The notes beneath the pieces are model-generated. The model had not been told where the DNA came from and made no database searches. It saw only the letters and a list, made by a program, of their open reading frames with translations. 64,000 nucleotides of DNA from Allosalinactinospora lopnorensis (GTDB lineage Bacteria; Actinomycetota; Actinomycetes; Streptosporangiales; Streptosporangiaceae). Shown here piece after piece: positions 1-64,000 of this stretch (position 1 is its first letter; each line of letters starts with the position of its first letter). The DNA lies in assembly GCF_000981225.1 (NCBI RefSeq), contig NZ_LAJC01000002.1:1-64000 (forward strand), in the 5' to 3' direction. The position numbers were made by a program, and so were the translations under genes.

Positions 1-281
1 CGGCGTTCCGAGTGACCGAGGCGGCGGTCGGGCGCGACCCGGTCGCGTACCAGGCGCTTCAGCTCGGCGAGGTCGGGGAAGGCGGCATTTGCCTTGCGCG
101 ACCAGATCATCTCGCCGTCGAGCCGCACCTCGAAGACGCCGCCGGTGCCCGGCACGAGCGCGGTCTCCGCGAGCTCGACTTCGAACGTCGTCAGCAGCTC
201 CTGTGCCATCCACGCAGCGCGGAGAAGCCAACGGCAGCGCGTGCAGTACTCGATCTCAAGCCGCGGGTTCCTCATCGCCAT
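1..281 (-). CDS. SelT/SelW/SelH (Rdx) family thioredoxin-like protein, C-terminus off the window
   Basis: The reverse strand opens with an ATG at 281 (an in-frame alternative is at 275) and stays open to the window edge. The first residues are MAMRNPRLEIEYCTRCRWLL, which carry the Rdx-family CxxC pair (Cys13 and Cys16) after the first beta strand, followed by an alpha helix and a segment ending GTGGVFEV. The family has a thioredoxin-like fold. In selenoprotein members the second Cys is selenocysteine; here both are ordinary cysteine codons. The usual length is about 90-100 aa, so only a few residues should be missing. The substrate is unknown; a cytoplasmic redox role is inferred from the fold only. 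Confidence 0.8.
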   Translation of the reverse strand, partial: MAMRNPRLEIEYCTRCRWLLRAAWMAQELLTTFEVELAETALVPGTGGVFEVRLDGEMIWSRKANAAFPDLAELKRLVRDRVAPDRRLGHSER

Positions 282-340
282 GGCGCCAAGTATCGCTGCC
301 GTACCTCCCGCCGTTCACCGCGGCCTCCCGATCGGCGGGT

Positions 341-2141
341 TCAGTCGGTCGTCTTGTACATCGCCTCGATCTGGTCCCGGTAGCGCTCCTGGATCCGGTT
401 GCGGCGCAGGTCCAGGGTGGGGGTCAGGGTCTGGTCCTCGATGGTGAAGTCCTCCGGCAGGACGGTGAACTTCCGGACGGACTCCACGCGGGCGACCCCA
501 CTGTTGGCGTCGTCGACCGCCTCCTGGACAGCGGCCCTGAGGTCCCGGTCCTCGGCGAGGTCCGCACGGTCGGCGCCGGGGTCCTTGCCGTGCTCCCGCT
601 TCCACCTCTTAAGGGCATCGGTGTCGATGGTGACCAGCGCCGCGACGAAGGGCCGGCCGTCGCCGACGAGCAGGCAGCGGCTCACCAGGGGGTGCGCGGC
701 GATCTGCTCCTCGATCGCCTGCGGCTCCACGTTCTTGCCTCCCGCGGTGACGATGATCTCCTTCTTCCGGCCGGTGATCCGCAGCCTGCCGCCGGTGATC
801 TCGCCGAGATCGCCGGTGGCGAACCAGCCGTCCCTCATGGCCTCCCGGGTCTTCTGGTCGTTGCCGTGGTAGCCCTTGAACACCTGCGGCCCGCGTGCGG
901 ATATCTCGCTGTCGTCGGCGACGCGGACAGCCACCCCGGGCAGCGGTTCGCCCACCGTTCCGGCCCGTACCCGCCCGGGGACGTTGACGGTGATCGCGGC
1001 GGTGGTTTCGGTGAGCCCGTAGCCTTCGAGGACCTCCAGGCCCAGACCCCGGTAGAAGTGGACGAGCCGGATATCCAGCTTCCCGCCGCCGCAGACGACG
1101 TAGCAGAGGCGCCCGCCGAGCCGGCCGCGCAGCCGGCGGTACACCAGCCGGTCGAAGACCCGCCGGCGCGTTCGGAGCCACAGGCCCGGGCCGGCGCCGT
1201 CCAGGGCGCGCCCGTAGTCGACCGCTGCCGCCTCGGCCATGTCGAACACGGCCGCGCCGACACCGCGGCCGGCCTGTTCGCGAGCGGTGGAGTGGATCTT
1301 CTCCAGGAAGCGGGGGACGGCGAGCAGAAAGGTGGGCTGGAAAGCCGCCAGGTCGTCGGTCAGCGTGCGGACGTTCGAGGCGTGCCCGAGGCGGACTCCC
1401 TCTTGGATCGCGGCCACCTGCACCGCCCGGCCGAAGATGTGGGCCAGCGGCAGGAACAGCAGGGTCGACGGCGACGGTGCGCCCGCCTCCGGTCTCAGCA
1501 GCTCGCGCAGGGCCGAGGCCGCGGCATCGACCTCGGCGAGCAGGTTGGCGTGGGTGATCACGCACCCCTTGGGCTCCCCGGTCGTGCCGGAGGTGTAGAC
1601 GATGGTGGCGGTGTCCTCCGGCCGCACGGCGGCGCGGCGGTGCTCGACATCGGTGTCGGGCAGCCCGCGGCCCGCGCCGGCCAGGCCGGCGACCGCCCCC
1701 CCGCTCGATGGTCCACAGGCGCGCCGCCCGTACGAGGTCCGGCCGCATCCGGGCCAGCACCCGTTCGTGCTCTGCTGTCTCGACGACGCAGGCCGCGGCG
1801 CTGGAGTCGGCGAGGATCGCGCGGATCTGCTCCGGTGCGGAGGAAGGGTAGATGGGGACCGGTACCGCGCCGGCCGTCCACAGTGCGTAGTCGAAAAGGG
1901 GCCACTCGTAGCGGTTGGCCGCCAGCAGCGCCACCCGGTCCCCGGGCGCGATCCCGGCGGCCACCAACCCCTTGGCGACTGCGGTGACCTGGTTCTGGAA
2001 CTCGCCGGCGGACATGTGGGCCCAGTCGCCGCCGACCTTTCGGCTCAGCAGCACCCGCTCCGGGGAGTGTGCGAAGAGCGGGTCACTCAGCGTGCGTGCG
2101 GCGGTGGAACCGGTCAGCGCCGGAGCGGATATCTCGTCCAT
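341..2141 (-). CDS. AMP-dependent long-chain acyl-CoA synthetase (one frameshift)
   Basis: This would activate fatty acids to acyl-CoA via an acyl-adenylate. It reads in one frame from ATG 2141 to about residue 147 and in another from there to the stop at 341. The switch is at a run of seven C (1696-1702; G on the coding strand), and removing one base restores a 599-aa protein. Visible motifs are the P-loop YTSGTTGEPKG near residue 182, GYGLTETT near 377, WFATGDLG near 443 and GRKKEIIVTAGGKN near 455, all in the normal order for long-chain acyl-CoA synthetases. Both halves are well conserved, so the shift is probably a sequence error. A TetR gene lies upstream on the same strand, about 120 bases away, and may belong to the same fatty-acid theme. 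Confidence 0.88.
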
Positions 2142-2262
2142 TCCGGCCCGCTACCCCCTGCCGGGCGGGGGTATCAGGGGTCGGCCGATCGCGGACCGGC
2201 CGCAGCCCGGGGTGCGGATCGTGCCGTCGCCCCCGTACCGCTCCGTGTCCGCCGCGGCACGG

Positions 2263-2871
2263 CTACCGGCCCTCCCCAGAGTCGGGGATCCGGTGCGCGG
2301 TGTCGACGAGGGCGGCGGCGGTGCTCTTGGCGAACTCCATGGCGTCGCCGGGGACGCCCGTGCCGTGGGCGGCGAGCGCGCCCTCTTGGAGCAGGAAGAG
2401 GCGCCGCGCCACCGTCGCAGGAGCGGGGAGGGACGCCTCCGAGGCCAGGGCCGTCAGGTACTCCAGCATCCAGGTCTTCTGCTCGGCGATGACGGCGCGG
2501 CCGGGGTTGGCGGTGTCGGGAAGCTCGGCGAGCGCGTTGACGAACGCGCAGCCGCGCGCGTTCTCCTTCTGCTGCCACTGGGCGAGCGCGTCGAAGGTCG
2601 ACAGGAGCTTCTCCGACGGTGCGCCGCCCTGCCGGTCAACGAACCCGGTGAGCCACGAGCGCCAGCGCTCGTCGCGGTTTCGCAGGTAAGCGGCGATCAG
2701 ATCGTCCTTCGAGCCGAAGCAGTCGTAGAGTGTCTTCTTGGTCACGCCTGCGGCCTGCGCGATGCCCTCCACCCCGATGGCGTGCAGACCTTCGCGGTAG
2801 AACAGCTCCGACGCGGTGTCGAGCACGCGCTTGCCCGCAGGGGTCAGGCGCCGCTGTTTTTCCGGGGGCAT
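2263..2871 (-). CDS. TetR/AcrR family transcriptional regulator
   Basis: A protein of about 202 aa starting MPPEKQRR. An in-frame ATG 39 bases further upstream is possible but would add an atypical N-terminus. Residues about 13-60 form a TetR helix-turn-helix, with GIAQAAGVTKKTLYDCFGSK as the recognition region, followed by an all-helical ligand-binding domain. It is divergent from the zinc-type oxidoreductase gene starting at 2996. Two palindromic sites sharing an ACCGGTRGGT core lie between them, so it most likely represses both itself and the neighbour. The inducer is unknown; a small electrophile or quinone would suit the neighbour, but that is inference. Confidence 0.88.
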   Translation of the reverse strand: MPPEKQRRLTPAGKRVLDTASELFYREGLHAIGVEGIAQAAGVTKKTLYDCFGSKDDLIAAYLRNRDERWRSWLTGFVDRQGGAPSEKLLSTFDALAQWQQKENARGCAFVNALAELPDTANPGRAVIAEQKTWMLEYLTALASEASLPAPATVARRLFLLQEGALAAHGTGVPGDAMEFAKSTAAALVDTAHRIPDSGEGR

Positions 2872-2918
2872 GCGTGCCTCCTCCACTCGCTCCGGAAACG
2901 GTCGGACCATAAGTATAC

Positions 2919-2932
2919 CAACCGGTGGGTTG
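2919..2932. promoter_or_regulatory. operator-like palindrome 1 between tetR and the oxidoreductase
   Basis: CAACCGGTGGGTTG has 5-bp inverted arms around GGTG. It shares the core ACCGGTRGGT with the second site 38 bp away. It lies just upstream of the tetR start and so could mediate autoregulation. Confidence 0.5.
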
Positions 2933-2956
2933 ACTCATGGGCCACTAGTGGATAAC

Positions 2957-2972
2957 TATACCGGTAGGTATA
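2957..2972. promoter_or_regulatory. operator-like palindrome 2 between tetR and the oxidoreductase
   Basis: TATACCGGTAGGTATA has perfect 6-bp arms (TATACC/GGTATA) around GGTA. It sits 24 bases before the oxidoreductase start codon, a position expected to block its transcription. Binding by the adjacent TetR protein is inferred from position and shared core. Confidence 0.55.
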
Positions 2973-2995
2973 TACGTTTTTTGGGGGGGACAGCC

Positions 2996-4079
2996 ATGCA
3001 CGCTTACGTACTCACGGGTTTCGGAGGGCCGGAGACACTGGAGTACCGCCGTGACGTGCCCGATCTCGTCGCCGGAACAGGCGAGGTACGGATCCGCGTC
3101 GCCGCCGCCGCGCTGAACAACACCGACATCTGGACCCGGGAGGGCGCCTACGGGACCGAGACCGACGCGGGGGCCAGGGCGGGCTGGCGCAGAGAGCCCG
3201 TCGATTTTCCCCGCATCCAGGGGGCCGACGTCGTCGGCCGTATCGACCAGGTGGGGGAGGGAGTGCCCTCCTCGCGGGTAGGGGAGCGCGTGATCGTGGA
3301 CCCGATGCTGTACTCGGGCGGCGAGTACGATCTGGTGCGCACCGCCTATCTCGGCAGCGAACGCGATGGCGGGTTCGCCGAGCTGGTCACCGTGCCGGAG
3401 GAGAACGCGCACGCCGTCGACACGCCGCTCGGCGACGCGGAACTCGCGACGTTCCCCACGGCCTACGCGACCGCCCAGCGCATGCTGAACCGCGCCGCCG
3501 TGCGCGTCGGCGAGACCGTACTGGTCACCGGTGCTTCGGGAGGGGTGGGTTCGGCGCTGATCCAGCTGGGCAGGGCGCGAGGCGCCCGCGTCGTCGCCGT
3601 GGTCGGCGCCGGTAAGGGGAGGCGGGCGCGGGAGCTGGGCGCGGAGGCGGTCGTCTCCCGCCATGCCGAGGACTTGGCAAAGGCGGTGGCGGCGGCTTCC
3701 GGGCGCCCCGTTGACGTCGTCGCCGATGTCGTCGCCGGGTCGCTGTTTTCCGCCCTGCTCACCGTTCTCGGCCCATTGGGGCGCTACGTAGTGGCGGGCG
3801 CTATCGACGGCCCGATCGTCGAGACCGATCTGCGCTCGCTCTACCTCGAACAGATCCAGCTCATCGGCTCCTCCTTCGGCACCCGAAGACTTCGCCGAGG
3901 TCGTCCGGGCCGTCTGCTCCGGGGCGGTCAGGCCGCTGCTGGCCGGGACCTACCCGCTGCGGGAGCTCCCCCGGGCCCAGGCCGAATTCCGGCGCAAGGA
4001 GTTCTTCGGCAAGCTCGTCGTGCTGCCGTCCTCCGGGGAGCGGGAAAGCGGCGGCGATGGCGGTACCGCCGCCGGCTGA
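2996..4079 (+). CDS. MDR-family zinc-binding alcohol dehydrogenase/quinone oxidoreductase (one frameshift)
   Basis: An NAD(P)H-dependent medium-chain reductase. It begins MHAYVLTGFGGPETLEY and has the GroES-like domain (NNTDIWTREG; IQGADVVGRI) and a Rossmann fold with VTGASGGVGSALIQLGRA. The frame breaks at about 3884 after LIGSSFGT. The rest (EDFAEVV to KEFFGKLVV) continues one frame on, to a TGA at 4077. One extra C, or two missing bases, explains it; the repaired length is about 361 aa. The catalytic-zinc Cys and His residues of classical ADHs are not evident, so a quinone oxidoreductase or enoyl reductase is more likely. Upstream are two operators probably bound by the divergent TetR. Confidence 0.85.
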
Positions 4080-4230
4080 CCGCCGCCCCTCCCGGCTGCG
4101 GGAAGTGCGCAAAGGTCGGGCGCCGGACGAGTGGACGTCTGCGCCTGCCCCGTACACACTGTTTGATCTACATCGTAAAGGCAGTAGTTGTGTTCACCGA
4201 TCCCTCGAAGCGAGGAGCCGCGCAGCACCG

Positions 4231-4857
4231 TCAAAAGTAGCCATGACGACCGTAGAGGCGGACGAACCGGGCAGGGAGCAGCCGCTCCCGCTCGACCAGC
4301 CCCCCGGCGGTGCGCTCGAAGAGGGTCACCTGGTCCGTGCCTCCGGGCCCGATCGGCTGCACCAGCCGCCCGCCCGGCCGGAGCTGGTCGACGAGGGGCC
4401 GGGGCACCTCAGGGAAGGCACCCGACACCAGCACCGCGTCGTAGGGGGCGTGGGACGGAGCCCCCTCGGTGCCGTCGCCGTCCAGCACCGTCACGTTGCC
4501 GACCCCCTCCGCGGCCAGGTTGCGGCGCGCCTGCGCGGCCAGTTCGGGCCAGCGCTCGACGCTCGTCACCCAGGCCGCAAGCCGGGCCAGCAGGGCGGTC
4601 TGATACCCGTAGCCCGTTCCGACCTCCAGCACGCGCTCGTCCCCGGCAAGGCGCAGCGCCTCGACCATCCGGGCGGACAATGACGGCTGCGTGGTCACCT
4701 GCCGGCGGGGGATCGGGATCGGTACGTCCACGTGGGCGGCGTCGACGTGGGTCGGCGGGACGAAAGCCGCGCGAGGGGTCGCGCGTACCGCGTCGAGCAC
4801 CCGCGGGTCGCCGACGCCGCTCGCCCGGGCGGCCTCGACCAGTTCCTCCGCGCCCAT
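4231..4857 (-). CDS. pcm: protein-L-isoaspartate O-methyltransferase
   Basis: A 208-aa SAM-dependent methyltransferase that would repair isoaspartyl residues in damaged proteins. Recognisable features are the N-terminal RATPRAAFVPP motif, the substrate loop VTTQPSLSARMVEAL, SAM motif I VLEVGTGYGYQTALLARL and post-I VTSVERWPEL, then a typical L-isoaspartate methyltransferase C-terminus with LRPGGRLVQPIG. The length matches the family. It is transcribed away from the CapA-like gene at 5021, with about 160 bases between them, and is convergent with the oxidoreductase upstream. The cytoplasmic repair role is family knowledge. Confidence 0.88.
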   Translation of the reverse strand: MGAEELVEAARASGVGDPRVLDAVRATPRAAFVPPTHVDAAHVDVPIPIPRRQVTTQPSLSARMVEALRLAGDERVLEVGTGYGYQTALLARLAAWVTSVERWPELAAQARRNLAAEGVGNVTVLDGDGTEGAPSHAPYDAVLVSGAFPEVPRPLVDQLRPGGRLVQPIGPGGTDQVTLFERTAGGLVERERLLPARFVRLYGRHGYF

Positions 4858-5020
4858 CGTCCTCAGGCCCCCTTGGGCGCGGAGAGCGAGGCGACGTGCC
4901 CGAGCGGTTCTCCGGGAGCGATGGCAGGCGTCTTCCCCCGTCCGCGAACAGCGGTCATGGCTGTTCTCTGCCCGCGCGCCCGTCCGGGGTATGCGCCATG
5001 GCGGCTCCTAGAGTGAAGGT

Positions 5021-6136
5021 GTGCGCCATGGTGTCGTGACATTGTTCCTCGGCGGTGACGTGATGCCCGGCCGCGGTGTCGACCAGATCCTTCCGCACCC
5101 GGGCGACCCGCGGCTGTGGGAGTCCTCTGTCGTCGACGCCCGAACATACGTCGACCTGGCGGAGCGGGCCAACGGCCCCATCGCTCGCCCCGTGGACTTC
5201 TCCTGGCCGTGGGGGGACGCTCTGGCGGTGCTCGACGAGGTGGCGCCCGATGCGCGGGTGTTCAACCTGGAGACGAGCATCACGCGGAGCGACGACGTCG
5301 CCGCGGGGAAGGCCGTGCACTACCGGATGAACCCGGAGAACACCGCGTGCCTGGCCGCGGCCCGGCCGGACGCGTGCACCCTCGCCAACAACCACGTGCT
5401 CGACTTCGGGGAGCGGGGACTCGCGGACACACTCGACGCGCTGGCCTCGGCTCGGATCCCGGCGGTGGGGGCGGGGCGCAGCACGACCGAGGCCGCCGGG
5501 CCCGTGACGATCCCCACCGGCGGTGCCGGGCGGGTCCTCCTCTTCTCGTTCGGGACGCGGTCCAGCGGCATCCCCGAAACCTGGGCGGCGGGTGCGGAGC
5601 GGCCCGGTGTTAACCTGCTGGCCGACCTGTCCGACGCCACCGCCGACGGGATCGTCGCCCGGGTGCGGCGGGTGAAGAGGGCCGGCGATCTCGTCGTCGC
5701 CTCCATCCACTGGGGCGGCAACTGGGGCTATGACATCCCCGAGGAACACGTCCGTTTCGCGCGCCGGCTCACCGAGGGAGGCGTCGACGCCGTGCACGGG
5801 CACTCCTCGCACCACCCCCGCCCGATCGAGGTCCACCGCGGCAGGCTCATCCTGTACGGCTGCGGCGATCTCATCGACGACTACGAGGGCATCAGCGGTT
5901 ACGAGCACTACCGGGACGACCTGCGCCCGCTTTACTTCGCCTCGATGGAGCCGGACACGGGGAGGCTGGTGGAACTGAAGATTGCGGTCATGCGGGCGCG
6001 CCGGATGCGGTTGTGCCGGGCATCCCGCGAGGACGTCGATCATGTGCGCGGTGTTCTCAACCGGACCGGCCGGCGGTTCGGGGCGTGGATCGACCCGGCC
6101 CCCGACCGCATGCTCAGGCTGCGGACCGCCGATTAG
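5021..6136 (+). CDS. CapA-family (PGA_cap) metallophosphatase-like protein
   Basis: A 371-aa protein of the bacterial capsule-synthesis CapA family, which has a calcineurin-like phosphoesterase fold. Visible signatures are GGDVMPGRGVD near residue 11, FNLETSIT near 86, TLANNHVLDFGERG near 122, SIHWGGNWGYDIPEEH near 228 and GHSSHHPRPIEVHRGRLILY near 259. No signal peptide is seen, unlike many poly-gamma-glutamate CapA proteins, so a cytoplasmic phosphoesterase role is possible. The start is GTG 5021; GTG 5036 is an alternative and would put the core motif nearer the N-terminus. No CapB or CapC homologue is nearby, so a role in capsule synthesis is not supported here. Confidence 0.82.
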   Translation: MRHGVVTLFLGGDVMPGRGVDQILPHPGDPRLWESSVVDARTYVDLAERANGPIARPVDFSWPWGDALAVLDEVAPDARVFNLETSITRSDDVAAGKAVHYRMNPENTACLAAARPDACTLANNHVLDFGERGLADTLDALASARIPAVGAGRSTTEAAGPVTIPTGGAGRVLLFSFGTRSSGIPETWAAGAERPGVNLLADLSDATADGIVARVRRVKRAGDLVVASIHWGGNWGYDIPEEHVRFARRLTEGGVDAVHGHSSHHPRPIEVHRGRLILYGCGDLIDDYEGISGYEHYRDDLRPLYFASMEPDTGRLVELKIAVMRARRMRLCRASREDVDHVRGVLNRTGRRFGAWIDPAPDRMLRLRTAD

Positions 6137-6250
6137 GCCGCGCGCAGCGGTGCCAGGAAGGACCCAGAGGGGGATGCGCCTTCTTTCCGGGTGTGCGGCC
6201 TCACGCGTGGCGTCTGGTGACAATCCGCGATCGCGGGGAGAGGATGAAGC

Positions 6251-6571
6251 ATGGTGGATCAGAGCCGCGAAGACTGGCTTCGCCCACGGTTGGAAGCCCT
6301 GGGGCGGCGCCCCCGGCTCGTGCCGGACGAGGCGCACGCCGTCGACTTCGTGCCTCGGGCGTGTCCGCTGGCGGAGATAGAGTCCCTGGCGCAGAGAGAG
6401 GTGGCCGCCGCCGCGGCGCGCACCTCGATCGCGAACGAGATCCGGTCCCGGTGGCCCGGTGCGCCCTACATCATCCGGCAGGGGCGCGCTGAGGACTACG
6501 AGGACCTCGGGCTGGAACCCGCGAGGGACGCACTGGTCGTCTTCGGCGTGGTGTACCGCTTCGATAGCTGA
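6251..6571 (+). CDS. small conserved-looking hypothetical protein
   Basis: A 106-aa ORF with a plausible ribosome site (GAGAGGATGAAGC) before ATG 6251. It lies 115 bases after the CapA-like gene on the same strand. The composition is balanced and acidic-basic with no transmembrane or signal segment. The C-terminal part (AREDALVVFGVVYRF-like, ending VVYRFDS) looks like ordered beta structure. I do not recognise the family. It could be co-transcribed with the CapA-like gene. Confidence 0.55.
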   Translation: MVDQSREDWLRPRLEALGRRPRLVPDEAHAVDFVPRACPLAEIESLAQREVAAAAARTSIANEIRSRWPGAPYIIRQGRAEDYEDLGLEPARDALVVFGVVYRFDS

Positions 6572-6944
6572 CCGTACTCCCGCGACGGGCATCCCCACTG
6601 TGAGAGTGACCACATACGGCCAGGTATTACTACTTTGTGTCCTTGTGTCGCTTCGGTATGCGGCGGGCTCGCAGCCTCGGGGAAGCCGGACCGATGTTTC
6701 CGATCCCCCAAGGAGCAGAGTTTTCCCGCCTCTCCGTCCCCGGCGGCGGCCGCAACGGTGAGCGGAGCCCGCCCGCGGGGGCGGTGACGCACCCGATCGC
6801 CGTGTCGGGTAGGGATGGAGAGAGCAGGACAAGGTGGCGTTGTCCACGACATCCGGTGGAGTGGAAAGCGGGAATGTGGTCGCACCGTGGACAGCGGCCC
6901 CAAAGGGAGAAAACGATCCTGAAAGCCGGTCACGGGGAGAGAAC
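6572..6944 (+). other. intergenic region before the aldo/keto reductase
   Basis: There are about 370 bases without a convincing gene. It contains a relatively AT-rich stretch near 6600-6655 that could hold a promoter for the downstream reductase. No clear hairpin or operator was recognised. Confidence 0.4.
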
Positions 6945-7774
6945 ATGACGACGGTCCCGGATGTCACACTCAATAACGGTGTGCGGATCCCGCAATTGGG
7001 CCTCGGAGTCTGGCAGGTGGACGCCGGCGACGTTGTCGACGTCGTCCGCACGGCTATTGAGACCGGGTACCGGAGCATCGACACCGCAGCCGCCTACGAC
7101 AACGAAGAGGGCGTCGGCGAGGCGATCCGGGCGTCCGGGGTGAACCGAGACGAACTGTTCGTGACGTCGAAGCTGTGGAACGGCGATCACGGATACGACT
7201 CCGCGCTGCGCGCTTTCGACGCCACGATGGAGCGCCTCAAGCTGGAACGCCTCGACCTGTACCTGATCCACTGGCCGCTCCCGATGCACGACAGGTACGT
7301 CAGTACCTGGAAGGCGCTTGAGCGCCTCTACGTCGAAGGGCGCGTCCGCGCCATCGGCGTGTCCAACTTCCAGGAGTCGCACCTGCAGCGCCTCATGGAC
7401 GAGGGCGGGATCGTGCCGACGGTCAACCAGGTCGAGCTGCACCCCCGTCTCACCCAGGCGGCGCTGCGCGGATTCCATGCGGAGCACAAGATCGCCACCG
7501 AGGCCTGGAGCCCGCTGGGCCAGGGCAAGCTGCTGAACGAGCCGACGCTGACCAAGCTGGCCGACGCTACGGGAAGACGCCGGCGCAGGTGATCCTGCGG
7601 TGGCACCTGCAGGTCGGCAACATCGTCATCCCCAAGTCGGTCACCCCTGAGCGCATCCGCTCCAACTTCGACGTCTTCGACTTCGAGCTGGCCAGCGGTG
7701 ACGTCGACGCGATATCCGGGCTCAACGCCGATCAGCGTTTCGGCCCCCACCCCGACACGCTGGACACGGCATAA
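6945..7774 (+). CDS. aldo/keto reductase, 2,5-diketo-D-gluconate reductase type (one frameshift)
   Basis: An NADPH-dependent carbonyl reductase with a TIM barrel. It begins [20 protein letters not shown] with ribosome site GGGGAGAGAAC. The AKR signatures are [20 protein letters not shown] (catalytic Asp and Tyr), the catalytic Lys in [18 protein letters not shown] (catalytic His) and [10 protein letters not shown]. The frame breaks at about 7567 (LTKLADA, then a missing base) and resumes as [14 protein letters not shown] and the NADP-binding [14 protein letters not shown]. Repair gives 276 aa, the family norm. The break fits loss of one base in a GCC Ala codon. A strong hairpin terminator follows the stop. 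Confidence 0.9.
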
Positions 7775-7792
7775 CCGATCGGACCGAACACC

Positions 7793-7826
7793 GTAGCGGC
7801 CCGCTCCCAAAGGAGCGGGCCGCTAC
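7793..7826. terminator. bidirectional hairpin terminator
   Basis: A perfect 15-bp stem (GTAGCGGCCCGCTCC at 7793-7807, pairing with 7812-7826) encloses a 4-base loop. It lies between the convergent aldo/keto reductase and the small membrane protein, so it can serve both. Confidence 0.85.
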
Positions 7827-7843
7827 GTGCTACGGCCGGTCGC

Positions 7844-8002
7844 TCAGGTGAGCTCCCGGTACTTCATGGCCTCGATCAGTGTGGCTTCGGTGCCCTTGCG
7901 GGCCAGCCGGACCACGTACACGACGGCGCCCACGAGGATGCTGACGGGGATGGCCACGATCGCGATGAGCGCGACCAGACCGGTGATTCCGAGTGCTCCC
8001 AT
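7844..8002 (-). CDS. small single-pass membrane protein
   Basis: A 52-aa protein starting MGALGITGLVALIAIVAIPV, with an alternative ATG at 8011 adding three residues. The sequence AGGATGGGGGCC just upstream of ATG 8002 is a good ribosome site. One hydrophobic helix (about residues 5-32) is followed by a basic VRLARKGTEATLIEAMKYREL tail, suggesting an N-out, C-in orientation. No family is recognised. It is divergent from the hydrolase fragment at 8173. Confidence 0.6.
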   Translation of the reverse strand: MGALGITGLVALIAIVAIPVSILVGAVVYVVRLARKGTEATLIEAMKYRELT

Positions 8003-8172
8003 GGCCCCCATCCTAAAGAGTGGCGGGCGGCGGTCCGGCCGCGGCCGGCCGCGAGCGGAGGAACGGAAGTGTGAAGTCGGCCGCGGCAGTGGTGGCGTCC
8101 GGACGCTTCCGCATAGCACAATTCGGGTCGAAAGCGCGCAGATCCCCGCGTGGCGACCGGAAAGGGCGTCCC

Positions 8173-8574
8173 GTGGCGGCCATTGAGAGTTTCAGCTACG
8201 GCGATCATCCCAGCCAGCTGATCCATGTGTGGCAGCCCGCGGCGGCCGAGAACGCCCCGTTCCCCGTCGCGGTGCTGCTGCACGGCGGCTGGTGGCGGGA
8301 CAGTCACGACGCCGGCGAGATGGATCCGATCGCCGCCGAGTTGGTGGAGGCCGGATGGCTGGTGTGGAACGTGGAGTACCGCCGCACCGGTGACGACGGC
8401 GGCGGATGGCCGCAACCCCTGGACGATGTACGGGCCGCGCTGGCTCTGCTGGGGGAGCGGATCACCGAGGGCGCCGAACCCGGCGACGGCGACCCCGCCC
8501 ATGAGGCCTGGCACGCGGTCAGGGAGTGGCTGGCCAGAACAGAGCGGTCCCGTCGGGAAGGAGCTCAGAGGTAG
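8173..8574 (+). CDS. alpha/beta-hydrolase fragment lacking the nucleophile
   Basis: From GTG 8173 this 133-aa protein matches only the N-terminal third of an esterase or kynurenine-formamidase-like hydrolase. The oxyanion motif LLHGGWWRDS is present near residue 37, followed by VWNVEYRRTGDDGGGWPQPLDD. The GxSxG nucleophile strand, catalytic acid and His are all absent; the chain ends in a charged tail. In full-length relatives GHSAGG comes right after the DVRAAL helix, where this gene turns into unrelated sequence. It overlaps the 3' end of the convergent sulfotransferase gene by 10 bases. It is probably a truncated remnant; a minimal non-catalytic domain is possible. Confidence 0.55.
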   Translation: MAAIESFSYGDHPSQLIHVWQPAAAENAPFPVAVLLHGGWWRDSHDAGEMDPIAAELVEAGWLVWNVEYRRTGDDGGGWPQPLDDVRAALALLGERITEGAEPGDGDPAHEAWHAVREWLARTERSRREGAQR

Positions 8575-9443
8575 CCAAGGCGGGAGAGCTCGACCCGGGC
8601 CACCGACTTTACATCGCTGCACTGCTCGGTGGTGAGTCGGGAGCGCCAACTCCCGATGTCCGGTGACTTGCTGCGCACCAGGTCCTTCGCCGAGACCCGC
8701 GTCCCGGTGAACTCCCGCAGCCGCTCCGCCGCCTCCACCTCGCCGCCGGCCAGGTCCTCGTAGCGCAGCGTCATCAGCTGCCGGGGGTCGAGCACCCCGT
8801 GCAGCTGAGCGGAGAGCCGCACCGCGCCGCGCCAGCGCATCGCGCACTTGGCCGCCGTCGACAGTCCCTGGTAGTCGGCGCGCTCCGATTCGGTCTCGAT
8901 GCCGAAGAACGGGTTGGGCAGTTCGTGGTCCAGGTTCGCCAGGCTCGGCCGGAACCAGGTCAGCGAGTGATCGTCGGAGAGCATGTCCGCGGTGACATCC
9001 CGGCCGTCCCGGATGATCTGCACGAACACCGCGTCCTCGAATGCCGTGCTCAGTGCCTTCGCGCAGTACAGCAGATCGGGGCTCGCGTCGCCGAACCGCG
9101 TCACCTCCCGGGCGTGCCGGCACGGTTCGGCCGCCTTGCGCGCCGGGACGCGCTTGGTGGGGCAGCGCGGGCAGGTGAGCGGGGTGAGCTGCCAGGCTTC
9201 GGCGAAGGCGTCGCGCAGCAGGGTCGCGGTTCCCGACGCGTTCTCCTCAGCGAGCGAGGGGCGGCGGGCTATGGCATACACCGCGTTCAGCACCCCGGGG
9301 GTGATCGAACCGAGATGGAATCCGGGCGTGCGCCGCAGCGCCTGGGCGATCAGGTTCACTCCCGAGTGCGGGGCGCCCAGGACGAAGACGGGACGGCGGA
9401 CCTTGGTCCCGTTCACGACGAGTATGTACGGCTGCTGCTTCAT
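8565..9443 (-). CDS. sulfotransferase family protein
   Basis: A 292-aa P-loop sulfotransferase that would use PAPS as sulfate donor; the acceptor is unknown. ATG 9443 begins MKQQPYILVV. The 5'-phosphosulfate loop is VFVLGAPHSGVNLIAQAL near residue 19, and the 3'-phosphate region is FVQIIRDGRDVTADML near residue 133. A CPRCPTK sequence and a nearby Cys near residue 90 might form a small metal site, as seen in some bacterial members. The C-terminal part LMTLRYEDLAGG is also typical. It is convergent with the truncated hydrolase gene and transcribed away from the sirtuin gene. Confidence 0.82.
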   Translation of the reverse strand: MKQQPYILVVNGTKVRRPVFVLGAPHSGVNLIAQALRRTPGFHLGSITPGVLNAVYAIARRPSLAEENASGTATLLRDAFAEAWQLTPLTCPRCPTKRVPARKAAEPCRHAREVTRFGDASPDLLYCAKALSTAFEDAVFVQIIRDGRDVTADMLSDDHSLTWFRPSLANLDHELPNPFFGIETESERADYQGLSTAAKCAMRWRGAVRLSAQLHGVLDPRQLMTLRYEDLAGGEVEAAERLREFTGTRVSAKDLVRSKSPDIGSWRSRLTTEQCSDVKSVARVELSRLGYL

Positions 9444-9702
9444 GGGTAGGTCGATTTTGGCACCTTTTGCCGGAGTCTCGTACACACCTCGCCGAATTCC
9501 GCTCCTGGCACAGCGGCGCACCCGCGGTGTGACCAGGGTCATTTCCCTGGATCCGCCGCCCGCGAACAGTCCTGACCTGCCGAGTTCCGGCTGGCTTCCG
9601 CGCGGCGGGCCCGTCGCCGAGTGACATTCTGACGTGCAACGCTGCGAGAATGAGACAACAGCGGGTAACCGAAGTATGCGACTGGAACGGTGAGGACGTG
9701 TG

Positions 9703-10476
9703 ATGGCCGCAGCCCCGAACCATGCCGACGCCGCTGCGATCCTGGCCGGCAGCGATAGGGTAACGATCCTCACCGGAGCCGGAATCTCCACGGACTCCGG
9801 CATACCGGACTTCCGCGGGCCGCAAGGACTGTGGACGACCAACCCCGGAGCGGCCGCGATGTTCGACATCGACACCTACATGTCCGATGCCGACGTGCGC
9901 CGCGAGGTCTGGCGGATGCGCGGTGCCCATCCCGCCTGGACCGCCGAACCCAACGCGGCGCACCGCGCCCTCGCCGAACTCGACCGCTCTGGCCGGCTGC
10001 GTGCGCTCATCACGCAGAACGTCGACGGCCTGCACCAGGCGGCCGGTAGCGATCCCGAGCACGTCATCGAGGTGCACGGGACCGTTCTCTGGGTGATCTG
10101 CATGTCCTGCGGCCTGCGCACCCGCACACCGGATGTGCTCGCCCGGCTGGAGGAGGAGTCCGATCCCCGCTGCATGGACTGCGGAGGCATCCAGAAGGCC
10201 GACACGATCTCCTTCGGCCAGCGGCTGAAGCCCGACGTCCTGGAAGCCGCCATCGAGGCCGCCGGCGACTGCGAGGCGTTCCTGGCCGTGGGCACCTCCC
10301 TGGCGGTGCACCCCGTGGCCGGGCTCTGCGACATCGCCCTGGAGCGAGGAGCCGCGCTGGTCATCGTCAACGCCGAACCCACCCCCTACGACGACGCCGC
10401 CCGCGTGGTTCTGCGCGAGCCGATCGGGGAGGCCGTCCCGGCGCTGGCCGACGCGATGTCGGGGGTGCGTGGGTAG
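9703..10476 (+). CDS. NAD-dependent protein deacylase (sirtuin, Sir2 family)
   Basis: A 257-aa class III sirtuin that removes acyl groups from lysine using NAD. The start is ATG 9703, preceded directly by an in-frame GTG at 9700. Motifs in order are [16 protein letters not shown] (NAD loop, near residue 23), [13 protein letters not shown] near 104 and catalytic His in VIEVHGTV near 124. Four zinc cysteines follow as CMSC and [15 protein letters not shown] and IVNAEPTP come later. The intact zinc module marks a deacylase rather than the NADase SIR2 effectors of phage defence. It is convergent with the NACHT gene, with 11 bases between stops, so co-transcription is not expected. Confidence 0.92.
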
Positions 10477-10487
10477 CCGGCCGGCGC

Positions 10488-13400
10488 TCACCGGCCGCCG
10501 CTTCCGGCGGGGCTCTGGTTCCCGCCCTCCTTGTGCTGGGTACGCGCCCTGGAAGGGATGGGCGGCGCGGAAGCGCTGCCCTCCAACCGGTCGTGGTCGT
10601 CCAGCAGGCGGTCGATGCGGTCGTCGGGGATACTGAGGTAGGGCCGGATCGCGTCCAGGACAGGCGTGACCTCTTCCCGGGAGAGGCGCGGGCCGGGGAC
10701 GACGGATTCGAGTTCGTACAGGTAGTTCGACACGTACACCACGAGCGCGCCGTGGTTCCTGTGGTTGGTCTGTCCCAGATCCTCGGCCGCCTGCCGGAGC
10801 ACGAGCAACTCCAACCTCCCCAGCTGCCTGCTGTGCAGGAGCCGGTGGTAGCGGAATAGCCGGTTCGACATGTCGTGTGCCGCGGGTGCCAACCGCAGTT
10901 CCAGAACGTCGTGCAGTTCGTTCCACGCGGCGTCGGGGTCGTCCGGATCGCTGTACCAGGTGAGCAGGTCCGTGGACACGTGCCGGACGTACGGCCCGAG
11001 CGTCAGGAAGACGCGCGCCGCCGTGCCGTTGGCGCGCAGCGCTGTGGAACGCAGCAGTGTCGACGTCACGCTGCCGAACGGGACGGTGGTGTCGTAGGGA
11101 TTGGTGACCGACGTCTCCCCGGTGATGTCCTTGTGCACCTCGAAGCCGAGGCATTCGCCGATGTTCACGGGCTCGCCGTGTTCGCGCTCGATGCGGGTGT
11201 GGCCCTCGCCCTCCCAGAAGCCGAGGTGCCGGGTCCGGATGGTGTTGAGCAACCCGTGCCACGCGTCGCCGGCGATGCTCCGCCACTGGTTGGCCAGCAG
11301 CAGCCAGCGCCTCCACGGCGCGTGCTCCCCGGGGAACAGCTCGGCGAGGTCGAGTTCCTCGCAGACACAGACGAGCAGGACGACCAGGTTGGCGGTGTAG
11401 TTCGCCTGCCTGGTGGTGATGGGCGCGCGCCACGGGGCGTAGTCGGAGAAGGACCGGTTGGGCTGCGGGAACGGCGCGTCGTGGAAGAGCTCGATGAGCA
11501 GGGTCCGGTACTCGTCGAGGGCGGTCGGCTCCTCGGTGAAACGCTGTCGAAGGAGCTCGCCGGTGAACTCCACGATGGCGGACCGGCTGCAGAGCAGCGC
11601 GAACGAGGTCACCGCGTAGAGCAGGCCGTCGTCCAGTGGGGAGGCGAAGCGCCGCCGCACCGCGTGTTGGCGGTCGGCGGCCAGCTCGTCGAGGGTCGAG
11701 GCCACCATGCGTGCCACGAGGAATTCGGCGAAGGTGGCGTGCAGGAACTCGTACACGCCGGCGGTCCGGCCGCCGTGGCGCGCCCGCGACTCGTGGATGA
11801 AGAAGAACCGGCCGAGCACCTGGTGGGCGTCGCTGACCGTGCCGTGCAGCCCCGTTTCGGCGGGCCGCGCCGCGGGTTCCGGGAGCAGCGCGGCGAGGTC
11901 GCGGTCCAGCTCCTCGGCGGCCACGCTCTGCCGGTGCCGGGCGAACATGGCCATGGCGGCGATCTCCAGCCGGCGCAGCTCGTGCTCCACCGCGCTTTCG
12001 GTCTCCCGGTCGCTGAGGTTCGGGTGGTGCTTGGCCACCTCCCGCCGGGCGAACATGGCGAGCATCCGCTCATAGAGCTCGCTGCGGGAGAGCGTGCCGC
12101 CCGACTGGAGGGCGTTGCCGTCGGCGTCGTAGAGCAGCAGCATGAGCAGCAGCAGCGGCTGCTCGGCCAGCTCCCGGTAGGCCAGCACGGCCTCCGGGGA
12201 CAGCGGGGCCAGGCCGCGGGAGGCCAGCGTGCCGGAGTTGGCCGAGTTCCAGATGTCGAGCATCCGGACGATCTGGTTCGCACTGAACGGTTCCAGCCGG
12301 ACGAGAACGCAGCCGGGCGGGAACCGGATCCGGTCGGCGACGACCGTCCGGCTGGTGACGATCACCGCCACGGGCTGGCCCAATGCCGCCTGGTCCTCCT
12401 GGAACTGCTGCACCTGTTCCAGGTAGTCGGACCGGTTGGCCCCGGTGGCCTGCAGCAGTTCGTCGAACCCGTCCAGGATGACCACGGGCTGCGCGCCGGC
12501 GGCCGCCTCCACGAGGTCGCGCCAGGCGACGTCGCGGTGCAGCTGCCCCGAGATCCCCTCCTCGATCTGCTTGCGGACGGGCGCGTCCGCGTTGACCCCG
12601 CGCAGTTCCACCCGGACCGGGAGGAAGTCCTGCGCCGGGAGGCGGGCGGCGAGCATCTCGGTGAGCTTGGACTTGCCCGCGCCCGGGTGGCCGAGGATCA
12701 CGATGGGGTGCGTGGCGCATGAAGTCTGGGTGAGGAGCCCGGCGAGCAGCCGCTGCAGGTCCTCGTGCGGCGCCGCCTCGTGCCACCAGTCCTCAGACGC
12801 CGGCCGGCAGTCCCTGTGCGCGGGGCGGACCCGCCCCCGGGGGTGGATGTAGGCCTCTTCCAGGGTGGGGAAGGTGAGGTGGTCCGGTGTGTCGAGGGTG
12901 GAGAGGAGCGGGCGCCGCAGCGTGCGCCGGTAGAGGGTGTTCAGTTCCCGGACGTGCTGGTGCGCTTTGGCGGCCGGCGACAGTTGGACGAGCAGGTCTT
13001 CCAGCCCGGAGAAACCGGTCGCCAGGTCGGAGCGGGTGGCCTGGTGCTCGGCGAGGTCCACCCACACGCCGAACTCCGGCACATCGGCCGCCAGCCGCCG
13101 GTAGGACTCCTGGAAGCGGCGTTGGGCCTTCTCCGTGACCACCTCGGTGAACCGGCCGAGCTGGGGGGAGCGGTTCGAGTACGACTCCGGCAGCCTGCCG
13201 AGCGGCCGCACCAGTCTGAGCGCATTGTGGGGGGCGCCATCCGGTTCCGGTGCCCCGAAGGCCGATGTGTCGGAGAGCGCGAGCGGCGGATGCGTTCCCG
13301 CGTTGAGCATCTGCCCGACGAGGAGCGTGAGTTCTTCCTCCGTGATCCCCAACTCGGTGAGGTCCGGGGTGTCCGGATCGTCGAGCGTTTCATCCAGCGC

Positions 13401-13667
13401 CTCAAGGAGCGAGACGGTCAGCAGGATCCGGTAGGCGGCGTCGATCCGCTCGGTGCGGTCCCACCTGCTCACGCCGCTGATCCTCTCCCGGATGCCGGTG
13501 AGCAGCCCGCGCCCTTTCGCGACGAGCTCGCCGCGCAGCCCGAAGAGATCGGGCACCCCCACGGCCCCCAACCCGCCGTCGAGGAGCTTCTCCGCGAGGT
13601 CCAGGACGGCCGAGTCGTCCTTGCCGAGCACTTTCAGGGCGTCGGCGTAGCCGAACTTCTTCGCCAT
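10488..13667 (-). CDS. NACHT-domain STAND NTPase with N-terminal helical domain
   Basis: A 1059-aa signal-transduction NTPase. Residues 1 to about 290 are all-helical and begin MAKKFGYADALKVLGKDD, which resembles the NACHT N-terminal helical domain class common in actinomycetes (NNH7-like; from memory). The NACHT core has Walker A ILGHPGAGKSKLTEML near 325, Walker B VVILDGFDELLQ near 395, sensor-like VIVTSRTVV near 440 and the winged-helix segment LEPFSANQIVRMLDIW. The sequence GVYEFLHATFAEFLVARMV near 640 is the usual NACHT C-terminal helix. About 400 helical residues of unknown sensor function follow, ending in a charged tail. Relatives of this architecture include anti-phage proteins, but no separate effector is seen beside it. 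Confidence 0.88.
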   Translation of the reverse strand: MAKKFGYADALKVLGKDDSAVLDLAEKLLDGGLGAVGVPDLFGLRGELVAKGRGLLTGIRERISGVSRWDRTERIDAAYRILLTVSLLEALDETLDDPDTPDLTELGITEEELTLLVGQMLNAGTHPPLALSDTSAFGAPEPDGAPHNALRLVRPLGRLPESYSNRSPQLGRFTEVVTEKAQRRFQESYRRLAADVPEFGVWVDLAEHQATRSDLATGFSGLEDLLVQLSPAAKAHQHVRELNTLYRRTLRRPLLSTLDTPDHLTFPTLEEAYIHPRGRVRPAHRDCRPASEDWWHEAAPHEDLQRLLAGLLTQTSCATHPIVILGHPGAGKSKLTEMLAARLPAQDFLPVRVELRGVNADAPVRKQIEEGISGQLHRDVAWRDLVEAAAGAQPVVILDGFDELLQATGANRSDYLEQVQQFQEDQAALGQPVAVIVTSRTVVADRIRFPPGCVLVRLEPFSANQIVRMLDIWNSANSGTLASRGLAPLSPEAVLAYRELAEQPLLLLMLLLYDADGNALQSGGTLSRSELYERMLAMFARREVAKHHPNLSDRETESAVEHELRRLEIAAMAMFARHRQSVAAEELDRDLAALLPEPAARPAETGLHGTVSDAHQVLGRFFFIHESRARHGGRTAGVYEFLHATFAEFLVARMVASTLDELAADRQHAVRRRFASPLDDGLLYAVTSFALLCSRSAIVEFTGELLRQRFTEEPTALDEYRTLLIELFHDAPFPQPNRSFSDYAPWRAPITTRQANYTANLVVLLVCVCEELDLAELFPGEHAPWRRWLLLANQWRSIAGDAWHGLLNTIRTRHLGFWEGEGHTRIEREHGEPVNIGECLGFEVHKDITGETSVTNPYDTTVPFGSVTSTLLRSTALRANGTAARVFLTLGPYVRHVSTDLLTWYSDPDDPDAAWNELHDVLELRLAPAAHDMSNRLFRYHRLLHSRQLGRLELLVLRQAAEDLGQTNHRNHGALVVYVSNYLYELESVVPGPRLSREEVTPVLDAIRPYLSIPDDRIDRLLDDHDRLEGSASAPPIPSRARTQHKEGGNQSPAGSGGR

Positions 13668-13897
13668 TGGGGGACGGCCTTCCTAAGCGCCTTATGCGGT
13701 TGGTGCGCACCCGGGAAAGGGCGGACCACCACATTGAAGTACCGGAAAGGGGACTCGCTCAAACGGCGGTCACCGCGGAACGAATGGAAGGCCGGAACCG
13801 GACGACCGGTAGTAGTCGCGATCCACCGCCCATCCGAAATGATCCCTCCGGAAAGAGGGCCAGGCCGGTCGGGGCGGAGACGCGGCCGGAAACGGCG

Positions 13898-14722
13898 CTA
13901 ATCCGAACACGGCCCATCGATGGTGTTGTCGCTACCGGAGTCGTTCATCGATCCGGCCCTGCCGGAGCACGAGACGTTGTTCTCGCTTCCGGCGAGCGTG
14001 AGAGGGCCGTCGACGGATTCGAGCGAAACGGTGTTGCGCCTCCCGGAGATGTAGACCGTCTCGCACGCCCCACTCAGGGCCACGGTCGCTTCGTCGGCCT
14101 GGATCTGGACCGACAGGCCGTCGCAGTCGCGATTCTCCTTCGACCTGTTGTCGCCGATGGTCAGGTCGTATCCGTTCCCGTTCCCGTTGCCGTCTCCGAT
14201 GTTTCCGTTCCCGTTGTTGTTGCTGTTTCCGTCCCCGTCGTCGTCCCCGTCGTCGTCCTCATCATCCTCCTCGCTCGGCGTCGGTGACGGACTCGGCGAG
14301 GGGGAGGCCGAGGGTGACCGCGACGGTGACGGGCTCGGCGAGGGCTCCTGCCCGGGGAGTTGCACGTTCCTCTCGCACCATGCGCGCATCGTTTCGACCC
14401 AGTTCCGGGTGGCGTCCTCCTCCTCGACGGCGAGCAGGTGAACCTCGGGTATGACACCGCCCACCATCGCCTGGCCCCACGCCTCCTTCTCGTAGGATTC
14501 CGCGAGTTCGATCTCGTCCGGGTCGTCGCCGTTCTCGTCGCGGATCTCCCTGGCCTCGGCAAGCTTCTCGCATAGCGAGCGCTCGGCCTCGCCGATCTCC
14601 TCCGCCGGTCCCACGACCCCTTCCCACTCCGAGGGCCAGTTCGCCTGTCCCTGCGCGTTCTCTTCTCGCATGCATGCCGTCAGCAGCACCAGTACCGCGA
14701 ATGCAGGCAGTAGTCCACGCAT
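13898..14722 (-). CDS. secreted lipoprotein with Pro-Ser, Asp and Asn-Gly linkers and a DUF3060-like domain
   Basis: A 274-aa protein. ATG 14722 gives a lipoprotein signal peptide with lipobox LLTAC (Cys17). Residues about 18-125 are a charged helical region. A low-complexity linker follows, of PSPSPSRSPSASPSPS type, then an acidic EDDEDDDGDDDGDG block and an NNNGNGN block. The C-terminal 90 residues (IQADEATVALSGACETVYIS, then NTVSLESVDGPLTLAGSENN) show the repeated N-T-V/S-G pattern of DUF3060 beta-helical domains. It should be anchored on the outer face of the membrane. The promoter and first 45 codons are duplicated upstream (14889-15154). Function unknown. Confidence 0.82.
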   Translation of the reverse strand: MRGLLPAFAVLVLLTACMREENAQGQANWPSEWEGVVGPAEEIGEAERSLCEKLAEAREIRDENGDDPDEIELAESYEKEAWGQAMVGGVIPEVHLLAVEEEDATRNWVETMRAWCERNVQLPGQEPSPSPSPSRSPSASPSPSPSPTPSEEDDEDDDGDDDGDGNSNNNGNGNIGDGNGNGNGYDLTIGDNRSKENRDCDGLSVQIQADEATVALSGACETVYISGRRNTVSLESVDGPLTLAGSENNVSCSGRAGSMNDSGSDNTIDGPCSD

Positions 14723-14850
14723 TACGATTCCTCCCTGCATCATGGTTCCTCTGCCGGAGATCGGGGCGGTGACGCGCGCCGCAGTGCGGAACGAAGCGAG
14801 TCAGGTACATCCAGGTGAACGTGGGCCTCAGTGTGCAGGTTCGGACATAG
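14584..14850 (-). repeat. tandem duplication, copy A (promoter and 5' end of the lipoprotein gene)
   Basis: About 267 bases covering the first 45 codons and about 125 bases upstream. They match 14889-15154 at an offset of about 305 bases. Shared blocks include GAATGCAGG-AGTAGTCCACGC and AGGTGAACGTGGGCCTCAG. The copies have diverged by substitution and small indels, so the duplication is not recent. Confidence 0.85.
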
Positions 14851-15024
14851 TCGAAACGAGGCGCTTTCGGGCACGACGGTCGTCCCCCCGGCCTCGCCGA
14901 TCTCCTCCGTTGGTCCCGCGACCCCTTCCCGCTCCGGCGGCCAATCCGCTTTTCCCGGCGTCTCGCCCTTGCCTGTGCATGTGGGCAATAGCAGTACCGC
15001 GAATGCAGGAAGTAGTCCACGCAT
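14740..15024 (-). pseudogene. truncated duplicate of the DUF3060-like lipoprotein
   Basis: From ATG 15024 the reading frame gives MRGLLPAFAVLLLPTCTGKG, clearly the paralogue of the lipoprotein start at 14722, with a weaker lipobox (LLPTC). Similarity lasts to GVAGPTEEIGEAGG, after which the frame runs into the promoter repeat of copy A and ends at 14740 with unrelated residues. The 94-aa product lacks the linker and DUF3060-like domain. It is best read as the remnant of a tandem gene duplication with loss of the 3' part. A short secreted lipopeptide is possible but unsupported. Confidence 0.75.
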
Positions 15025-15154
15025 GACGACTCCTCCCCGCGTCGTGGTTTCCCCGCCAGGGGGCGATGGCGTGACACGCGCCATAGTGAGGAACGGGCGG
15101 TGAACCAGGTACATCAAGGTGAACGTGGGCCTCAGTGTGGGGGTTCGGGACATG
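14889..15154 (-). repeat. tandem duplication, copy B
   Basis: The second copy of the repeat at 14584-14850, containing the start of the truncated lipoprotein and its upstream region. Weaker similarity may run on to about 15180, matching sequence near 14875. Confidence 0.85.
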
Positions 15155-15536
15155 GACGGACCAAGGTGCTTCGTCGGACAGTAGGACACCGTCCAGGACA
15201 CCTTCCATGGTGTGCACGTTGATGTCCACCTGTCCCATGGGCACCAGAAGCCTCGACCACCGACAACCTTGGCGCGTTGGTCGTCGAGGCGATCAGCCTG
15301 CGTTCCCGAAGCACAGACGGTGTCACCGTGCGATATCGGGGCTCGTCGGCTGTCCGGTGTCCGACCTGTCGGGATCCCCGCGGCGGGCCCGGGCTCTGTT
15401 CGTCGGCTCGGGCCCGCCGGACCATACACTCGTAGTTGTCGTCCGCTTTCGGCGGTCGCCGGTGGTGAATCCGTACGCAAGAGTGCACCGAGCGCACCGT
15501 CGCGGGTGGTGGGTGCGGGGGAGGGCTGGCCCGCCT
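15155..15536. other. intergenic region with a GC-rich hairpin at 15381-15419
   Basis: No convincing gene is seen in about 380 bases. An 11-bp inverted repeat (CGGCGGGCCCG at 15381-15391 with CGGGCCCGCCG at 15409-15419) could be the terminator of the ung gene, which reads toward lower coordinates. Confidence 0.5.
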
Positions 15537-16211
15537 CTACTCGAGCCGCCAGTCGACGGGACTGCCTCCCTGCTCCTCCAGGAGGGCGTTGGCGCGGCTG
15601 AACGGGCGGGATCCGAAGAAGCCGTTGTCCGCCGACATCGGGCTCGGATGGGGCGACTCCACGCACGGAACCCCCGGCATCAGCGGACGCAGGCTGCGGG
15701 CGTCGCGTCCCCACAGGATGGCCACGAGCGGCTTGCCGCGTCCGGCGAGAGCGCGGATGGCCTGGTCGGTGACCTCTTCCCAGCCCTTGCCCCGATGCGA
15801 TCCGGGCTTGCCCGGGCGCACGGTCAAAACCCGGTTGAGCAGCATGATTCCCTGCTCGTTCCAGGGCGAGAGGTCACCGGTGGAGGGTTGGGGCAGCCCG
15901 AGGTCGTCGCGGTACTCGCGGAAGATGTTGCGCAGGCTGCCCGGCGGCTTGACATCGGGAGCGACGGAGAAGCTGAGCCCTACGGCGTGCCCGGGAGTGG
16001 GGTAGGGGTCCTGTCCCACGATCAGCACACGTATGTCATCGAAGGGCTGCTGGAAGGCGCGGAAAATGTTCTCCCCGGAGGGAAGGTAGGTGCGCTCCTC
16101 GGCGACCTCCTGGCGAAGGAACTCGCCCATCTCCTTGATACGGCCGGACACCGGTTGGAGAGCCTCGGCCCAGCCGTTGTCCATGATCTCGTGTAGTGGT
16201 TGTCCTGGCAT
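15537..16211 (-). CDS. ung: family 1 uracil-DNA glycosylase
   Basis: A 224-aa enzyme that excises uracil from DNA in base excision repair. ATG 16211 begins [18 protein letters not shown]. The water-activating motif [17 protein letters not shown] (catalytic Asp near residue 66), the uracil-binding [16 protein letters not shown] and the leucine-loop motif HPSPMSA near residue 187 are all present. The length matches E. coli Ung. It is monocistronic, with an MgtC-like gene upstream on the same strand but 120 bases away. Confidence 0.95.
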
Positions 16212-16334
16212 GGTTCAGCACCATAGTGCTCGACGCGACATGCATGACCAATTCGTGAGTCCAGCGGAGCGGGAATCAGCCACAGCTCTTCCCCGAGTCA
16301 ACCCTCTCCGTGTTCCGTCGCCAAGTGGGGGTGG

Positions 16335-17117
16335 TCATTCGTCCTGGTCTTCCAGATCGCCCCACTGGACCGCGAGGACCCCGTCGGTCTCCGACAGCGC
16401 CACGGCCAGGTCGTCGAGATCCCCCCTACCGTGCACGCGCAGCAGGAGGTCGACCGCGGGGACGTCTGGGGCTCTGACCTGGCGCCGGGCGGTGTGCACC
16501 TCCTGCACTGCGAAGTGCTGCTGTGTGGCCAGGGCCAGGATGCCGCGCAGTACCCCGCGCCCGTCCTCGTAGCTGATCCGGAAGAGCGCGGTGGCCGGTC
16601 TCGACCGCGTCAGCCACCGCACCACCGGCGGGTAGGCCGATACCACCAGGAAATGGCCCGCGGTGACCGCGGTCGCGACCAGCCACAGCCCCGCCCCGGC
16701 CGCGGTGCCCACGGCCGCCGATACCCAGATGGTGGCGGCTGTGGTCAGGCCGCGGACGATGTCCTGGCGCACGAAGATGAGCCCGGCGCCGATGAAGCCG
16801 ATGCCGGAGACGATCTGCGCCGCCAGGCGCGAAGGGTCGAGCGAAATGTCGGGGTCCGCGAGGACGTCTTGGAAGCCGAACTTGCTCACCACGACGAAGA
16901 GGGCGGCACCGAGCCCCACCAGGGTGTGGGTGCGCAGGCCCGCGCTCTTCTGCCGGAGCTCCCGCTCGAACCCGATCAGCGAGCACAGCACCAGCGCGGT
17001 GAGCAGCGCCAGGAGCTGCGTCGGTCCTTGAGTGGAGAGGTCCGGCTGGGCCAGGGGCGCCGTTTCCAGCACTGCCACCGTTCTCGCCTCCCCCCGGCCA
17101 TGCGACGGTGCACTCAC
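16335..17117 (-). CDS. MgtC/SapB family membrane protein with C-terminal ACT-like domain
   Basis: A 260-aa membrane protein. After a polar N-terminus, residues about 33-165 form four or five hydrophobic helices with the family signatures [33 protein letters not shown] and [21 protein letters not shown]. Residues about 175-260 form a soluble domain resembling the ACT-like C-terminus of MgtC proteins. In pathogens MgtC supports survival in low magnesium and inhibits the F-ATPase; in free-living actinomycetes the role is not established. GTG or ATG codons further inside are alternative starts, because the first 14 residues are atypical. Confidence 0.85.
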
Positions 17118-17186
17118 AGTACGACTGGAAAGGGGGCGGACTAGGGAGCGCGCCCAGCGCGTCGCCGAGGGGACAGGGCTGCCCCT

Positions 17187-18980
17187 TCAGTGCTCGCCGC
17201 GGCGATGGCCGTCGTGATGGGAGAGGTTCAGAGCGGTGGTCACCAGCGGCACGTGGCTGAAGGCCTGGGGGAAGTTGCCGACCTGGCGGCCGCCCTTGGC
17301 GTCGTACTCCTCGGAGAGCAGACCGACGTCGTTGCGCAGCGCCAGCAGCCGCTCGAAGAGCTCACGCGCCTCCTTCTCCTGGCCGATGGACAGCAGGGCG
17401 TTGGCCATCCAGAAGCTGCACGCGAGGAACGCGCCCTCGTCGCCGGGGAGGTGGTCGGCGGTGTCCACGCGGTCGGTGCGGTAGCGCATCACGAACCCGT
17501 TGATCATCAGGTCGTCGCGGATGGCCTCGATCGTGCCGACGACGCGGGGGTCGTCGTAGGGCAGGAAGCCGACCTCGGGGATGAGCAGCAGGGAGGCGTC
17601 GAGTTCCTCGCTGCCGTAGTACTGGGTGAAGGTGTTGCGCCGGGAGTCGTAGCCGTAGGTGCAGACCTCGGCGTGGATGGTGTCGCGCAGCGACCGCCAG
17701 CGTTCGATCGGCCCTTCCTTGCCGAACTCCTCGACCATCCGCACGGCGCGGTCGGCCGCCACCCAGGCCATCACCTTGGAATGCACGAAGTGCTGCCGCG
17801 GGCCGCGGACCTCCCACAGCCCTTCGTCGGGTTCGTCCCAGCACCATTCCAGGTAGTTGACCAGGGAGCGCTGCAGGCCCCACACGTGCTCGGCGCTCTG
17901 CAGGCCCGAGCGGCGGGCCAGTTCGAGCACGTCCATGACCTCGCCGTAGACGTCGAGCTGGTACTGGCCGACAGCGGCGTTGCCGATCCGCACCGGACGC
18001 GAGTTCTCGTAACCGGGCAGCCAGTCGGCCTCCCATTCGCTGAGCCGGCGTTCGCCGCGCACCCCGTACATGATCTGCATGTGCTGCGGCTCGCCCGCGA
18101 CCGCGCGCACCAGCCACTCCCGCCAGGCTTTGGCCTCGTCGGTGTAGCCGCTGCGGATCAGCGCCTCAAGGGTGATGGTGGCGTCGCGCAGCCAGCAGTA
18201 GCGGTAGTCCCAGTTGCGCACGCCCCCGATCTCCTCGGGCAGCGAGGTGGTGGGCGCGGCGACGATGCCGCCGGTGGGCCGGTAGGTCAGGGCCTTGAGG
18301 GTGATTAGGGAGCGCACCACGGCGTCGCGGTAGTCGCCCTGGTAGGAGCACTGGGAGACCCAGTTCTGCCAGAAGCGTTCGGTGCGCGAGAGGGCCTTTT
18401 CCGCGTCGAGGTGGTCGGACTCCTCCACCTCCGAGGGATGCCAGGTCATGACGAAGGGGACACGTTGCCCGGCGCTCACGGTGAACGTGGCGTCGTGCAC
18501 GAAGTTGTGGCCCTCCATGGGGACCGGCGAACTGAGCCAGACGGAGTCGGGACCGGCGACGGCGGCCATCTCGGTGCCGCTGCGGTGGATCCACGGCACG
18601 ACGTTGCCGTAGTCGAAGCGCAGCCGGAGCGCGGTGTTCATCCGGACGGTGCCGCGCAGGCCCTCGACGATCCGCACGATGTGCGGCGCGCCGCTACGTG
18701 GTGGCATGAAGTCGATGACCCGGACGGTGCCCTCGTAGGTCTCCCATTCGGTTTCCAGGATGAGGGTCTCGTGCCGGTACCTGCGGCGCGTGGCGACCTG
18801 CTCGCCCGAAGCCGGCCGGATCCACCAGTTGCCGTTCTGCTCGTCGCCCAGGAGAGCGGAGAAGCAGGCGGGGGAGTCGAAGTGGGGGAGACAGAGCCAG
18901 TCGATCGAGCCATCGCGTCCTACGAGCGCGGCGGTCTGCATGTCGCCTATTAGCGCGTAATCCTCAATCCAGCCGGACAC
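17187..18980 (-). CDS. glycoside hydrolase family 15 protein (glucoamylase/trehalase-like)
   Basis: About 597 aa from GTG 18980, chosen because AAGGGGG lies at good spacing upstream; longer starts would add a hydrophobic, unconserved N-terminus. It begins SGWIEDYALIGDMQTAALVG, the typical N-terminal motif of the actinobacterial GH15 group that includes mycobacterial trehalase. Catalytic-barrel signatures are GGVRNWDYRYCWLRDATIT near 275, GEVMDVLELA, WEVRGPRQHFVHSKVMAWVA near 410 and the C-terminal LSEEYD and GNFPQAFSHVPLV. No signal peptide is seen, so it is likely cytoplasmic, acting on trehalose or short alpha-glucans. Substrate choice cannot be settled from sequence alone. Confidence 0.88.
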   Translation of the reverse strand: MSGWIEDYALIGDMQTAALVGRDGSIDWLCLPHFDSPACFSALLGDEQNGNWWIRPASGEQVATRRRYRHETLILETEWETYEGTVRVIDFMPPRSGAPHIVRIVEGLRGTVRMNTALRLRFDYGNVVPWIHRSGTEMAAVAGPDSVWLSSPVPMEGHNFVHDATFTVSAGQRVPFVMTWHPSEVEESDHLDAEKALSRTERFWQNWVSQCSYQGDYRDAVVRSLITLKALTYRPTGGIVAAPTTSLPEEIGGVRNWDYRYCWLRDATITLEALIRSGYTDEAKAWREWLVRAVAGEPQHMQIMYGVRGERRLSEWEADWLPGYENSRPVRIGNAAVGQYQLDVYGEVMDVLELARRSGLQSAEHVWGLQRSLVNYLEWCWDEPDEGLWEVRGPRQHFVHSKVMAWVAADRAVRMVEEFGKEGPIERWRSLRDTIHAEVCTYGYDSRRNTFTQYYGSEELDASLLLIPEVGFLPYDDPRVVGTIEAIRDDLMINGFVMRYRTDRVDTADHLPGDEGAFLACSFWMANALLSIGQEKEARELFERLLALRNDVGLLSEEYDAKGGRQVGNFPQAFSHVPLVTTALNLSHHDGHRRGEH

Positions 18981-19029
18981 GCGGCTCACCCCCTTAACTA
19001 CCAAGATCACGTTTCTGCGGACGTACAGT

Positions 19030-19107
19030 ATCCAACTCTTGGTGGCCACGTTGCCTCATAGACGGTCCCCGAGTTCCCGGATCCAAGAGTTGTGGCAACG
19101 TTAGCTC
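19030..19107. promoter_or_regulatory. repeated operator-like elements upstream of the GH15 gene
   Basis: TGGCCACGTTGCCTC (19043-19057) and TGGCAACGTTAGCTC (19093-19107) are near-identical direct copies of a semi-palindrome centred on ACGT. An inverted pair, CCAACTCTTGG and CCAAGAGTTG, flanks them. LacI-family sugar regulators bind palindromes of this general kind, so a sugar-responsive switch for the GH15 gene is a reasonable inference. Confidence 0.4.
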
Positions 19108-19283
19108 GGGGTGCGGTCGCCGCCGTGGGGAAGCGCCCGACCTGAAACCACGTTCTCGCGGCATCCCGGATACGTTACCGGTCCGCGGGGACTGCGATGA
19201 GGGTGATCGGGATAAGTGTGCCCTATTAGTTAGACATCAGTCGCCCTGTATGCGGTTCTGAGAGATATGTCGCCGCATCGTGA
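19108..19283. other. intergenic region between the GH15 and YczE genes
   Basis: The rest of the 300-base gap between the GH15 start and the YczE stop. I see no gene and no obvious terminator in it. Confidence 0.35.
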
Positions 19284-19967
19284 TCAGGCAGGGGTGCTGC
19301 TCTCCGGAATCGCCATGACCGGCAGGAACGCCTGTGTCAAGGGGCCGATGGCCGCTGCGAACAACAGAGTGCCCACACCTACCGTGCCGCCGAGGAGGAA
19401 CCCGGTGGCGACCACCGCCACCTCGATCCCGGTGCGGGCCGCCCGGATGGAGAATCCTTTCGCCGCGAGCCCCGTCATGAGGCCGTCGCGCGGGCCGGAT
19501 CCCAGCCGGACGCCGATATAGCAGCTGGTCGCCAGGGCGGTGAGAACGATACCAGTCACGAGAGAGGCCGACCGCGCGACCGGTCCCTCCATCCCGGGCA
19601 GCCACCACAGCGTGTAGTCCACGGAGAGACCGACCACCACGACGTTGCTCACCGTGCCGAGCCCCGGACGCTGCCGCAGCGGGATCCAGAGCAGCATCAC
19701 CGCTGCACCGACGATGACGCTCCAGGTGCCGATGGACAGCCCGGTCCGCAGGGACAGGCCCTGATGCAGCACGTCCCACGGCATGGCTCCCAGGTCCGCC
19801 GTGATCAGCAGCGCGCCGCTCACTCCGTACAGGTGCAGGCCGGCGTAGAGCTGGAGGAGCCGGCGCAGGCGGCGGGAGCGGGGCAGGACCGGGGTGACGA
19901 AGAGGCGGTGAACCAGAGCGAACTGTCGTATTGAACCGTCCGGAAGTGGACGCAAGAATCGGGCCAT
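19284..19967 (-). CDS. YczE/YyaS/YitT family membrane protein
   Basis: A 227-aa integral membrane protein starting MARFLRPLPDG. Five or six hydrophobic helices are visible. Family motifs are LYGVSGALLITADLGAMPWDVLHQGL, GLSVDYTLWWLP, GVRLGSGPRDGLMTGLAAKG (the conserved G-x-G-PRDG loop) and GGTVGVGTLLFAAAIGPLTQ. It is divergent from a MocR-type regulator starting 60 bases away. MocR regulators next to YczE-like genes are a known recurrent association (YczR group), so the regulator very likely controls this gene. The transported or sensed compound is unknown. Confidence 0.85.
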   Translation of the reverse strand: MARFLRPLPDGSIRQFALVHRLFVTPVLPRSRRLRRLLQLYAGLHLYGVSGALLITADLGAMPWDVLHQGLSLRTGLSIGTWSVIVGAAVMLLWIPLRQRPGLGTVSNVVVVGLSVDYTLWWLPGMEGPVARSASLVTGIVLTALATSCYIGVRLGSGPRDGLMTGLAAKGFSIRAARTGIEVAVVATGFLLGGTVGVGTLLFAAAIGPLTQAFLPVMAIPESSTPA

Positions 19968-20027
19968 GCGGGCTATGTTGGCGTCAAAAGCAGCGTATTC
20001 ACAGAGCCAATCTTGGAAAGTGGCATC

Positions 20028-21461
20028 ATGTCTGCGGGTGAGCGGCGGATCAATGGCCATCTTCTGGCCCGATTGATCGGGGCCAGCGTGAACGAGCGTC
20101 CCTACTACATCGCTGTAGGGAGGGCGATCAGCGGACTCGTCCTCGACGGGAGGATCCCCACCCATACGCGGCTGCCCGCGGAGCGCGAACTCGCCACCGC
20201 ATTGCGGGTCAGCCGGAACACCGTCACCGCCGCCTACACCTGGCTGCGCGAGAACGGGTTCCTCGACAGCCGGAAGGGAGCCGGGAGCTGGACCGTGCTC
20301 CCCGACACCGGACCAGGGCGGTCGGCGCCCCTCGTCCCCAACGCCGAGCACATCGACCTCGGGGTCGCCGCGCCGCTGGCCGCCGAGGGGCTGCGGGAGG
20401 CCGCCCGGCTGGCCGCCGATCAGCTCACCGCGCACATGGGAGGACTCGGGTACGCGCTGTACGGGCTGCCCGAGCTGCGCCACGCAATCGCACGGCGCTA
20501 TGTCGAGCGCGGCCTGCCCACCACTCCGGAGCAGATCTTCGTCACCAACGGCGCCCAGCAGGCCGTGGCGCTGCTCATGGAGATGCTGGCCGAACCCGGC
20601 GACACGGTCCTGATGGAGTCGCCCACCTACCCCCACGCGCTGGCCGCGGCGCGCCATCGGGGTGCGCGGCTGCGCACGGTCGGGATACCGCCCGAAGGGT
20701 GGGACATGGACTCCGTGGCCGATTCGTTCCGGCAGTGGAAACCGGCGCTGGCCTACCTGATTCCGGATTTCCAGAACCCCACCGGTGCGCTGATGGACGA
20801 CGACGAGCGCAAGGCCGTGGTCTCCGAGGCGCGCCGCGCCGGGGCATCGGTGGTCGTGGACGAGAGCGTCGCGGAGCTGGCGATCGACTCCGGCGACCAG
20901 CCCGCCCCGCTGGCCGTCCACGACCGCGACAGCCGGGTGTTCACGGTCGGGTCCGCCGCCAAGCTGCTCTGGGGCGGCCTGCGTATCGGCTGGGTCCGCG
21001 CGAGCCCGCCGATGGTCGCCGAGCTCATGACGACGCGGCAGCGCTTCGACCTGGCCAGCCCGGTCCTGGAGCAGCTCATGGTCACCCACCTGCTCTCCGA
21101 CGTGCTGCGGATCCGCGCCGAGCGCAGCCGCGAGCTCTGCCGGAACCGGGACGCCATCGCACGGGCCCTGCGCGACCGGTTGCCCGATTGGCGCTTCACC
21201 AGACCCAGCGGCGGACTGGTGCTCTGGGCGGCGCTGCCGCAGCCGATCGCCACCGCCCTGGGCGAGACCTCGCACCGGCACGGCGTCCATCCCGCTCCCG
21301 GCCCCGTGTTCGGTGCGGGGGGAGGAACGCTGGAGCACTATGTGCGCCTGGCCTACACCCAGTCGCCGGAGGTCCTGGCCGACGCCGTGCGCCGCCTGGC
21401 CGAGGCCTACGCCGAGACGGTGGCCAAGCCCGCTCCGACACCCCGCGATCTCTACGTCTGA
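20028..21461 (+). CDS. MocR-type PLP-dependent transcriptional regulator (GntR HTH plus aminotransferase domain)
   Basis: A 477-aa regulator. ATG 20028 is chosen because GGAAAG lies 7-8 bases upstream; a TTG 15 bases earlier is in frame. Residues about 20-95 form a GntR winged helix (RLPAERELATALRVSRNTVT, then WLRENGFLDSRKGAGSW). The rest is a fold-type I aminotransferase-like domain with YGLPELRHAIARRY, PTYPHA, PDFQNPTGALM and the PLP lysine region SAAKLLWGGLRIGW. Regulators of this class use PLP to sense amines or vitamin B6. The divergent YczE-family gene is its probable target. TTGGC and GCCAA repeats in the 60-base gap may be its binding half-sites. Confidence 0.92.
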   Translation: MSAGERRINGHLLARLIGASVNERPYYIAVGRAISGLVLDGRIPTHTRLPAERELATALRVSRNTVTAAYTWLRENGFLDSRKGAGSWTVLPDTGPGRSAPLVPNAEHIDLGVAAPLAAEGLREAARLAADQLTAHMGGLGYALYGLPELRHAIARRYVERGLPTTPEQIFVTNGAQQAVALLMEMLAEPGDTVLMESPTYPHALAAARHRGARLRTVGIPPEGWDMDSVADSFRQWKPALAYLIPDFQNPTGALMDDDERKAVVSEARRAGASVVVDESVAELAIDSGDQPAPLAVHDRDSRVFTVGSAAKLLWGGLRIGWVRASPPMVAELMTTRQRFDLASPVLEQLMVTHLLSDVLRIRAERSRELCRNRDAIARALRDRLPDWRFTRPSGGLVLWAALPQPIATALGETSHRHGVHPAPGPVFGAGGGTLEHYVRLAYTQSPEVLADAVRRLAEAYAETVAKPAPTPRDLYV

Positions 21462-21586
21462 CGATCGACGCACGGGCCGTTCCGGCACACGCACCAGCGC
21501 GTGGCGGGAATCTTGCGCCTCTCTGTCCTGCCGTGGTCCCCTGATCGGGGGTGACCTGAAGCACATTCGAAGAACGGGGTGCGTCC

Positions 21587-23448
21587 ATGGGACACAACGG
21601 AGTACTTCGGGCACGGCGGGACGTGGAGAACGAGATCAGGGGGCTCACACTCGTGGACTGGCTCCGCGAGACCGCCGAGGAGGAGGCCGACGCCCCCGCA
21701 CTCTCGGACCACTCCGATGACGGATGGACCACCGTGACCTGGCGGGACTACCGGCAGTCGGTGCTGGAACTGGCCTCGGCCTACATCGACACCGGCGTGC
21801 TGCCCGGCGACGTGGTCGCCCTGATGATGGCCAACCGCTCCGAGCACCTCCTCGCCGACCTCGGCGCGGTGCACGCCGGAGCCGTCCCCCTCACCGTCTA
21901 CGCCACCTTCTCCTCCGAGCAGATCGCCTACATCGCCGCCGACTGCTCAGCGCGTGTCGCCGTCCTCGAAGGCGCCGAGCAGGTCGGTCGCTGGCTGCCC
22001 GTCCTGGAACGCCTCCCGGAGCTGCACACCGTGGTCGTGCTCGACGCCTCGGCGATCCCGGAGTCCACCGGCCGGCCGGGACCGGAGTTCATCAGTTGGG
22101 CGGAGTTCACCGCGATCGGTCGGCGCCGGCAGGCGGGCAGCCCCGAGCTGGTCGAGGCGCGCACCGCGGCCATCGTGCCGGGCGACAACGCCACGCTCCT
22201 CTACACATCGGGCACCACGGGCGACCCCAAGGGCGTCTTCGAGACCCACCACCAGGTCCTCTACCAGGTCACCGTCACCCGGAGGGCCATGAAGCCGCCG
22301 GAACGGGGAGTGACCCTGTCCTACCTGCCCCTGGCGCACATCGCGGAGCGCATCCTCAGCGTGTACCTGCCGCTCAGGCTTGCCGGACACATCCATTTCT
22401 GCCCCGAGCCCACCCAGCTCGCCGCGTACCTGGCCAAGGTGCGTCCGCACAGCCTCTTCGGCGTCCCTCGGGTATGGGAGAAGATCCAGGCCGGGCTGAC
22501 CGCGGCCCTGTCGGCGTCGCCGGAGGAGCAGCGCTCCGCCATCGAGTCGGCGTCGGAGGTGGCCCGCGCCTATATAGAGTCCGGGCAGTACGGCCGCGAA
22601 CGCACCCCGGAACTGGAGCAGCACTTCGCGAAGGTCGACGAGCAGGTGCTGGCCCCGATCCGGGCGCTGGTGGGGCTGGACCGGGCGCAGATCTGCATCA
22701 CGGCCGCGGCGCCCGTGTCCGAGGAGGTTCTGCGGTTCTTCTCCGGGATCGGCGTCCTCATCCAGGACGTCTACGGAATGACCGAGAACTGCGGGGCCGT
22801 GACCGTCAACCGGCGTGACGCCTACCGGTTCGGCAGTGTCGGCCGCGCGGTGGACGGCATGGAGATACGCACCGCCGACGGCGGCGAGCTCCTGGTCCGG
22901 GGCCCGCTGAACGTCGGCGGCTACCTCAACCGGCCTGAGGACAGCGCGGCCCTGGTCGACGAGGACAAGTGGCTGCACACCGGCGATGTGGGGCGGATCG
23001 ACGAGGACAGCTTCATCTACATCGTGGACCGCAAGAAGGAGATCATGATCACCTCCGGCGGGGAGAACATCGCCCCCGCCGCGATCGAGAACCTGCTCAA
23101 GGAGCATCCCCTGGTCGGGCAGGCGATGGCCTGCGGCGACAACCGCCCCTACCTGTTGCGCTGCTCACCCTCGACGCCGAGGTCGCGCCCGGCTGGGCGC
23201 AGAGCAAGGGGGTGCCCGACACCGACCTGGCCGCTCTCGCGGAGCATCCCGAGGTGCGAGACGAGGTGGAGCGGGCCGTCAACGAGGCGAACCGGCGGCT
23301 CGCCCGGGTCCAGCAGATCAAGAAGTGGCTGCTGCTGCCGGTGGAGTGGACCGTTGAGACCGAGGAGCTCACCCCGTCGCTGAAGCTCAAGCGCCGTGTC
23401 ATCCAGCACAGATACGCCGACGCGATCGAGCGTCTCTACAGCGACTGA
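21587..23448 (+). CDS. AMP-dependent long-chain acyl-CoA synthetase (one frameshift)
   Basis: A second fatty acyl-CoA ligase in the window. ATG 21587 follows GAACGGGG. Motifs are LLYTSGTTGDPKGV near 203, LSYLPLAHIAERI near 244, YGMTENCGAVTVN near 395, WLHTGDVGRID near 461 and DRKKEIMITSGGENIAP near 481. The frame breaks at about 23154 after GDNRPYL and resumes as VALLTLDAEVAPGWA through to LYSD. One missing base explains it, giving 620 aa. Compared with the first synthetase the overall order of motifs is the same, but sequence identity looks moderate, so they are separate paralogues. It is followed by a hairpin at 23458-23483. Confidence 0.9.
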
Positions 23449-23457
23449 GCGCGTCGC

Positions 23458-23483
23458 CGCGGACGGGGCCGCCCCGCTCCGCG
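23458..23483 (+). terminator. hairpin terminator after the acyl-CoA synthetase
   Basis: CGCGGACGGGGC pairs with GCCCCGCTCCGCG with a single bulged base, ten bases after the stop codon. No clear T-run follows, as is common in actinomycetes. Confidence 0.55.
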
Positions 23484-23831
23484 CCTCCTCAGTAGGTGTT
23501 TTTGGACTCTGGTCGTGAGGTCTACCGTTCGTCGCGGTGCCGGGGGCGGCGGGTCCGCCCGCCGTCAGGGGCAGGCGTCGCGGAACGGTGTTACGGAAAC
23601 GCCGTAGGCGGACGCCACAGTAAAATCAAAGGTCACAGCCGTTTGCGCGGTTCTCGATGCGGGCTGCCGGTGGGCGGGTCGATGCCCAACAACGGTAACG
23701 GTTGGCCTGGGCTCAACACTGCCGTCGTCGTACCCTCAGACCCCAAGCGGTGGCCCCACCTCCGGCGGGGCCACCGCTACATCCGAGCCCAGACCTGGCT
23801 CTGCCGAACCGTCAGAGCGAAGAACACCTGT
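23484..23831. other. intergenic region between acyl-CoA synthetase and ridA-like gene
   Basis: No supported gene. The only clear element is the hairpin annotated at 23746-23778. A long open frame on the plus strand through this region has no family features and overlaps the RidA gene. Confidence 0.4.
23746..23778 (-). terminator. hairpin terminator of the RidA-like gene
   Basis: A perfect 12-bp stem (AGCGGTGGCCCC at 23746-23757, pairing with 23767-23778) and 9-base loop, about 55 bases beyond the RidA-like stop codon on the minus strand. Confidence 0.75.
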
Positions 23832-24239
23832 TCAGTCGATGATCGCGGTGGCTTCGACCTCGACCAGATGGTCGGCTATGTCCAGTGCCGCAACGCCCAG
23901 CAGCGTGCCCGGCGGGACCGGGGTGCCCCCCAGCTTCGCGGCTGCCCGGGAGACCCCCTCCAGGAACAGGGGCATCTTGTCAGGGGTCCAGTCGACGACG
24001 TAGACGGTCAGTTTCGCCACGTCGTCGAAGGAGCCACCGATCTCGGCCAAGGCGGTGCCGATGTTGAGGTAGCACTGCTCGACTTGCGCGGCGAGGTCAC
24101 CTTCGCCGACCGTGACCCCCTCGGCATCCCAGGCGACCTGCCCGGCGATGAAGACCAGCTTCGACCCGGTCGCGATCGACACCTGCCGGTACGCGTCGAT
24201 TTCCGGCAATCCGCTGGGATTTACCAGGGTGATGGCCAT
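23832..24239 (-). CDS. RidA/YjgF family protein
   Basis: A 135-aa protein starting MAITLVNPSGLPEIDAYRQV. RidA proteins hydrolyse reactive enamines and imines or act in related degradation pathways. Family features are VFIAGQVAWDAEG, AAQVEQCYLNIGTALAEIG and LTVYVVDWTPDKMPLF. The canonical C-terminal IEAxAI motif appears as VEVEATAI. The Arg that contacts the substrate carboxylate in classical RidA (around residue 105) is not evident, so this is probably one of the other Rid subgroups. It is divergent from an HxlR regulator, a pairing that suggests dedicated control. Confidence 0.85.
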   Translation of the reverse strand: MAITLVNPSGLPEIDAYRQVSIATGSKLVFIAGQVAWDAEGVTVGEGDLAAQVEQCYLNIGTALAEIGGSFDDVAKLTVYVVDWTPDKMPLFLEGVSRAAAKLGGTPVPPGTLLGVAALDIADHLVEVEATAIID

Positions 24240-24381
24240 GCCGCCTGCCTCCTTGTCATGAGGGTCCGTGGACTCGCTTCCACAGAACCAATACGCACTT
24301 GCTCTCTTGCGGTTACTCGGGAACTGTAGGAGAGTGACCGCTGACATGGAAGAACGCACTTTTTAGTGACTGGGGAACCTT

Positions 24382-24762
24382 ATGGTGACCGAGCAGTTCA
24401 GGGGCTCACCCAAGGAAGCAGACCTGACGCGCGCGGACTCTTTGGCGCGGGAGATCTTCTCGGACGTCGCCAATAAGTGGGCGCTCCTGATCATCAACGT
24501 TCTCGATGAACGAACCCTGCGCTTCAGCGAGTTGCGGCATGAGATCCAGGGCATCAGCCACAAGATGCTCACCCAGAACCTGCGCATGATGGAGCGCAAC
24601 GGCCTGGTCGAGCGGAGCGTGCACCCCACCGTGCCGCCGCGGGTCGAGTACACCCTCACCGAGCCGGGCCGGGCCCTACGAGGGATAGCCGATGGAATGT
24701 GCGGCTGGACCCACCAGTACCTCGGTCACATCGAGGCCTCCCGCCGCCGCTTCGACGCCTGA
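24382..24762 (+). CDS. HxlR family winged-helix regulator
   Basis: A 126-aa DNA-binding protein. The HxlR signatures are DVANKWALLIINVLDERTLR, FSELRHEIQGISHKMLTQNL (recognition helix), MERNGLVERSVHPTVPPRVE and YTLTEPGRAL. It lacks the usual N-terminal Cys seen in redox-sensing members (HypR or QorR type), so a small-ligand or constitutive mechanism is more likely. It is divergent from the RidA-like gene across 142 bases. AGTGAC occurs twice in the gap (near 24332 and 24365), together with a GTTACT half-site, which could form its operator. Confidence 0.88.
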   Translation: MVTEQFRGSPKEADLTRADSLAREIFSDVANKWALLIINVLDERTLRFSELRHEIQGISHKMLTQNLRMMERNGLVERSVHPTVPPRVEYTLTEPGRALRGIADGMCGWTHQYLGHIEASRRRFDA

Positions 24763-25186
24763 CGGGCGGAGCACTCGCACGTGGAGCCACCGGCCGGGCC
24801 CACTCGGGCGGTTCGTCGGGCCGGTATGGGGGGCGAAAGCGGAGATCGAGCGGGTGCGGGCGAAGCTGAAGAGGACGTGGGACCGGTGTGGCCACGGCGA
24901 TTCCAGCCCGGATATCACCCCGTCCGGACGCACGCTCCGCCTCAAGACGAAGGGCGGCGACGACCGGGCCGGAACGGGCGCGGCGGTCGGCGGTCAGGGA
25001 CACCCCGCTGCCGGGTCCGGCTACGCCTCCGCTGCCGCCGTGACCTGCACTGGCCCGAACAGATCACCGCGTCCACCGACCTCCCCAGCGGCAGCGGAGC
25101 ACCACACTCCCGGCAATACCGCCAGCCCTCACGAGCCGGGTCACCCAGCCGTACGCGCCCCTCGACCAGACTTCGAGAACAGCTGA
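24763..25186. other. intergenic region after the HxlR gene
   Basis: About 425 bases without a gene that I can support. Open frames on both strands are Arg-, Pro- and Ser-rich shadows typical of GC-rich DNA. It may contain a decayed gene, but nothing is recognisable. Confidence 0.35.
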
Positions 25187-26017
25187 TCAGCGCGGTGCTG
25201 CGACGCGGGAGGCGAACCTGGCGACCTCGTCCAGCACTTCGTCGCGGTTGGTCTCGTTGAACACCTCGTGCCGCGCGTGGGGGAAGATCCGCGCGGTGAC
25301 GTCGGTTCCGGCGAGCCGGTCGATGCCGGTCTTGGTGTCACTGGGCGGCACCAGGCGGTCGTCGGAGCCGTGCAACCAGAGCAGCGGCAGGTCGCCGATG
25401 TCTCCGCCCTCGTTCGCGCGCTTCAGCTCGGTGTCGAGCGACTGCAGTGTGGGCCGCTTGAACGGGCCGTGCCAGACGAGCTCGTCGTCGGCGTAGTCGG
25501 CGCCAACGGCCGGATCGCGGGAGAGCGTGTCCGGGTCGAGCGGGGTTTCGGGGATCTCCGCCAGCGCGAGCAGCTGTTCCACGATGCGCCAGCGCCCCAG
25601 GACCGGCCCCGAGAGCGCCAACCCGGCGATCCCCTCGGGATGCGCCTGGGCGTAGCGTGCGGCGATCAGACCCCCCATGGAATGGCCGGCCAGTACCAGG
25701 GGCAGAGAGCGGTAGGCCGTACGGGCCTGTGTGACCACCCGGTGCACATCCTCCACCACTCCGGTGAAGTCCTCGATCAGCACCCGTTCCCCCGAGGAGT
25801 GCCCGTGCCCCCGATGGTCCAGCCCGTAGACCACTGCACCGCGTTCGCATAGGGAGCGCGCCACGTAGTCGTAGCGGCCGATGTGCTCGCCGTACCCGTG
25901 CACCAGGACCGCCAGCCACGCCGGCTCCGCCGGACCGGCGGAGACCCAGGCCCGGGCCGCCAGCCGCTCCGAACCGTTCGGCCCGCCCGGCAACTGCCAT
26001 TCCCGTGAAGTGATCAC
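25187..26017 (-). CDS. alpha/beta hydrolase, monoacylglycerol lipase-like
   Basis: A 276-aa serine hydrolase from GTG 26017, with GAGAGGAG at good spacing upstream. The family pattern of monoglyceride lipase and lysophospholipase is clear: VLVHGYGEHIGRYDYVARSL (oxyanion), GLDHRGHGHSSGERVLIEDF, nucleophile elbow AGHSMGG near residue 117, catalytic Asp in WLHGSDDRLVPP and His in FPHARHEVFNE. No signal peptide is seen, so it likely acts in the cytoplasm on glycerides or small esters. It stands alone between two gene-poor stretches. Confidence 0.9.
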   Translation of the reverse strand: MITSREWQLPGGPNGSERLAARAWVSAGPAEPAWLAVLVHGYGEHIGRYDYVARSLCERGAVVYGLDHRGHGHSSGERVLIEDFTGVVEDVHRVVTQARTAYRSLPLVLAGHSMGGLIAARYAQAHPEGIAGLALSGPVLGRWRIVEQLLALAEIPETPLDPDTLSRDPAVGADYADDELVWHGPFKRPTLQSLDTELKRANEGGDIGDLPLLWLHGSDDRLVPPSDTKTGIDRLAGTDVTARIFPHARHEVFNETNRDEVLDEVARFASRVAAPR

Positions 26018-26429
26018 GCGCGCTCCTCTCAACGGCTGTCCCGGCAAAATACAGCTCCCCGCGGTCCTGCCGCACCGCTGATGCCGGCACGTCCGTCGGA
26101 GAGTCGAAAAGGATCCGGCTGCGGCCGCGCCTTCGCCCGGGCCCGTACGGTCCTGTCCGCTGAGCAGGGCGTGCGGCGGAGCGGTGCTGATCCTCTGGGC
26201 GGACGGCGGGAGCGCACCCTGCTCACAGGGGGAGGAGGTCGGAGGAGAGAAACCGGCGTCTCATAGGGTGGAGGGTGTGACGGCAACCACGCTGGGGCCG
26301 TCCGCCTGAAAGAACGAGACGCTGCGCGCTGACGCCGGAGGGGTGACGGGGGCCACGGGCTGGCCGTCGTCGTTGACGTGTCCGCACCGTGCTGCAGCTG
26401 GACTGCCGCCGAAATGGGAGGTGACGCCT
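26018..26429. other. gene-free leader region upstream of moaA
   Basis: About 410 bases hold promoters for the divergent lipase and moaA genes. The 120 bases before moaA are GC-rich and could fold, but I cannot match them to a molybdenum-cofactor riboswitch or any other known leader. Confidence 0.35.
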
Positions 26430-27419
26430 GTGCTGACCGACTCTTACGGGCGAGTGGCCACCGATCTGAGAGTTTCACTCACGGACCGCTGCAACCTGCG
26501 GTGCACGTACTGTATGCCCCCTGAGGGGCTCGAATGGCTGCCCAAGCCCGAGCTGCTCACCGACGAGGAGCTCAACCGGCTGATCCGTATCGGCGTGACC
26601 AGGCTGGGGATCACGGAGGTCCGGTTCACCGGAGGCGAACCGCTGCTCCGCCGCGGGCTGCCGGAGATCGTAGCCGCGGCCGCGGCGCTCGACCCGCGCC
26701 CGAAGACCGCTTTGACCACCAACGGCATCGGGCTCTCCCGCGTTGCCCCCTCTCTGGCCGAGGCCGGACTCAACCGGGTGAACGTCTCGCTGGACACCCT
26801 GCGTCCCGACGTCTTCGAGAAACTGGCGCGACGCCGCCGGCTCCACGACGTACTGGAGGGGCTGGCCGGAGCTGCCGCCGCGGGGCTCATCCCCGTCAAG
26901 GTCAACACGGTGCTCATGCGGGACATCAACGACTCCGAGGCGCCCGATCTGCTGCGCTACTGTCTGGACCACGGCTACCAGCTCCGCTTCATCGAGCAGA
27001 TGCCGCTGGACGCCCAGCACGGCTGGCGGCGCGACACCATGATCACCGCTGACGAGATCCTCGACCGGCTCAGTGCCGTCTTCGACCTGGAGGCCGCCGA
27101 CGCCTCTACGCGGGGCAGCGCGCCGGCCGAACTGTTCTACGTGGACGGCGGCCCCGCCACGGTCGGTGTGATCGGATCGGTCACCCGCCCGTTCTGCGGC
27201 GCCTGCGACCGGGTCCGGCTCACCGCTGATGGCCAGATCCGGAACTGCCTGTTCGCCCGGGAGGAGTCCGACCTGCGGCCTCTGCTGCGCGAGGGCGGTA
27301 CCGACGAGGAGATCGCCGAGCGCTGGCGCGCCGCTATCGCGACCAAGATGCCCGGCCACGGCATCAACGACCCCAGTTTCCTGCAGCCGGCCCGCCCGAT
27401 GTCGGCGATCGGCGGATAG
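26430..27419 (+). CDS. moaA: GTP 3',8-cyclase MoaA
   Basis: A 329-aa radical SAM enzyme for the first step of molybdenum cofactor synthesis, turning GTP into 3',8-cyclo-7,8-dihydro-GTP together with MoaC. GTG 26430 is chosen because GGGAGGTGA lies 5-6 bases upstream. The SAM [4Fe-4S] cysteines are Cys21, Cys25 and Cys28 (DRCNLRCTYC). The second cluster is in FCGACDRVRLTADGQIRNC (about residues 256, 259 and 273). The essential C-terminal Gly-Gly is present (MSAIGG). VRFTGGEPLLRRG and TTNGIGL are also standard. No other moa gene is in the window; a strong hairpin follows. Confidence 0.96.
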   Translation: MLTDSYGRVATDLRVSLTDRCNLRCTYCMPPEGLEWLPKPELLTDEELNRLIRIGVTRLGITEVRFTGGEPLLRRGLPEIVAAAAALDPRPKTALTTNGIGLSRVAPSLAEAGLNRVNVSLDTLRPDVFEKLARRRRLHDVLEGLAGAAAAGLIPVKVNTVLMRDINDSEAPDLLRYCLDHGYQLRFIEQMPLDAQHGWRRDTMITADEILDRLSAVFDLEAADASTRGSAPAELFYVDGGPATVGVIGSVTRPFCGACDRVRLTADGQIRNCLFAREESDLRPLLREGGTDEEIAERWRAAIATKMPGHGINDPSFLQPARPMSAIGG

Positions 27420-27426
27420 CGGAGGC

Positions 27427-27452
27427 GGAGCGGGCGGTCCGCCGCCCGCTCC
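27427..27452 (+). terminator. hairpin terminator after moaA
   Basis: A perfect 11-bp stem (GGAGCGGGCGG at 27427-27437, pairing with 27442-27452) with a 4-base loop, eight bases after the stop codon. Confidence 0.8.
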
Positions 27453-27576
27453 GGTTCTGTCCCAGGGGCACTCAGCGCGGAAAACCGGTTGCCGCAGTGG
27501 CGCCGCGTCTGGCTTCATAACGGGGCGCGGGCGGAGGAGCGCCGCGCGAGTCGCTCTCTGGGGATGGAGGTGCCCT

Positions 27577-28763
27577 GTGCCGTACACCGAAGCGGCCGGC
27601 GCCCGCGTGCCGATCCGGATGTGGGCCGACCCGCAGACCGTCGAGTCCGCGGCCATGGACCAGCTCCGCAACGTCACCCGGCTGCCCTGGGTGCACGGCC
27701 TGGCCGTGGTGCCTGATGTGCACTATGGCAAGGGCGCCACTGCCGGCTCGGTGATCGCCATGCGGGACGCGGTGTCCCCGGCCGCGGTCGGAGTCGACAT
27801 CGGCTGCGGAATGACCGCGGTCAGGTCCACCCTCAAGACCGAGGATCTGCCCGAGGACCTGGGGAAGCTGCGTTCCGGGCTGGAGAAGGCGATCCCGGTG
27901 GGATACCAGTCGCACCGGACACCGGTCGACCCCCGTCGGATCCACGGGCTGAAGACGGCCGACTGGGACGGGTTCTGGGACCGCTTCGAGCATCTGGCCC
28001 CGGCCGTGCGCCACCGGAGGCAGCGCGCCGCCAACCAGATCGGTACGCTCGGCGGCGGCAACCATTTCCTGGAGGTCTGCCTGGACGGCGGTGGAACCGT
28101 ATGGGTGATCCTGCATTCGGGATCGCGCAACATCGGCAAGGAACTCGCCGAATACCACATCGAGCAGGCCCGCAAGCTGCCGCACAACCAGGACCTGCCC
28201 GACCGCGATCTGGCGGTGTTCGTCGCCGGCACCCCCGAGATGGAGGCCTACCGCCGCGACCTGTTCTGGGCCCAGGAGTACGCGCGTCGCAACCGCGACG
28301 TGATGATGGGCCTGGCCTGCGACGTGCTGCGCAAGATGTTCCCCCGGGTGCGCTTCGAGCAGTGGATCTCCTGCCACCACAACTACGTGGCGGAGGAGAG
28401 CTACGACGGGGTGGACGTCCTGGTCACGCGCAAGGGCGCCATCCGGGCCGGTCAGGGGGACCTGGGGATCATCCCCGGGTCCATGGCGACCGGCAGCTAC
28501 ATTGTGCGGGGCTGGGCAACCGGCTCTCGTTCGACTCCGCCTCGCACGGGGCGGGCCGGAGGATGAGCCGGAGCAGGGCGAAGCGGACCTTCACCGAGGC
28601 AGACCTCGTCGAGCAGACCAAGGGTGTCGAATGCCGCAAGGACACCGGGGTGCTGGACGAGATCCCCGCCGCCTACAAGGACCTGTCCGAAGTGATCGCG
28701 GCCCAGGCCGACCTGGTCGAGGTCGTCGCGCACCTGCGCCAGGTCGTCTGCGTGAAGGGATAG
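27577..28763 (+). CDS. rtcB: RtcB family RNA ligase (one frameshift)
   Basis: A GTP- and Mn-dependent ligase that joins 2',3'-cyclic phosphate or 3'-phosphate RNA ends to 5'-OH ends, for RNA repair. GTG 27577 follows GATGGAGG. Motifs are VVPDVHYGKGATAGSVIA, GVDIGCGMTAV (metal Cys near 76), GTLGGGNHFLEV, ILHSGSRNIGKEL and the guanylated His in SASHGAGRRMSR near residue 323. The frame breaks at about 28511 (YIVRG, then GNRLSFDSASHGAG in the next frame). One missing base restores 395 aa, close to E. coli RtcB. The active site lies after the break, so the gene would be dead if the shift were real. Confidence 0.92.
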
Positions 28764-28823
28764 GAACGCCGCTCCGGCCGCGGTGCGGCCCGGCTCGGTA
28801 CGCGCGCCGGCGAGCGGTGCGGA

Positions 28824-29042
28824 TCACCCGTCGAACTCGGTGAGCGGCACGCTCTCCAGCAGGAAGCCGCGTATGCCGAGGAACTCCGCCAGGTATTCGC
28901 GGTGCTCGTCGCAGGCCAGCCAGGTCTTGCGCCGCTCGGGGGTGTGCACCTTGGGGTTGTTCCACACCAGGACCCACGTGGCCGGGGCGCGGCACTCTCT
29001 GCGCGAGCAGTGCACGGGCTCGTCGGTGTCGTTGTCGCTCAT
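28824..29042 (-). CDS. small Cys/His protein, possible zinc-binding
   Basis: A 72-aa protein starting MSDNDTDEPVHCSRRECRAP. The cysteines in HCSRREC and the downstream ACDEHREYLAEFLG could form a C-C-C-H zinc site. The central WVLVWNNPKVHTPERRKTW stretch suggests a small beta sheet. Proteins of this kind are widespread in actinobacteria without known function. It is convergent with rtcB, and the 6C RNA gene lies upstream on the same strand. Confidence 0.7.
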   Translation of the reverse strand: MSDNDTDEPVHCSRRECRAPATWVLVWNNPKVHTPERRKTWLACDEHREYLAEFLGIRGFLLESVPLTEFDG

Positions 29043-29135
29043 GGATGGCCCCCTAGAACGGCCGGCCTGCTCAGGTCATCGGATGGTCGTGTATCCGTTG
29101 TGGTAATGCGAAGGCGACCACGAACGCAACCAATG

Positions 29136-29250
29136 AAAAAGCGACGCCGGGTGGCTACGGGGGCAAACCACCCGACGTCGCGCACGATGTTCCGACGGGG
29201 GCTCGAAACATCGGCCTAGCGCTCCGACGGGGGACCGAAGCGCTAGATTC
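29136..29250 (-). ncRNA. 6C RNA (C-rich hairpin loop small RNA)
   Basis: Three consecutive stem-loops are transcribed toward lower coordinates. Hairpin 1 spans 29246-29216 (CTAGCGCT stem, loop with TCCCCCGTC). Hairpin 2 spans 29213-29185 (CGATGTT stem, loop GCCCCCGTCGG). Hairpin 3 spans 29181-29141 (a stem of 13-14 pairs with loop TTTGCCCCCGTAG), followed directly by T5. Each loop carries a run of five C followed by GT. Two stem-loops with C-rich loops before a terminator is the defining layout of the actinobacterial 6C RNA (B11 in mycobacteria), a small RNA that pairs through its C-rich loops. The terminator hairpin also carrying the C loop is notable. Confidence 0.85.
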
Positions 29251-29251
29251 C

Positions 29252-29283
29252 AATGTACACCGCTCCTCCCCCGTATACGTCAA
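29252..29283 (-). promoter_or_regulatory. promoter of the 6C RNA
   Basis: On the minus strand TTGACG (29283-29278) is followed after 18-20 bases by TGTACATT (29259-29252), a reasonable -35 and -10 pair. Transcription would start a few bases before the first hairpin. Confidence 0.55.
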
Positions 29284-29511
29284 GAGCCGATTACGACGTG
29301 ATCTCGGGACCGCCCTGCGCGAAGCGGCGCTTATGCCCCCCGAACGGGGAGGATCCGGTAGGCGCCCGCCGGCGGGACAGACCCGGGGGCGCCCAGTCGC
29401 CGGGCAAAGAACGGGTAATACGCACGCCAGGACGCGGTCCCGCTGTCTCCGATTGACGCCGGAGTGTCGCGGGAAGTGGGCCAACAGAGCCGACAAGAAG
29501 GGAACCGCGCT
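29284..29511. other. intergenic region between 6C RNA and dodecin
   Basis: About 230 bases carrying the divergent promoters. No further gene or clear operator is seen. Confidence 0.35.
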
Positions 29512-29727
29512 ATGAACGACCACACCTACCGCGTCACCGAGATCGTGGGCACCTCACCCGAGGGCGTGGACCAGGCCATCCACAACGGCATCGAACGGGC
29601 CTCCGCCACGCTCCGCGGACTGGACTGGTTCGAGGTGACCCAGATCCGCGGCCACCTGGAGAACGGGGAGATAGCCCACTACCAGGTGGGGATGAAGGTG
29701 GGTTTTCGGCTGGAGGAGACCTCCTGA
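29512..29727 (+). CDS. dodecin family flavin-binding protein
   Basis: A 71-aa protein starting MNDHTYRVTEIVGTSPEGVD. Dodecins assemble as hollow dodecamers that store FMN or riboflavin-type flavins. The beta-alpha-beta-beta pattern is clear: YRVTEIVGTS, AIHNGIERASATLRGLDWFE, TQIRGHLENGEIAHYQVGMKVGFRLEE. The Trp in LDWFE stacks on the flavin and the Gln-containing strand is present. The length matches the mycobacterial protein. It is convergent with tldE, with only 15 bases between stops. Confidence 0.93.
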   Translation: MNDHTYRVTEIVGTSPEGVDQAIHNGIERASATLRGLDWFEVTQIRGHLENGEIAHYQVGMKVGFRLEETS

Positions 29728-29742
29728 ACTCCCGGATCGGGC

Positions 29743-31151
29743 TCAGGAGGCCTGGCTGACGGTCGACATGTTAAAGTCCGGGATCCGCATCGGCGGCATA
29801 GCGGTGCGCGGGAAGTAATCACCCACCTCCCGCGAGAGCCCGGGAACGGTGGCTCCCGCCTCGGTGGCGCGCTCCAGCAGGCTCACCGGGGACTCGTTGA
29901 ACCGGAAGTTGTTCACCGCCCCCGTGACCTCGCCGTCCTCCACCAGGTAGACGCCGTCGCGGGTGAGTCCGGTCAGCAGCAGCGTCTGCGGGTCGACCGT
30001 GCGGATGTACCACAGACAGGTCAGCAGCAGGCCGCGTTCGGTGCCGGCGATCATGTCGTCCAGTGCCGCGCCCGCCCCCGGCTGCTCCAGGACCAAATTG
30101 TCCACGTGGGCCGTGGCCGCGAGCCCGGTCAGCTCCGCGGAGTGGCGGGTCTGGCGCAGCGCCGCCAGCTCGCCACCGGAGAGCCAGTGGGTGCGGCGCA
30201 GCGGCAGCCCGTTGTCGAACGCCGTGAAATCGCGCCCGGGGGCCGTGGAGAGGACGAACGGAGCGCACTCCAGGCCCTGCTCCGCGGGGTCGCTGCGCAG
30301 GTCCAGCGGGAGCGCCGAGAGCCGCTCGCCGACCCGGGTCCCGCCCTTGCCCGAGGAGAACACCGTGCGCCCCTCCGCGGCGTCGCGCGCGCCGGCGTTC
30401 CAGTAGAGCGTCACCATCATGTCGGCCACGGCCTCCGGCGGGAGCAGGGTCTCGTACCGCCCGGCGGGCAGCTCCACGGTGCGGCGCGCCCACCCCATGC
30501 GCCGGAACAGCTCGGCGTCGAGCGTTTCGGTGTCGATGTCGGTGAAGTCGCGGGTGGCCCGGCCGACCCAGGTGGAGTGGCCGCCGCCGGTACCGGGCGT
30601 CGCCGACTTGGCGTTCAGCTCGACGCTCCCGCTCGGCTGGTCGTGGCGCAACCGGAGCCCGGTGGAGCTGCCGAAGAACGTGGAGGTCACCGTGTGCTCG
30701 GCATACCCGTAGAGCAGGTGGCCCGCCGCCTCCCTGCGCTCGAAGGCCCTTCCCAGCCCCGGTGCGAACCCGGAGAACACCGAGATATCCGTGCTCGCGG
30801 GGGCGGCGTCCCACTCTCCGCCGGAGCCCGCGGACTCCGGGGTGAGAAGCGGCCGGGCGTCCTCGGAGGGGACGGCGTCGCGGCTCGCGGTCTCCGCGGC
30901 GCGCACCAGGTCCTCCAGCTCCTCGTCGCGAAGCCCGCTTCGTTCCACGACGCCCGCGGCGGCCCCTGGCCGCTCTCCGAGAGCGCGATGACCGTGACCG
31001 TGCGTCCCTGGGTGACGCCGTTGGTCGTCAGCGAGTTCCCGGCCCAGCGCAGGTTGGCCCTGCTCTCCTGCTGGACCAGCACCATGCAGGCGTCGGCGCG
31101 GGAGAGTTCCAGTGCCCGTTCCACAACGGACTGGGGGGACGACTGATTCAA
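29743..31151 (-). CDS. tldE: TldE/PmbA-type subunit of the TldD/TldE protease (one frameshift)
   Basis: The partner of TldD; the heterodimer is a metalloprotease that trims unfolded peptides such as microcin precursors or antitoxins. The start is a TTG at 31151 overlapping the tldD stop, with CAGGAGG upstream, so the two are translationally coupled. The frame breaks at about 30960 (VIALSESGQG, then VVERSGLRDEELEDLV in the next frame); one missing base restores 469 aa. The C-terminal half shows GRDFTAFDNGLPL, LVLEQPGAGAALDDMI, LLTCLWYIRTVDPQTLLLTG and VTGAVNNFRFNESPVSLL, typical of PmbA/TldE. It lacks the HExxxH motif, as expected for the non-catalytic subunit. Confidence 0.88.
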
Positions 31152-32656
31152 TTCCCGGCCTCCTGAACCATGTTGAGGACGCGCACATCGGAGAAGAGCG
31201 CGGTGGGGCACCCGTGGCTGACCGAGGCGACCTGGCCCGGCTGTCCCTTTCCGCACATGAACGAGCCGCCGAGCACGTGGGTCTGCGGTCCGCCGAGCGC
31301 CCGCATCGAATTCCAGAACTCGGTCGTGGTGGCCTGGTAGGCGACGTCGCGGAGCATCCCCGCCAGCCGACCGTCCTCGATCCGGTAGAACCGCTGTCCG
31401 GTGAACTGGAAGTTGTAGCGCTGCATGTCGATGGACCAGCTGCGGTCGCCCACGATGTAGATGCCGCGATCGACCCCCGATATGAGCTCCTCGGTGGACG
31501 GGCCGCCGGGAGCGGGGGCCAGCGAGACGTTGGCCATCCGCTGGATCGGCATGGTCGCCGGGGAGTCGGCGAACGCGCACCCGTTGGAGCGCTCGTAGCC
31601 CTGCAGCCGGGAGATGCGGCGGTCACGCTGGTAACCGACGAGTATGCCGTCGCGGATCAGGTCGAAGGACGTCGTCGCGACTCCCTCGTCGTCGTAGCCG
31701 ATGCTGGCCAGCCCGTGCTCGACGGTGCGGTCGCCGGTGACGTTCATGATCGGCGACCCGTACTGGAGGGAGCCGAGCTTGTCCACGGTCGCGAAGGAGG
31801 TTCCGGCGTAGGCCGCCTCGTAGCCCAGCGCGCGGTCGAGCTCGGTGGCGTGGCCGATGGACTCGTGGATCGTCAGCCACAGGTTGGAGGGGTGGATCAC
31901 CAGATCGTACTGCCCGGGTTCGACGCTGGGCGCGGCGAGCTTCTCGGCCAGCAGCTCCGGTAGCTCGTCCAGTTCGGCCTCGACCGCGGGCAGGTACTCC
32001 CAGCCGCGCCCGGCGGGGGGAGCGATCGTGCGCATGCCGTCCAGCCGGCCGTTGCGGGTGGCGAGCACCTCGGCCACCGGCGCCAGCCGGACCCGCTGCT
32101 GGGTGGTGACCGTGCCGCTCGTATCGGCGTAGAACTTCTGCTCCTTGGCCTGGAAGAGCGTGACGTCGACGTGGTCGACCCGGGAGTCCGCCAGCAGCAG
32201 CCGACTCCATCCGGAGAGCAGGGCGGTCTTCTCCCGGATGGGGATGGTGAAGGGGTCGGTCTCGTAGGAGGAGACCCAGGTGACGTCGCTGTGTGCGGGT
32301 TCGGGGGCGAGCTCGATGCGTTCGGTGGTCACGGCGGCGGCGACCTCGGCCACCTTCACCGCCCGTTCGGCCACGGCCGCGGCCGCGTCGAGGTTGGGAG
32401 CGGCACCGGCGGGGCCGAGATCGTCGCCTGCGGCGAATCCCCAGACGCCGTTGTGGACCACGCGTACAGCGAACCCGAGCGTGTTGGACTCCGTCGCGGT
32501 TTCCACGGCGCCGTCGGCGAGGACCAGGTGCTGGCCGCGGACGCGTTCCAGCCGGAAGTCGGCGTGCTCGGCGCCGAGGTCGCGGGCACGTTGCAGTGCG
32601 GCGTCGGCGAGCTGTCGGAGTGGGAGGAAGAGGAAATCAGGGTCGATGTCAGGCAC
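31148..32656 (-). CDS. tldD: TldD metalloprotease subunit
   Basis: The catalytic subunit, 502 aa, from GTG 32656 (MPDIDPDFLFLPLRQLAD). The zinc motif is TIHESIGHATELDRAL near residue 262, with a third ligand expected in the conserved C-terminal GGSFMCGKGQPGQVASVSHG region. Other family blocks are GTSFATVDKLGSLQYGSP, YDDEGVATTSFDLIRDGILVG and RISRLQGYERSNGCAFADS. It is the first gene of a two-gene operon with tldE, overlapping it by four bases. No short RiPP-like precursor gene is evident beside the pair, so it is probably a housekeeping or quality-control protease here. Confidence 0.94.
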   Translation of the reverse strand: MPDIDPDFLFLPLRQLADAALQRARDLGAEHADFRLERVRGQHLVLADGAVETATESNTLGFAVRVVHNGVWGFAAGDDLGPAGAAPNLDAAAAVAERAVKVAEVAAAVTTERIELAPEPAHSDVTWVSSYETDPFTIPIREKTALLSGWSRLLLADSRVDHVDVTLFQAKEQKFYADTSGTVTTQQRVRLAPVAEVLATRNGRLDGMRTIAPPAGRGWEYLPAVEAELDELPELLAEKLAAPSVEPGQYDLVIHPSNLWLTIHESIGHATELDRALGYEAAYAGTSFATVDKLGSLQYGSPIMNVTGDRTVEHGLASIGYDDEGVATTSFDLIRDGILVGYQRDRRISRLQGYERSNGCAFADSPATMPIQRMANVSLAPAPGGPSTEELISGVDRGIYIVGDRSWSIDMQRYNFQFTGQRFYRIEDGRLAGMLRDVAYQATTTEFWNSMRALGGPQTHVLGGSFMCGKGQPGQVASVSHGCPTALFSDVRVLNMVQEAGN

Positions 32657-32708
32657 GGTCCCACAACCTAACCGGAAGAGCGGCCCCGCACCATAAGCCG
32701 CGCCGCTT

Positions 32709-33458
32709 TCACTCGTTCCCGCGCTGCACGTCCACATGGACGTGGTCCAGGTGGCGCAGGATCTCGTTGTCGGGGTCGGGGGAGTTGTAGTCCCGCCACC
32801 CCGCCATGGAGCCGCGGACGCTCCAGATCCTGTCGTCGAAGATGACGACGGCGATGCGGAGGTCCTCGGCGTGCGCGACGAGCCAGTGGGCGAGCAGCCA
32901 GCCCGCGCGCCGGTTCTCCTCGTTGACGGGGCGGTAGAACACGTCGACGGCCCGGCCCTCGTAGTGCGCGGAGTCCTCGCCGTGCCCCTCGTCGATGCCG
33001 CCGGGCGCGAACCCGCCGAGGCTCTGCTCGCCGAACACCTCGACCATCGCCGCGCGCACGTTCTCGGCGCGCGGGGTCAGGCCGGAAGCGGTCATCTCTT
33101 CCTCCGCCAGCCCGCCGGCGGGGGAGGCCCGGCAGGTGAGGCTGGGGCCGGCGTCGTCCGGAGGGCCTTCGCGAAGCCGGTCCAGCACGGCCGGGTCGAT
33201 ATCGCGGGTCTCCGGGGGGTCCTCCCCCCGCGCCTCCAGCGCTACGGCCGTTGTCGCCAGCTTGGCCTCGTCCTGGGACAGCGGTACGGACTCGGCTCCG
33301 ACACGCACCGAGCACGGCGCCGTCCACGGAAGCGCGGTCCGATCCAGCCCGGCTTGCTCCAGCAGCCGCGGTGCGACCCACACCAGCCCCGCGACGACGA
33401 GGGAGAGCACCATCGCCACGACGGCGCGCCTCCCGAACCGACGGCCTGTCTCGCGCAT
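32709..33458 (-). CDS. membrane-anchored protein with an M15-like peptidase signature
   Basis: 249 aa from ATG 33458 (MRETGRRFGRRAVVAMVLSL). One N-terminal helix (residues about 13-32) acts as signal anchor. The C-terminal domain has EDSAHYEGRAVDVFYRP near 170 and LDHVHVDVQRG near the end, matching the H-x(6)-D and H-x-H layout of D-Ala-D-Ala peptidase-like (M15) zinc folds. The middle region (residues 45-140) is acidic and unrecognised, with two cysteines (CSVRV and LTCRA) that could form a disulfide. It probably acts on cell-wall peptides outside the membrane, but this is inference from two motifs. It is divergent from the chitinase-like gene. Confidence 0.65.
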   Translation of the reverse strand: MRETGRRFGRRAVVAMVLSLVVAGLVWVAPRLLEQAGLDRTALPWTAPCSVRVGAESVPLSQDEAKLATTAVALEARGEDPPETRDIDPAVLDRLREGPPDDAGPSLTCRASPAGGLAEEEMTASGLTPRAENVRAAMVEVFGEQSLGGFAPGGIDEGHGEDSAHYEGRAVDVFYRPVNEENRRAGWLLAHWLVAHAEDLRIAVVIFDDRIWSVRGSMAGWRDYNSPDPDNEILRHLDHVHVDVQRGNE

Positions 33459-33673
33459 ACCGAGACCATAGGCGATCCCGCGAGTGCCCGCGCGATCAGC
33501 CCGTTCGCGGGCATGCGCCACACGGGCCGGTCTGCGGGGGTTGACCCCCGAAGTGGCGGGGGCTAGCGTCGGCGTCCAAGTAAACACAAAATAAAGTTTC
33601 CAGTTTTGTGGCCGCCGCGCGAAGGCGCGGCCGTCCCTCTCCATCCCCGCTCACAGACATGGAGACCACACCG

Positions 33674-34692
33674 ATGCGAGCCCAGTCCCTGGCCGCCGTC
33701 GCGGCCGCCGCCGTTCTGCCCCTCAGCGCCTGGACCGTGTTGTCGGGTGCTTCCGTCCCCTTGGAGGCGGGGGCAGCCGCGGAGGAGGCCGCCGCCGTCC
33801 TCGGCAATGAGGCGGCGGCCGACCCCGCGACGATGGGCGCGGCGCCCTACCTCTACTACGGTTGGGGCGACCCGCCCAACGCCGTGGAGCTGATGCGGAC
33901 CACAGGCGTCGAATGGTTCACCCTCGCCTTCATCCTCTCCGACGGCGGCTGCGAGCCCGCCTGGGACGGCACCCGTCCGCTGGACGGCGCGGACGCGACC
34001 GCATCAGTGAGATCCGCGCGGCCGGCGGGGACGTCATCCCCTCCATCGGCGGCTGGAGCGGGGACAAACTCGGCGAAAACTGCTCCGACGCCGAATCCCT
34101 CGCCGCCGCTTATCAGAAGGTCATCGACGCCTACCAACTCCGGGCGATCGACATCGACATCGAGGCGAGCGAGTTCGAGAGCGCGCAGACCCAGGACCGA
34201 GTCCTCGGAGCGGTGCGGATCATCAAGGAGAACAACCCCGGTGTCCACGTCGCCGTGACCTTCCCGAGCACACCCGACGGACCCAACGAATGGGGTGATC
34301 GACTGATCGCCCGGGACGCCGAGACGGGGGCGGGAGTCGACGACTGGACCATCATGCCCTTCAACTTCGGCGGCGGCGACATGGCCGCGGACACCCGGCG
34401 TGCCTCCGAAGGGCTCAACGAGACCATCTCCGCCGCGTACGGCATCTCTTCCGAGGAGGCCTACACCGTCCAGGGGATCAGTTCCATGAACGGTGTGACC
34501 GACACCGGAGAGACCGTCACACCGGAGGCCTACACCGAGATGCGCGACTTCGCCGAGAGTATGGACATGGCGCGCTTCACCTTCTGGGCGGTCAACCGCG
34601 ATCGGCCGTGCGCCGCCCCGACCGCGTCCTGCAGTGGTATCGACCAGCGGGAGTGGGAGTTCACCGAGATCACCGCCGGCTTCAACGGCTGA
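33674..34692 (+). CDS. secreted GH18 chitinase-like protein (one frameshift)
   Basis: ATG 33674 starts a Sec signal peptide ([20 protein letters not shown]), with cleavage likely near residue 30-38. The mature domain begins [18 protein letters not shown] and carries the GH18 strand motifs [11 protein letters not shown] and [10 protein letters not shown], with the catalytic D-x-D-x-E near residue 160. Later blocks are [14 protein letters not shown] and [12 protein letters not shown]. The frame breaks at about 33994 (LDGAD, then [14 protein letters not shown]); one missing base restores 339 aa. Proteins of this bacterial group often lack strong chitinase activity or act on other GlcNAc polymers. 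No chitin-binding module is seen. Confidence 0.85.
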
Positions 34693-34700
34693 TCAGGAAG

Positions 34701-34741
34701 GCGCCGTGGCCACTCCCGGCCACCGCCGGCGGCCACGGCGC
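34701..34741 (+). terminator. hairpin terminator after the chitinase-like gene
   Basis: An 11-bp stem (GCGCCGTGGCC at 34701-34711, pairing with GGCCACGGCGC at 34731-34741) begins eight bases after the stop codon; the loop is 19 bases. Confidence 0.65.
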
Positions 34742-34929
34742 CCCGCCGCTGCGGCAGCCCGCAAGGGAGTCGGCCCGTGCCGGACCGGTAGGATCCGGAA
34801 CCGGTCGGCGGCCATGCGCGTTCCGGGCGGCCGTTTCCGGCCACGACTGTGCGCCGGGGCGCGGTGCGACCGCGGGCTGCGGAATACGGCGTGCCCGGCT
34901 GCGGCTGTGCCGGATGAGGGCCATGGACA

Positions 34930-35493
34930 GTGCCGGCGGACCGGGCAGGAGGCGTCAGGTTGCGGAGAAGATCGTCGACGACAGCGGCGGAAGCGGACGG
35001 CGCACCACCGCGCGGCGCCGGTGTCGGGGAGGAGCTGTTCCGGCGCGCTCTCGGCTCGCACGCCGCCGGTGTCGTGGTTATCACCGCGGCCCCCGCTGGT
35101 GAGCCGGTGGGAATGACGGCGACATCTTTCACCAGCGTGAGCCTGACTCCTCCGCTGGTGTCGTTCTACATCGACGACCGCTCCGGTACCTGGCCCTCGA
35201 TTCGCGACGCCGGCGCGTTCGCCGTGAACATCCTGGGCGAGGACCAGCGCGGTGTCGCCTCGCGCTTCGCGACCAGGGGGATCGACCGGTTCGCCCCGCC
35301 AACATGCTGGCACACCGGCCCGGAGGGGCTGCCGCTGATCGAGGGGGCCGTGGGCCACGTGCTGTGCCGCAAACACGACCTGCTGGGCGTGGGCGACCAC
35401 TGGCTCGTGGTGGGCAGGGTGGCCGACGCCGACCTCGGTGTCGGCCACCCGTTGCTCTACCACCGCGGCCGCTACGGCCGTTTCGAACAGTGA
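34930..35493 (+). CDS. flavin reductase domain protein (FMN-binding split barrel)
   Basis: About 187 aa from GTG 34930. The conserved domain starts only at LFRRALGSHAAGVVVITAAP, so an internal start near 35020 is possible. Typical blocks are GMTATSFTSVSLTPPLVSFY (flavin contact), SIRDAGAFAVNILGEDQRGV and GVGDHWLVVGRV. Such proteins reduce FMN or FAD with NAD(P)H, often supplying a monooxygenase. No two-component monooxygenase is adjacent, so the partner is unknown. It is convergent with the LCP gene region. Confidence 0.85.
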   Translation: MPADRAGGVRLRRRSSTTAAEADGAPPRGAGVGEELFRRALGSHAAGVVVITAAPAGEPVGMTATSFTSVSLTPPLVSFYIDDRSGTWPSIRDAGAFAVNILGEDQRGVASRFATRGIDRFAPPTCWHTGPEGLPLIEGAVGHVLCRKHDLLGVGDHWLVVGRVADADLGVGHPLLYHRGRYGRFEQ

Positions 35494-35502
35494 CCGGCCG
35501 GG

Positions 35503-35699
35503 TTACCCGAGCTCGAAGCTGATCTCCACCCGGCGGTTCTGTGTCCGCCGCCGGGGCCGTCGCCCCCTTCCGGGCCGGTCGCGTCGGCCACCGGGTCCCC
35601 GGATCCCGTCCCGCTCGCCTCGATGCCGGGAGCGCCGGCGCCGATCTGGTCCTCCAACGCCTCCTTCACGGCGTCGGCCCGGCCCTCGTGTCCCCCGCC
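35503..35699 (-). pseudogene. remnant of an OmpA/MotB-type C-terminal domain
   Basis: Directly after the LCP stop codon, and in the same frame, the minus strand reads GHEGRADAVKEALEDQIGAG and on to ASGTGSGDPVADATGPEG. This matches the end of an OmpA peptidoglycan-binding domain (the RRADAVKEAL helix). A one-base shift near 35545 then gives TQNRRVEISFELG and a stop, the classic NRRVEI ending. The first two-thirds of the domain (including the GHTD strand) and any start codon are missing. It is best read as a deletion remnant whose front was lost when the LCP gene became its neighbour. Confidence 0.7.
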
Positions 35700-37234
35700 T
35701 CAGGGGCAGAGCTTGTCGAGTGAGGTGGGGTCGTCGCCGACCTGGCGGCCGGGGGTGGTGGGAGACGGCTCGTCCAGTCCCGTGTACTCCTGCCACTCCG
35801 TGGAGTCATCGCCGGTTTCGGGGTCCGTCCCGGGCGAGGGCGGCGCATCGCCGCTGGGTGCGGCTTCGGGACTGGCCTCCTCGTCGTCGCCCGACTGCGC
35901 CCGCTCCTCCTCGGCCTGCCGCTCCTCCTGCTCCTGGACGGCCTCGTCGACGATCTCCCGGATCTCGTCCCAGTCCGGATAGGCGGTGTTCACCTGCGGA
36001 GGGGAGAGTTGCAGCGCCCGCATCTCGCCTTGCTCGTTCACCCGATCGGCGAGGTCGATGAAGGCGGGCACCTTCGTCTGCGGGATGTCGGTCTTCAGGG
36101 TGCGCTTCGTGGCTCCGGCGAGTTCCTGGAAGCTGCTCAGGACCCGGGCCGGGTCCGCCTGGTCGGCGACGTACTTGATCAGGCAGCCCTGGCGTCCCAT
36201 GCGGGCGTAGTCGTCGCTGTTGATCCGGCTGCGGCCGTACCAGAGCGCCTCGTTGCCGTCGAGGTGCTGGTCGCCGGCGTCCAGGACGTCGCCCTCCTGG
36301 CCGTAGGGGATGGGTTCGTCGATGTGGACATCGATGCCGCCGATAGCGTCGATGAGGTCCTCGAAGCCCCGCATGTCCACCATCGCGTAGTAGTCGATTT
36401 CGAGGCCCGTGGAGTGGCCCACGACGCCTTTGAACGTGTCGGCGGCGGGGTCGGCGGCGGCGGGGTTCTCGGCGAACTCCTCGGGGTTCTCGGCGACCGT
36501 CTGGTACACGTCGTTGAGGAGGTCGTCGTAGCCGTAGGGCGGCGGGTACGCCTCGGCGAGCGCGGACCCTTCGTGGAACTGCACGTTCTCCAGGTTGCGG
36601 GGCAGGCCGATGAGCACGACGTCGCCGTACTCCACGTCGATGCTGGCCGCCATCATCGAGTCGGTCCGCACGCCGTAGCGGTTGTCCGCCGAGTCCGCAC
36701 CCAGCAGCAGCACGTTCACGCGGTCCTGGCCGTTCCACGGGTCGGCGGCGTCGTGCGGTTCCTCCTCCTTTTCCGAACCGAACACGGAGGCGAGGGTGTC
36801 GTAGGCGGTGTGGGCGGTGCGCATCACCAGGCCGGCGGGGACGGCGATGCCGGCGCACAGCACGAGGACCACGCTCGCGCCGAGGAACCGCGGGAACCAT
36901 TTCGCGTCCGCCGGTTTGGTGATGACCCAGGAGTGCAGGATCACCGTCATCCACAGCACCGCGATCACGAAGCGCCGGCGGCCACGGTCAGGAGCCAGCG
37001 CCCCTGAACGGCGATCTGGGCGCTGAGAGTCAGGTCCCCCTGCAGCAGGAAGGCCGCGGTGATTCCCGCGGCCAGCAACAGGACGAACAGGGTGAGGATC
37101 GTCCCCCCGGCGGCTCGCCGCCCCACTCTGAGGTGGGCGGTGCCGGGTAGCACAGCGGAGCAGATCGTCCATAGCAGAGCGCGTCCGGTGCTCGCGGGAC
37201 GGTTGTCTCTCGTTCCATCCCGTTGTTCTGCCAT
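35700..37234 (-). CDS. LCP (LytR-CpsA-Psr) family cell-wall glycopolymer ligase (one frameshift)
   Basis: A membrane enzyme that transfers teichoic acid, arabinogalactan or similar polymers from lipid carriers to peptidoglycan. ATG 37234 (MAEQRDGTRDNRP) follows AGAAGGGA. Several N-terminal hydrophobic helices (residues about 20-130) precede the extracellular LCP domain: VNVLLLGADSADNRYGVRTD, MMAASIDVEYGDVVLIGLPR, FEDLIDAIGGIDVHIDEPIP and ALWYGRSRINSDDYARMGRQ. These hold the conserved Arg and Asp residues of the pyrophosphate site. A Glu- and Pro-rich tail ends at LDKLCP. The frame breaks at about 36972 inside the fourth helix (one missing base); the repaired length is 511 aa. Confidence 0.88.
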
Positions 37235-37236
37235 GG

Positions 37237-37586
37237 AGATCCCTTCTGCCTGCCCACAGCGGCGAGATCGGCCGCGGCTTATTACCCGGAAGTACCGGGC
37301 ATTTCTCCTCTGCCTACCGCATATGGGTACTGATCATGCCGAACCTAGTGTCTCGCTTTGGTAAGCCGTTCGCATGTCGGGGTATTTGGTGCTGATCTGC
37401 CATCTGTCTGGTATGCCAGCAGGAGTAGCGTAATGTCGTTTTCTCTGTGCTTCTCTGGCCAAAGTCAGCCTTGTTTCTTTCGTGATCAGTAGTTAACCGC
37501 CGCTACAGATGCCATCATCTGGCCGCAGGAGGGGGCGGCGCCCGGGGGAGGAGGGGCGCCGTTCAAAGCGATGAAAGGCAACCATC
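37237..37586. promoter_or_regulatory. AT-richer intergenic region between the LCP and Lrp-type genes
   Basis: 350 bases with visibly lower GC than the surroundings. They contain short palindromes (CCCGG-AAGTA-CCGGG near 37267 and CTGG-TATG-CCAG near 37410). They are likely to hold both divergent promoters and possible Lrp-type binding sites. Confidence 0.4.
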
Positions 37587-38546
37587 GTGCTCGATGCGGT
37601 TGACGCTGCGCTCATGAGAGCGCTTCAGGGGGATGGAAGAGCCACTTACCAGGCGCTGGCGGATGGGGTCGGGCTCTCCCGCACAGCGGTGAGAGCCCGG
37701 GTCAGACGGCTGATCGCGTCTGGGGCGATCCGGATAGTAGGGGTGCTGCACGCGGGTGTACTGGGGATGGAGGTGCTGGGACACGTCTCGCTCCGGGTTT
37801 CCGGCCCTGTACGGCCGGTGCTGCACGAGTTGGCGGGGCGGGACGCCGTGACCTTTGCGGCGCAGACCGCCGGCCGCTTCCCGGCGGTCGCGCATTTGCG
37901 TGTGCGGGATGACGCGATCCTGGCTAAGGAGCTCACCGAGCTGCGCTCACTGCCCGGGATCACGGGCGCCGAGGTGTTCCGGGCGGAAACGGTCGTCAGG
38001 GACGCCTACACCAGCGTGCGGACGCTACGCGACATCGTCATCGATCCGCTCGACTGGCGGCTCGTCCGGCATCTGCAGCGTGAGGGCCGGGCGTCCTACG
38101 CTGAGCTCGCCCGGCAGGTGGGACTGTCGCAGGCGGCGGCACGGTCCCGTGTCGTGCGCCTCATCGACGCCGGTGTCGTGCATGTCACCGCGCTGGTCGA
38201 GCCGTCCGTGGTGGGAACGAACGAGCAGCTCGGCTTCGGACTGCGCTGCAAGGGGGACGCCACCGTGTTGGCCATACGTCTCGGCAACCTCACCGGGGTG
38301 TCCTTTCTGGCCACCGGTTTCGGCCGCTACGACATCGTCGGCAATGCGGTCGCCGCCGACCGTCCGGCGCTGGTGGAGGTCGTGGAGTCCGTCCGCTCAA
38401 GCTCCGGCGTCACCTACGTCGAGACCTGGGACCACCTCTCGGTCGCCAAGGAGCGGCACCGGGGCGACGACGGGGGGCCGAACGTGATCACCGAGAGTGA
38501 GCCTGAACCTGCCGTGGCCGGTGCGCGGAGAGAGGCCGGAGGATGA
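37587..38546 (+). CDS. Lrp/AsnC family regulator with two HTH domains
   Basis: 319 aa from GTG 37587 with GATGAAAGGC upstream. It holds two Lrp-type helix-turn-helix segments (GDGRATYQALADGVGLSRTA near 10-40, and EGRASYAELARQVGLSQAAA near 170-200), each followed by a RAM-like effector region. Tandem Lrp regulators of this type occur in actinobacteria. Its stop overlaps the start of the FolP2-like gene (ATGA at 38543-38546), so the two are translationally coupled. It probably senses an amino acid or a product of the downstream enzymes; the ligand is unknown. Confidence 0.85.
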   Translation: MLDAVDAALMRALQGDGRATYQALADGVGLSRTAVRARVRRLIASGAIRIVGVLHAGVLGMEVLGHVSLRVSGPVRPVLHELAGRDAVTFAAQTAGRFPAVAHLRVRDDAILAKELTELRSLPGITGAEVFRAETVVRDAYTSVRTLRDIVIDPLDWRLVRHLQREGRASYAELARQVGLSQAAARSRVVRLIDAGVVHVTALVEPSVVGTNEQLGFGLRCKGDATVLAIRLGNLTGVSFLATGFGRYDIVGNAVAADRPALVEVVESVRSSSGVTYVETWDHLSVAKERHRGDDGGPNVITESEPEPAVAGARREAGG

Positions 38547-39412
38547 GCGAGAGGGCGGCGCCCTCGGGAGTCCTGCGGCTGCGCGGCCGGGAGTTCGCTC
38601 CCGGCCGGCATGCGGTGATGGCGGTCATCAACCGCACCCCCGACTCCTTCTACGATCGCGGCGCCACGTTCGCCTTCGACGCGGCCCTGCGCGCCGCCGA
38701 CACGGCTGTGCAGCGTGGGGCCGACATCATCGACGTGGGCGGGGTGAAGGCCGGATACGGCGAGCACGTCACGGCCGAGGAGGAGATCCACCGCATCGTG
38801 CCGTTCATCGCCGAGCTGCGTGGTCGCTACCCCGGCATCGTCATCTCCGCTGACACCTGGCGGTCGCAGGTCGCCCGCTCCTGCGCCGCCGCAGGAGCCG
38901 ACCTGGTCAACGACACCTGGGCCGGAGCCGATCCCGACCTCGCCCGGGTGGCCGCCGAGTTCGGCGTCGGCCTGGTGTGCAGCCACAGCGGAGGACTGGC
39001 GCCGCGGACCGATCCACACCGCGTGGCCTACGGCGACGTGGTGGCCGACGTCATCGGTACGGTGACGCGCCTGGCCGATCGGGCGGTGGAGCTGGGCGTG
39101 CGCGCGGACGGGATCGTGATCGACCCCACGCACGACTTCGGCAAGAACACCTTCCACTCCCTGGAGCTCACCCGGCGCCTGGGGGAGCAGGCTGCGACCG
39201 GCTGGCCGGTGCTCGTCGCGGTCTCCAACAAGGACTTCATCGGCGAGACCCTGAATGCTCCCGTCACCGACCGGCTCGCGGGGACTCTGGCGGCACTGGC
39301 GGTCTCGGCCTGGGAGGGGGCGCGGGTGTTCCGGGTGCACGACGTCGCGGCCGCCCGCGCGGCACTGGACGCCGTGGCGACGCTGGCCGGGAATCGAGGT
39401 GAGGCGCTGTAA
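38543..39412 (+). CDS. dihydropteroate synthase paralogue, FolP2 type
   Basis: A 289-aa TIM-barrel protein of the pterin-binding family. It begins MSERAAPSGVLRLRGREF. The motifs are VMAVINRTPDSFYD and GADIIDVGGVKAGYG, then DLVNDTWAG, VIDPTHDFGKNTFHSLEL and AVSNKDFIGETL. True DHPS has DVGGESTRPGA at the second motif; the VKAG version here is that of mycobacterial FolP2, which has been reported to lack DHPS activity. It overlaps the Lrp-type regulator gene and precedes an RraA-like gene, with no other folate genes nearby. A non-folate reaction is therefore plausible. Confidence 0.85.
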   Translation: MSERAAPSGVLRLRGREFAPGRHAVMAVINRTPDSFYDRGATFAFDAALRAADTAVQRGADIIDVGGVKAGYGEHVTAEEEIHRIVPFIAELRGRYPGIVISADTWRSQVARSCAAAGADLVNDTWAGADPDLARVAAEFGVGLVCSHSGGLAPRTDPHRVAYGDVVADVIGTVTRLADRAVELGVRADGIVIDPTHDFGKNTFHSLELTRRLGEQAATGWPVLVAVSNKDFIGETLNAPVTDRLAGTLAALAVSAWEGARVFRVHDVAAARAALDAVATLAGNRGEAL

Positions 39413-39609
39413 CCGCGAGTAGCATTTTTCTGTATTTTCGCCCGGTATGTCTTGCGTCACCGTTAAGTTACCCGTGAGTATGAGAGGAGCGAGCGGCAGG
39501 AAGGGGCATGTCCCTCCGGTGCCAGGCGTACTGTGCGCGGATCTGCGATCCGTATCCGGTCCGGCCGTGGCGGCGGCTCGCACAGGCGCGGTTGCAATTG
39601 GAGGCTGAC

Positions 39610-40299
39610 GTGGCGCTTGCGGAGACCTTGACGGCTGTGGGGACGGCGGCGCTGACGCGGAGCGGGGCGCGGGCTCTGGGCGCCCACCTTTTCCCGGTGT
39701 GGCCCGGAGCGTCGTTCGCGGCCACGGCCCTGCCGGTGCGATGCGCTCCCGGCGACAACCTTGCGATCCACGTGGCGGTGGCGCAGGCGCGCCCCGGGTG
39801 CGCGCTGGTCATCGACGTCGCGGGTGAACCCGAGTACGGCTACGTGGACGAGATCCTCGCGGTTGCGGCGCGGATGCGCGGAGTCGCCGGCGTCGTCCTC
39901 GACGGGTGCGTGCGCGACGTCAGCGCGATCGCTCGGGCCGAGGTGCCCGTCATGAGCGCGGGGGTCTCGGTCCGCGGGCCCGGGCACGACGCCGGAGGAG
40001 CGGTCGGCCAGGAGATCCTGATGAGCGGCGATCTCGCACCCACGCGGGTGCGGCGCGGTGATTGGGTGGTCGCCGACGACGACGGCGTGGTGTGCCTGCC
40101 GCGCGGCCAGGCGACCTCGGTCGTGGTCGATGCCTTGGACTCGGTCTCCCGCGACCAGGCGGTGCTCGACGCGCTGTGCGCCGGGAAGAGCACCATCGAT
40201 TTGCTCGACCTCGACCCCACACGGGTCGCCGGCTGGGAGGGTGCTCCCAGCGCTGTCAACCCCCGAGAGGCGGGCCGGGTCTCCAGCGTGGGTAACTGA
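39610..40299 (+). CDS. RraA-like / 4-hydroxy-4-methyl-2-oxoglutarate aldolase-like protein
   Basis: 229 aa from GTG 39610, preceded by TTGGAGG at five bases. An ATG at 39508 is also in frame but adds an Arg- and Cys-rich segment foreign to the family. Signatures are LFPVWPGASFAATALPVRCA, PGDNLAIHVAVAQARPGCAL, GYVDEILAVAARMRGVAGVV and the metal/oxaloacetate site LDGCVRDV, then RRGDWVVADDDGVVCLPRG. Family members are class II aldolases or oxaloacetate decarboxylases; RraA itself binds RNase E without catalysis. The catalytic Arg-Asp pair (CVRDV) is kept, which supports an enzyme. It lies 200 bases after the FolP2-like gene. Confidence 0.82.
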   Translation: MALAETLTAVGTAALTRSGARALGAHLFPVWPGASFAATALPVRCAPGDNLAIHVAVAQARPGCALVIDVAGEPEYGYVDEILAVAARMRGVAGVVLDGCVRDVSAIARAEVPVMSAGVSVRGPGHDAGGAVGQEILMSGDLAPTRVRRGDWVVADDDGVVCLPRGQATSVVVDALDSVSRDQAVLDALCAGKSTIDLLDLDPTRVAGWEGAPSAVNPREAGRVSSVGN

Positions 40300-40342
40300 C
40301 ATCACGGCCGCTCCGCCCGCGGGCGGAGCGGCCGTGATGTCA
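40297..40342. terminator. 46-bp perfect inverted repeat, bidirectional terminator
   Basis: Each 22-base arm is the exact complement of the other, with two bases between. The left arm begins with the TGA stop of the RraA-like gene and the right arm ends with the stop of the GntR gene on the other strand. Both convergent genes thus end inside the same stem. Confidence 0.88.
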
Positions 40343-41017
40343 CTCGCCGGCCAGCGACAGCAGTTCATCCAGGTAGCAGGCCGCCTCGCGCAGCGCGCGT
40401 TGCGGATCGCCGGCACGGATCGCCTCGGCGAGACCGGAGTGATCGATGCTCTCGTCCTCCTCCGGCTGCTCGTAGGCGGTGTGGGCGATGCTCTCGTAGA
40501 CCACCTGGGCGATGTCGTCGTAGAGCTCGATCAGCAGTGAATTGTGGGTCGCGTTGACCACGGCGCGGTGGAAGGTGAAGTCGGCTTCCACGAACGCGGG
40601 CATATCGCGCTCGCGCCACGCGCTCTCGCGCAGCGCCATGGCGCGGTCGATGAAGGTGAGGTCCTCGTCGGTGTGCCGGAGCGCGGCAAGCCGTGCCGCC
40701 TCCATCTCAAGCGCCCGCCGGACCTCCAGGTTCTCCCGGAGCCGCGACTGCTCCAGTCGACGGCGCAGCGCTCCTCCCAGTTCGCTTGAGGCGCGCACGA
40801 ACGTCCCGGCCCCCTGGCGGATCTCCAGCAGGCCGGCGTGGGCGAGCGCGCGCACCGCCTCGCGGACGGTGTTTCGTCCGACCTCCAGTTGGTCGGAGAG
40901 TTCCGACTCGGTGGGGATACGATCGCCGACCTCCCACTCACCCGAGTCGATCTGCGCTCTTAATTGGCTGATGACCTGGTCGACAAGGCCGGTCCGACGC
41001 GTCGAGGCGAGGGGCAC
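40340..41017 (-). CDS. GntR family regulator, FadR/FCD subfamily
   Basis: A 225-aa regulator. Residues about 10-75 are a GntR winged helix (IPTESELSDQLEVGRNTVREAVRAL, then GLLEIRQGAGTFV). The C-terminal FCD domain has the metal/ligand pattern EVRRALEMEAARLAA, EADFTFHRAVVNATHN and an AIRAGDPQRA region. FCD regulators usually sense carboxylic acids. It is divergent from a CynX/NimT-type MFS gene, across 164 bases containing a TGGTCT/AGACCA inverted pair, and is the likely regulator of that transporter. Confidence 0.88.
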   Translation of the reverse strand: MPLASTRRTGLVDQVISQLRAQIDSGEWEVGDRIPTESELSDQLEVGRNTVREAVRALAHAGLLEIRQGAGTFVRASSELGGALRRRLEQSRLRENLEVRRALEMEAARLAALRHTDEDLTFIDRAMALRESAWRERDMPAFVEADFTFHRAVVNATHNSLLIELYDDIAQVVYESIAHTAYEQPEEDESIDHSGLAEAIRAGDPQRALREAACYLDELLSLAGE

Positions 41018-41068
41018 GCGGTTACCTCCTAGTAGTGACAGCCACTTGCGGGCGTCAGTTGGAGTCTG

Positions 41069-41100
41069 TGGTCTGGTTTTAAAGCCGGAGCTTAGACCAG
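41069..41100. promoter_or_regulatory. inverted TGGTCT/AGACCA element between gntR and the MFS gene
   Basis: TGGTCT (41069-41074) and AGACCA (41094-41099) are inverted, with CTGGT/ACCAG nested beside them. It lies within the divergent promoter region and is a candidate GntR operator. Confidence 0.4.
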
Positions 41101-41181
41101 TCCGGGGAGAGAAATAGTTCTCCGTGCCGAATGCGTTATTCTCAGGGTCTACGTCCGGTCATCCCATGAATGTGAGTATAC

Positions 41182-42455
41182 GTGACAGGGATCACCTCAA
41201 CCGACGCGGAGAATCCGAGCGACGTGCGAAGATCCTCAGTTGCGGAACGCCCGCGCCACGTGGCCTGGTTGCTGGTCGCGGGCGTGGCTCTGGCCGCGCT
41301 CAACCTGCGCACTGCCATCACCAGCGTGGGGCCCGTGCTCGACGAGATCATCGTGGACCTCGGGATGTCCGGCGTCGTCGCGGGCCTGCTCACCACACTG
41401 CCCGTTCTCTGCTTCGCTGTCTTCGGAGTCTCCACCCCGGCCCTCAGCCGGCGTTTCGGTGAACACCGCGTCCTGGTAGCGGCCCTGCTGGCGCTGACCC
41501 TCGGCCTGGGGACGCGTGTGCTCGCCGGTGATCCCTGGCTGTTCCTGGTGCTGAGCGCACTCGCGCTGTCCGGCGGAGCGATCGGCAATGTACTGCTTCC
41601 CGCCCTGATCAAGCAGCATTTCCCGCACCGTGTCGGGATGATGACCACCGTCTACACCACCGCGCTGGCCGTGGGAACCACGATGGCCGCGGCCGCGACG
41701 GTCCCCGTCCAACAGGCCAGCGGGAGTTGGCCGCTGGCCCTGGCGATCTACGCGGTCTTCGGCGTGATCGCGGTCCTGCCGTGGCTCCTGGTGCTGGGGT
41801 ACAACCCGCCGCGCACGGACTCCTCCCATGTGTTCGGGCTGCTCCAGGTGCTGCGTACCGGCGCGGGCCGGCAGAGCGTGCTCTTCTTCGGCAGCCAGTC
41901 CGCCGTGGCCTACATCATGTTCGGCTGGTTCGCCAGATGCTGCGGCACAACGGCCTGGACCCGGCCACCGCCGGAATCGCGCTGTCCTACCTCACCTTCC
42001 TGGCCATCCCGGTCTCGCTGATCCTCCCCGGTCTCATGGCGCGCGTCCGCGACCACCGCGGTTTCGTCGTGTTCTTCTTCGGCTGCTACGTCAGCGGCAT
42101 CGCCGGACTCTGGGCGGCGCCGTTGCAGGGGCTCTGGCTGTGGACCACGTTCATCGGCGTCGGCATGGGGGCTTTCGCGCTGGCCCTGACGTTCTTCGCG
42201 GTACGGACCCGCACCGCGCCGGCCACGGCGGCGATGTCGGCCACGAGCCAGGGACTGGGCTACCTCATCGGCGGCACGGGCCCCTTCCTGTTCGGCCTGC
42301 TCCACGACCTGACCGACGCCTGGCATGCGCCGCTGGCGCTGGTCCTGGGGCTCGTCATGGTCAACCTGGTCGCGGGGCTGCTGCTGGGCCGCCCCCGTTA
42401 TCTGGAGGATGCGCTTCCGTCCTCTCGGACCGGGAGCACCTCGTCAGCCGGGTAG
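41182..42455 (+). CDS. MFS transporter, CynX/NimT type (one frameshift)
   Basis: A 12-helix transporter, 424 aa after repair. GTG 41182 starts MTGITSTDAENPSD, a polar N-terminus. The first helix carries ALNLRTAITSVGPVLDEI, the hallmark of the CynX/NimT (cyanate/2-nitroimidazole) group, and VSTPALSRRFGEHR is the loop 2-3 motif. The frame breaks at about 41937 (MFGWFA, then QMLRHNGLDPATAGIALSYL); one missing base in a GCC codon explains it. The second half continues with helices to GLLLGRPRYLED. Control by the divergent GntR regulator is likely. Its end overlaps the convergent CPBP gene by 12 bases. Confidence 0.87.
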
Positions 42456-43280
42456 CCACCCCACCCGGCCGATGAGGTATACTGCCCCGGCGAACACCAC
42501 GATGTCGATCAGCGAGTGGGCCACCACCAGTGGCATCACCCGGCCATAGCGGTGATAGAACCAGCAGAACACCAGGCCCATGACGAGGTTGCCGACGAAC
42601 ATCCCCACCCCCTGGTACAGGTGGTATGTGGCGCGCAGCAGCGCGCTGGTCAGCGCGGCCCGTACCGGCGACCAGCCCAGCTGGCCCAGCCGGAGCATCA
42701 GGTACCCGACCACGATGACCTCTTCCAGCACACCGTTCTTGACGGCTTGCAGGAGCAGCACCGGAAGCTGCCACCAGTGCTCGTTGAGCCCGCTGGGGGA
42801 CACGGTCGTGTTCAGGCCCAGTTGCCAGGAGACGAGGTACACCAGCAACCCGCCGGCCCCGATGACCGCGGCCAGCCCGGCGCCGTTCACCAGGTCGCCG
42901 CCGGGCCGGCGGACGTCGAATCCGACCGTTTTCGCCGACTCCGAGCTGCGGTGCAGCAGGTAGAGGACCAATACCACCGGCGCCATGGCGAAGATCACAG
43001 AGAACAGCTGCCATGTGAGGTCCAGCCACGGGCGCTCGGCGTCCGCCCGGGACTCGACGAGGCTCGCCGTCTGCTCGGCGAGCCCGCCCGGCGCCGTCGC
43101 GGTGCCGATGAACGAGATCGTCGCCGAGACCGCCGCCGCGCCCAGGGAAAGAGCGAGGACGCACAGGATCTCCCAGGTGATGACCCGGCGCGTGAGTGGA
43201 GCGTGCCGCGGGGGCGCCGGTGCGGCGGGTGGCGGGCCGCCCGCCAAAGCGGTGCGGGCCTCGGGCGTGGGGTCTGCCAT
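42444..43280 (-). CDS. CPBP family intramembrane glutamic endopeptidase
   Basis: 278 aa with a Pro- and Ala-rich cytoplasmic N-terminus and about seven hydrophobic helices. The CPBP/CAAX-protease signatures are present: KNGVLEEVIVVGYLMLRL (the EE pair) near 185, LLRATYHLYQGVGMFVGNL (His) near 210 and VVAHSLIDIVVFAGAV (His) near 250. Members process prenylated proteins or bacteriocin leaders, or have unknown substrates. It overlaps the convergent MFS gene at its 3' end. No bacteriocin genes are adjacent. Confidence 0.88.
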   Translation of the reverse strand: MADPTPEARTALAGGPPPAAPAPPRHAPLTRRVITWEILCVLALSLGAAAVSATISFIGTATAPGGLAEQTASLVESRADAERPWLDLTWQLFSVIFAMAPVVLVLYLLHRSSESAKTVGFDVRRPGGDLVNGAGLAAVIGAGGLLVYLVSWQLGLNTTVSPSGLNEHWWQLPVLLLQAVKNGVLEEVIVVGYLMLRLGQLGWSPVRAALTSALLRATYHLYQGVGMFVGNLVMGLVFCWFYHRYGRVMPLVVAHSLIDIVVFAGAVYLIGRVGWLPG

Positions 43281-43384
43281 GCACAGATGATCGCACGCAT
43301 GGCGCAGAGGCCGGCACGTGCGCGCGCCGGCCCCTCGGGGAGCTCCCCTGAAAGGAGGAGCGTAGGTGTCAGCGGTGTCCGGGG

Positions 43385-43618
43385 TTACTCTTCCTCTTCG
43401 GGAGTCTCCTCGCCAAGCTCCTCCTCGTCGACGCCCTCCTCCAGGCCGCCTTCCTCTTCGAGACCGTCCTCGGGAGCCTCTTCCCCGGTCTCCTCCTCGG
43501 CCGGGGGCGCGTCGTCGCAGGCGGCAACGCCGAATGTGGCGAAAGCGGCGATGGCGCCGGCCGCGGTAACCCGGCGGAGGGCGGAGACGGTTTCCTCGGT
43601 GACTTCGTTGAGCTGCAC
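43385..43618 (-). CDS. small Glu-rich predicted lipoprotein
   Basis: 77 aa from GTG 43618, with AGGAG five bases upstream. Residues 13-33 form a hydrophobic segment ending in a lipobox-like GVAAC (Cys34). The remaining 43 residues are almost half Glu and Asp (for example EEETGEEAPEDGLEEEGG), giving a strongly acidic tail with no predicted fold. No homologue is recognised. If anchored, the tail would form an anionic patch on the outer membrane face, perhaps binding cations, but this is speculation. Confidence 0.6.
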   Translation of the reverse strand: MQLNEVTEETVSALRRVTAAGAIAAFATFGVAACDDAPPAEEETGEEAPEDGLEEEGGLEEGVDEEELGEETPEEEE

Positions 43619-44206
43619 TTGCACTCCTGCTTCGTTAGGGGTAGGTCGGCACGGACGCCGCAAAGACGGGCGTGGCGCTCGCAATGCAGCCAACCCCATG
43701 AATGGGCACGCCAGGTGAATAGGAAGTTGCCGTGAACCGAGGGGTGTAATTCGACTCCCGAAAAGATTCACACCGAGGCCGATATCGGCGGCCGCGATGG
43801 TGACCGGCCCCTGTACTGCGGTGCGGGATGCGGAAGGGGAAGGAGGAGTGGTCGCGCCGGCGGTGACCGGCCGACACGGAGCGGCCGCGGCGAAGCGCCC
43901 GGAGTCACACTTTCCCGAATAGTGGGCGGCGAAGGCCGGTCTGCTATGGTTCTCGAAAACCGTCCCTTTTCGTGCTGGTCGTCCATTCTGGTCCGGAAAG
44001 CGCGAAAGCTCCGGTCGATCGCGGTCGCAACCACTGGAGGAGGATTTCCCCGGGCCGAGCTGGAATTCGGTGACCGCGACCGGGCCGCTGCACCGGTGCG
44101 CCAAGACCGGTGGAGGCCCGGAACAGGCCCGGCCGCCGGCGCGCTCCAGAGCGCGCCGGCGGCCGGGCCCGGCATCGGAGGCGAGAACCTTCGGCGGTAC
44201 CGACCC
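43619..44206. other. gene-poor region with a GC-rich terminator
   Basis: About 590 bases without a supported gene. It carries the promoter of the Glu-rich lipoprotein and the hairpin annotated at 44126-44169. Confidence 0.4.
44126..44169 (-). terminator. 44-bp perfect inverted repeat, terminator of the secreted protein gene
   Basis: A 21-bp perfect stem (44126-44146 with 44149-44169) separated by two bases, entirely G and C apart from the loop-proximal bases. It lies about 38 bases after the stop of the minus-strand gene at 44207. Confidence 0.75.
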
Positions 44207-44983
44207 TCAGTACCTGGGGAGTCTCGTTATGACTCCGACGCGCTCGAAATCGTAGGCCCGGTTGTTGACCCGGAGGCCGTCGACCGCGCCGACGAAGGGA
44301 TTGTCCCGGCCCTTGGTGATGCCCAGGCTGTAGGTGATCTCCGCGTCCGGAAGCCGGGTCTTGAGATCGGCGAACGAGCAGGGGCTGGACAGGGTGCAGC
44401 CGATCGCCGAGCCCGTCGCTCCGGTGGCGTACCACGCGCTGCCGTCCGCGCCGGCGTCATAGTGCTGCCACACGTTGGGGGCCCGGGTGTCAGGAGCTGA
44501 CGGACTGTTGGAGCGGTCGGGCAGGTAGACCAGGGTCGAGTAGGTCACGTTCGGGTCCAGACCGGGATTGACCTCAAGGGTGGCACCCGGCAGCGAGACG
44601 CCGGACATGCTGTCCATTCCGGTGAATATCCAGTACCGCAGGATGTTGATGTTGCTGAGCCGCAGGCCGGCGAAGTCCGTCTCGTTCCCGAAGTTGATCT
44701 TCTCCGTTCCGCTGCCGACGATGATCCCCAGGCTGCCCCTGCCGTAGGGCGGCGACTGGCGGGCCGCGATGTCCTCGACGCTCGTGCGGCCGTACGGGCC
44801 GTCCCGGAGTGTGGCGTTCGGCGAGCCCAGGGTGTTGCGTCCGATGACGCCCCACTTGTCGGAGGACAGCGTTGACGCCTCCTCCTGCGCGCTGACCGGT
44901 GCGGGCGCGCCCACCGTTATGACAGTCGCCCCCGCAAGGGCGACACTGGACAGAATCCATGCAAGACGCTTTTTGAATTTCAT
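44207..44983 (-). CDS. secreted hypothetical protein
   Basis: 258 aa from ATG 44983 (MKFKKRLAWILSSVALAGAT), with GGAAGGAGAG upstream. A Sec signal peptide is followed by a probable cleavage after PVSAQ near residue 32. The mature protein is rich in Gly, Ser, Asn and Tyr and looks all-beta: IIVGSGTEKINFGNETDFAG, RYWIFTGMDSMSG, ATLEVNPGL, STLVYLPDRS. It has one Cys pair (IGCTLSSPCSF) that may form a disulfide. The pattern suggests an extracellular beta-sandwich, but no named family is recognised. Confidence 0.75.
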   Translation of the reverse strand: MKFKKRLAWILSSVALAGATVITVGAPAPVSAQEEASTLSSDKWGVIGRNTLGSPNATLRDGPYGRTSVEDIAARQSPPYGRGSLGIIVGSGTEKINFGNETDFAGLRLSNINILRYWIFTGMDSMSGVSLPGATLEVNPGLDPNVTYSTLVYLPDRSNSPSAPDTRAPNVWQHYDAGADGSAWYATGATGSAIGCTLSSPCSFADLKTRLPDAEITYSLGITKGRDNPFVGAVDGLRVNNRAYDFERVGVITRLPRY

Positions 44984-45411
44984 GCGCTCTCCTTCCCGGA
45001 AAAGGCACCGCGAAGCCCCCGGCCTCGCACCGTCCAGTAGACCGGAAAAATCGGGCCTAACAGGGGCGCAGAGCAGACTTCCCTGGTGCGGCGATCGCGG
45101 ATCCGAGCCGGTGATCCCCTGAACGGGATCAGGTGAATCCGAGCGGTCGAGGTTTTGGGATTGTTTTTGCTCGACAAAATCCGCTTGGAAGGGAGTGAAA
45201 CATCCTATTTGGCGGTATATGAGCGCGGCCTTTCTCGCGGAGTGTTGGCCGCGGCTGCGGTTGTTCGGCTCCACCCGAACGCAGAAAGCCCGGTCGGCGG
45301 ATTGTCGGCCAAGACCAATCCACCAACCGGGGGTTTCGGGTGCTCTTGTCCGAAAAACCGGATGATCGCCGCGAAAAGGCGCAGTGCGCGCTTTTCGGTG
45401 CTATGGGCGCA
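44984..45411. other. intergenic region with an imperfect hairpin at 45289-45331
   Basis: No gene supported. CCCGGTCGGCGGATTG (45289-45304) pairs imperfectly with CAATCCACCAACCGGG (45316-45331). Read on the minus strand it is followed by CTTTC, so it may be a second terminator or part of a small transcript. Confidence 0.4.
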
Positions 45412-45457
45412 AAAAGGCCGCCGGTCTCGCGAGTGACACGGGTTCCGCGAGACCGGC
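45411..45457 (-). terminator. aceA: rho-independent terminator of aceA
   Basis: A 12-bp stem (GCCGGTCTCGCG and its complement, 45420-45457) is followed, on the minus strand, by a T5 tract at 45415-45411. It lies about 75 bases after the isocitrate lyase stop codon. Confidence 0.85.
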
Positions 45458-45530
45458 GGCAGGGACGGCGGCCCGCCCCGCCCCAGCCACGAAAGCGGGG
45501 TGGGCCGCCTTAGGGAGAGGGACCAGCCTG

Positions 45531-46827
45531 TCAGTGAGCCGCTGAGAACTGGTCCTCTTCGGTGGAACCGGTGAGGGCGGTCGTGGAGGCGTCCGGCGAG
45601 ATCGCCGTGCTGACCAGGTCGAAGTAGCCGGTGCCGACCTCGCGCTGGTGCCGAGTGGCGGTGTAGCCCTGCTCCTCGGCGGCGAACTCGGCCTCCTGCA
45701 GTTCGACGTAGGCGCTCATCCCGCCCTCTGCGTAGCCCTTGGCCAGGTCGAACATCGAGTGGTTCAGCGAGTGGAACCCGGCCAGGGTGATGAACTGGAA
45801 CTTGTAGCCCATGTGGCCGAGTTCGCGCTGGAACTTGGCGATGGTGGAGTCGTCCAGATGCCGCTTCCAGTTGAACGACGGCGAGCAGTTGTAGGCCAGC
45901 ATCTGGTCGGGGTGCTGGTCCTTGATCCGCTCGGCGAACTGGCGCGCCACCTCCAGGTCCGGCGTGGAGGTCTCCATCCACAGCAGGTCGGAGTGCGGAG
46001 CGTAGGCGAGTCCCCGGGCGACGCAGGCCTCAAGGCCGTTGCGGACCCGGTAGAAACCTTCGGAGGTGCGCTCACCGGTGATGAACGGGCTGTCCTGCTC
46101 GTCGACGTCACTGGTGATGAGCGTGGCTGCCTGGCGTCGGTACGCGCGATGACCAGTGAGGGAACACCGGCGACATCGGCGGCCAGCCGCGCCGCGTTCA
46201 GCGTCTTGACGTGCTGGCTGGTGGGGATGAGGACCTTGCCGCCCAGGTGGCCGCACTTCTTCTCGGAGGCGAGCTGATCCTCCCAGTGCACACCCGCGGC
46301 CCCGGCCGCGATCATGCCCTTCATCAGTTCGAAGGCGTTGAGCACGCCCCCAAAACCGGCCTCGGCGTCGGCGACGATCGGTGCCAGCCAGTGAGGGGCG
46401 TCCTCGTCGCCCTCGGACCAGGTGATCTGGTCGGCGCGAAGCAGGGCGTTGTTGATCCGGCGGACCACCTGCGGGACCGAGTTGGCCGGGTACAGGCTCT
46501 GGTCGGGGTAGGTGTGGCCGGCCTGGTTGGCGTCGGCCGCGACCTGCCAGCCAGAGAGGTAGATGGCCTTGAGGCCGGCGCGGACCTGCTGGACCGCCTG
46601 GTTACCGGTGAGAGCGCCGAGCGAGTTGACGTAGTCCTCGCTGTGCAGCAGCTTCCACAGACGCTCGGCGCCCTGCTTGGCCAGCGTGTACTCCTCGGCG
46701 ACCGAGCCGCGCAGCCGGATCACGTCTTCGGCGGAGTAGGTGCGCTCAATGCCGGCCCAACGCGGATTGGTCTCCCACTCTCGTTGGAGCGCCGCTGCGG
46801 CTTCCTGCTGGCGAGCCTGATGCTCAT
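45531..46827 (-). CDS. aceA: isocitrate lyase (two frameshifts)
   Basis: The first glyoxylate-bypass enzyme, cleaving isocitrate to succinate and glyoxylate. ATG 46827 reads MSIRLA, then a missing base at about 46813 leads into [21 protein letters not shown] second missing base at about 46134 separates [11 protein letters not shown] from [20 protein letters not shown]. Repair gives about 432 aa, the size of the short actinobacterial enzyme. The catalytic loop KKCGHLGGK is intact, as are [51 protein letters not shown] and [11 protein letters not shown]. It is divergent from ramB, as in corynebacteria and mycobacteria. Confidence 0.95.
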
Positions 46828-47010
46828 GGTCTCTTCCCGCCTTCGAAGTTCGTCCCCTGAAAGTTCGCCGACTGGAGAGCCCGCACCATGGGATGCCGGA
46901 GCGCCCCGGTGGTTTGTTCCCCGCCGGTAACTACGATTCTTGTCAAAGTTCCAGGGTTTTTCTAGCTGTGACGAGGTGAAGATCTTTGATTCTTTCCTTA
47001 TGATGAACGC
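46828..47010. promoter_or_regulatory. divergent aceA/ramB control region
   Basis: 183 bases. The part near 46930-47005 is AT-rich and holds CAAAGTT (46944-46950) and AAGATCTTTGATTC further on, which resemble halves of the RamB site AAAGTTTGCAAA known from Corynebacterium. Control of aceA and autoregulation by RamB are expected from that precedent. Confidence 0.5.
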
Positions 47011-48480
47011 ATGGCGTACTTTGGGACTGAAGAAATGCCGTCTTTGCCGGGTGACCTGGATCTCGTCACCTTTGGCCAGAGACTCCGCCACCTGCGTCGC
47101 ACACGCGGGTTGACCCTCTCTGACCTGGGCGAACGGGTAGGCCGGGCGCCGTCGCAGCTGTCACTGCTGGAGAACGGCAAGCGCGAGCCGAAGCTCTCCC
47201 TGCTCACCTCACTCTCCAAGGCGCTCGGCGTCTCGGTCGAGGACCTGCTGTCGCGCCAGCCGCCCAGCCGCCGCGCGCAACTGGAGATCCAGGTGGAGGA
47301 GGCCCAGCGCGATCCCGTCTACCAGGCGCTCAGCCTGCCCCACCTGAAGGTCGGCAAGCGCGTGCCCAACGATGTGTTGGAGCACATCGTCGGCCTCTAC
47401 GACGAACTGAAGCGGCGCACCGCCAAGCCGACCGCCACTCCAGAGGAGGCCCGGCGGGCCAACGCCGAGCTGCGGCAGCAGATGCGCGAGCGCGGCAACT
47501 ACTTCGAGCACATCGAGAAGGCCGCGCAGGAGACCCTCGACGCGGTGGGCTACACCGGCGGGGCGCTGTCCCAGGGCCAGATCCTCTCGATCGTCACCCA
47601 CCACGGGTTCACCCTGCGCTACGTGCAGGACCTGCCCCGCTCGGTGCGCTCGGTGACCGATACCCGCAACGGGCGGCTCTTCCTCAAGCGCGAGTCGCTG
47701 GGCATGCACAGCCCGCGCACGATCCTGCTGCAGACGCTGGGCCATTTCGTACTCGGCCACGGCCAGCCGCGCGACTACGCCGACTTCCTGCGCCAGCGCG
47801 TCGAGGCGAACTACTTCGCCGCTGCCGTGCTGATCCCGCAGTCCACCGCGGTGCCCTACCTCCAGGACGCCAAGAAGGCGCGGGACATATCGGTGGAGGA
47901 CCTGCGCGATGTCTACTCCGTGTCCTACGAGATGGCCGCGCACCGGTTCACCAACCTCGCCTACCGGCACCTCGACCTGGTCTGCCACTTCATCCGCAAC
48001 GACGAGACCGGGATCATCTACAAGGCCTACGAGAACGACGGCCTCGTGTTCCCCACTGACGACACCGGAGCCATCGAGGGCCAGCGGATGTGCCGGTACT
48101 GGTCGGGGCGTCAGGTCTTCGCCTCCCCGGACCGCTATTCGATCTACTACCAGTACACCGACAAGCCCAATGGCACCCACTGGTGCGTGGCGCACGTGGA
48201 CCCCAGCCGGGAGCGCAACTTCGCGATCACGCTGGGGGTGCCGTACAAGGAGTCGCGCTGGTTCCGCGGACGCGAGACCACCAACCGGACCAAGTCCAAC
48301 TGCCCCACGGGTGAGTGCTGCGTGCGCCCTCCCGCGGAGCTCGCGGCCCGTTGGGAGGGCCAAGTGTGGCCGTCGGCCCGCGCGCACTCCCACGTGCTGT
48401 CGGCGCTGCCCTCGGGGACGTTCCCGGGTGTGGACGAGACCGACGTGTACACCTTCCTGGAGAGGTACGAGGGGGAGTAG
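47011..48480 (+). CDS. ramB: RamB-type XRE regulator of acetate metabolism
   Basis: 489 aa. An XRE helix-turn-helix (FGQRLRHLRRTRGLTLSDLG, then LSLLENGKREPKLSLLTSLS) covers residues about 20-80. Next is an ImmA/IrrE-like middle region (ILLQTLGHFVLGHGQPRDYA, RVEANYFAAAVLIPQ). The C-terminal short-chain fatty acyl-CoA regulator domain carries cysteines in NCPTGECCVRPP. The peptidase-like HExxH of ImmA is degenerate (LGHFVLGH). In Corynebacterium RamB represses aceA and aceB. The divergent position next to isocitrate lyase supports the same function here. Confidence 0.92.
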   Translation: MAYFGTEEMPSLPGDLDLVTFGQRLRHLRRTRGLTLSDLGERVGRAPSQLSLLENGKREPKLSLLTSLSKALGVSVEDLLSRQPPSRRAQLEIQVEEAQRDPVYQALSLPHLKVGKRVPNDVLEHIVGLYDELKRRTAKPTATPEEARRANAELRQQMRERGNYFEHIEKAAQETLDAVGYTGGALSQGQILSIVTHHGFTLRYVQDLPRSVRSVTDTRNGRLFLKRESLGMHSPRTILLQTLGHFVLGHGQPRDYADFLRQRVEANYFAAAVLIPQSTAVPYLQDAKKARDISVEDLRDVYSVSYEMAAHRFTNLAYRHLDLVCHFIRNDETGIIYKAYENDGLVFPTDDTGAIEGQRMCRYWSGRQVFASPDRYSIYYQYTDKPNGTHWCVAHVDPSRERNFAITLGVPYKESRWFRGRETTNRTKSNCPTGECCVRPPAELAARWEGQVWPSARAHSHVLSALPSGTFPGVDETDVYTFLERYEGE

Positions 48481-48559
48481 CGATATGCGGACTCCACGTG
48501 ACCACGGCGAACGCTCCGAGAAGGGCGACCGGTCCGATTGCGGGACGAATCCCCCCACT

Positions 48560-48574
48560 GTTACCGTTGGTAAC
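48560..48574. promoter_or_regulatory. palindromic operator upstream of the acyl-CoA dehydrogenase
   Basis: GTTACCGTTGGTAAC has perfect 6-bp arms around GTT, 92 bases before the acyl-CoA dehydrogenase start. This is the size and form of a TetR-family operator. The TetR gene at 50988 at the end of the same gene run is the natural candidate. Confidence 0.55.
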
Positions 48575-48666
48575 ATACCGGATGTCGGTTCGCCGCCCCA
48601 CCCCAGGCGAACCGGGACCACCGCCCCTCGAAGCGCCGCTGAGAGCCCACCGAAGGAAGTACGCAC

Positions 48667-49905
48667 ATGAGCGACGGCTCTGCAGAGCCCCCCTCCGGTT
48701 TCAGCCTCGAACTGAGCGAGGACATCCGAGATGTCCGGGACTGGGCGCACGGGTTCGCCCGCGACGTCATCCGCCCGGCCGCCGCCGAGTGGGACGAGCG
48801 CGAGGAGACCCCGTGGCCCATCCTGCGGGAGGCCGCCAAGATCGAGCTGTACTCGCTGGACTTCTTCGCCAACCAGTGGCTCGAACCCAGCGGCCTGGGC
48901 ATCCCGGTGGCCTTCGAAGAGCTCTACTGGGGCGACCCCGGCATCGCGCTGTCCATCACCGGAACCGCGCTGGCCGCGGTCTCCGTGGCCGCGAACGGAA
49001 CCCAGGAGCAGCTCTTCGAGTGGGTGCCGCAGATGTTCGGCAGCTCCGACGACATCAAGCTCGGCGCATTCTGCTCCTCCGAACCCGACGCGGGCAGCGA
49101 CGTCAGCGCCATCCGCACCCGCGCGGTCTACGACGAGGCCGCGGACGAGTGGGTGCTCAACGGCACCAAGACCTGGGCCACCAATGGCGGGATCGCCGAC
49201 GTGCATGTCGTGGTCGCCTCCGTCGACCCCGAACTGGGCTCGCGCGGCCAGGCCAGTTTCATCGTGCCGCCGGAGACCCCTGGCCTGTCCCAGGGGCAGA
49301 AGTTCGCCAAGCACGGGATCCGCGCCTCGCACACCGCCGAGGTCGTCCTGGACGACGTCCGGGTGCCCGGCCGCTGCCTGGTGGGCGGCAAGGAGAAGCT
49401 GGACGAACGGCTCGCCCGGGCGCGTGAGGGGCGCAGCTCCGGAGTCCAGGCGGCGATGAAGACCTTCGAGCGGTCGCGCCCCAGCGTCGGCGCCATGGCC
49501 GTCGGCTGCGCCCGCGCGGCCTACGAGTACGCCCGCGACTACTCCGTCCAGCGAGAGCAGTTCGGCCGGCCGATCGGTGACAACCAGGCGGTCGCCTTCA
49601 CCCTCGCCGACATGGCCACCCGGATCGAGGCCGCCCGCCTGCTCGTCTGGCGCGCCGCCTGGATGGCACGCAACGACAAGGACTTCACCCAGGCCGAGGG
49701 ATCGATGAGCAAGCTCTACGCCAGCGAGACCGCGACCTGGGTCACCCAGGAGGCCATCCGCCTTCTCGGGGGCAACGGCTACACCCGGGAGTACCCCGTC
49801 GAGCGCTGGCACCGCGACGCCACCATCTTCACCATCTTCGAGGGGGCCAGCGAGATCCAGCGTCTGATCATCGGCCGCGCCGTCACCGGCCTGCCGGTGA
49901 GGTGA
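48667..49905 (+). CDS. acyl-CoA dehydrogenase
   Basis: A 412-aa FAD enzyme that introduces the 2,3 double bond of acyl-CoA in beta-oxidation or related catabolism. ATG 48667 is preceded by GAAGGAAG. Family blocks are [40 protein letters not shown] (signature 1), [34 protein letters not shown] and [20 protein letters not shown]. The catalytic Glu lies in [17 protein letters not shown] near residue 395. Substrate chain length cannot be assigned. It is the first gene of a plus-strand run with a hotdog-like protein and a TetR regulator, behind a palindromic operator. Confidence 0.93.
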
Positions 49906-49997
49906 CGTTTCCGCGGGCGGAATCGGATCTCGAGGGGCGAGCGCCCTTTGCGCCGCATGACCGCCAGGCAGGCGGGTCCGACTGCGCCGCCGCCCTG

Positions 49998-50150
49998 CAA
50001 AAGAGGCCGTTGCGGAGCGCGAGCGGCGCGTGGGGGCCGACCGCACCTCCACCCTCAGCGCCCGCAATGAACTCGCCGACGCCTTCCGTGTCGCGGACCG
50101 GTCCGAAGAGGCAGCGGCGGAGTGCCGGGCGGCCGCGGACACGGCGGGGC
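49998..50150 (+). pseudogene. tetratricopeptide-repeat gene remnant
   Basis: The frame here reads KEAVAERERRVGADRTSTLS, then ARNELADAFRVADRSEEAAA. This is one clear TPR unit of the type found at the C-terminus of NB-ARC or Fis-type TPR proteins. No start, no neighbouring repeats and no other domain are present, and the frame continues into the hotdog gene start. It is probably what is left of a larger gene removed by deletion. Confidence 0.5.
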
Positions 50151-50188
50151 CCGGCACTCCGCGGGGAAAGCCGCCTAGTGTGGTCCAC

Positions 50189-50938
50189 ATGAGCAGTGCC
50201 CCGGGCAACGGAGCCCCCACCGAGCTGACCGTCGCATCCCGCTTCAACGGACCCTCCGCCTCCGCCAACGGCGGCTACATCAGTGGACTGCTGGCTCGCT
50301 GTCTGGGCGCGAAGGCGGCCCAGGTAACCCTGCGCATGCCACCGCCGCTGGACAGGCCGCTGAAGGTGGAACAGGCGGTCGACACGCAACTGCGGCTGCT
50401 GGACGGTGGCGACCTGGTGGCCGAGGCGGTGCCGGCGCCGGAACCGGACGAGATCGTCGACCCGGTCCCGATCGATCGGGCGGAGGAAGCCCAGCGGCGG
50501 TTCCGCGGATGGAGCGGGCATCCGTTCCCGACCTGTTTCACCTGCGGTACCGGTCGCGATCCGGGGGACGGGCTGCGGCTGTTCGCCGGTCCCGTGGCGG
50601 ACGGTGTGGGAAAGGGCGAGGAGGACACGGTCGCCTGTGTGTGGCGCCCGCACGCCTCCCTGGCCCCCGAAGGGCGGGACACGGTTCCGGAGGAGATCGT
50701 GTGGGCGGCCCTGGACTGCCCCGGAGGGTGGTCCAGCGATGTCAGCGGGCGCCCCATGGTGCTGGGCCGGATGTCGGCCGCTGTCTGGCGGACCCCGGTG
50801 ATCGAGCGCCTGCACGTGATCGTAGGCAGACTGACCGGGACCACGGGCCGCAAGGCGTTCACCGCCAGCACGCTCTACGGCGCCGACGGCGCGGTGCTCG
50901 CCGCCGCGCGGGCGACCTGGATCATGATCCAGCGGTGA
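50189..50938 (+). CDS. hotdog-fold thioesterase-like protein
   Basis: 249 aa from ATG 50189. The sequence is a double-hotdog type seen in actinobacteria: VASRFNGPSASANGGYISGL near the start, a CFTCGTGR Cys pair near 115, VACVWRPHASLAPEGRDTVP and WAALDCPGGWSSDVSGRPMV, then GRLTGTTGRKAFTASTLYG. Such proteins often act on acyl-CoA, but a catalytic residue cannot be assigned confidently. Its position between an acyl-CoA dehydrogenase and a TetR regulator supports a role in acyl-CoA turnover. Confidence 0.7.
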   Translation: MSSAPGNGAPTELTVASRFNGPSASANGGYISGLLARCLGAKAAQVTLRMPPPLDRPLKVEQAVDTQLRLLDGGDLVAEAVPAPEPDEIVDPVPIDRAEEAQRRFRGWSGHPFPTCFTCGTGRDPGDGLRLFAGPVADGVGKGEEDTVACVWRPHASLAPEGRDTVPEEIVWAALDCPGGWSSDVSGRPMVLGRMSAAVWRTPVIERLHVIVGRLTGTTGRKAFTASTLYGADGAVLAAARATWIMIQR

Positions 50939-50987
50939 GCCCCAGCGTGCGAGCGGATTCGTCCGCCGCGCGCTACCGTTTGGCAGT

Positions 50988-51614
50988 GTGGCCACCGAAC
51001 CCGCACCGCAACCCCAGCCCGTTCCCCGCCGCCGCAACCCTGAACGGCGGCGGACCATCCTCGACGCCGCCGATGCGGTCATCCAGAGGGACGGCCCGGA
51101 GACCTCGATGTCGGCCATCGCAGCCGAGGCCGGAATCAGCAAGCCGATCCTCTACCGCCACTTCGGGGACAAGAGCGGGCTGTACCGGGCGCTCGCGGAA
51201 CGCCACGTCGACCCGCTGATCGAACGCGTCCGGTCCGAGCTGCACGCGGGAGACGGCCTGAAGCGGCGGGCCCGCGCCACGGTCGGGGCCTACCTGCAGA
51301 TGATCGGCCGCAACCTCAACCTTTACCGGTTCCTGATGGACCGGGCCACCGCCGAGGATCCGCGGACCCGCGGCGACCTCAGCCTGGTGGTGCGCCGCCT
51401 GGGCGAGGAACTGGCCGACACGCTGATCGACGAGGGCTACATCGAGGAGCCGGTCCGCGCGCAGCTCGTGGCGCACGCCGTCGTCGGCATGGTCCAGGCG
51501 GCCGGGGAGTGGTGGCTGGAGCATCCGGAGGTCGGCGCCGACGAGGTCATCGAGGATCTGGCCGATGCCGTCGTCGGGGCCATCACAGGGCACCGGAACG
51601 CGCTCTCCGCCTGA
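50988..51614 (+). CDS. TetR family transcriptional regulator
   Basis: 208 aa from GTG 50988. The DNA-binding domain is RRRTILDAADAVIQRDGPET, then SMSAIAAEAGISKPILYRHF (residues about 18-62). The C-terminal domain is helical, with MIGRNLNLYRFLMDRATAED and GMVQAAGEWWLEHPE. It resembles actinobacterial regulators of lipid and acyl-CoA genes. The palindrome at 48560-48574 in front of the same gene run is its most likely target. Confidence 0.88.
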   Translation: MATEPAPQPQPVPRRRNPERRRTILDAADAVIQRDGPETSMSAIAAEAGISKPILYRHFGDKSGLYRALAERHVDPLIERVRSELHAGDGLKRRARATVGAYLQMIGRNLNLYRFLMDRATAEDPRTRGDLSLVVRRLGEELADTLIDEGYIEEPVRAQLVAHAVVGMVQAAGEWWLEHPEVGADEVIEDLADAVVGAITGHRNALSA

Positions 51615-51783
51615 GCGCGGTTCCCGCCGCCGGTCCGTTCTCGTCGCACTGCGCCCAGGCCGTTCCGTTTACATGCCTTGCTGGCTATATTTCTGTAGTG
51701 GAATACTGAGGATGTGGCGGTTGCGTCCAAGGTGCCGCCGAACCGGATCGGCGGCGGGACCCGGAGGAGAGGGGCGATCAGCT

Positions 51784-52790
51784 ATGAAGCCGTACGCGAC
51801 GATGCGCACCGCGGAGGACGGCCGTGGCCACCTGCGCTTCGAACGCAGCTGCGCCACCCGGTGGAGAAGGTCTGGTACGCCATCACCGAGACCGAGCAGC
51901 TGTCCCAGTGGATGCCCGGACGGGTCGAGATCGAACTGGAGGTCGGCGGGAAGGTCCGCTGGAGCTTCCCCGAGGAGGCGTGGGCGCAACCCGACGGCAC
52001 GGTCACCGCGCTCGACCCGCCCCGGCTCCTGGAGTTCTTCATGCCCGCGGCCGGTGCGGGACTGGACTGGCTCAAGGACGAGACCCTCCGGTTCGAACTG
52101 ACCCCCGCCCCGGAGGGCTGTCTGCTGGTCTTCACCGACGTGGTCGAGGACCGCGCCGGCGCGGCCAGCTTCGCGGCCGGCTGGCAGGGCTGCCTCGACG
52201 TCCTGGCGGCGCTGCTGGGCGGCGGACCCGCCGAGTCGGACGAGGACCCGGCTCGCTATGTCGAACTGTTCGAGGAGTACATGCGAAGTTTCGGCCTGGA
52301 CGAGGGGACCGCGCAGCCGGGCGCCGACGGGTGGACCGTGCGCTTCGAACGGCAGCTCATGGGGCACGGGGTCGATGAGGTGTGGCGGGCGCTGGCCGGC
52401 CAGGAGGACGCGGCGAGCGGCGGCACCGCCGCGGGGGAGCCCGTGGTCGGCGGGCCGCCTCCCCTCGCGATGACCAACGGCTACGTGCCGGCCGGCGCGG
52501 TCACGGCGGTCGAGGCGCCGGGCATGCTGGAGTGCGCCTGGGGAGCGGAGGACGGGCCCGCCGGCCGGGTCCGCTGGGAACTCCGGGAAGGTCCCGGCGG
52601 TGCGCGCGTCGTGCTGACCCAGACACTGCCCGGCGAAGCGGCGGATGAGCTCCTCACCGCTCTCGCCGCGTGGCACACGCACCTCGAACTGTTCGCCCGG
52701 AGTCTGCGGGGCGAGGACGTCTGCCCGTGGCCCGAGGGACGGACCCGGGAGCTGCGCGCGCACTACGAGGCCTCCCTCGCCGCGCGCTGA
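51784..52790 (+). CDS. tandem SRPBCC (AHSA1-type) domain protein (one frameshift)
   Basis: ATG 51784 follows GGAGGAGAGG and reads MKPYATMRTAEDGRGHLRFE. A missing base at about 51846 joins it to QLRHPVEKVWYAITETEQLS. Repair gives 335 aa with two START-like domains. Domain 1 spans about residues 18-155 (WMPGRVEIELEVGGKVRW, FFMPAAGAG). Domain 2 spans about 178-330 and opens with VRFERQLMGHGVDEVWRALA, parallel to the repaired start of domain 1; this internal repeat confirms the repair. SRPBCC domains bind hydrophobic ligands; the function is unknown. A strong terminator follows. Confidence 0.82.
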
Positions 52791-52816
52791 GCGGGCGGCC
52801 GCGGACCGGACGCGAA

Positions 52817-52847
52817 GGCCCTCGGCGGGGCGTTCCCGCCGAGGGCC
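52817..52847 (+). terminator. hairpin terminator after the SRPBCC gene
   Basis: A perfect 13-bp stem (GGCCCTCGGCGGG at 52817-52829, pairing with 52835-52847) and a 5-base loop, 27 bases after the stop codon. Confidence 0.85.
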
Positions 52848-52970
52848 GCGCGAGTAAGGCACGGTGCCTCACACATGGTTCGTGCACCGATCGGTTCCGT
52901 GCTAGGACCCGCCCGCGCGGGTAGCGGCGCCTTCGCGGTCTCCCGGGCGAACCGCGACGGAGGGAGCACG

Positions 52971-53993
52971 ATGCAGGACTGGCCGCTGTGGTGGAGCGCC
53001 GCCGTCATGGGCCTCGCCGCGATGGTCCTGGTGTCCGGAGGCGGGCCGTTCACCCGGCTCGTCGACCGGCTCGCCGACCGCACCGGGCTCGGCGAGACCC
53101 TGGCCGGTTTTCTGCTCATCGGCGCGGTCACCTCCCTGCCTGGACTGATCACCAGTGTCAACGGAGCGGCGCAGGGGGAGCCGACGTTCGCGATGACCAA
53201 CGCGCTCGGCGGCATCGCGGCCCAGACCGTGTTCATCGCGCTGGCGGACGCGTTCTACCGGCGCGCCAACCTCGAACACGCCGCAGCGTCCCTCCCGAAC
53301 CTGCTCGCCCCGGTCGGGTTGTGCATCATGCTCGGGACCGTGCTGATCGCCGGCGCCGGGCCGCAGGTCACCGTGTTCGGCCTGCACCCGGCCTCCGCGG
53401 TGCTCCTCTTCCTCTACTGGTACTGGCTGCGGCTCTCCCGCCATGTGGGCGCGCACCCGATGTGGAAGGTGGAGCGCACCCGGTGGACCCAGCCCGACCA
53501 GCCCGAACCCGAGGCGGAAGGGTCCCGGGAATCCATGGCGTCCATGTGGCTGAAGTTCGCCGGCCTGGCGGCGCTGATCGCGACCACCGGCTACGTCGTC
53601 GGGGAATCCGGACTCTCCCTGGCGAACCAGACCGGGCTGTCCAGCGGTTTCGTCGGTGCCGTCATCACCGGTGTCATCACCTCCACCCCCGAACTGGTCA
53701 CCGTGCTCTACGCGGTCCGCATCCGCGCACTCCACCTGGCGATCGGCGACATCGTCGGTGGAAACGGGTTTGACGTGCTGTTCCTGTCCGCCTCCGACGC
53801 CGCATACCGCCACGGCTCCCTCTACGGTGCCATGAACCGGGAGGTCCTGCTTTTCGTCGGGATCGGAGTGGTCCTCAACCTGCTCGTCACCGCCGGGCTC
53901 ATCCGCCGTCAGCGCAGGGGGATCGGGTTCGAGGGCATCGCGATCTTCGCGTTCTACCTCACCGGCATCGCCTTTTTGGCCACCATCGGATGA
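52971..53993 (+). CDS. CaCA-type sodium/calcium exchanger family membrane protein
   Basis: 340 aa from ATG 52971, with GGAGGGAGC upstream. About ten hydrophobic helices carry the two inverted alpha-repeats of cation/Ca exchangers. Repeat 1 has GAVTSLPGLITSVNGAAQGE, then FAMTNALGGIAAQT. Repeat 2 has GVITSTPELVTVLYAVRIRA, then LAIGDIVGGNGFDVLFLSAS. In repeat 1 the usual Glu of the TSLPEL motif is replaced by Gly (TSLPGL), while repeat 2 keeps STPEL. Loss of one coordinating acid suggests altered ion selectivity. A hydrophilic loop between the halves is enriched in Glu and Pro. Confidence 0.83.
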   Translation: MQDWPLWWSAAVMGLAAMVLVSGGGPFTRLVDRLADRTGLGETLAGFLLIGAVTSLPGLITSVNGAAQGEPTFAMTNALGGIAAQTVFIALADAFYRRANLEHAAASLPNLLAPVGLCIMLGTVLIAGAGPQVTVFGLHPASAVLLFLYWYWLRLSRHVGAHPMWKVERTRWTQPDQPEPEAEGSRESMASMWLKFAGLAALIATTGYVVGESGLSLANQTGLSSGFVGAVITGVITSTPELVTVLYAVRIRALHLAIGDIVGGNGFDVLFLSASDAAYRHGSLYGAMNREVLLFVGIGVVLNLLVTAGLIRRQRRGIGFEGIAIFAFYLTGIAFLATIG

Positions 53994-54124
53994 CGGAAGG
54001 GCCAGCAGTGACAGGCAGCCTCCATGTTCCCCGTTTGGTCGCGGGCCGCGGCGTGGACGCCGTCCGCCTGCCCGCCCCCGCGCAAGGGCGGTAAGGGCAT
54101 CAGCGTGCCGTTCGACCGCCCGTT

Positions 54125-54964
54125 TCAGGACCACACGGGCAGCGTGATGCCGTGCAGACCCTGGTATGAGGCACGGGGCGGTGTGCTCCAGCCGCCGGTC
54201 AGTTCGGGGGAGGGGCGGTAGACCTCCACGGCGAGCGGCCGGCACACCTCGACGGGGTCGCGGGCCTCGGGGCCCCAGAACGGGACCGAGAGGTCGCCCG
54301 CCGGGCAGGTCGACAGCGCGCACAGCAGGTCCTGCTCGGCGAAGAACTCGAAGAAGTCGCCGGAGCTGGCGGGCGACGGCTTCATGTAGTACCTGTCCTC
54401 GTCGTCGAGGCCGGTGACCGTGAAGATGTTCAGCACGTCGTGCACGTCGAACTCGGTGAGGCCGTAGGGCAGCACGGCCCGGACCAGGTTCGAGTGGCAG
54501 TGGAAGTCGAAGTCCTCACCGGTGAGGATGCGGTTGACGTAGGGATCGCACCGCGAGCCGAGCAGGTCGTGTACCCGGGCGCCGTCCTCGTCCACCCCGT
54601 ACCACTCCAGGGAGTCGTTCGTGATCGTCAGCAACGGGCGCAAATACGGCAGGGTCGACCACAACCGGTCGTAGCGGGTCACATGCGCGCCCTGGAGTTG
54701 GCGGGTGCGCGAGGCCCACAGGCGCTCCCGGGGATTGTGGCGGTTCCAGACGTTGAAGTCCCCGCACTGAGGCCCTTCCGGGGTGAGCACCCGGCACAGG
54801 TGACCGGCGGGCACCTCCCAGGCGCGGCCGGACCGGATCGGGAGCACGAACCGTTCGACGAGATCCCTGCTGCCGGTGTTCTCGGCGAGCCGGTCGTAGA
54901 AGTCCTTGCCAACATCGATGACGCTGCTGGCCTTCGGCCGGTACGAAGTCGTTGCTGAACCCAT
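54125..54964 (-). CDS. DUF1989 / urea carboxylase-associated family protein
   Basis: 279 aa from ATG 54964 (MGSATTSYRPKASSVIDVGK). The DUF1989 pattern is clear: WEVPAGHLCRVLTPEGPQCG, DFNVWNRHNPRERLWASRTR and RPLLTITNDSLEWYGVDEDG, followed by CHSNLVRAVLPYGLTEFDVH and MKPSPASSGDFFEFFAEQDL. Conserved Cys, His and Asp residues suggest a metal site. Members are linked to urea or guanidine breakdown and to aminomethyl-group metabolism. No urea carboxylase genes are nearby. It is coupled to the upstream GntR gene (one base between stop and start). Confidence 0.85.
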   Translation of the reverse strand: MGSATTSYRPKASSVIDVGKDFYDRLAENTGSRDLVERFVLPIRSGRAWEVPAGHLCRVLTPEGPQCGDFNVWNRHNPRERLWASRTRQLQGAHVTRYDRLWSTLPYLRPLLTITNDSLEWYGVDEDGARVHDLLGSRCDPYVNRILTGEDFDFHCHSNLVRAVLPYGLTEFDVHDVLNIFTVTGLDDEDRYYMKPSPASSGDFFEFFAEQDLLCALSTCPAGDLSVPFWGPEARDPVEVCRPLAVEVYRPSPELTGGWSTPPRASYQGLHGITLPVWS

Positions 54965-54965
54965 C

Positions 54966-55709
54966 TCACTCTCCACGTGGTGTGTGCTCAAGGGGGGCGA
55001 CGCCGTGCGCCCCTGTCTCAGTGCGTGCTTGATGCGGGGCGGCACGCGCTCGACGGAGCCCGTCGAGTACCTGCCGTTCGGAATCCTCCAGATAGAGCAG
55101 AAGCACGCCGACGCTCTGCGCCCGGAGCCCCTGCCGCAGCAGCTCGAACAGCTCCCGATCACGGGCGGCCCAGCCCCGCTGGAACCGTTCCTCGTCACAG
55201 GACTCCGCCCACGCCAACCGCAGTTGGGCGAGCAGGGTCCGAAAGAACTCGTTGAGCCGGCAGCTGCCCAGGACCGCGATCAGTGCCTGGTGGAACCGCA
55301 GACTCGCCGTACCGGCCTCGCGCCACAGCCGCGCCTGCTCGGCACGCTCCTTCGCGGCCACCGCCGTCTCCATGGCGGTGAAACGGCTCTCGTCGGCCAC
55401 GGCACTCTCCGTGGCAGCCTGCACTTCGAGGACCCGCCGGGTCCGGTAGATGTCGCGCACCTCCGAAGCGGTGAAGGCCTTGACGGATGCCCCTTTGTTC
55501 GGCGCCTGGGTCACCAGTCCTTCGGACGTCAGCAGCCGCAGCGCCTCGCGCAGAGTGTTGCGCGAGACGTCCAGTTCGGTGGCGACCGAGGTCTCACGCA
55601 GAGCTGCGCCCGGCGACAGAGTCCCCTCCAGGATGCGTCCCCGGAGCACGTCGACCACCCGGTCCGTCGCGCTCAACGCCTCCGCGGGTTCGCTTCCGTC
55701 TTGCGTCAT
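54966..55709 (-). CDS. GntR family regulator, FCD domain
   Basis: A 247-aa regulator. The winged helix is in residues about 15-75 (LSPGAALRETSVATELDVSR, then NTLREALRLLTSEGLVTQAP), followed by an FCD domain (DIYRTRRVLEVQAATESAVA, RFHQALIAVLGS). It is the first gene of an operon with the DUF1989 gene. The palindrome ATTGTTGAACAAT and a near copy lie in front of it and suggest autoregulation with a nitrogen-compound or carboxylate ligand. Confidence 0.88.
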   Translation of the reverse strand: MTQDGSEPAEALSATDRVVDVLRGRILEGTLSPGAALRETSVATELDVSRNTLREALRLLTSEGLVTQAPNKGASVKAFTASEVRDIYRTRRVLEVQAATESAVADESRFTAMETAVAAKERAEQARLWREAGTASLRFHQALIAVLGSCRLNEFFRTLLAQLRLAWAESCDEERFQRGWAARDRELFELLRQGLRAQSVGVLLLYLEDSERQVLDGLRRARAAPHQARTETGAHGVAPLEHTPRGE

Positions 55710-55730
55710 GCGTACACGCTAGTCTCTGTT

Positions 55731-55742
55731 CTGTTCAACAAT
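55731..55742. promoter_or_regulatory. GntR operator candidate, proximal copy
   Basis: CTGTTCAACAAT, reading ATTGTTGAACAG on the other strand, lies 22 bases before the gntR start. It matches the perfect palindrome at 55826-55838 in 11 of 12 positions. Confidence 0.55.
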
Positions 55743-56015
55743 CAATAGGGGGGTACGGGCTGATTGCCGTGGTGAATACGCGATATCGATTTTTCCAGGG
55801 AGGCGTGCGCGAAGATCATGGAAATATTGTTGAACAATCAGGCTTCTCGTTTCGCCGGTGGAGCGGCCCAGCGCCACTCGCTCCGCGGCGCTGCCGGTGC
55901 AGCCGGACGGCCTCTCCGGCCGGGCAGGAGTACCGGACGGTGCCCTGGCGCTCGTCTCCCCGGATCGGGGAGGGGGCCGCGGGTACCGGAGGCCGGGCCG
56001 CTTCTGCCCCCGGAA
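55743..56015. other. intergenic region holding the distal GntR site
   Basis: About 270 bases between the gntR start and the stop of the flavoprotein gene. Apart from the palindrome at 55826-55838 nothing is recognised. Confidence 0.4.
55826..55838. promoter_or_regulatory. GntR operator candidate, distal copy
   Basis: ATTGTTGAACAAT is a perfect palindrome with 6-bp arms around a central G. It is the same element as the proximal copy about 95 bases away. Two copies spaced this way would allow looping or serve a second, opposite promoter. Confidence 0.6.
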
Positions 56016-57556
56016 TCAGGGGTAGCCGAGGGCGTGTCGGGCGGCCTCGGCGAGCCCGTCCGGACCGCGGCGCGCCCAGGCGATGTGCAGGTCGGGCCGG
56101 ACCAGGATGTAGCCGTCCTCGCCACCCAGCAGGCCGCGCAGCGCTCCGGTGGGGTCCTGGTGGGCTCCCGGGCCGATCCTGAGGGTGTCCTTGACGGGCG
56201 GATCGGCGCTGAACCGGCGCTCGTGGGCGATGTCGAGCAGAACCGGCCGGTTCGGTAGCAGGTCGTACAGCCGGACCTCCGGGCCGCCGGAGGAGCGCAG
56301 CGCCGGGTTCGGCAGCCGCCTCCCCGAGGAGCGCTCGGTGGGGGACAAGAGGGGAGACGCACCGTAACCACGGTCGATCATCGCCATATTCCGCAGGGAT
56401 CTCCGGCGGCTGCGGGGCAGAGCCTGGCCCAGGCGCATCAGCTGGATCATCCCCTCGCGGACGAACCGGGGAGCCTGGACCCCCATCCGGGCGAACCGGT
56501 TGACGTAGCGCGACACGCGCCCCACAGCGTCGCGGCGCTCCACATCGTAGGAGGCGAGCAGGCGTTCGAGGTCCCCGCCGCGCACGGCGTGGGCCAGCTT
56601 CCAGGCGAGGTTGTGCGCGTCCTGGATCCCCGTGTTCATGCCCTGGCCCATGGCCGGCGGGAAGATGTGCGCGGCGTCTCCGGCGAGCAGCACGCGGCCG
56701 ACACGGAAGCGCGGACTCGTGCGCCGCTGGAACCGGAACCGGCTCGCCCACAGCACCTGCGCTGACCCCTCTCCCAGGACTCGGCGGCGCTGCGGTGCAC
56801 CTCCTCCTCGGAGACATCGCCGTCCTGCCTCGGGTCGTCGGCTTCGAGGCGGACGATCCGCCAGTGCCGGGGCGCCAGGCGCTGGGTCGAGGTGATGGTG
56901 GACCGGTCGTTCGATGTCCTGGGCCAGGGGAGCGAGTCGCGCCCGTCCGTCACGTGTATGTCGGCCAGCGTGGCCCGCACCGGTAGCGTCACCCCCTCGA
57001 AGGGCAGGCCGAGCGCCTTGCGGACAAAGCTGCCCCCTCCGTCGCAGCCGACGGCGAACTCGGCGTCGAGCACGCGCTGCGCCCCTTCCTCCCGGACGGT
57101 CAGTCGCACGCCGCCGTCTCCGGGAACCAGCCTCACGACCTCCGAGTCGAAACGGAGGTCGCACAGGCCGGTCTCGCGAACCGCCTCCAGCAGCACCCTC
57201 TCGGTCCGCCCCTGCTCCAGGAACAGGATGCCGGGGCGGTCGGCCTCGGTTTCGAGTTCGGAGAACTCGAAGGACAGCAAAGGGCGCCGGCCGGTGGCCG
57301 CGCGGTAGAGCGGTAGCGACCGGACCAGCACACCGGCGTCGAGGAGCGGCTGCTCGGTATCCCACTGCCGGAAGATCTCCCGGCTGCGCAGGTGGATCGC
57401 CGGAGCCTTGGAGCGGTCACTGGTCGCCGCCTTCCGCTCCAGGAGAATCGAGCGCATCCCCTGGCGGGCCAACCCGAGCGCCAAGGAGAGCCCGACAGGG
57501 CCGCCGCCCACGATCGCGACGGGGGCGGGCGGGAGCGTGCCAAGGGTGGAGTCCAT
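56016..57556 (-). CDS. FAD-dependent aromatic monooxygenase, PheA/TfdB type (one frameshift)
   Basis: Begins MDSTLGTLPPAPVAIVGGGP with the dinucleotide fold VAIVGGGPVGLSLALGLARQ. The DG-type motif is AEFAVGCDGGGSFVRKALGL near residue 165. The frame breaks at about 56783 (EEEVHRSAA, then VLGEGSAQVLWASRFRF), one missing base. The second FAD motif GRVLLAGDAAHIFPPAMGQG and NTGIQDAHNLAWKLAHAVRG follow. Repair gives 513 aa. These enzymes hydroxylate phenolic or polyketide substrates using NAD(P)H and oxygen. It is divergent from a double-HTH regulator that probably controls it. The C-terminal thioredoxin-like domain (LRIGPGAHQDPTGALRGLL) is shortened. Confidence 0.87.
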
Positions 57557-57790
57557 GAACGAGAAGGTAGGTGAAGTTTCCTTATCTGTAAACGGAACTG
57601 CCTCTTCGCCGGCGGCCGAGCGTGAACAATGCGGCGTCGGCCGCGAGCGAGGTGAGGGGAGCGGGGGCTGGATCCGGTACTTGCCTATGTGGCTCTTCCT
57701 GTTCGTACTAAGCTTTTCCGAGAGATCAGCAAGGTTCCTCCTCCGCTGCGCCCATCGCCTCCGGAGCGCCCGCGGGGATGCTCTTGTTCC

Positions 57791-57835
57791 TCATTGTTGC
57801 AATGAGATTTGTCCACTAATATATTCATTGCAACA
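57791..57835. promoter_or_regulatory. palindromic operator region between the monooxygenase and the double-HTH regulator
   Basis: TCATTGTTGCAATGA (57791-57805) is a perfect palindrome with 6-bp arms. Its TGTTGCAATGA part recurs inverted as TCATTGCAACA (57825-57835), giving 11-bp arms spaced by 19 bases. The block lies 28 bases before the regulator start and is AT-rich, with promoter-like TAATATAT inside it. Confidence 0.6.
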
Positions 57836-57862
57836 GAGTCACAGAGAGGGCGAAGGGGAGCG

Positions 57863-58561
57863 ATGCCGGGAGCGAGGCTGACCCCGAGGGACAGGGAACA
57901 CATCGGTACCGGCCTGGCCGCCGGACTGGGATACGCCGAGATCGCCCGGCGCCTGGGCCGCCCGACCTCGACCATCAGCCGTGAGGTGGCCCGCAACGGC
58001 GGGCGCTCCGCCTACCGGGCGGCCGACGCCCAGCGCGCCACCCGGCGGCGCGCTCGGCGCTCCGCCGCAGGGGAACCGGAACCGTCTGCCCCGCCCGACG
58101 ACGGTGAAGTGCGCCGGTACGCGGAGCGGTTCGCCCGCTCGATGACCGCCACCGGAATGGCCCGGATGCCGGCCCGCGTGCTCGCGTTCCTGCTGGTGAC
58201 CGAGTCCGGCAGCCTCACGGCGCGGCAACTGGGCGAGCGCCTGTCGGCGAGCCCGGCCGCCATCTCCAAAGCGGTGCGCTACCTCGAAACGTTCTCCCTG
58301 GTGCGCCGGGACCGCATTCCCGGAAACCGGCGCGAGACCTACCGCTTCGCGGGCGACTGGAGCGCCGTCTTCGCCCGGCGGGAGGCGCTGTTCGCCCCAT
58401 GGGAGAACGAGGCCCGCGAAGGCGTGCGGATCGTCGGCGCCGACACATCGGCGGGAGCGCGACTGGCCGAGATGAGCCACTTCTTCCAGTTGGTCCGCGG
58501 CACGATCCGCCGGGTCCGCAGGCATCGAGTCCGCCGCTCCTCCCCCGCGCCCGGACGGTGA
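57863..58561 (+). CDS. double-HTH regulator: IS30-type HTH fused to a GbsR/MarR-like domain
   Basis: 232 aa from ATG 57863, with GAAGGGGAGCG upstream. Residues 1-65 (LTPRDREHIGTGLAAGLGYA, then EIARRLGRPTSTISREVARN) are the HTH_38 domain otherwise found at the N-terminus of IS30 transposases. Residues about 90-215 are a MarR/GbsR-like winged helix (VLAFLLVTESGSLTARQLGE, RLSASPAAISKAVRYLETFS, LVRRDRIPGNRRETYRF). The transposase catalytic domain is absent. It is divergent from the flavoprotein monooxygenase gene across a region with a strong inverted repeat, so it is a likely regulator of both. Ligand unknown. Confidence 0.8.
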   Translation: MPGARLTPRDREHIGTGLAAGLGYAEIARRLGRPTSTISREVARNGGRSAYRAADAQRATRRRARRSAAGEPEPSAPPDDGEVRRYAERFARSMTATGMARMPARVLAFLLVTESGSLTARQLGERLSASPAAISKAVRYLETFSLVRRDRIPGNRRETYRFAGDWSAVFARREALFAPWENEAREGVRIVGADTSAGARLAEMSHFFQLVRGTIRRVRRHRVRRSSPAPGR

Positions 58562-58568
58562 TCCGCGC

Positions 58569-59636
58569 TCAGCGGCCGCGCAGATCCGCCACGATCTCGG
58601 CGACCGCGCCCTTCGCCGTGCGTCCCGCGCCGATCAGGGTCGCCGAGGCGAATCCGGTCCAGTCGCCGTAGCCGAGGAGGCGCAGCCTGGGCTCCTCAGC
58701 GGCCCGGTTGCCGTCCACGGCCATGCGGCCGCCGTCCCCGCGCAGCCCGAGAGGGGCCAGGTGGTCCAGCACCGGCCGGAACCCGGTGCACCAGATGACG
58801 GCGTCGAACCCCTCGGCGCGTCCGTCCGTCCATTCGGCTCCCCGCGCCGTGAGGCGGTCGAACATCGGCCGGGCCCGCAGCGCGCCGTGGTCGCGGGCGG
58901 CGCGCACGCTCGGCGTCAGCACGATGTCGCCGAGCGCCGCGATGCCGCCGCTGCCGTCCACGCTCCCCTCGCGGGCGAGATGCCGCCGGGTCGCGATGTC
59001 GAAGAGCGCGCGGCCGTCGACGTGGTCGGGCAGGAAGCGCGGCGGGCGCCGGGCGGCCCAGGCGGTCTCCGCCCACTGCGACACCTCGGCCAGGATCTGC
59101 GCCGCCGAGTTCCCGCCCCCCACGACCAGCACCCGCGCCCCCGCGAACTCCGCTGGCTTGCGGTAGCCGACCGTGTGCAGCTCTCGCCCGGCGAACAGCT
59201 CCCGGCCCGGGTAGTGCGGGACGTGCGGCGCCCGCCAGGTCCCCGTCGCGCTGACCACGTGCCGGGCGCGCCAGGTTCCGGCATCGGTCACGACCGCAAG
59301 GGCGGGCCCGTCCGCGCGCACTTCGCGGACGCGTACCGGACGCCGCAGCGGCAGTCCGTAGCGCTGCTCGTAGGCGGTGAGGTAGCCGACCACGTGATCG
59401 GCGGTGGGGAACGGCTCACCCTCCTGGTCGGGCATCCACCAGCCCGGCAGCATGCTGTGCGCGGCAGGGGAGAACGTCCGCAGGGACTCCCAGAAGTGCT
59501 GCCACGCCCCTCCGGGGTGCTCTTCCCGATCGAGGATGACGAAATCCACGCCCGCGCGGCGCAGGAAGTACCCGGCGGCCAGGCCCGCCTGACCGCCGCC
59601 GATCACCACGACGTCGAGCGTCCGGCTCTTGGTCAC
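58569..59636 (-). CDS. flavin-dependent monooxygenase, ArsO/FMO-like
   Basis: A 355-aa NAD(P)/FAD oxidoreductase. The FAD fold is VVVIGGGQAGLAAGYFLRRA near residue 9. The FMO-like segment is GAWQHFWESLRTFSPAAHSM. The NADPH fold is ARVLVVGGGNSAAQILAEVS near 168 and the ATG motif is VIWCTGFRPVLDHLAPLG near 285. It matches the ArsO group often found in arsenic operons, but no arsR, arsB or arsC gene is nearby, so the substrate is open. It is convergent with the double-HTH regulator, with seven bases between stops. Confidence 0.86.
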   Translation of the reverse strand: MTKSRTLDVVVIGGGQAGLAAGYFLRRAGVDFVILDREEHPGGAWQHFWESLRTFSPAAHSMLPGWWMPDQEGEPFPTADHVVGYLTAYEQRYGLPLRRPVRVREVRADGPALAVVTDAGTWRARHVVSATGTWRAPHVPHYPGRELFAGRELHTVGYRKPAEFAGARVLVVGGGNSAAQILAEVSQWAETAWAARRPPRFLPDHVDGRALFDIATRRHLAREGSVDGSGGIAALGDIVLTPSVRAARDHGALRARPMFDRLTARGAEWTDGRAEGFDAVIWCTGFRPVLDHLAPLGLRGDGGRMAVDGNRAAEEPRLRLLGYGDWTGFASATLIGAGRTAKGAVAEIVADLRGR

Positions 59637-59940
59637 CGCGTCTCCTCACCGGTCGGGGGACATCTCCATGGCGGCCCCCTGAAACGTATCAGCATCTCTT
59701 GATGTCACCATCCGGCCCGCTGTAGGGCGAACGGCGGGGAAGGCCGTCGGCCATCCTCGCCGGAGGCCTTTCCGCGGGGCGCGGACGGCGGGCGCCGCGG
59801 TCTTCTCGCCGGGCGGTGCGGGAGGCCGACGTGGCGCGTTCCGCCCGAGCTCGGCCGGCCACACTGTCACAAGCGGCCGCTACCATCGCGGCGATCTGCC
59901 TCTTCGGAGGACACCGAGACGAAAAAGGCAGGGAACCGCT
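59637..59940. other. intergenic region between the ArsO-like and DUF6928 genes
   Basis: About 300 bases with divergent promoters. No gene, clear operator or terminator recognised. Confidence 0.35.
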
Positions 59941-60551
59941 ATGGGAGCCAAGAACGCGATCGTCGCGTCCGCCGACGTGGACCCGCGGGAGATCCTTCGT
60001 GAAGGGCTGGTCGCCGAACCCGGCTCCGCCCGGCGCGCGGCCGAGCGGCTGCTGCCCGGCAGGGTGGGCAAGCGGCTGGGCGACCTCCCCCTGATCGAGG
60101 CGGTGATCCCGCGGGACGCCGTCTACGCCGGTGCGTTCGACGGGCTGGAGATCGTCTGCGCGTGGGAACTTTTGGAGGGGCGGGGGCCGGCCACCCGGAC
60201 TACCCGGAGAAGTGCCCCTGGCAGGGGCCCTACAGGCGGACCTACCTGCACGTCATGCACAGTGTCGTCGACACCGTCGAGGTCGGTCTGTGGGAGGACG
60301 GGCAGCTCCGCCGATGGGCCGCCGCGTCCGTCGAGCACGGAGCGGCGGAGGACGGTCAGCCACTCGCGTTCGAGCTTCCCTACTGGGAGGGCGAGTACGA
60401 CGACGGCCTTCCCGAGGTTCCCTTCCATCCGCTGGAGTTCGGGGAGGCCGCGCTGGCCGCCCTCTTCGGCTTCGTCCAGGAGGGGGCCCGCGGCGCCGAT
60501 CCGCGGTTCGACCCCTTCGAGGTGACCCTCGCCGGGTTCTCGGTCGTGTGA
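59941..60551 (+). CDS. DUF6928-like protein (one frameshift)
   Basis: ATG 59941 begins MGAKNAIVASADVDPREILR, like the MGAKTWMLVYADGDPRE start of DUF6928 proteins. It continues through LLPGRVGKRLGDLPLIEAVI to DGLEIVCAWELLEG. The frame breaks at about 60185 in a G-rich stretch. It resumes as GHPDYPEKCPWQGPYRRTYL, HVMHSVVDTVEVGLWEDGQL and FHPLEFGEAALAALFGFVQE. Repair of one missing base gives 203 aa. The family is widespread in actinobacteria without known function. The conserved HxMHSVVD block is intact. Convergent with helD. Confidence 0.75.
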
Positions 60552-60584
60552 CCCCGGTCCGGTATCCGGCGCACCGTCCCCTCC

Positions 60585-62966
60585 TCAGCCGCCGGCCAGC
60601 CGGCCGAGCACCGCCGGCAGCTTCTCCTCGTAGGCGACCGCGAGCCTGCGGGTGGCGCGTGTGATCGCCACGTAGAGGTCGTGGCCTCCGGTGGGGGAGG
60701 CGTCGAGCATGCCCGAGGGGTCGACGACGACCACCGCGTCGAACTCCAGGCCCTTGGACTGGGTGGGGGTGAGGACGCAGGAGGGGCGGTCCAGGACCTC
60801 CGGTGTCGCCGCGGCCGCGGCCTCGGGAAGCAGCCCGGCGATCTCGGTGTGCCTGGCCTCGGGAGCGATCACCGCGAGGCGCCCCTCGCCGATCGCCTCC
60901 AGCTCCGATCGCACCAGCGCGGGAAGCCCGGTGGCCAGGTCGCCGCGGGGCAGCCGCACCGCGCGGGGCGGCGTGTCGCCGTCCCGCACCGACTCGGGGG
61001 GCTCCTGGTCCGGTGCGATCGCTTCGAGCACATCGGCGGCGACCTCCATGATCTGGACCGGTGTCCGGTAGTTGACCAGCAGGCGCTCCTCGCGCAGCCG
61101 GTCGCGGACGTAGCGTTCCAGCATCCCGCTCCAGGAGCGCGCCCCCGCGGCGTTCCCGGTCTGGGCGAGGTCGCCCACGACCGTCAGCGACCTGGTCGGA
61201 ACACGGCGCATCACCGCGCGCCAGGCCATCTCCGACAGCTCCTGGGCCTCGTCCACGATCACGTGCCCGTAGGCCCAGGTGCGATCGGCCGCGGCCAGGT
61301 CGGCCGTTGTCGCGGCGGGGCCGGGGTCGCGGTGGCGCTCGGCCAGGCCCGCCGCGTCCATCATCCCGGTCTCGAACAGCCCGGTGTACTCCAGGACGCC
61401 CTGGACGTAGCGTTCCTCCTCCCGGCGCCGCTCCGCGGCCCGGCGTTCGCGCGCCCGCTCTTCGCTGTCGTCCTCACCGAGCAGCTCGGCCGCCTCGTCG
61501 AGCAGCGGGACATCGCCCACCGTCCACGGCGCGTCCGGAGAGCGCAGCAGCGGACGCCACTCGTGCGGGGCGAACGCCTCCTCGCCGAGGAGCGGCGCGG
61601 CCCCCTCGACCGCCGACTCCAGCAGCGCGGGATCACTCAGCAGCTCGCCGATGAGTCTTTCGGGGGTGAGCAGGGGCCACAGCCGGTCCAGCGCCGCCCG
61701 GACCGCGGGCTCGGTCCACAGGATCCGGCGCGCGTAGGCCGTGTCCTCCTCGGTGCGCAGCTTCGCCTCGGGATTCTCCAGCTCCGGCAGCCCGGACTCC
61801 TCCAGCAGGCCCTCGGTCTCCTCGACCTCGCGCACCGACTGCTCCAGCTGGGCGTCCTGGGCGCGTGCCAGCTCCCACAGCATCTCGTTGACGAAGAGCT
61901 TGCGGGCCTTGTTGTGCGGCAGGCCCAGGTCCCGGGCGCGCCCGCGGATGTGGGCGCACGTACGGCGGTCCACCCGCAGGACCGTCCCCTCGGCCTCGAC
62001 CACCAGGTCGCCCTCGGGCAGCCGCTGCCGATCGGCGACGGCCGCCTCGACGAGCTCCGCCATCCGCAGCGCCCCTTTGACGGCGGCCGCCTTCGGGGGG
62101 TCGACCGCTGCTGCGCGGACTCCCGGGTGCAGTTCGCCGATGGTCGTCAGCACCACGTCGGTCTCGCCGAGCGACGGCAGCACCTGCCCGATGTAGCGCA
62201 GGAACACGGCGTTGGGGCCGACCACGAGCACGCCGCGGCGTTCCAGCGTCGTCCGGTGCGTGTACAGCAGGTAAGCGGCACGGTGCAGCGCCGCGACGGT
62301 CTTCCCTGTTCCGGGGCCGCCCTGCACCACCAGCGCGCCCGGAAGCTCGGAGCGGATCACCCGGTCCTGCTCCGACTGGATGGTGGCCACGATGTCGCCC
62401 ATACGGCCGGTGCGTTCCTGGCGCAGCGTGGCCAGTAGGGCGGCTTCGCCGACCAGGGTGCGGCGGTCGGAGTCGGTGAGCCCTTCCAGGTCGAACACCT
62501 CGTCGTCGAGATCGACGACGGTCCGGTCGCGGGTGTGGATGTGGCGGCGGCGCGTCAGGCCGCACGGCGATGAGGGGGTGGCCACATAGAAGGGGCGCGC
62601 CGCCGGCGCGCGCCAGTCGATCAGCATCGGCTCGTGGTCCTCGTCGCGCAGGCCGATGCGCCCGATGTAGAGGGTCTCCCCGCCGACGCCGTCGACGCCC
62701 TCGTGGTCGATCCGGCCGAAGCACAGCCTGTTCTCCACGGCCGAGAGCTGCGCTAGGCGGCCGGCGCGCTCTCCGACCTGCGCTTCGCGTTCTGTCCGGG
62801 CGGCGTAGCCTCCGCCGCCGCCCTGGGCGTAGGCACTCCGGAGAGCATCGTGCGTGCCCTCGCGCAGGGTGTCCAGCCGCGCGTACAGTCGCGACACGTA
62901 GGACTGCTCCTCATCGAGGGCGGAACCGCGGGCGTGCTCCGATCCGGCTTGACACTGCTCCGACAC
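60585..62966 (-). CDS. helD: HelD-type UvrD/Rep-like ATPase, RNA polymerase recycling factor
   Basis: 793 aa from GTG 62966 (MSEQCQAGSEHARGSALDEE). The N-terminal coiled-coil arm (residues about 15-75) is the part that enters the RNA polymerase secondary channel in this family. Walker A is VVQGGPGTGKTVAALHRAAY near 213, Walker B is VIVDEAQELSEMAWR near 565 and motif VI is DLYVAITRATRRLAV near 765. The size and layout match the class II actinobacterial HelD. It releases stalled polymerase from DNA; some relatives (HelR) confer rifampicin tolerance. No rifamycin-associated inverted repeat is seen upstream. It is divergent from the trp leader. Confidence 0.9.
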   Translation of the reverse strand: MSEQCQAGSEHARGSALDEEQSYVSRLYARLDTLREGTHDALRSAYAQGGGGGYAARTEREAQVGERAGRLAQLSAVENRLCFGRIDHEGVDGVGGETLYIGRIGLRDEDHEPMLIDWRAPAARPFYVATPSSPCGLTRRRHIHTRDRTVVDLDDEVFDLEGLTDSDRRTLVGEAALLATLRQERTGRMGDIVATIQSEQDRVIRSELPGALVVQGGPGTGKTVAALHRAAYLLYTHRTTLERRGVLVVGPNAVFLRYIGQVLPSLGETDVVLTTIGELHPGVRAAAVDPPKAAAVKGALRMAELVEAAVADRQRLPEGDLVVEAEGTVLRVDRRTCAHIRGRARDLGLPHNKARKLFVNEMLWELARAQDAQLEQSVREVEETEGLLEESGLPELENPEAKLRTEEDTAYARRILWTEPAVRAALDRLWPLLTPERLIGELLSDPALLESAVEGAAPLLGEEAFAPHEWRPLLRSPDAPWTVGDVPLLDEAAELLGEDDSEERARERRAAERRREEERYVQGVLEYTGLFETGMMDAAGLAERHRDPGPAATTADLAAADRTWAYGHVIVDEAQELSEMAWRAVMRRVPTRSLTVVGDLAQTGNAAGARSWSGMLERYVRDRLREERLLVNYRTPVQIMEVAADVLEAIAPDQEPPESVRDGDTPPRAVRLPRGDLATGLPALVRSELEAIGEGRLAVIAPEARHTEIAGLLPEAAAAATPEVLDRPSCVLTPTQSKGLEFDAVVVVDPSGMLDASPTGGHDLYVAITRATRRLAVAYEEKLPAVLGRLAGG

Positions 62967-63063
62967 GTGGTACCTTTCTTATGTGCTCTAATATGGGTGT
63001 ATTGTGTCCACAAGTAGCCATGTAGCTTAGCACTCGCCTCCGAGTCCAGCCAGGGCCGCTGGC

Positions 63064-63079
63064 GTAGGGCGCGCCCTAC
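63064..63079. promoter_or_regulatory. 16-bp perfect palindrome upstream of the trp leader
   Basis: GTAGGGCGCGCCCTAC is self-complementary and lies 34 bases before the leader-peptide ATG, within the helD/trp divergent region. It could be an operator; no binding protein can be named. Confidence 0.4.
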
Positions 63080-63113
63080 CGAACAGCCGGCGCGAGGCGC
63101 TACACTCCTTCCC

Positions 63114-63158
63114 ATGCGAACCGAGCCGACGACTCGTCAGTGGTGGCGCCGCTCCTAG
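63114..63158 (+). CDS. trpL: trp leader peptide
   Basis: A 14-codon ORF, MRTEPTTRQWWRRS, with tandem Trp codons at positions 10 and 11 (63141-63146). It is followed at once by a set of alternative hairpins and a terminator. This is the standard design for Trp-dependent attenuation: ribosomes stall at the Trp codons when charged tRNA-Trp is scarce. A comparable leader controls an anthranilate synthase gene in Streptomyces venezuelae. It lies 116 bases before the anthranilate synthase start. Confidence 0.88.
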   Translation: MRTEPTTRQWWRRS

Positions 63159-63219
63159 GCGGCGCTCAAGGTTCGCATTCCCTGACCAGCGGCCGCCCGT
63201 ACCGGCGGCCTTCGGTCCT
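63146..63219 (+). promoter_or_regulatory. trp attenuator
   Basis: GCGCCGC (63146-63152) pairs with GCGGCGC (63159-63165) across the leader stop codon. Downstream, GGCCGCC (63191-63197) pairs with GGCGGCC (63204-63210) and is followed by TTCGGTCCTTTT, a terminator. GCGGCGC can also pair partly with the GCCGCC of the terminator stem, which would give the antiterminator when the ribosome stalls at the Trp codons. Confidence 0.78.
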
Positions 63220-63274
63220 TTTCCGGCCACGGTCCGGTGCGGCGCCCGAAGACCCAGCGCGAAAAGGATCGGCC

Positions 63275-64000
63275 TTGGACGCGAACTCCACCTCCTACCG
63301 CACCGGTGGCGGCCTCGATATTCGCCGCACCGCGACACCCTGCACCCCCGACGTCCTCACCGAGCTGGTCCGCGACGTCGAGCACCGCCGCGGCGGGGTG
63401 CTGTCCTCCGGGATGGAGTATCCGGGCCGCTACAGCCGCTGGCACCTCGGCTACGTGGACCCCTGCCTCGAAGTGGCCGCACGCGGGCGCCGTGTCACCG
63501 CGACCGCCCTGAACGACCGGGGGCGCGTCCTGACGCCCGTCATCGCCCATGCGCTGGGCGAGCACGGCGAGGCGACCGCCGCCGGCGGCACCGCGGAGGT
63601 CACCGTCCCCGAGCCCGGGGGGTTCTTCACCGAGGAGCAGCGCAGCCGCCGGCCGAGCGTCTTCTCCGTGCTGCGCTCCATCGTCGCGCTGTTCTCCTCC
63701 GACGCCGACCCGCACCTCGGTCTGTACGGGGCCTTCGGCTACGACCTCGCGTTCCAGTTCGAACCGATCGAGCAGGTCCTGGAACGCGCCCCGGAGGACC
63801 GCGACCTCGTGCTGCACCTGCCCGACGCGATCGTGGTACGCGACCGCAAGCGCGAGACCTGCCTCCGCTACACCTACGACTTCACCGTCCCCGCGTCGTT
63901 CACCGGCGACCGGGAGGGTGCCGCGACCGACGGACTGGCGCGCCGGACCGATCCCACCCCGGCCGTCGTGGCCGCCGAGACCCCAGCGCAGCCCGAGCCC
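63275..64000 (+). CDS. trpE: anthranilate synthase, probably the fused TrpE-TrpG form (3' end off the window)
   Basis: TTG 63275 with AAAAGGATC upstream. The frame is open to the edge (242 codons). It starts LDANSTSYRTGGGLDIRRTA and continues with RRGGVLSSGMEYPGRYSRWH, LGYVDPCLEVAARGRRVTA, LRSIVALFSSDADPHLGLYG and AFGYDLAFQFEPIE. This is the N-terminal part of the TrpE family, including the region around the Trp feedback site (SSGMEYPGRYSRW). The arrangement is that of the fused TrpE(G) enzyme in streptomycetes and rhizobia. It would convert chorismate and glutamine to anthranilate for Trp or a secondary metabolite. Expression is under the leader attenuator. Confidence 0.9.
   Translation, partial: MDANSTSYRTGGGLDIRRTATPCTPDVLTELVRDVEHRRGGVLSSGMEYPGRYSRWHLGYVDPCLEVAARGRRVTATALNDRGRVLTPVIAHALGEHGEATAAGGTAEVTVPEPGGFFTEEQRSRRPSVFSVLRSIVALFSSDADPHLGLYGAFGYDLAFQFEPIEQVLERAPEDRDLVLHLPDAIVVRDRKRETCLRYTYDFTVPASFTGDREGAATDGLARRTDPTPAVVAAETPAQPEP

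Follow-up and report, generated by a model that had tools for sequence, protein, structure and literature searches.

The RNA element, its conservation and its promoter region

To our knowledge, the actinobacterial class has few small RNAs with established class-wide conservation, the best known of them being 6C. The locus studied here lies in a stretch of 64,000 nt that was analysed as a whole (the window). It raises the question of whether the interval between a gene for a small Cys/His-rich protein and the dodecin gene encodes a small RNA and, if so, whether this RNA is a 6C RNA (RF01066), as an earlier note on this DNA had claimed. The features discussed below are the following, in window coordinates.

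29136-29249, minus strand: predicted small RNA of about 110 nt, with three hairpins and a U5 tail; its 5' end is predicted
29216-29246, minus strand: hairpin 1, loop UCCCCCG(U), the loop identical in 34 of 35 orthologs
29182-29215, minus strand: hairpin 2, loop GCCCCCG(U), the loop identical in 34 of 35 orthologs
29141-29181, minus strand: hairpin 3, the terminator stem, loop UGCCCCCG(U), identical in 35 of 35 orthologs; the most conserved element
29136-29140, minus strand: T5 tract, TTTTT directly 3' of hairpin 3
29252-29257, minus strand: putative -10 element TACATT; TAnnnT in 35 of 35 upstream regions
29278-29283, minus strand: putative -35 element TTGACG, 20 nt from the -10 element; TCTTGA[CT] in each of the 35 upstream regions
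29290-29305, minus strand: GTAAT and GAGAT boxes, at distances of 11 and 22 nt on the 5' side of TTGAC; may be the site of a regulator
29512-29727, plus strand: dodecin gene (PF07311, E 3.4e-29), divergent from the RNA
28824-29042, minus strand: Cys/His-rich ORF of 72 aa, the next gene on the same strand, separate from the RNA

The minus strand from 29250 to 29136 folded into three consecutive hairpins with a free energy of -70.6 kcal/mol, a stability that none of 200 dinucleotide shuffles reached (mean -41.3, sd 3.3; z -8.8); the plus strand of 29136-29250 folded more weakly (-54.9 kcal/mol, z -3.8). All three loops carry five C followed by GU. The three minus-strand C-loop hairpins described in the earlier note are thus confirmed by the fold and by the loop sequences. 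So is its reading of the third one as a terminator stem (29181-29141) followed by T5 (29140-29136), and the genes flanking the RNA are the Cys/His ORF and dodecin, as it had named them.

A DNA search of 60 relatives gave strong matches (E<=3.5e-14) in 36 of the 37 genomes of the same family, the own genome included, and in one genome of a neighbouring family. Among 16 named loci compared, the window was nearest by local DNA identity to Nocardiopsis trehalosi and Marinitenerispora sediminis (77%), and since these are the nearest named loci, the family of the matched relatives is probably Streptosporangiaceae in the GTDB sense. We aligned 35 complete sequences, 34 from the same family plus L034 from the neighbouring-family genome G037; two loci cut by contig ends (L037 and L038) and three with a form other than the three-hairpin one (L039-L041) were left out. 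In these 35 orthologs, 99.9% of the pair cells were kept on the consensus structure and two-sided changes were found in 16 of the 39 pairs, against a mean of 5.6 in 500 shuffles, none of which reached 16; controls with a shifted structure were only 33-55% paired. As to the strand, the minus-strand RNA has G-U in 171 of the 1364 pair cells and A-C in none; read from the other strand, those G-U cells would turn into A-C mismatches, which places the RNA on the minus strand.

Column identity in the alignment was 99.6, 99.6 and 100% in loops 1, 2 and 3, 93% in paired columns and 67% in linkers; in one locus (L004), loops 1 and 2 each have four C. The stem of hairpin 3 is similar across families, with 11 of its 18 pairs invariant in the 35 orthologs, and the T tract that follows is weak in many relatives. 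Differences of one or two bases in the length of the linkers between the hairpins speak against a coding region. Taken together, the three hairpins with their C-loops have the appearance of a genuine and conserved small RNA.

We infer that transcription would start just upstream of hairpin 1, from a promoter of the RNA's own. The TAnnnT box ends a few bases before hairpin 1, and the spacer between the putative -35 and -10 elements is 20 nt in 34 loci and 21 nt in one, compared with the usual 16-18 nt. A simple consensus scan of 28800-29750 returned no promoter and no terminator; its promoter rule required a spacer of 16-18 nt, and the site at the RNA has 20 nt. Further upstream, the 5-mer nTRAY is present 11 nt from TTGAC in 33 of 35 loci and GAGAY 22 nt from it in 27 of 35. 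This is an 11-bp period of the kind used by OmpR-type regulators, and judging from the sequence these boxes look like a response-regulator site overlapping the -35 element. As a separate observation, the promoter spacer holds, at 29265-29274 (minus strand), ACGGGGGAGG, which is complementary to the RNA's own loops and lies upstream of the predicted start; G-runs in this spacer recur in many relatives, not in all.

Genomic context

The RNA has its place, in fixed orientation, between dodecin/tldE and moaA, and this order is usually kept in relatives. Along the direction of the RNA, the upstream region holds tldD/tldE, which share its strand, and, where present, dodecin, which is on the opposite strand; downstream comes moaA, likewise on the opposite strand. 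Pfam domains in the window identified moaA, rtcB, dodecin, tldE and tldD, the last two beyond dodecin; moaA, at 26343 (+), is convergent with the RNA, and rtcB lies between moaA and the Cys/His gene. The 72-aa Cys/His ORF had no Pfam or NCBIfam match. A synteny count over 55 family loci, from which seven duplicate loci had been removed and in which L021 and L038 were not included, showed dodecin as the divergent neighbour in 40; two of the 55 have less than 500 nt of downstream sequence. A scan with a DNA pattern yielded at least 118 loci, 80 of them titled, and where the downstream sequence extends to 1.7 kb or more (90 loci), moaA was on the opposite strand within 2.7 kb in 82, among the matches listed.

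Concerning the neighbouring rtcB, the RtcB match in ORF 27229-28566 (+) ends early, covering profile positions 1-340 of 426, and an RtcB-like C-terminal stretch apparently continues in another frame, in ORF 28101-28763 (+). There is an apparent rtcB frameshift at about 28480-28763 (+), either real or from the assembly.

Covariance models and distribution

Two covariance models were built, R1 for the three-hairpin form and R2 for the two-hairpin form. R1, which has the window among its training rows, scored it at 120.4 bits. In a class sample of 296 genomes, R1 matched all 28 same-family genomes (7 of which had contributed training rows) at E<=3.2e-17 and a total of 82 genomes at E<=0.01, more weakly outside the same family. 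Twenty of the weaker matches were retrieved, and most were at the same locus; L087, L088 and L089 had none of the neighbour genes. This shared position and orientation is evidence that does not depend on the models.

R2 was trained on 22 sequences, none from the same family, that had themselves been found with R1 or with the DNA pattern. They are what was left of 27 aligned rows after dropping L073 and L074, whose first hairpin has no C-run, and the near duplicates L078, L082 and L084; L072, L085 and L089 were not among the rows extracted. R2, thus trained outside the bacterial family of the window, matched the window at 29222-29135, that is, at hairpins 2 and 3, with 55.3 bits and an E of 8.6e-7 in the genome, where this was its best match. 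Among 394 class genomes, 145 were matched at E<=1e-3 and 127 at E<=1e-5, counts that are partly circular in that 16 of the 22 training rows come from genomes also searched and most of these 16 were first found with R1. All 41 same-family genomes were matched, and in a sample of the phylum there were matches in 9 of 246 genomes, all nine of the same class. R2 found 35 of the nearest 37 family genomes at E<=0.01. It missed G010, where a contig end cuts the RNA, and G029, an assembly of 960 contigs with a completeness of 84%. Titled carriers among the matches listed were Streptomyces, Kitasatospora, Streptacidiphilus, Actinacidiphila, Jiangella, Nonomuraea, Microbispora, Marinitenerispora and Nocardiopsis.

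Two candidate second copies were rejected. The only other R2 match in the own genome (C15:18936-19025, E 7e-4) is a terminator-like hairpin with the loop CCCAUC and no C5GU, and a stretch of the window at 7729-7837 (+), which R1 scored at 24.2 bits (E 0.0025) and R2, on part of it, at E 0.33, has the hairpin loop CCAAAG and no C-run. Counts were taken at E<=1e-5 because matches near E 1e-3 are untrustworthy.

Relation to 6C RNA

The claim that the element is a 6C RNA did not hold. An Rfam 15 scan of the whole 64,000-nt window at gathering scores gave no match, and a permissive scan of 28900-29520 up to E 10 did not return RF01066; the two matches that it did return, L19_leader and mir-5985, were both far below their cut-offs. 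RF01066 matched the own genome once, on contig C13, with 54.2 bits against a gathering cut-off of 47 bits that the RNA beside dodecin does not reach, and this 6C element is in turn matched by neither R1 nor R2. A poor covariance score had been named in the earlier note as evidence against its reading, and a poor score is what was found. Eight relative loci (L005, L013, L020, L029, L034, L039, L040 and L041) scanned with Rfam at E<=1 gave nothing at the new RNA and one chance match elsewhere in L013, and seven further relative loci gave no match at gathering score. On these grounds, we rejected membership in 6C.

The RF01066 consensus has two hairpins with six-C loops, and here there are three hairpins with five C each. 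The C-rich loop in the 3' terminator hairpin, present here as hairpin 3 plus T5, had been put forward as a departure from 6C; however, it is already known for B11, the C-rich terminator loop being reported as the seed in M. marinum (PMC12395582).

The two RNAs also differ in their distribution. A 6C match at E<=0.01 was found in 154 of the 296 genomes of the class sample, in 112 of them above the cut-off. Both RNAs were present in 88 genomes, the R2 RNA only in 30 and 6C only in 66, a count that uses R2 matches at E<=1e-3 and 6C matches at E<=0.01 and assumes that the two samples of 296 genomes are identical, genomes first met in the search of 394 being taken as outside. In the pairs compared (G000, which is the own genome, G057, G079, G097, G099, G164 and G212), 6C and the new RNA are at different places. 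In one genus (g60), the eight sampled genomes all carried the new RNA and none had 6C at E 0.01, and the other 20 sampled same-family genomes all had a 6C match; the best DNA matches of the g60 loci are named Nocardiopsis loci (78-89%). By computation, then, the RNA beside dodecin is separate from 6C, and it looks like a family of similar design that is so far unlisted.

Proposed action and alternative explanations

We consider it fairly likely that the element is a stand-alone regulatory small RNA with its own promoter, the C-loops of which would pair with G-rich start regions and block translation in a 6C/B11-like manner. Hairpin 3 would act as an intrinsic terminator and end the RNA. The near-invariant CCCCCGU loops, held open on strong stems, would serve as seeds and pair with ACGGGGG-like tracts at or near the ribosome-binding sites of mRNAs encoded elsewhere, and this pairing would block translation as 6C/B11 does with its C-loops. 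With three hairpins here as against two in most relatives of the class, there would be one extra seed. According to PMC10470900, either loop of M. abscessus B11 alone represses a reporter with six G in its 5' UTR, and in that source and in PMC12395582 the B11 loops are reported to bind G-tracts near start codons. Of the earlier reading, a minus-strand small RNA with three C-loops, the last of them in the terminator, and a plausibly 6C-like action are thus retained, and the 6C identity is given up.

The neighbourhood of the Cys/His gene suggests another explanation, namely that the element is a 5' leader or attenuator of this gene, with a terminator that controls read-through. The gene follows directly downstream on the same strand in the window and lies within 400 nt on the same strand in 102 of the at least 118 pattern-scan loci, which are mostly Streptomyces among the 80 titled; in Streptomyces it often begins shortly after hairpin 3, in many loci some tens of bases 3' of the RNA. 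However, a cis-acting leader would always be upstream of the same gene, and the Cys/His gene adjoins the RNA in only 18 of the 55 family loci. In L148, L172 and L185 the gene is shifted away by 0.6 to 4 kb and the RNA is intact, and the pair cells mentioned above support one structure. Since the RNA is kept where the gene is not adjacent, it is not tied to it; we rejected the leader as the general case, and consider it rather unlikely as an explanation of this element. The mere terminator of a convergent or upstream gene would account for the intrinsic terminator at the 3' end, and in 12 of 12 inspected loci without an adjacent Cys/His gene the best downstream coding frame is convergent (narrowly in some). 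Nevertheless, dodecin is upstream and divergent in the window, so that no adjacent gene reads in, and termination would require neither the two further covarying hairpins nor loops that barely vary nor a conserved promoter, which makes a mere terminator hardly credible.

The remaining alternatives concern the C-loops themselves. A true but divergent 6C RNA with an added hairpin would share the arrangement of C-loop hairpins with a terminator at the end, and both RNAs are found across the class; yet this is very improbable in view of the missing RF01066 match up to E 10, the above-cut-off 6C elsewhere in the same genome, which R1 and R2 miss, and the 88 genomes with both RNAs, at different places in the pairs compared. 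The two could still share a common descent by an old duplication. RsmY/Z-type RNAs titrate an RNA-binding protein, and by analogy the C5 loops and the conserved hairpin 3 could form a multivalent site for such a protein. The three loops are near-identical, and the hairpin 3 stem hardly varies and is alike across families; its sequence is conserved beyond the needs of pairing, so there could be a protein partner. On the other hand, the same loop sequence is required for pairing with G-rich start regions, 6C is said to pair without chaperones, going by the title of Mai et al. 2019, and there is no protein candidate. Titration appears decidedly unlikely to us, and we retain the stand-alone regulatory RNA with pairing C-loops as the preferred reading.

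Candidate targets

Sites complementary to the loops were sought in front of start codons. In three genomes, ACGGGGG-N4-9-ATG occurred at 62, 71 and 73 sites and the reversed pattern at 34, 37 and 26; the latter is a poor control in that G-rich Shine-Dalgarno sequences alone could give the excess. In the own genome, 60 stretches cover 61 of the 62 sites; 26 of the 45 open frames are coding-like by a composition rule, and about a dozen of these 26 candidates look by eye like genuine starts.

Two candidates were traced through relatives, and no family-wide conserved target was found between them. An ORF on contig C81 has ACGGGGG near its start in 3 of 30 loci (the own one, G006 and G010), and an ORF that we take to be inositol-phosphatase-like has it in 1 of 30, the own locus only. 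A third candidate, presumably DUF1540-like, has homologs in 4 of 37 genomes, the own included. The target prediction at start regions that had been suggested thus produced candidate sites in the own genome, and none conserved throughout the family. For the C81 ORF and its orthologs, the three loci with ACGGGGG, which there lies at the ribosome-binding site, are L290, L291 and L293, from three closely related genomes; the other 27 loci lack it, so that this ORF is a candidate target only.

Comparison with known RNAs and number of hairpins

The new RNA resembles 6C/B11 in that it is class-wide and made of consecutive C-loop hairpins, and B11 in having a C-rich loop in the terminator, which in B11 is reported to be the seed for G-tracts near ribosome-binding sites (PMC12395582, PMC10470900). 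Unlike 6C, it fails RF01066, sits at another locus, has C5-GU loops and, in the window, three hairpins. A literature search, with supplementary tables and many journals outside its coverage, returned no report of a small RNA at the dodecin-moaA locus; RNA-seq tables may list a Streptomyces member without naming it. We take the moaA gene of S. coelicolor to be SCO1821. The highly expressed Streptomyces sRNAs scr5583 and scr1434 share C-rich loops with the new RNA, as compared by their description in PMC3765725, and since they are named after their right-flanking genes, they are probably loci other than that of the new RNA. There is a further likeness, also by description, to the RNAIII-type sRNAs of Gram-positive bacteria of another phylum, whose C-rich loops target mRNAs (RNAIII in PMC3765725).

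It is possible, and we propose it tentatively, that 6C is not the only widespread C-loop regulator of the Actinomycetes and that a second one uses CCCCCGU as its seed; this second regulator would have gone from two to three seeds in Streptosporangiaceae and may replace 6C in Nocardiopsis, where no 6C was detected. A second, apparently unlisted C-loop family that is also present in Streptomyces would provide a test of how C-rich seeds are used in GC-rich bacteria, where G-rich stretches abound, and the model can be used for annotating existing Streptomyces RNA-seq data.

Three C-loop hairpins were found in the same-family genomes and in G037, and two in the remaining relatives that were inspected, Streptomyces and Jiangella among them. 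An origin of the third by duplication of hairpin 1 would be a guess: equal pieces of the stems without the loop are 67% (1-2), 56% (1-3) and 60% (2-3) identical, compared with 62, 61 and 58% for shuffled stems of the same pairs, and the stems of hairpins 1 and 2 are too little above the shuffled ones. The RNAs with one, two and three C-loops form a natural series for comparison. In L073 (G093) and L074 (G073), the C-run is kept only in the terminator hairpin and is absent from the first hairpin.
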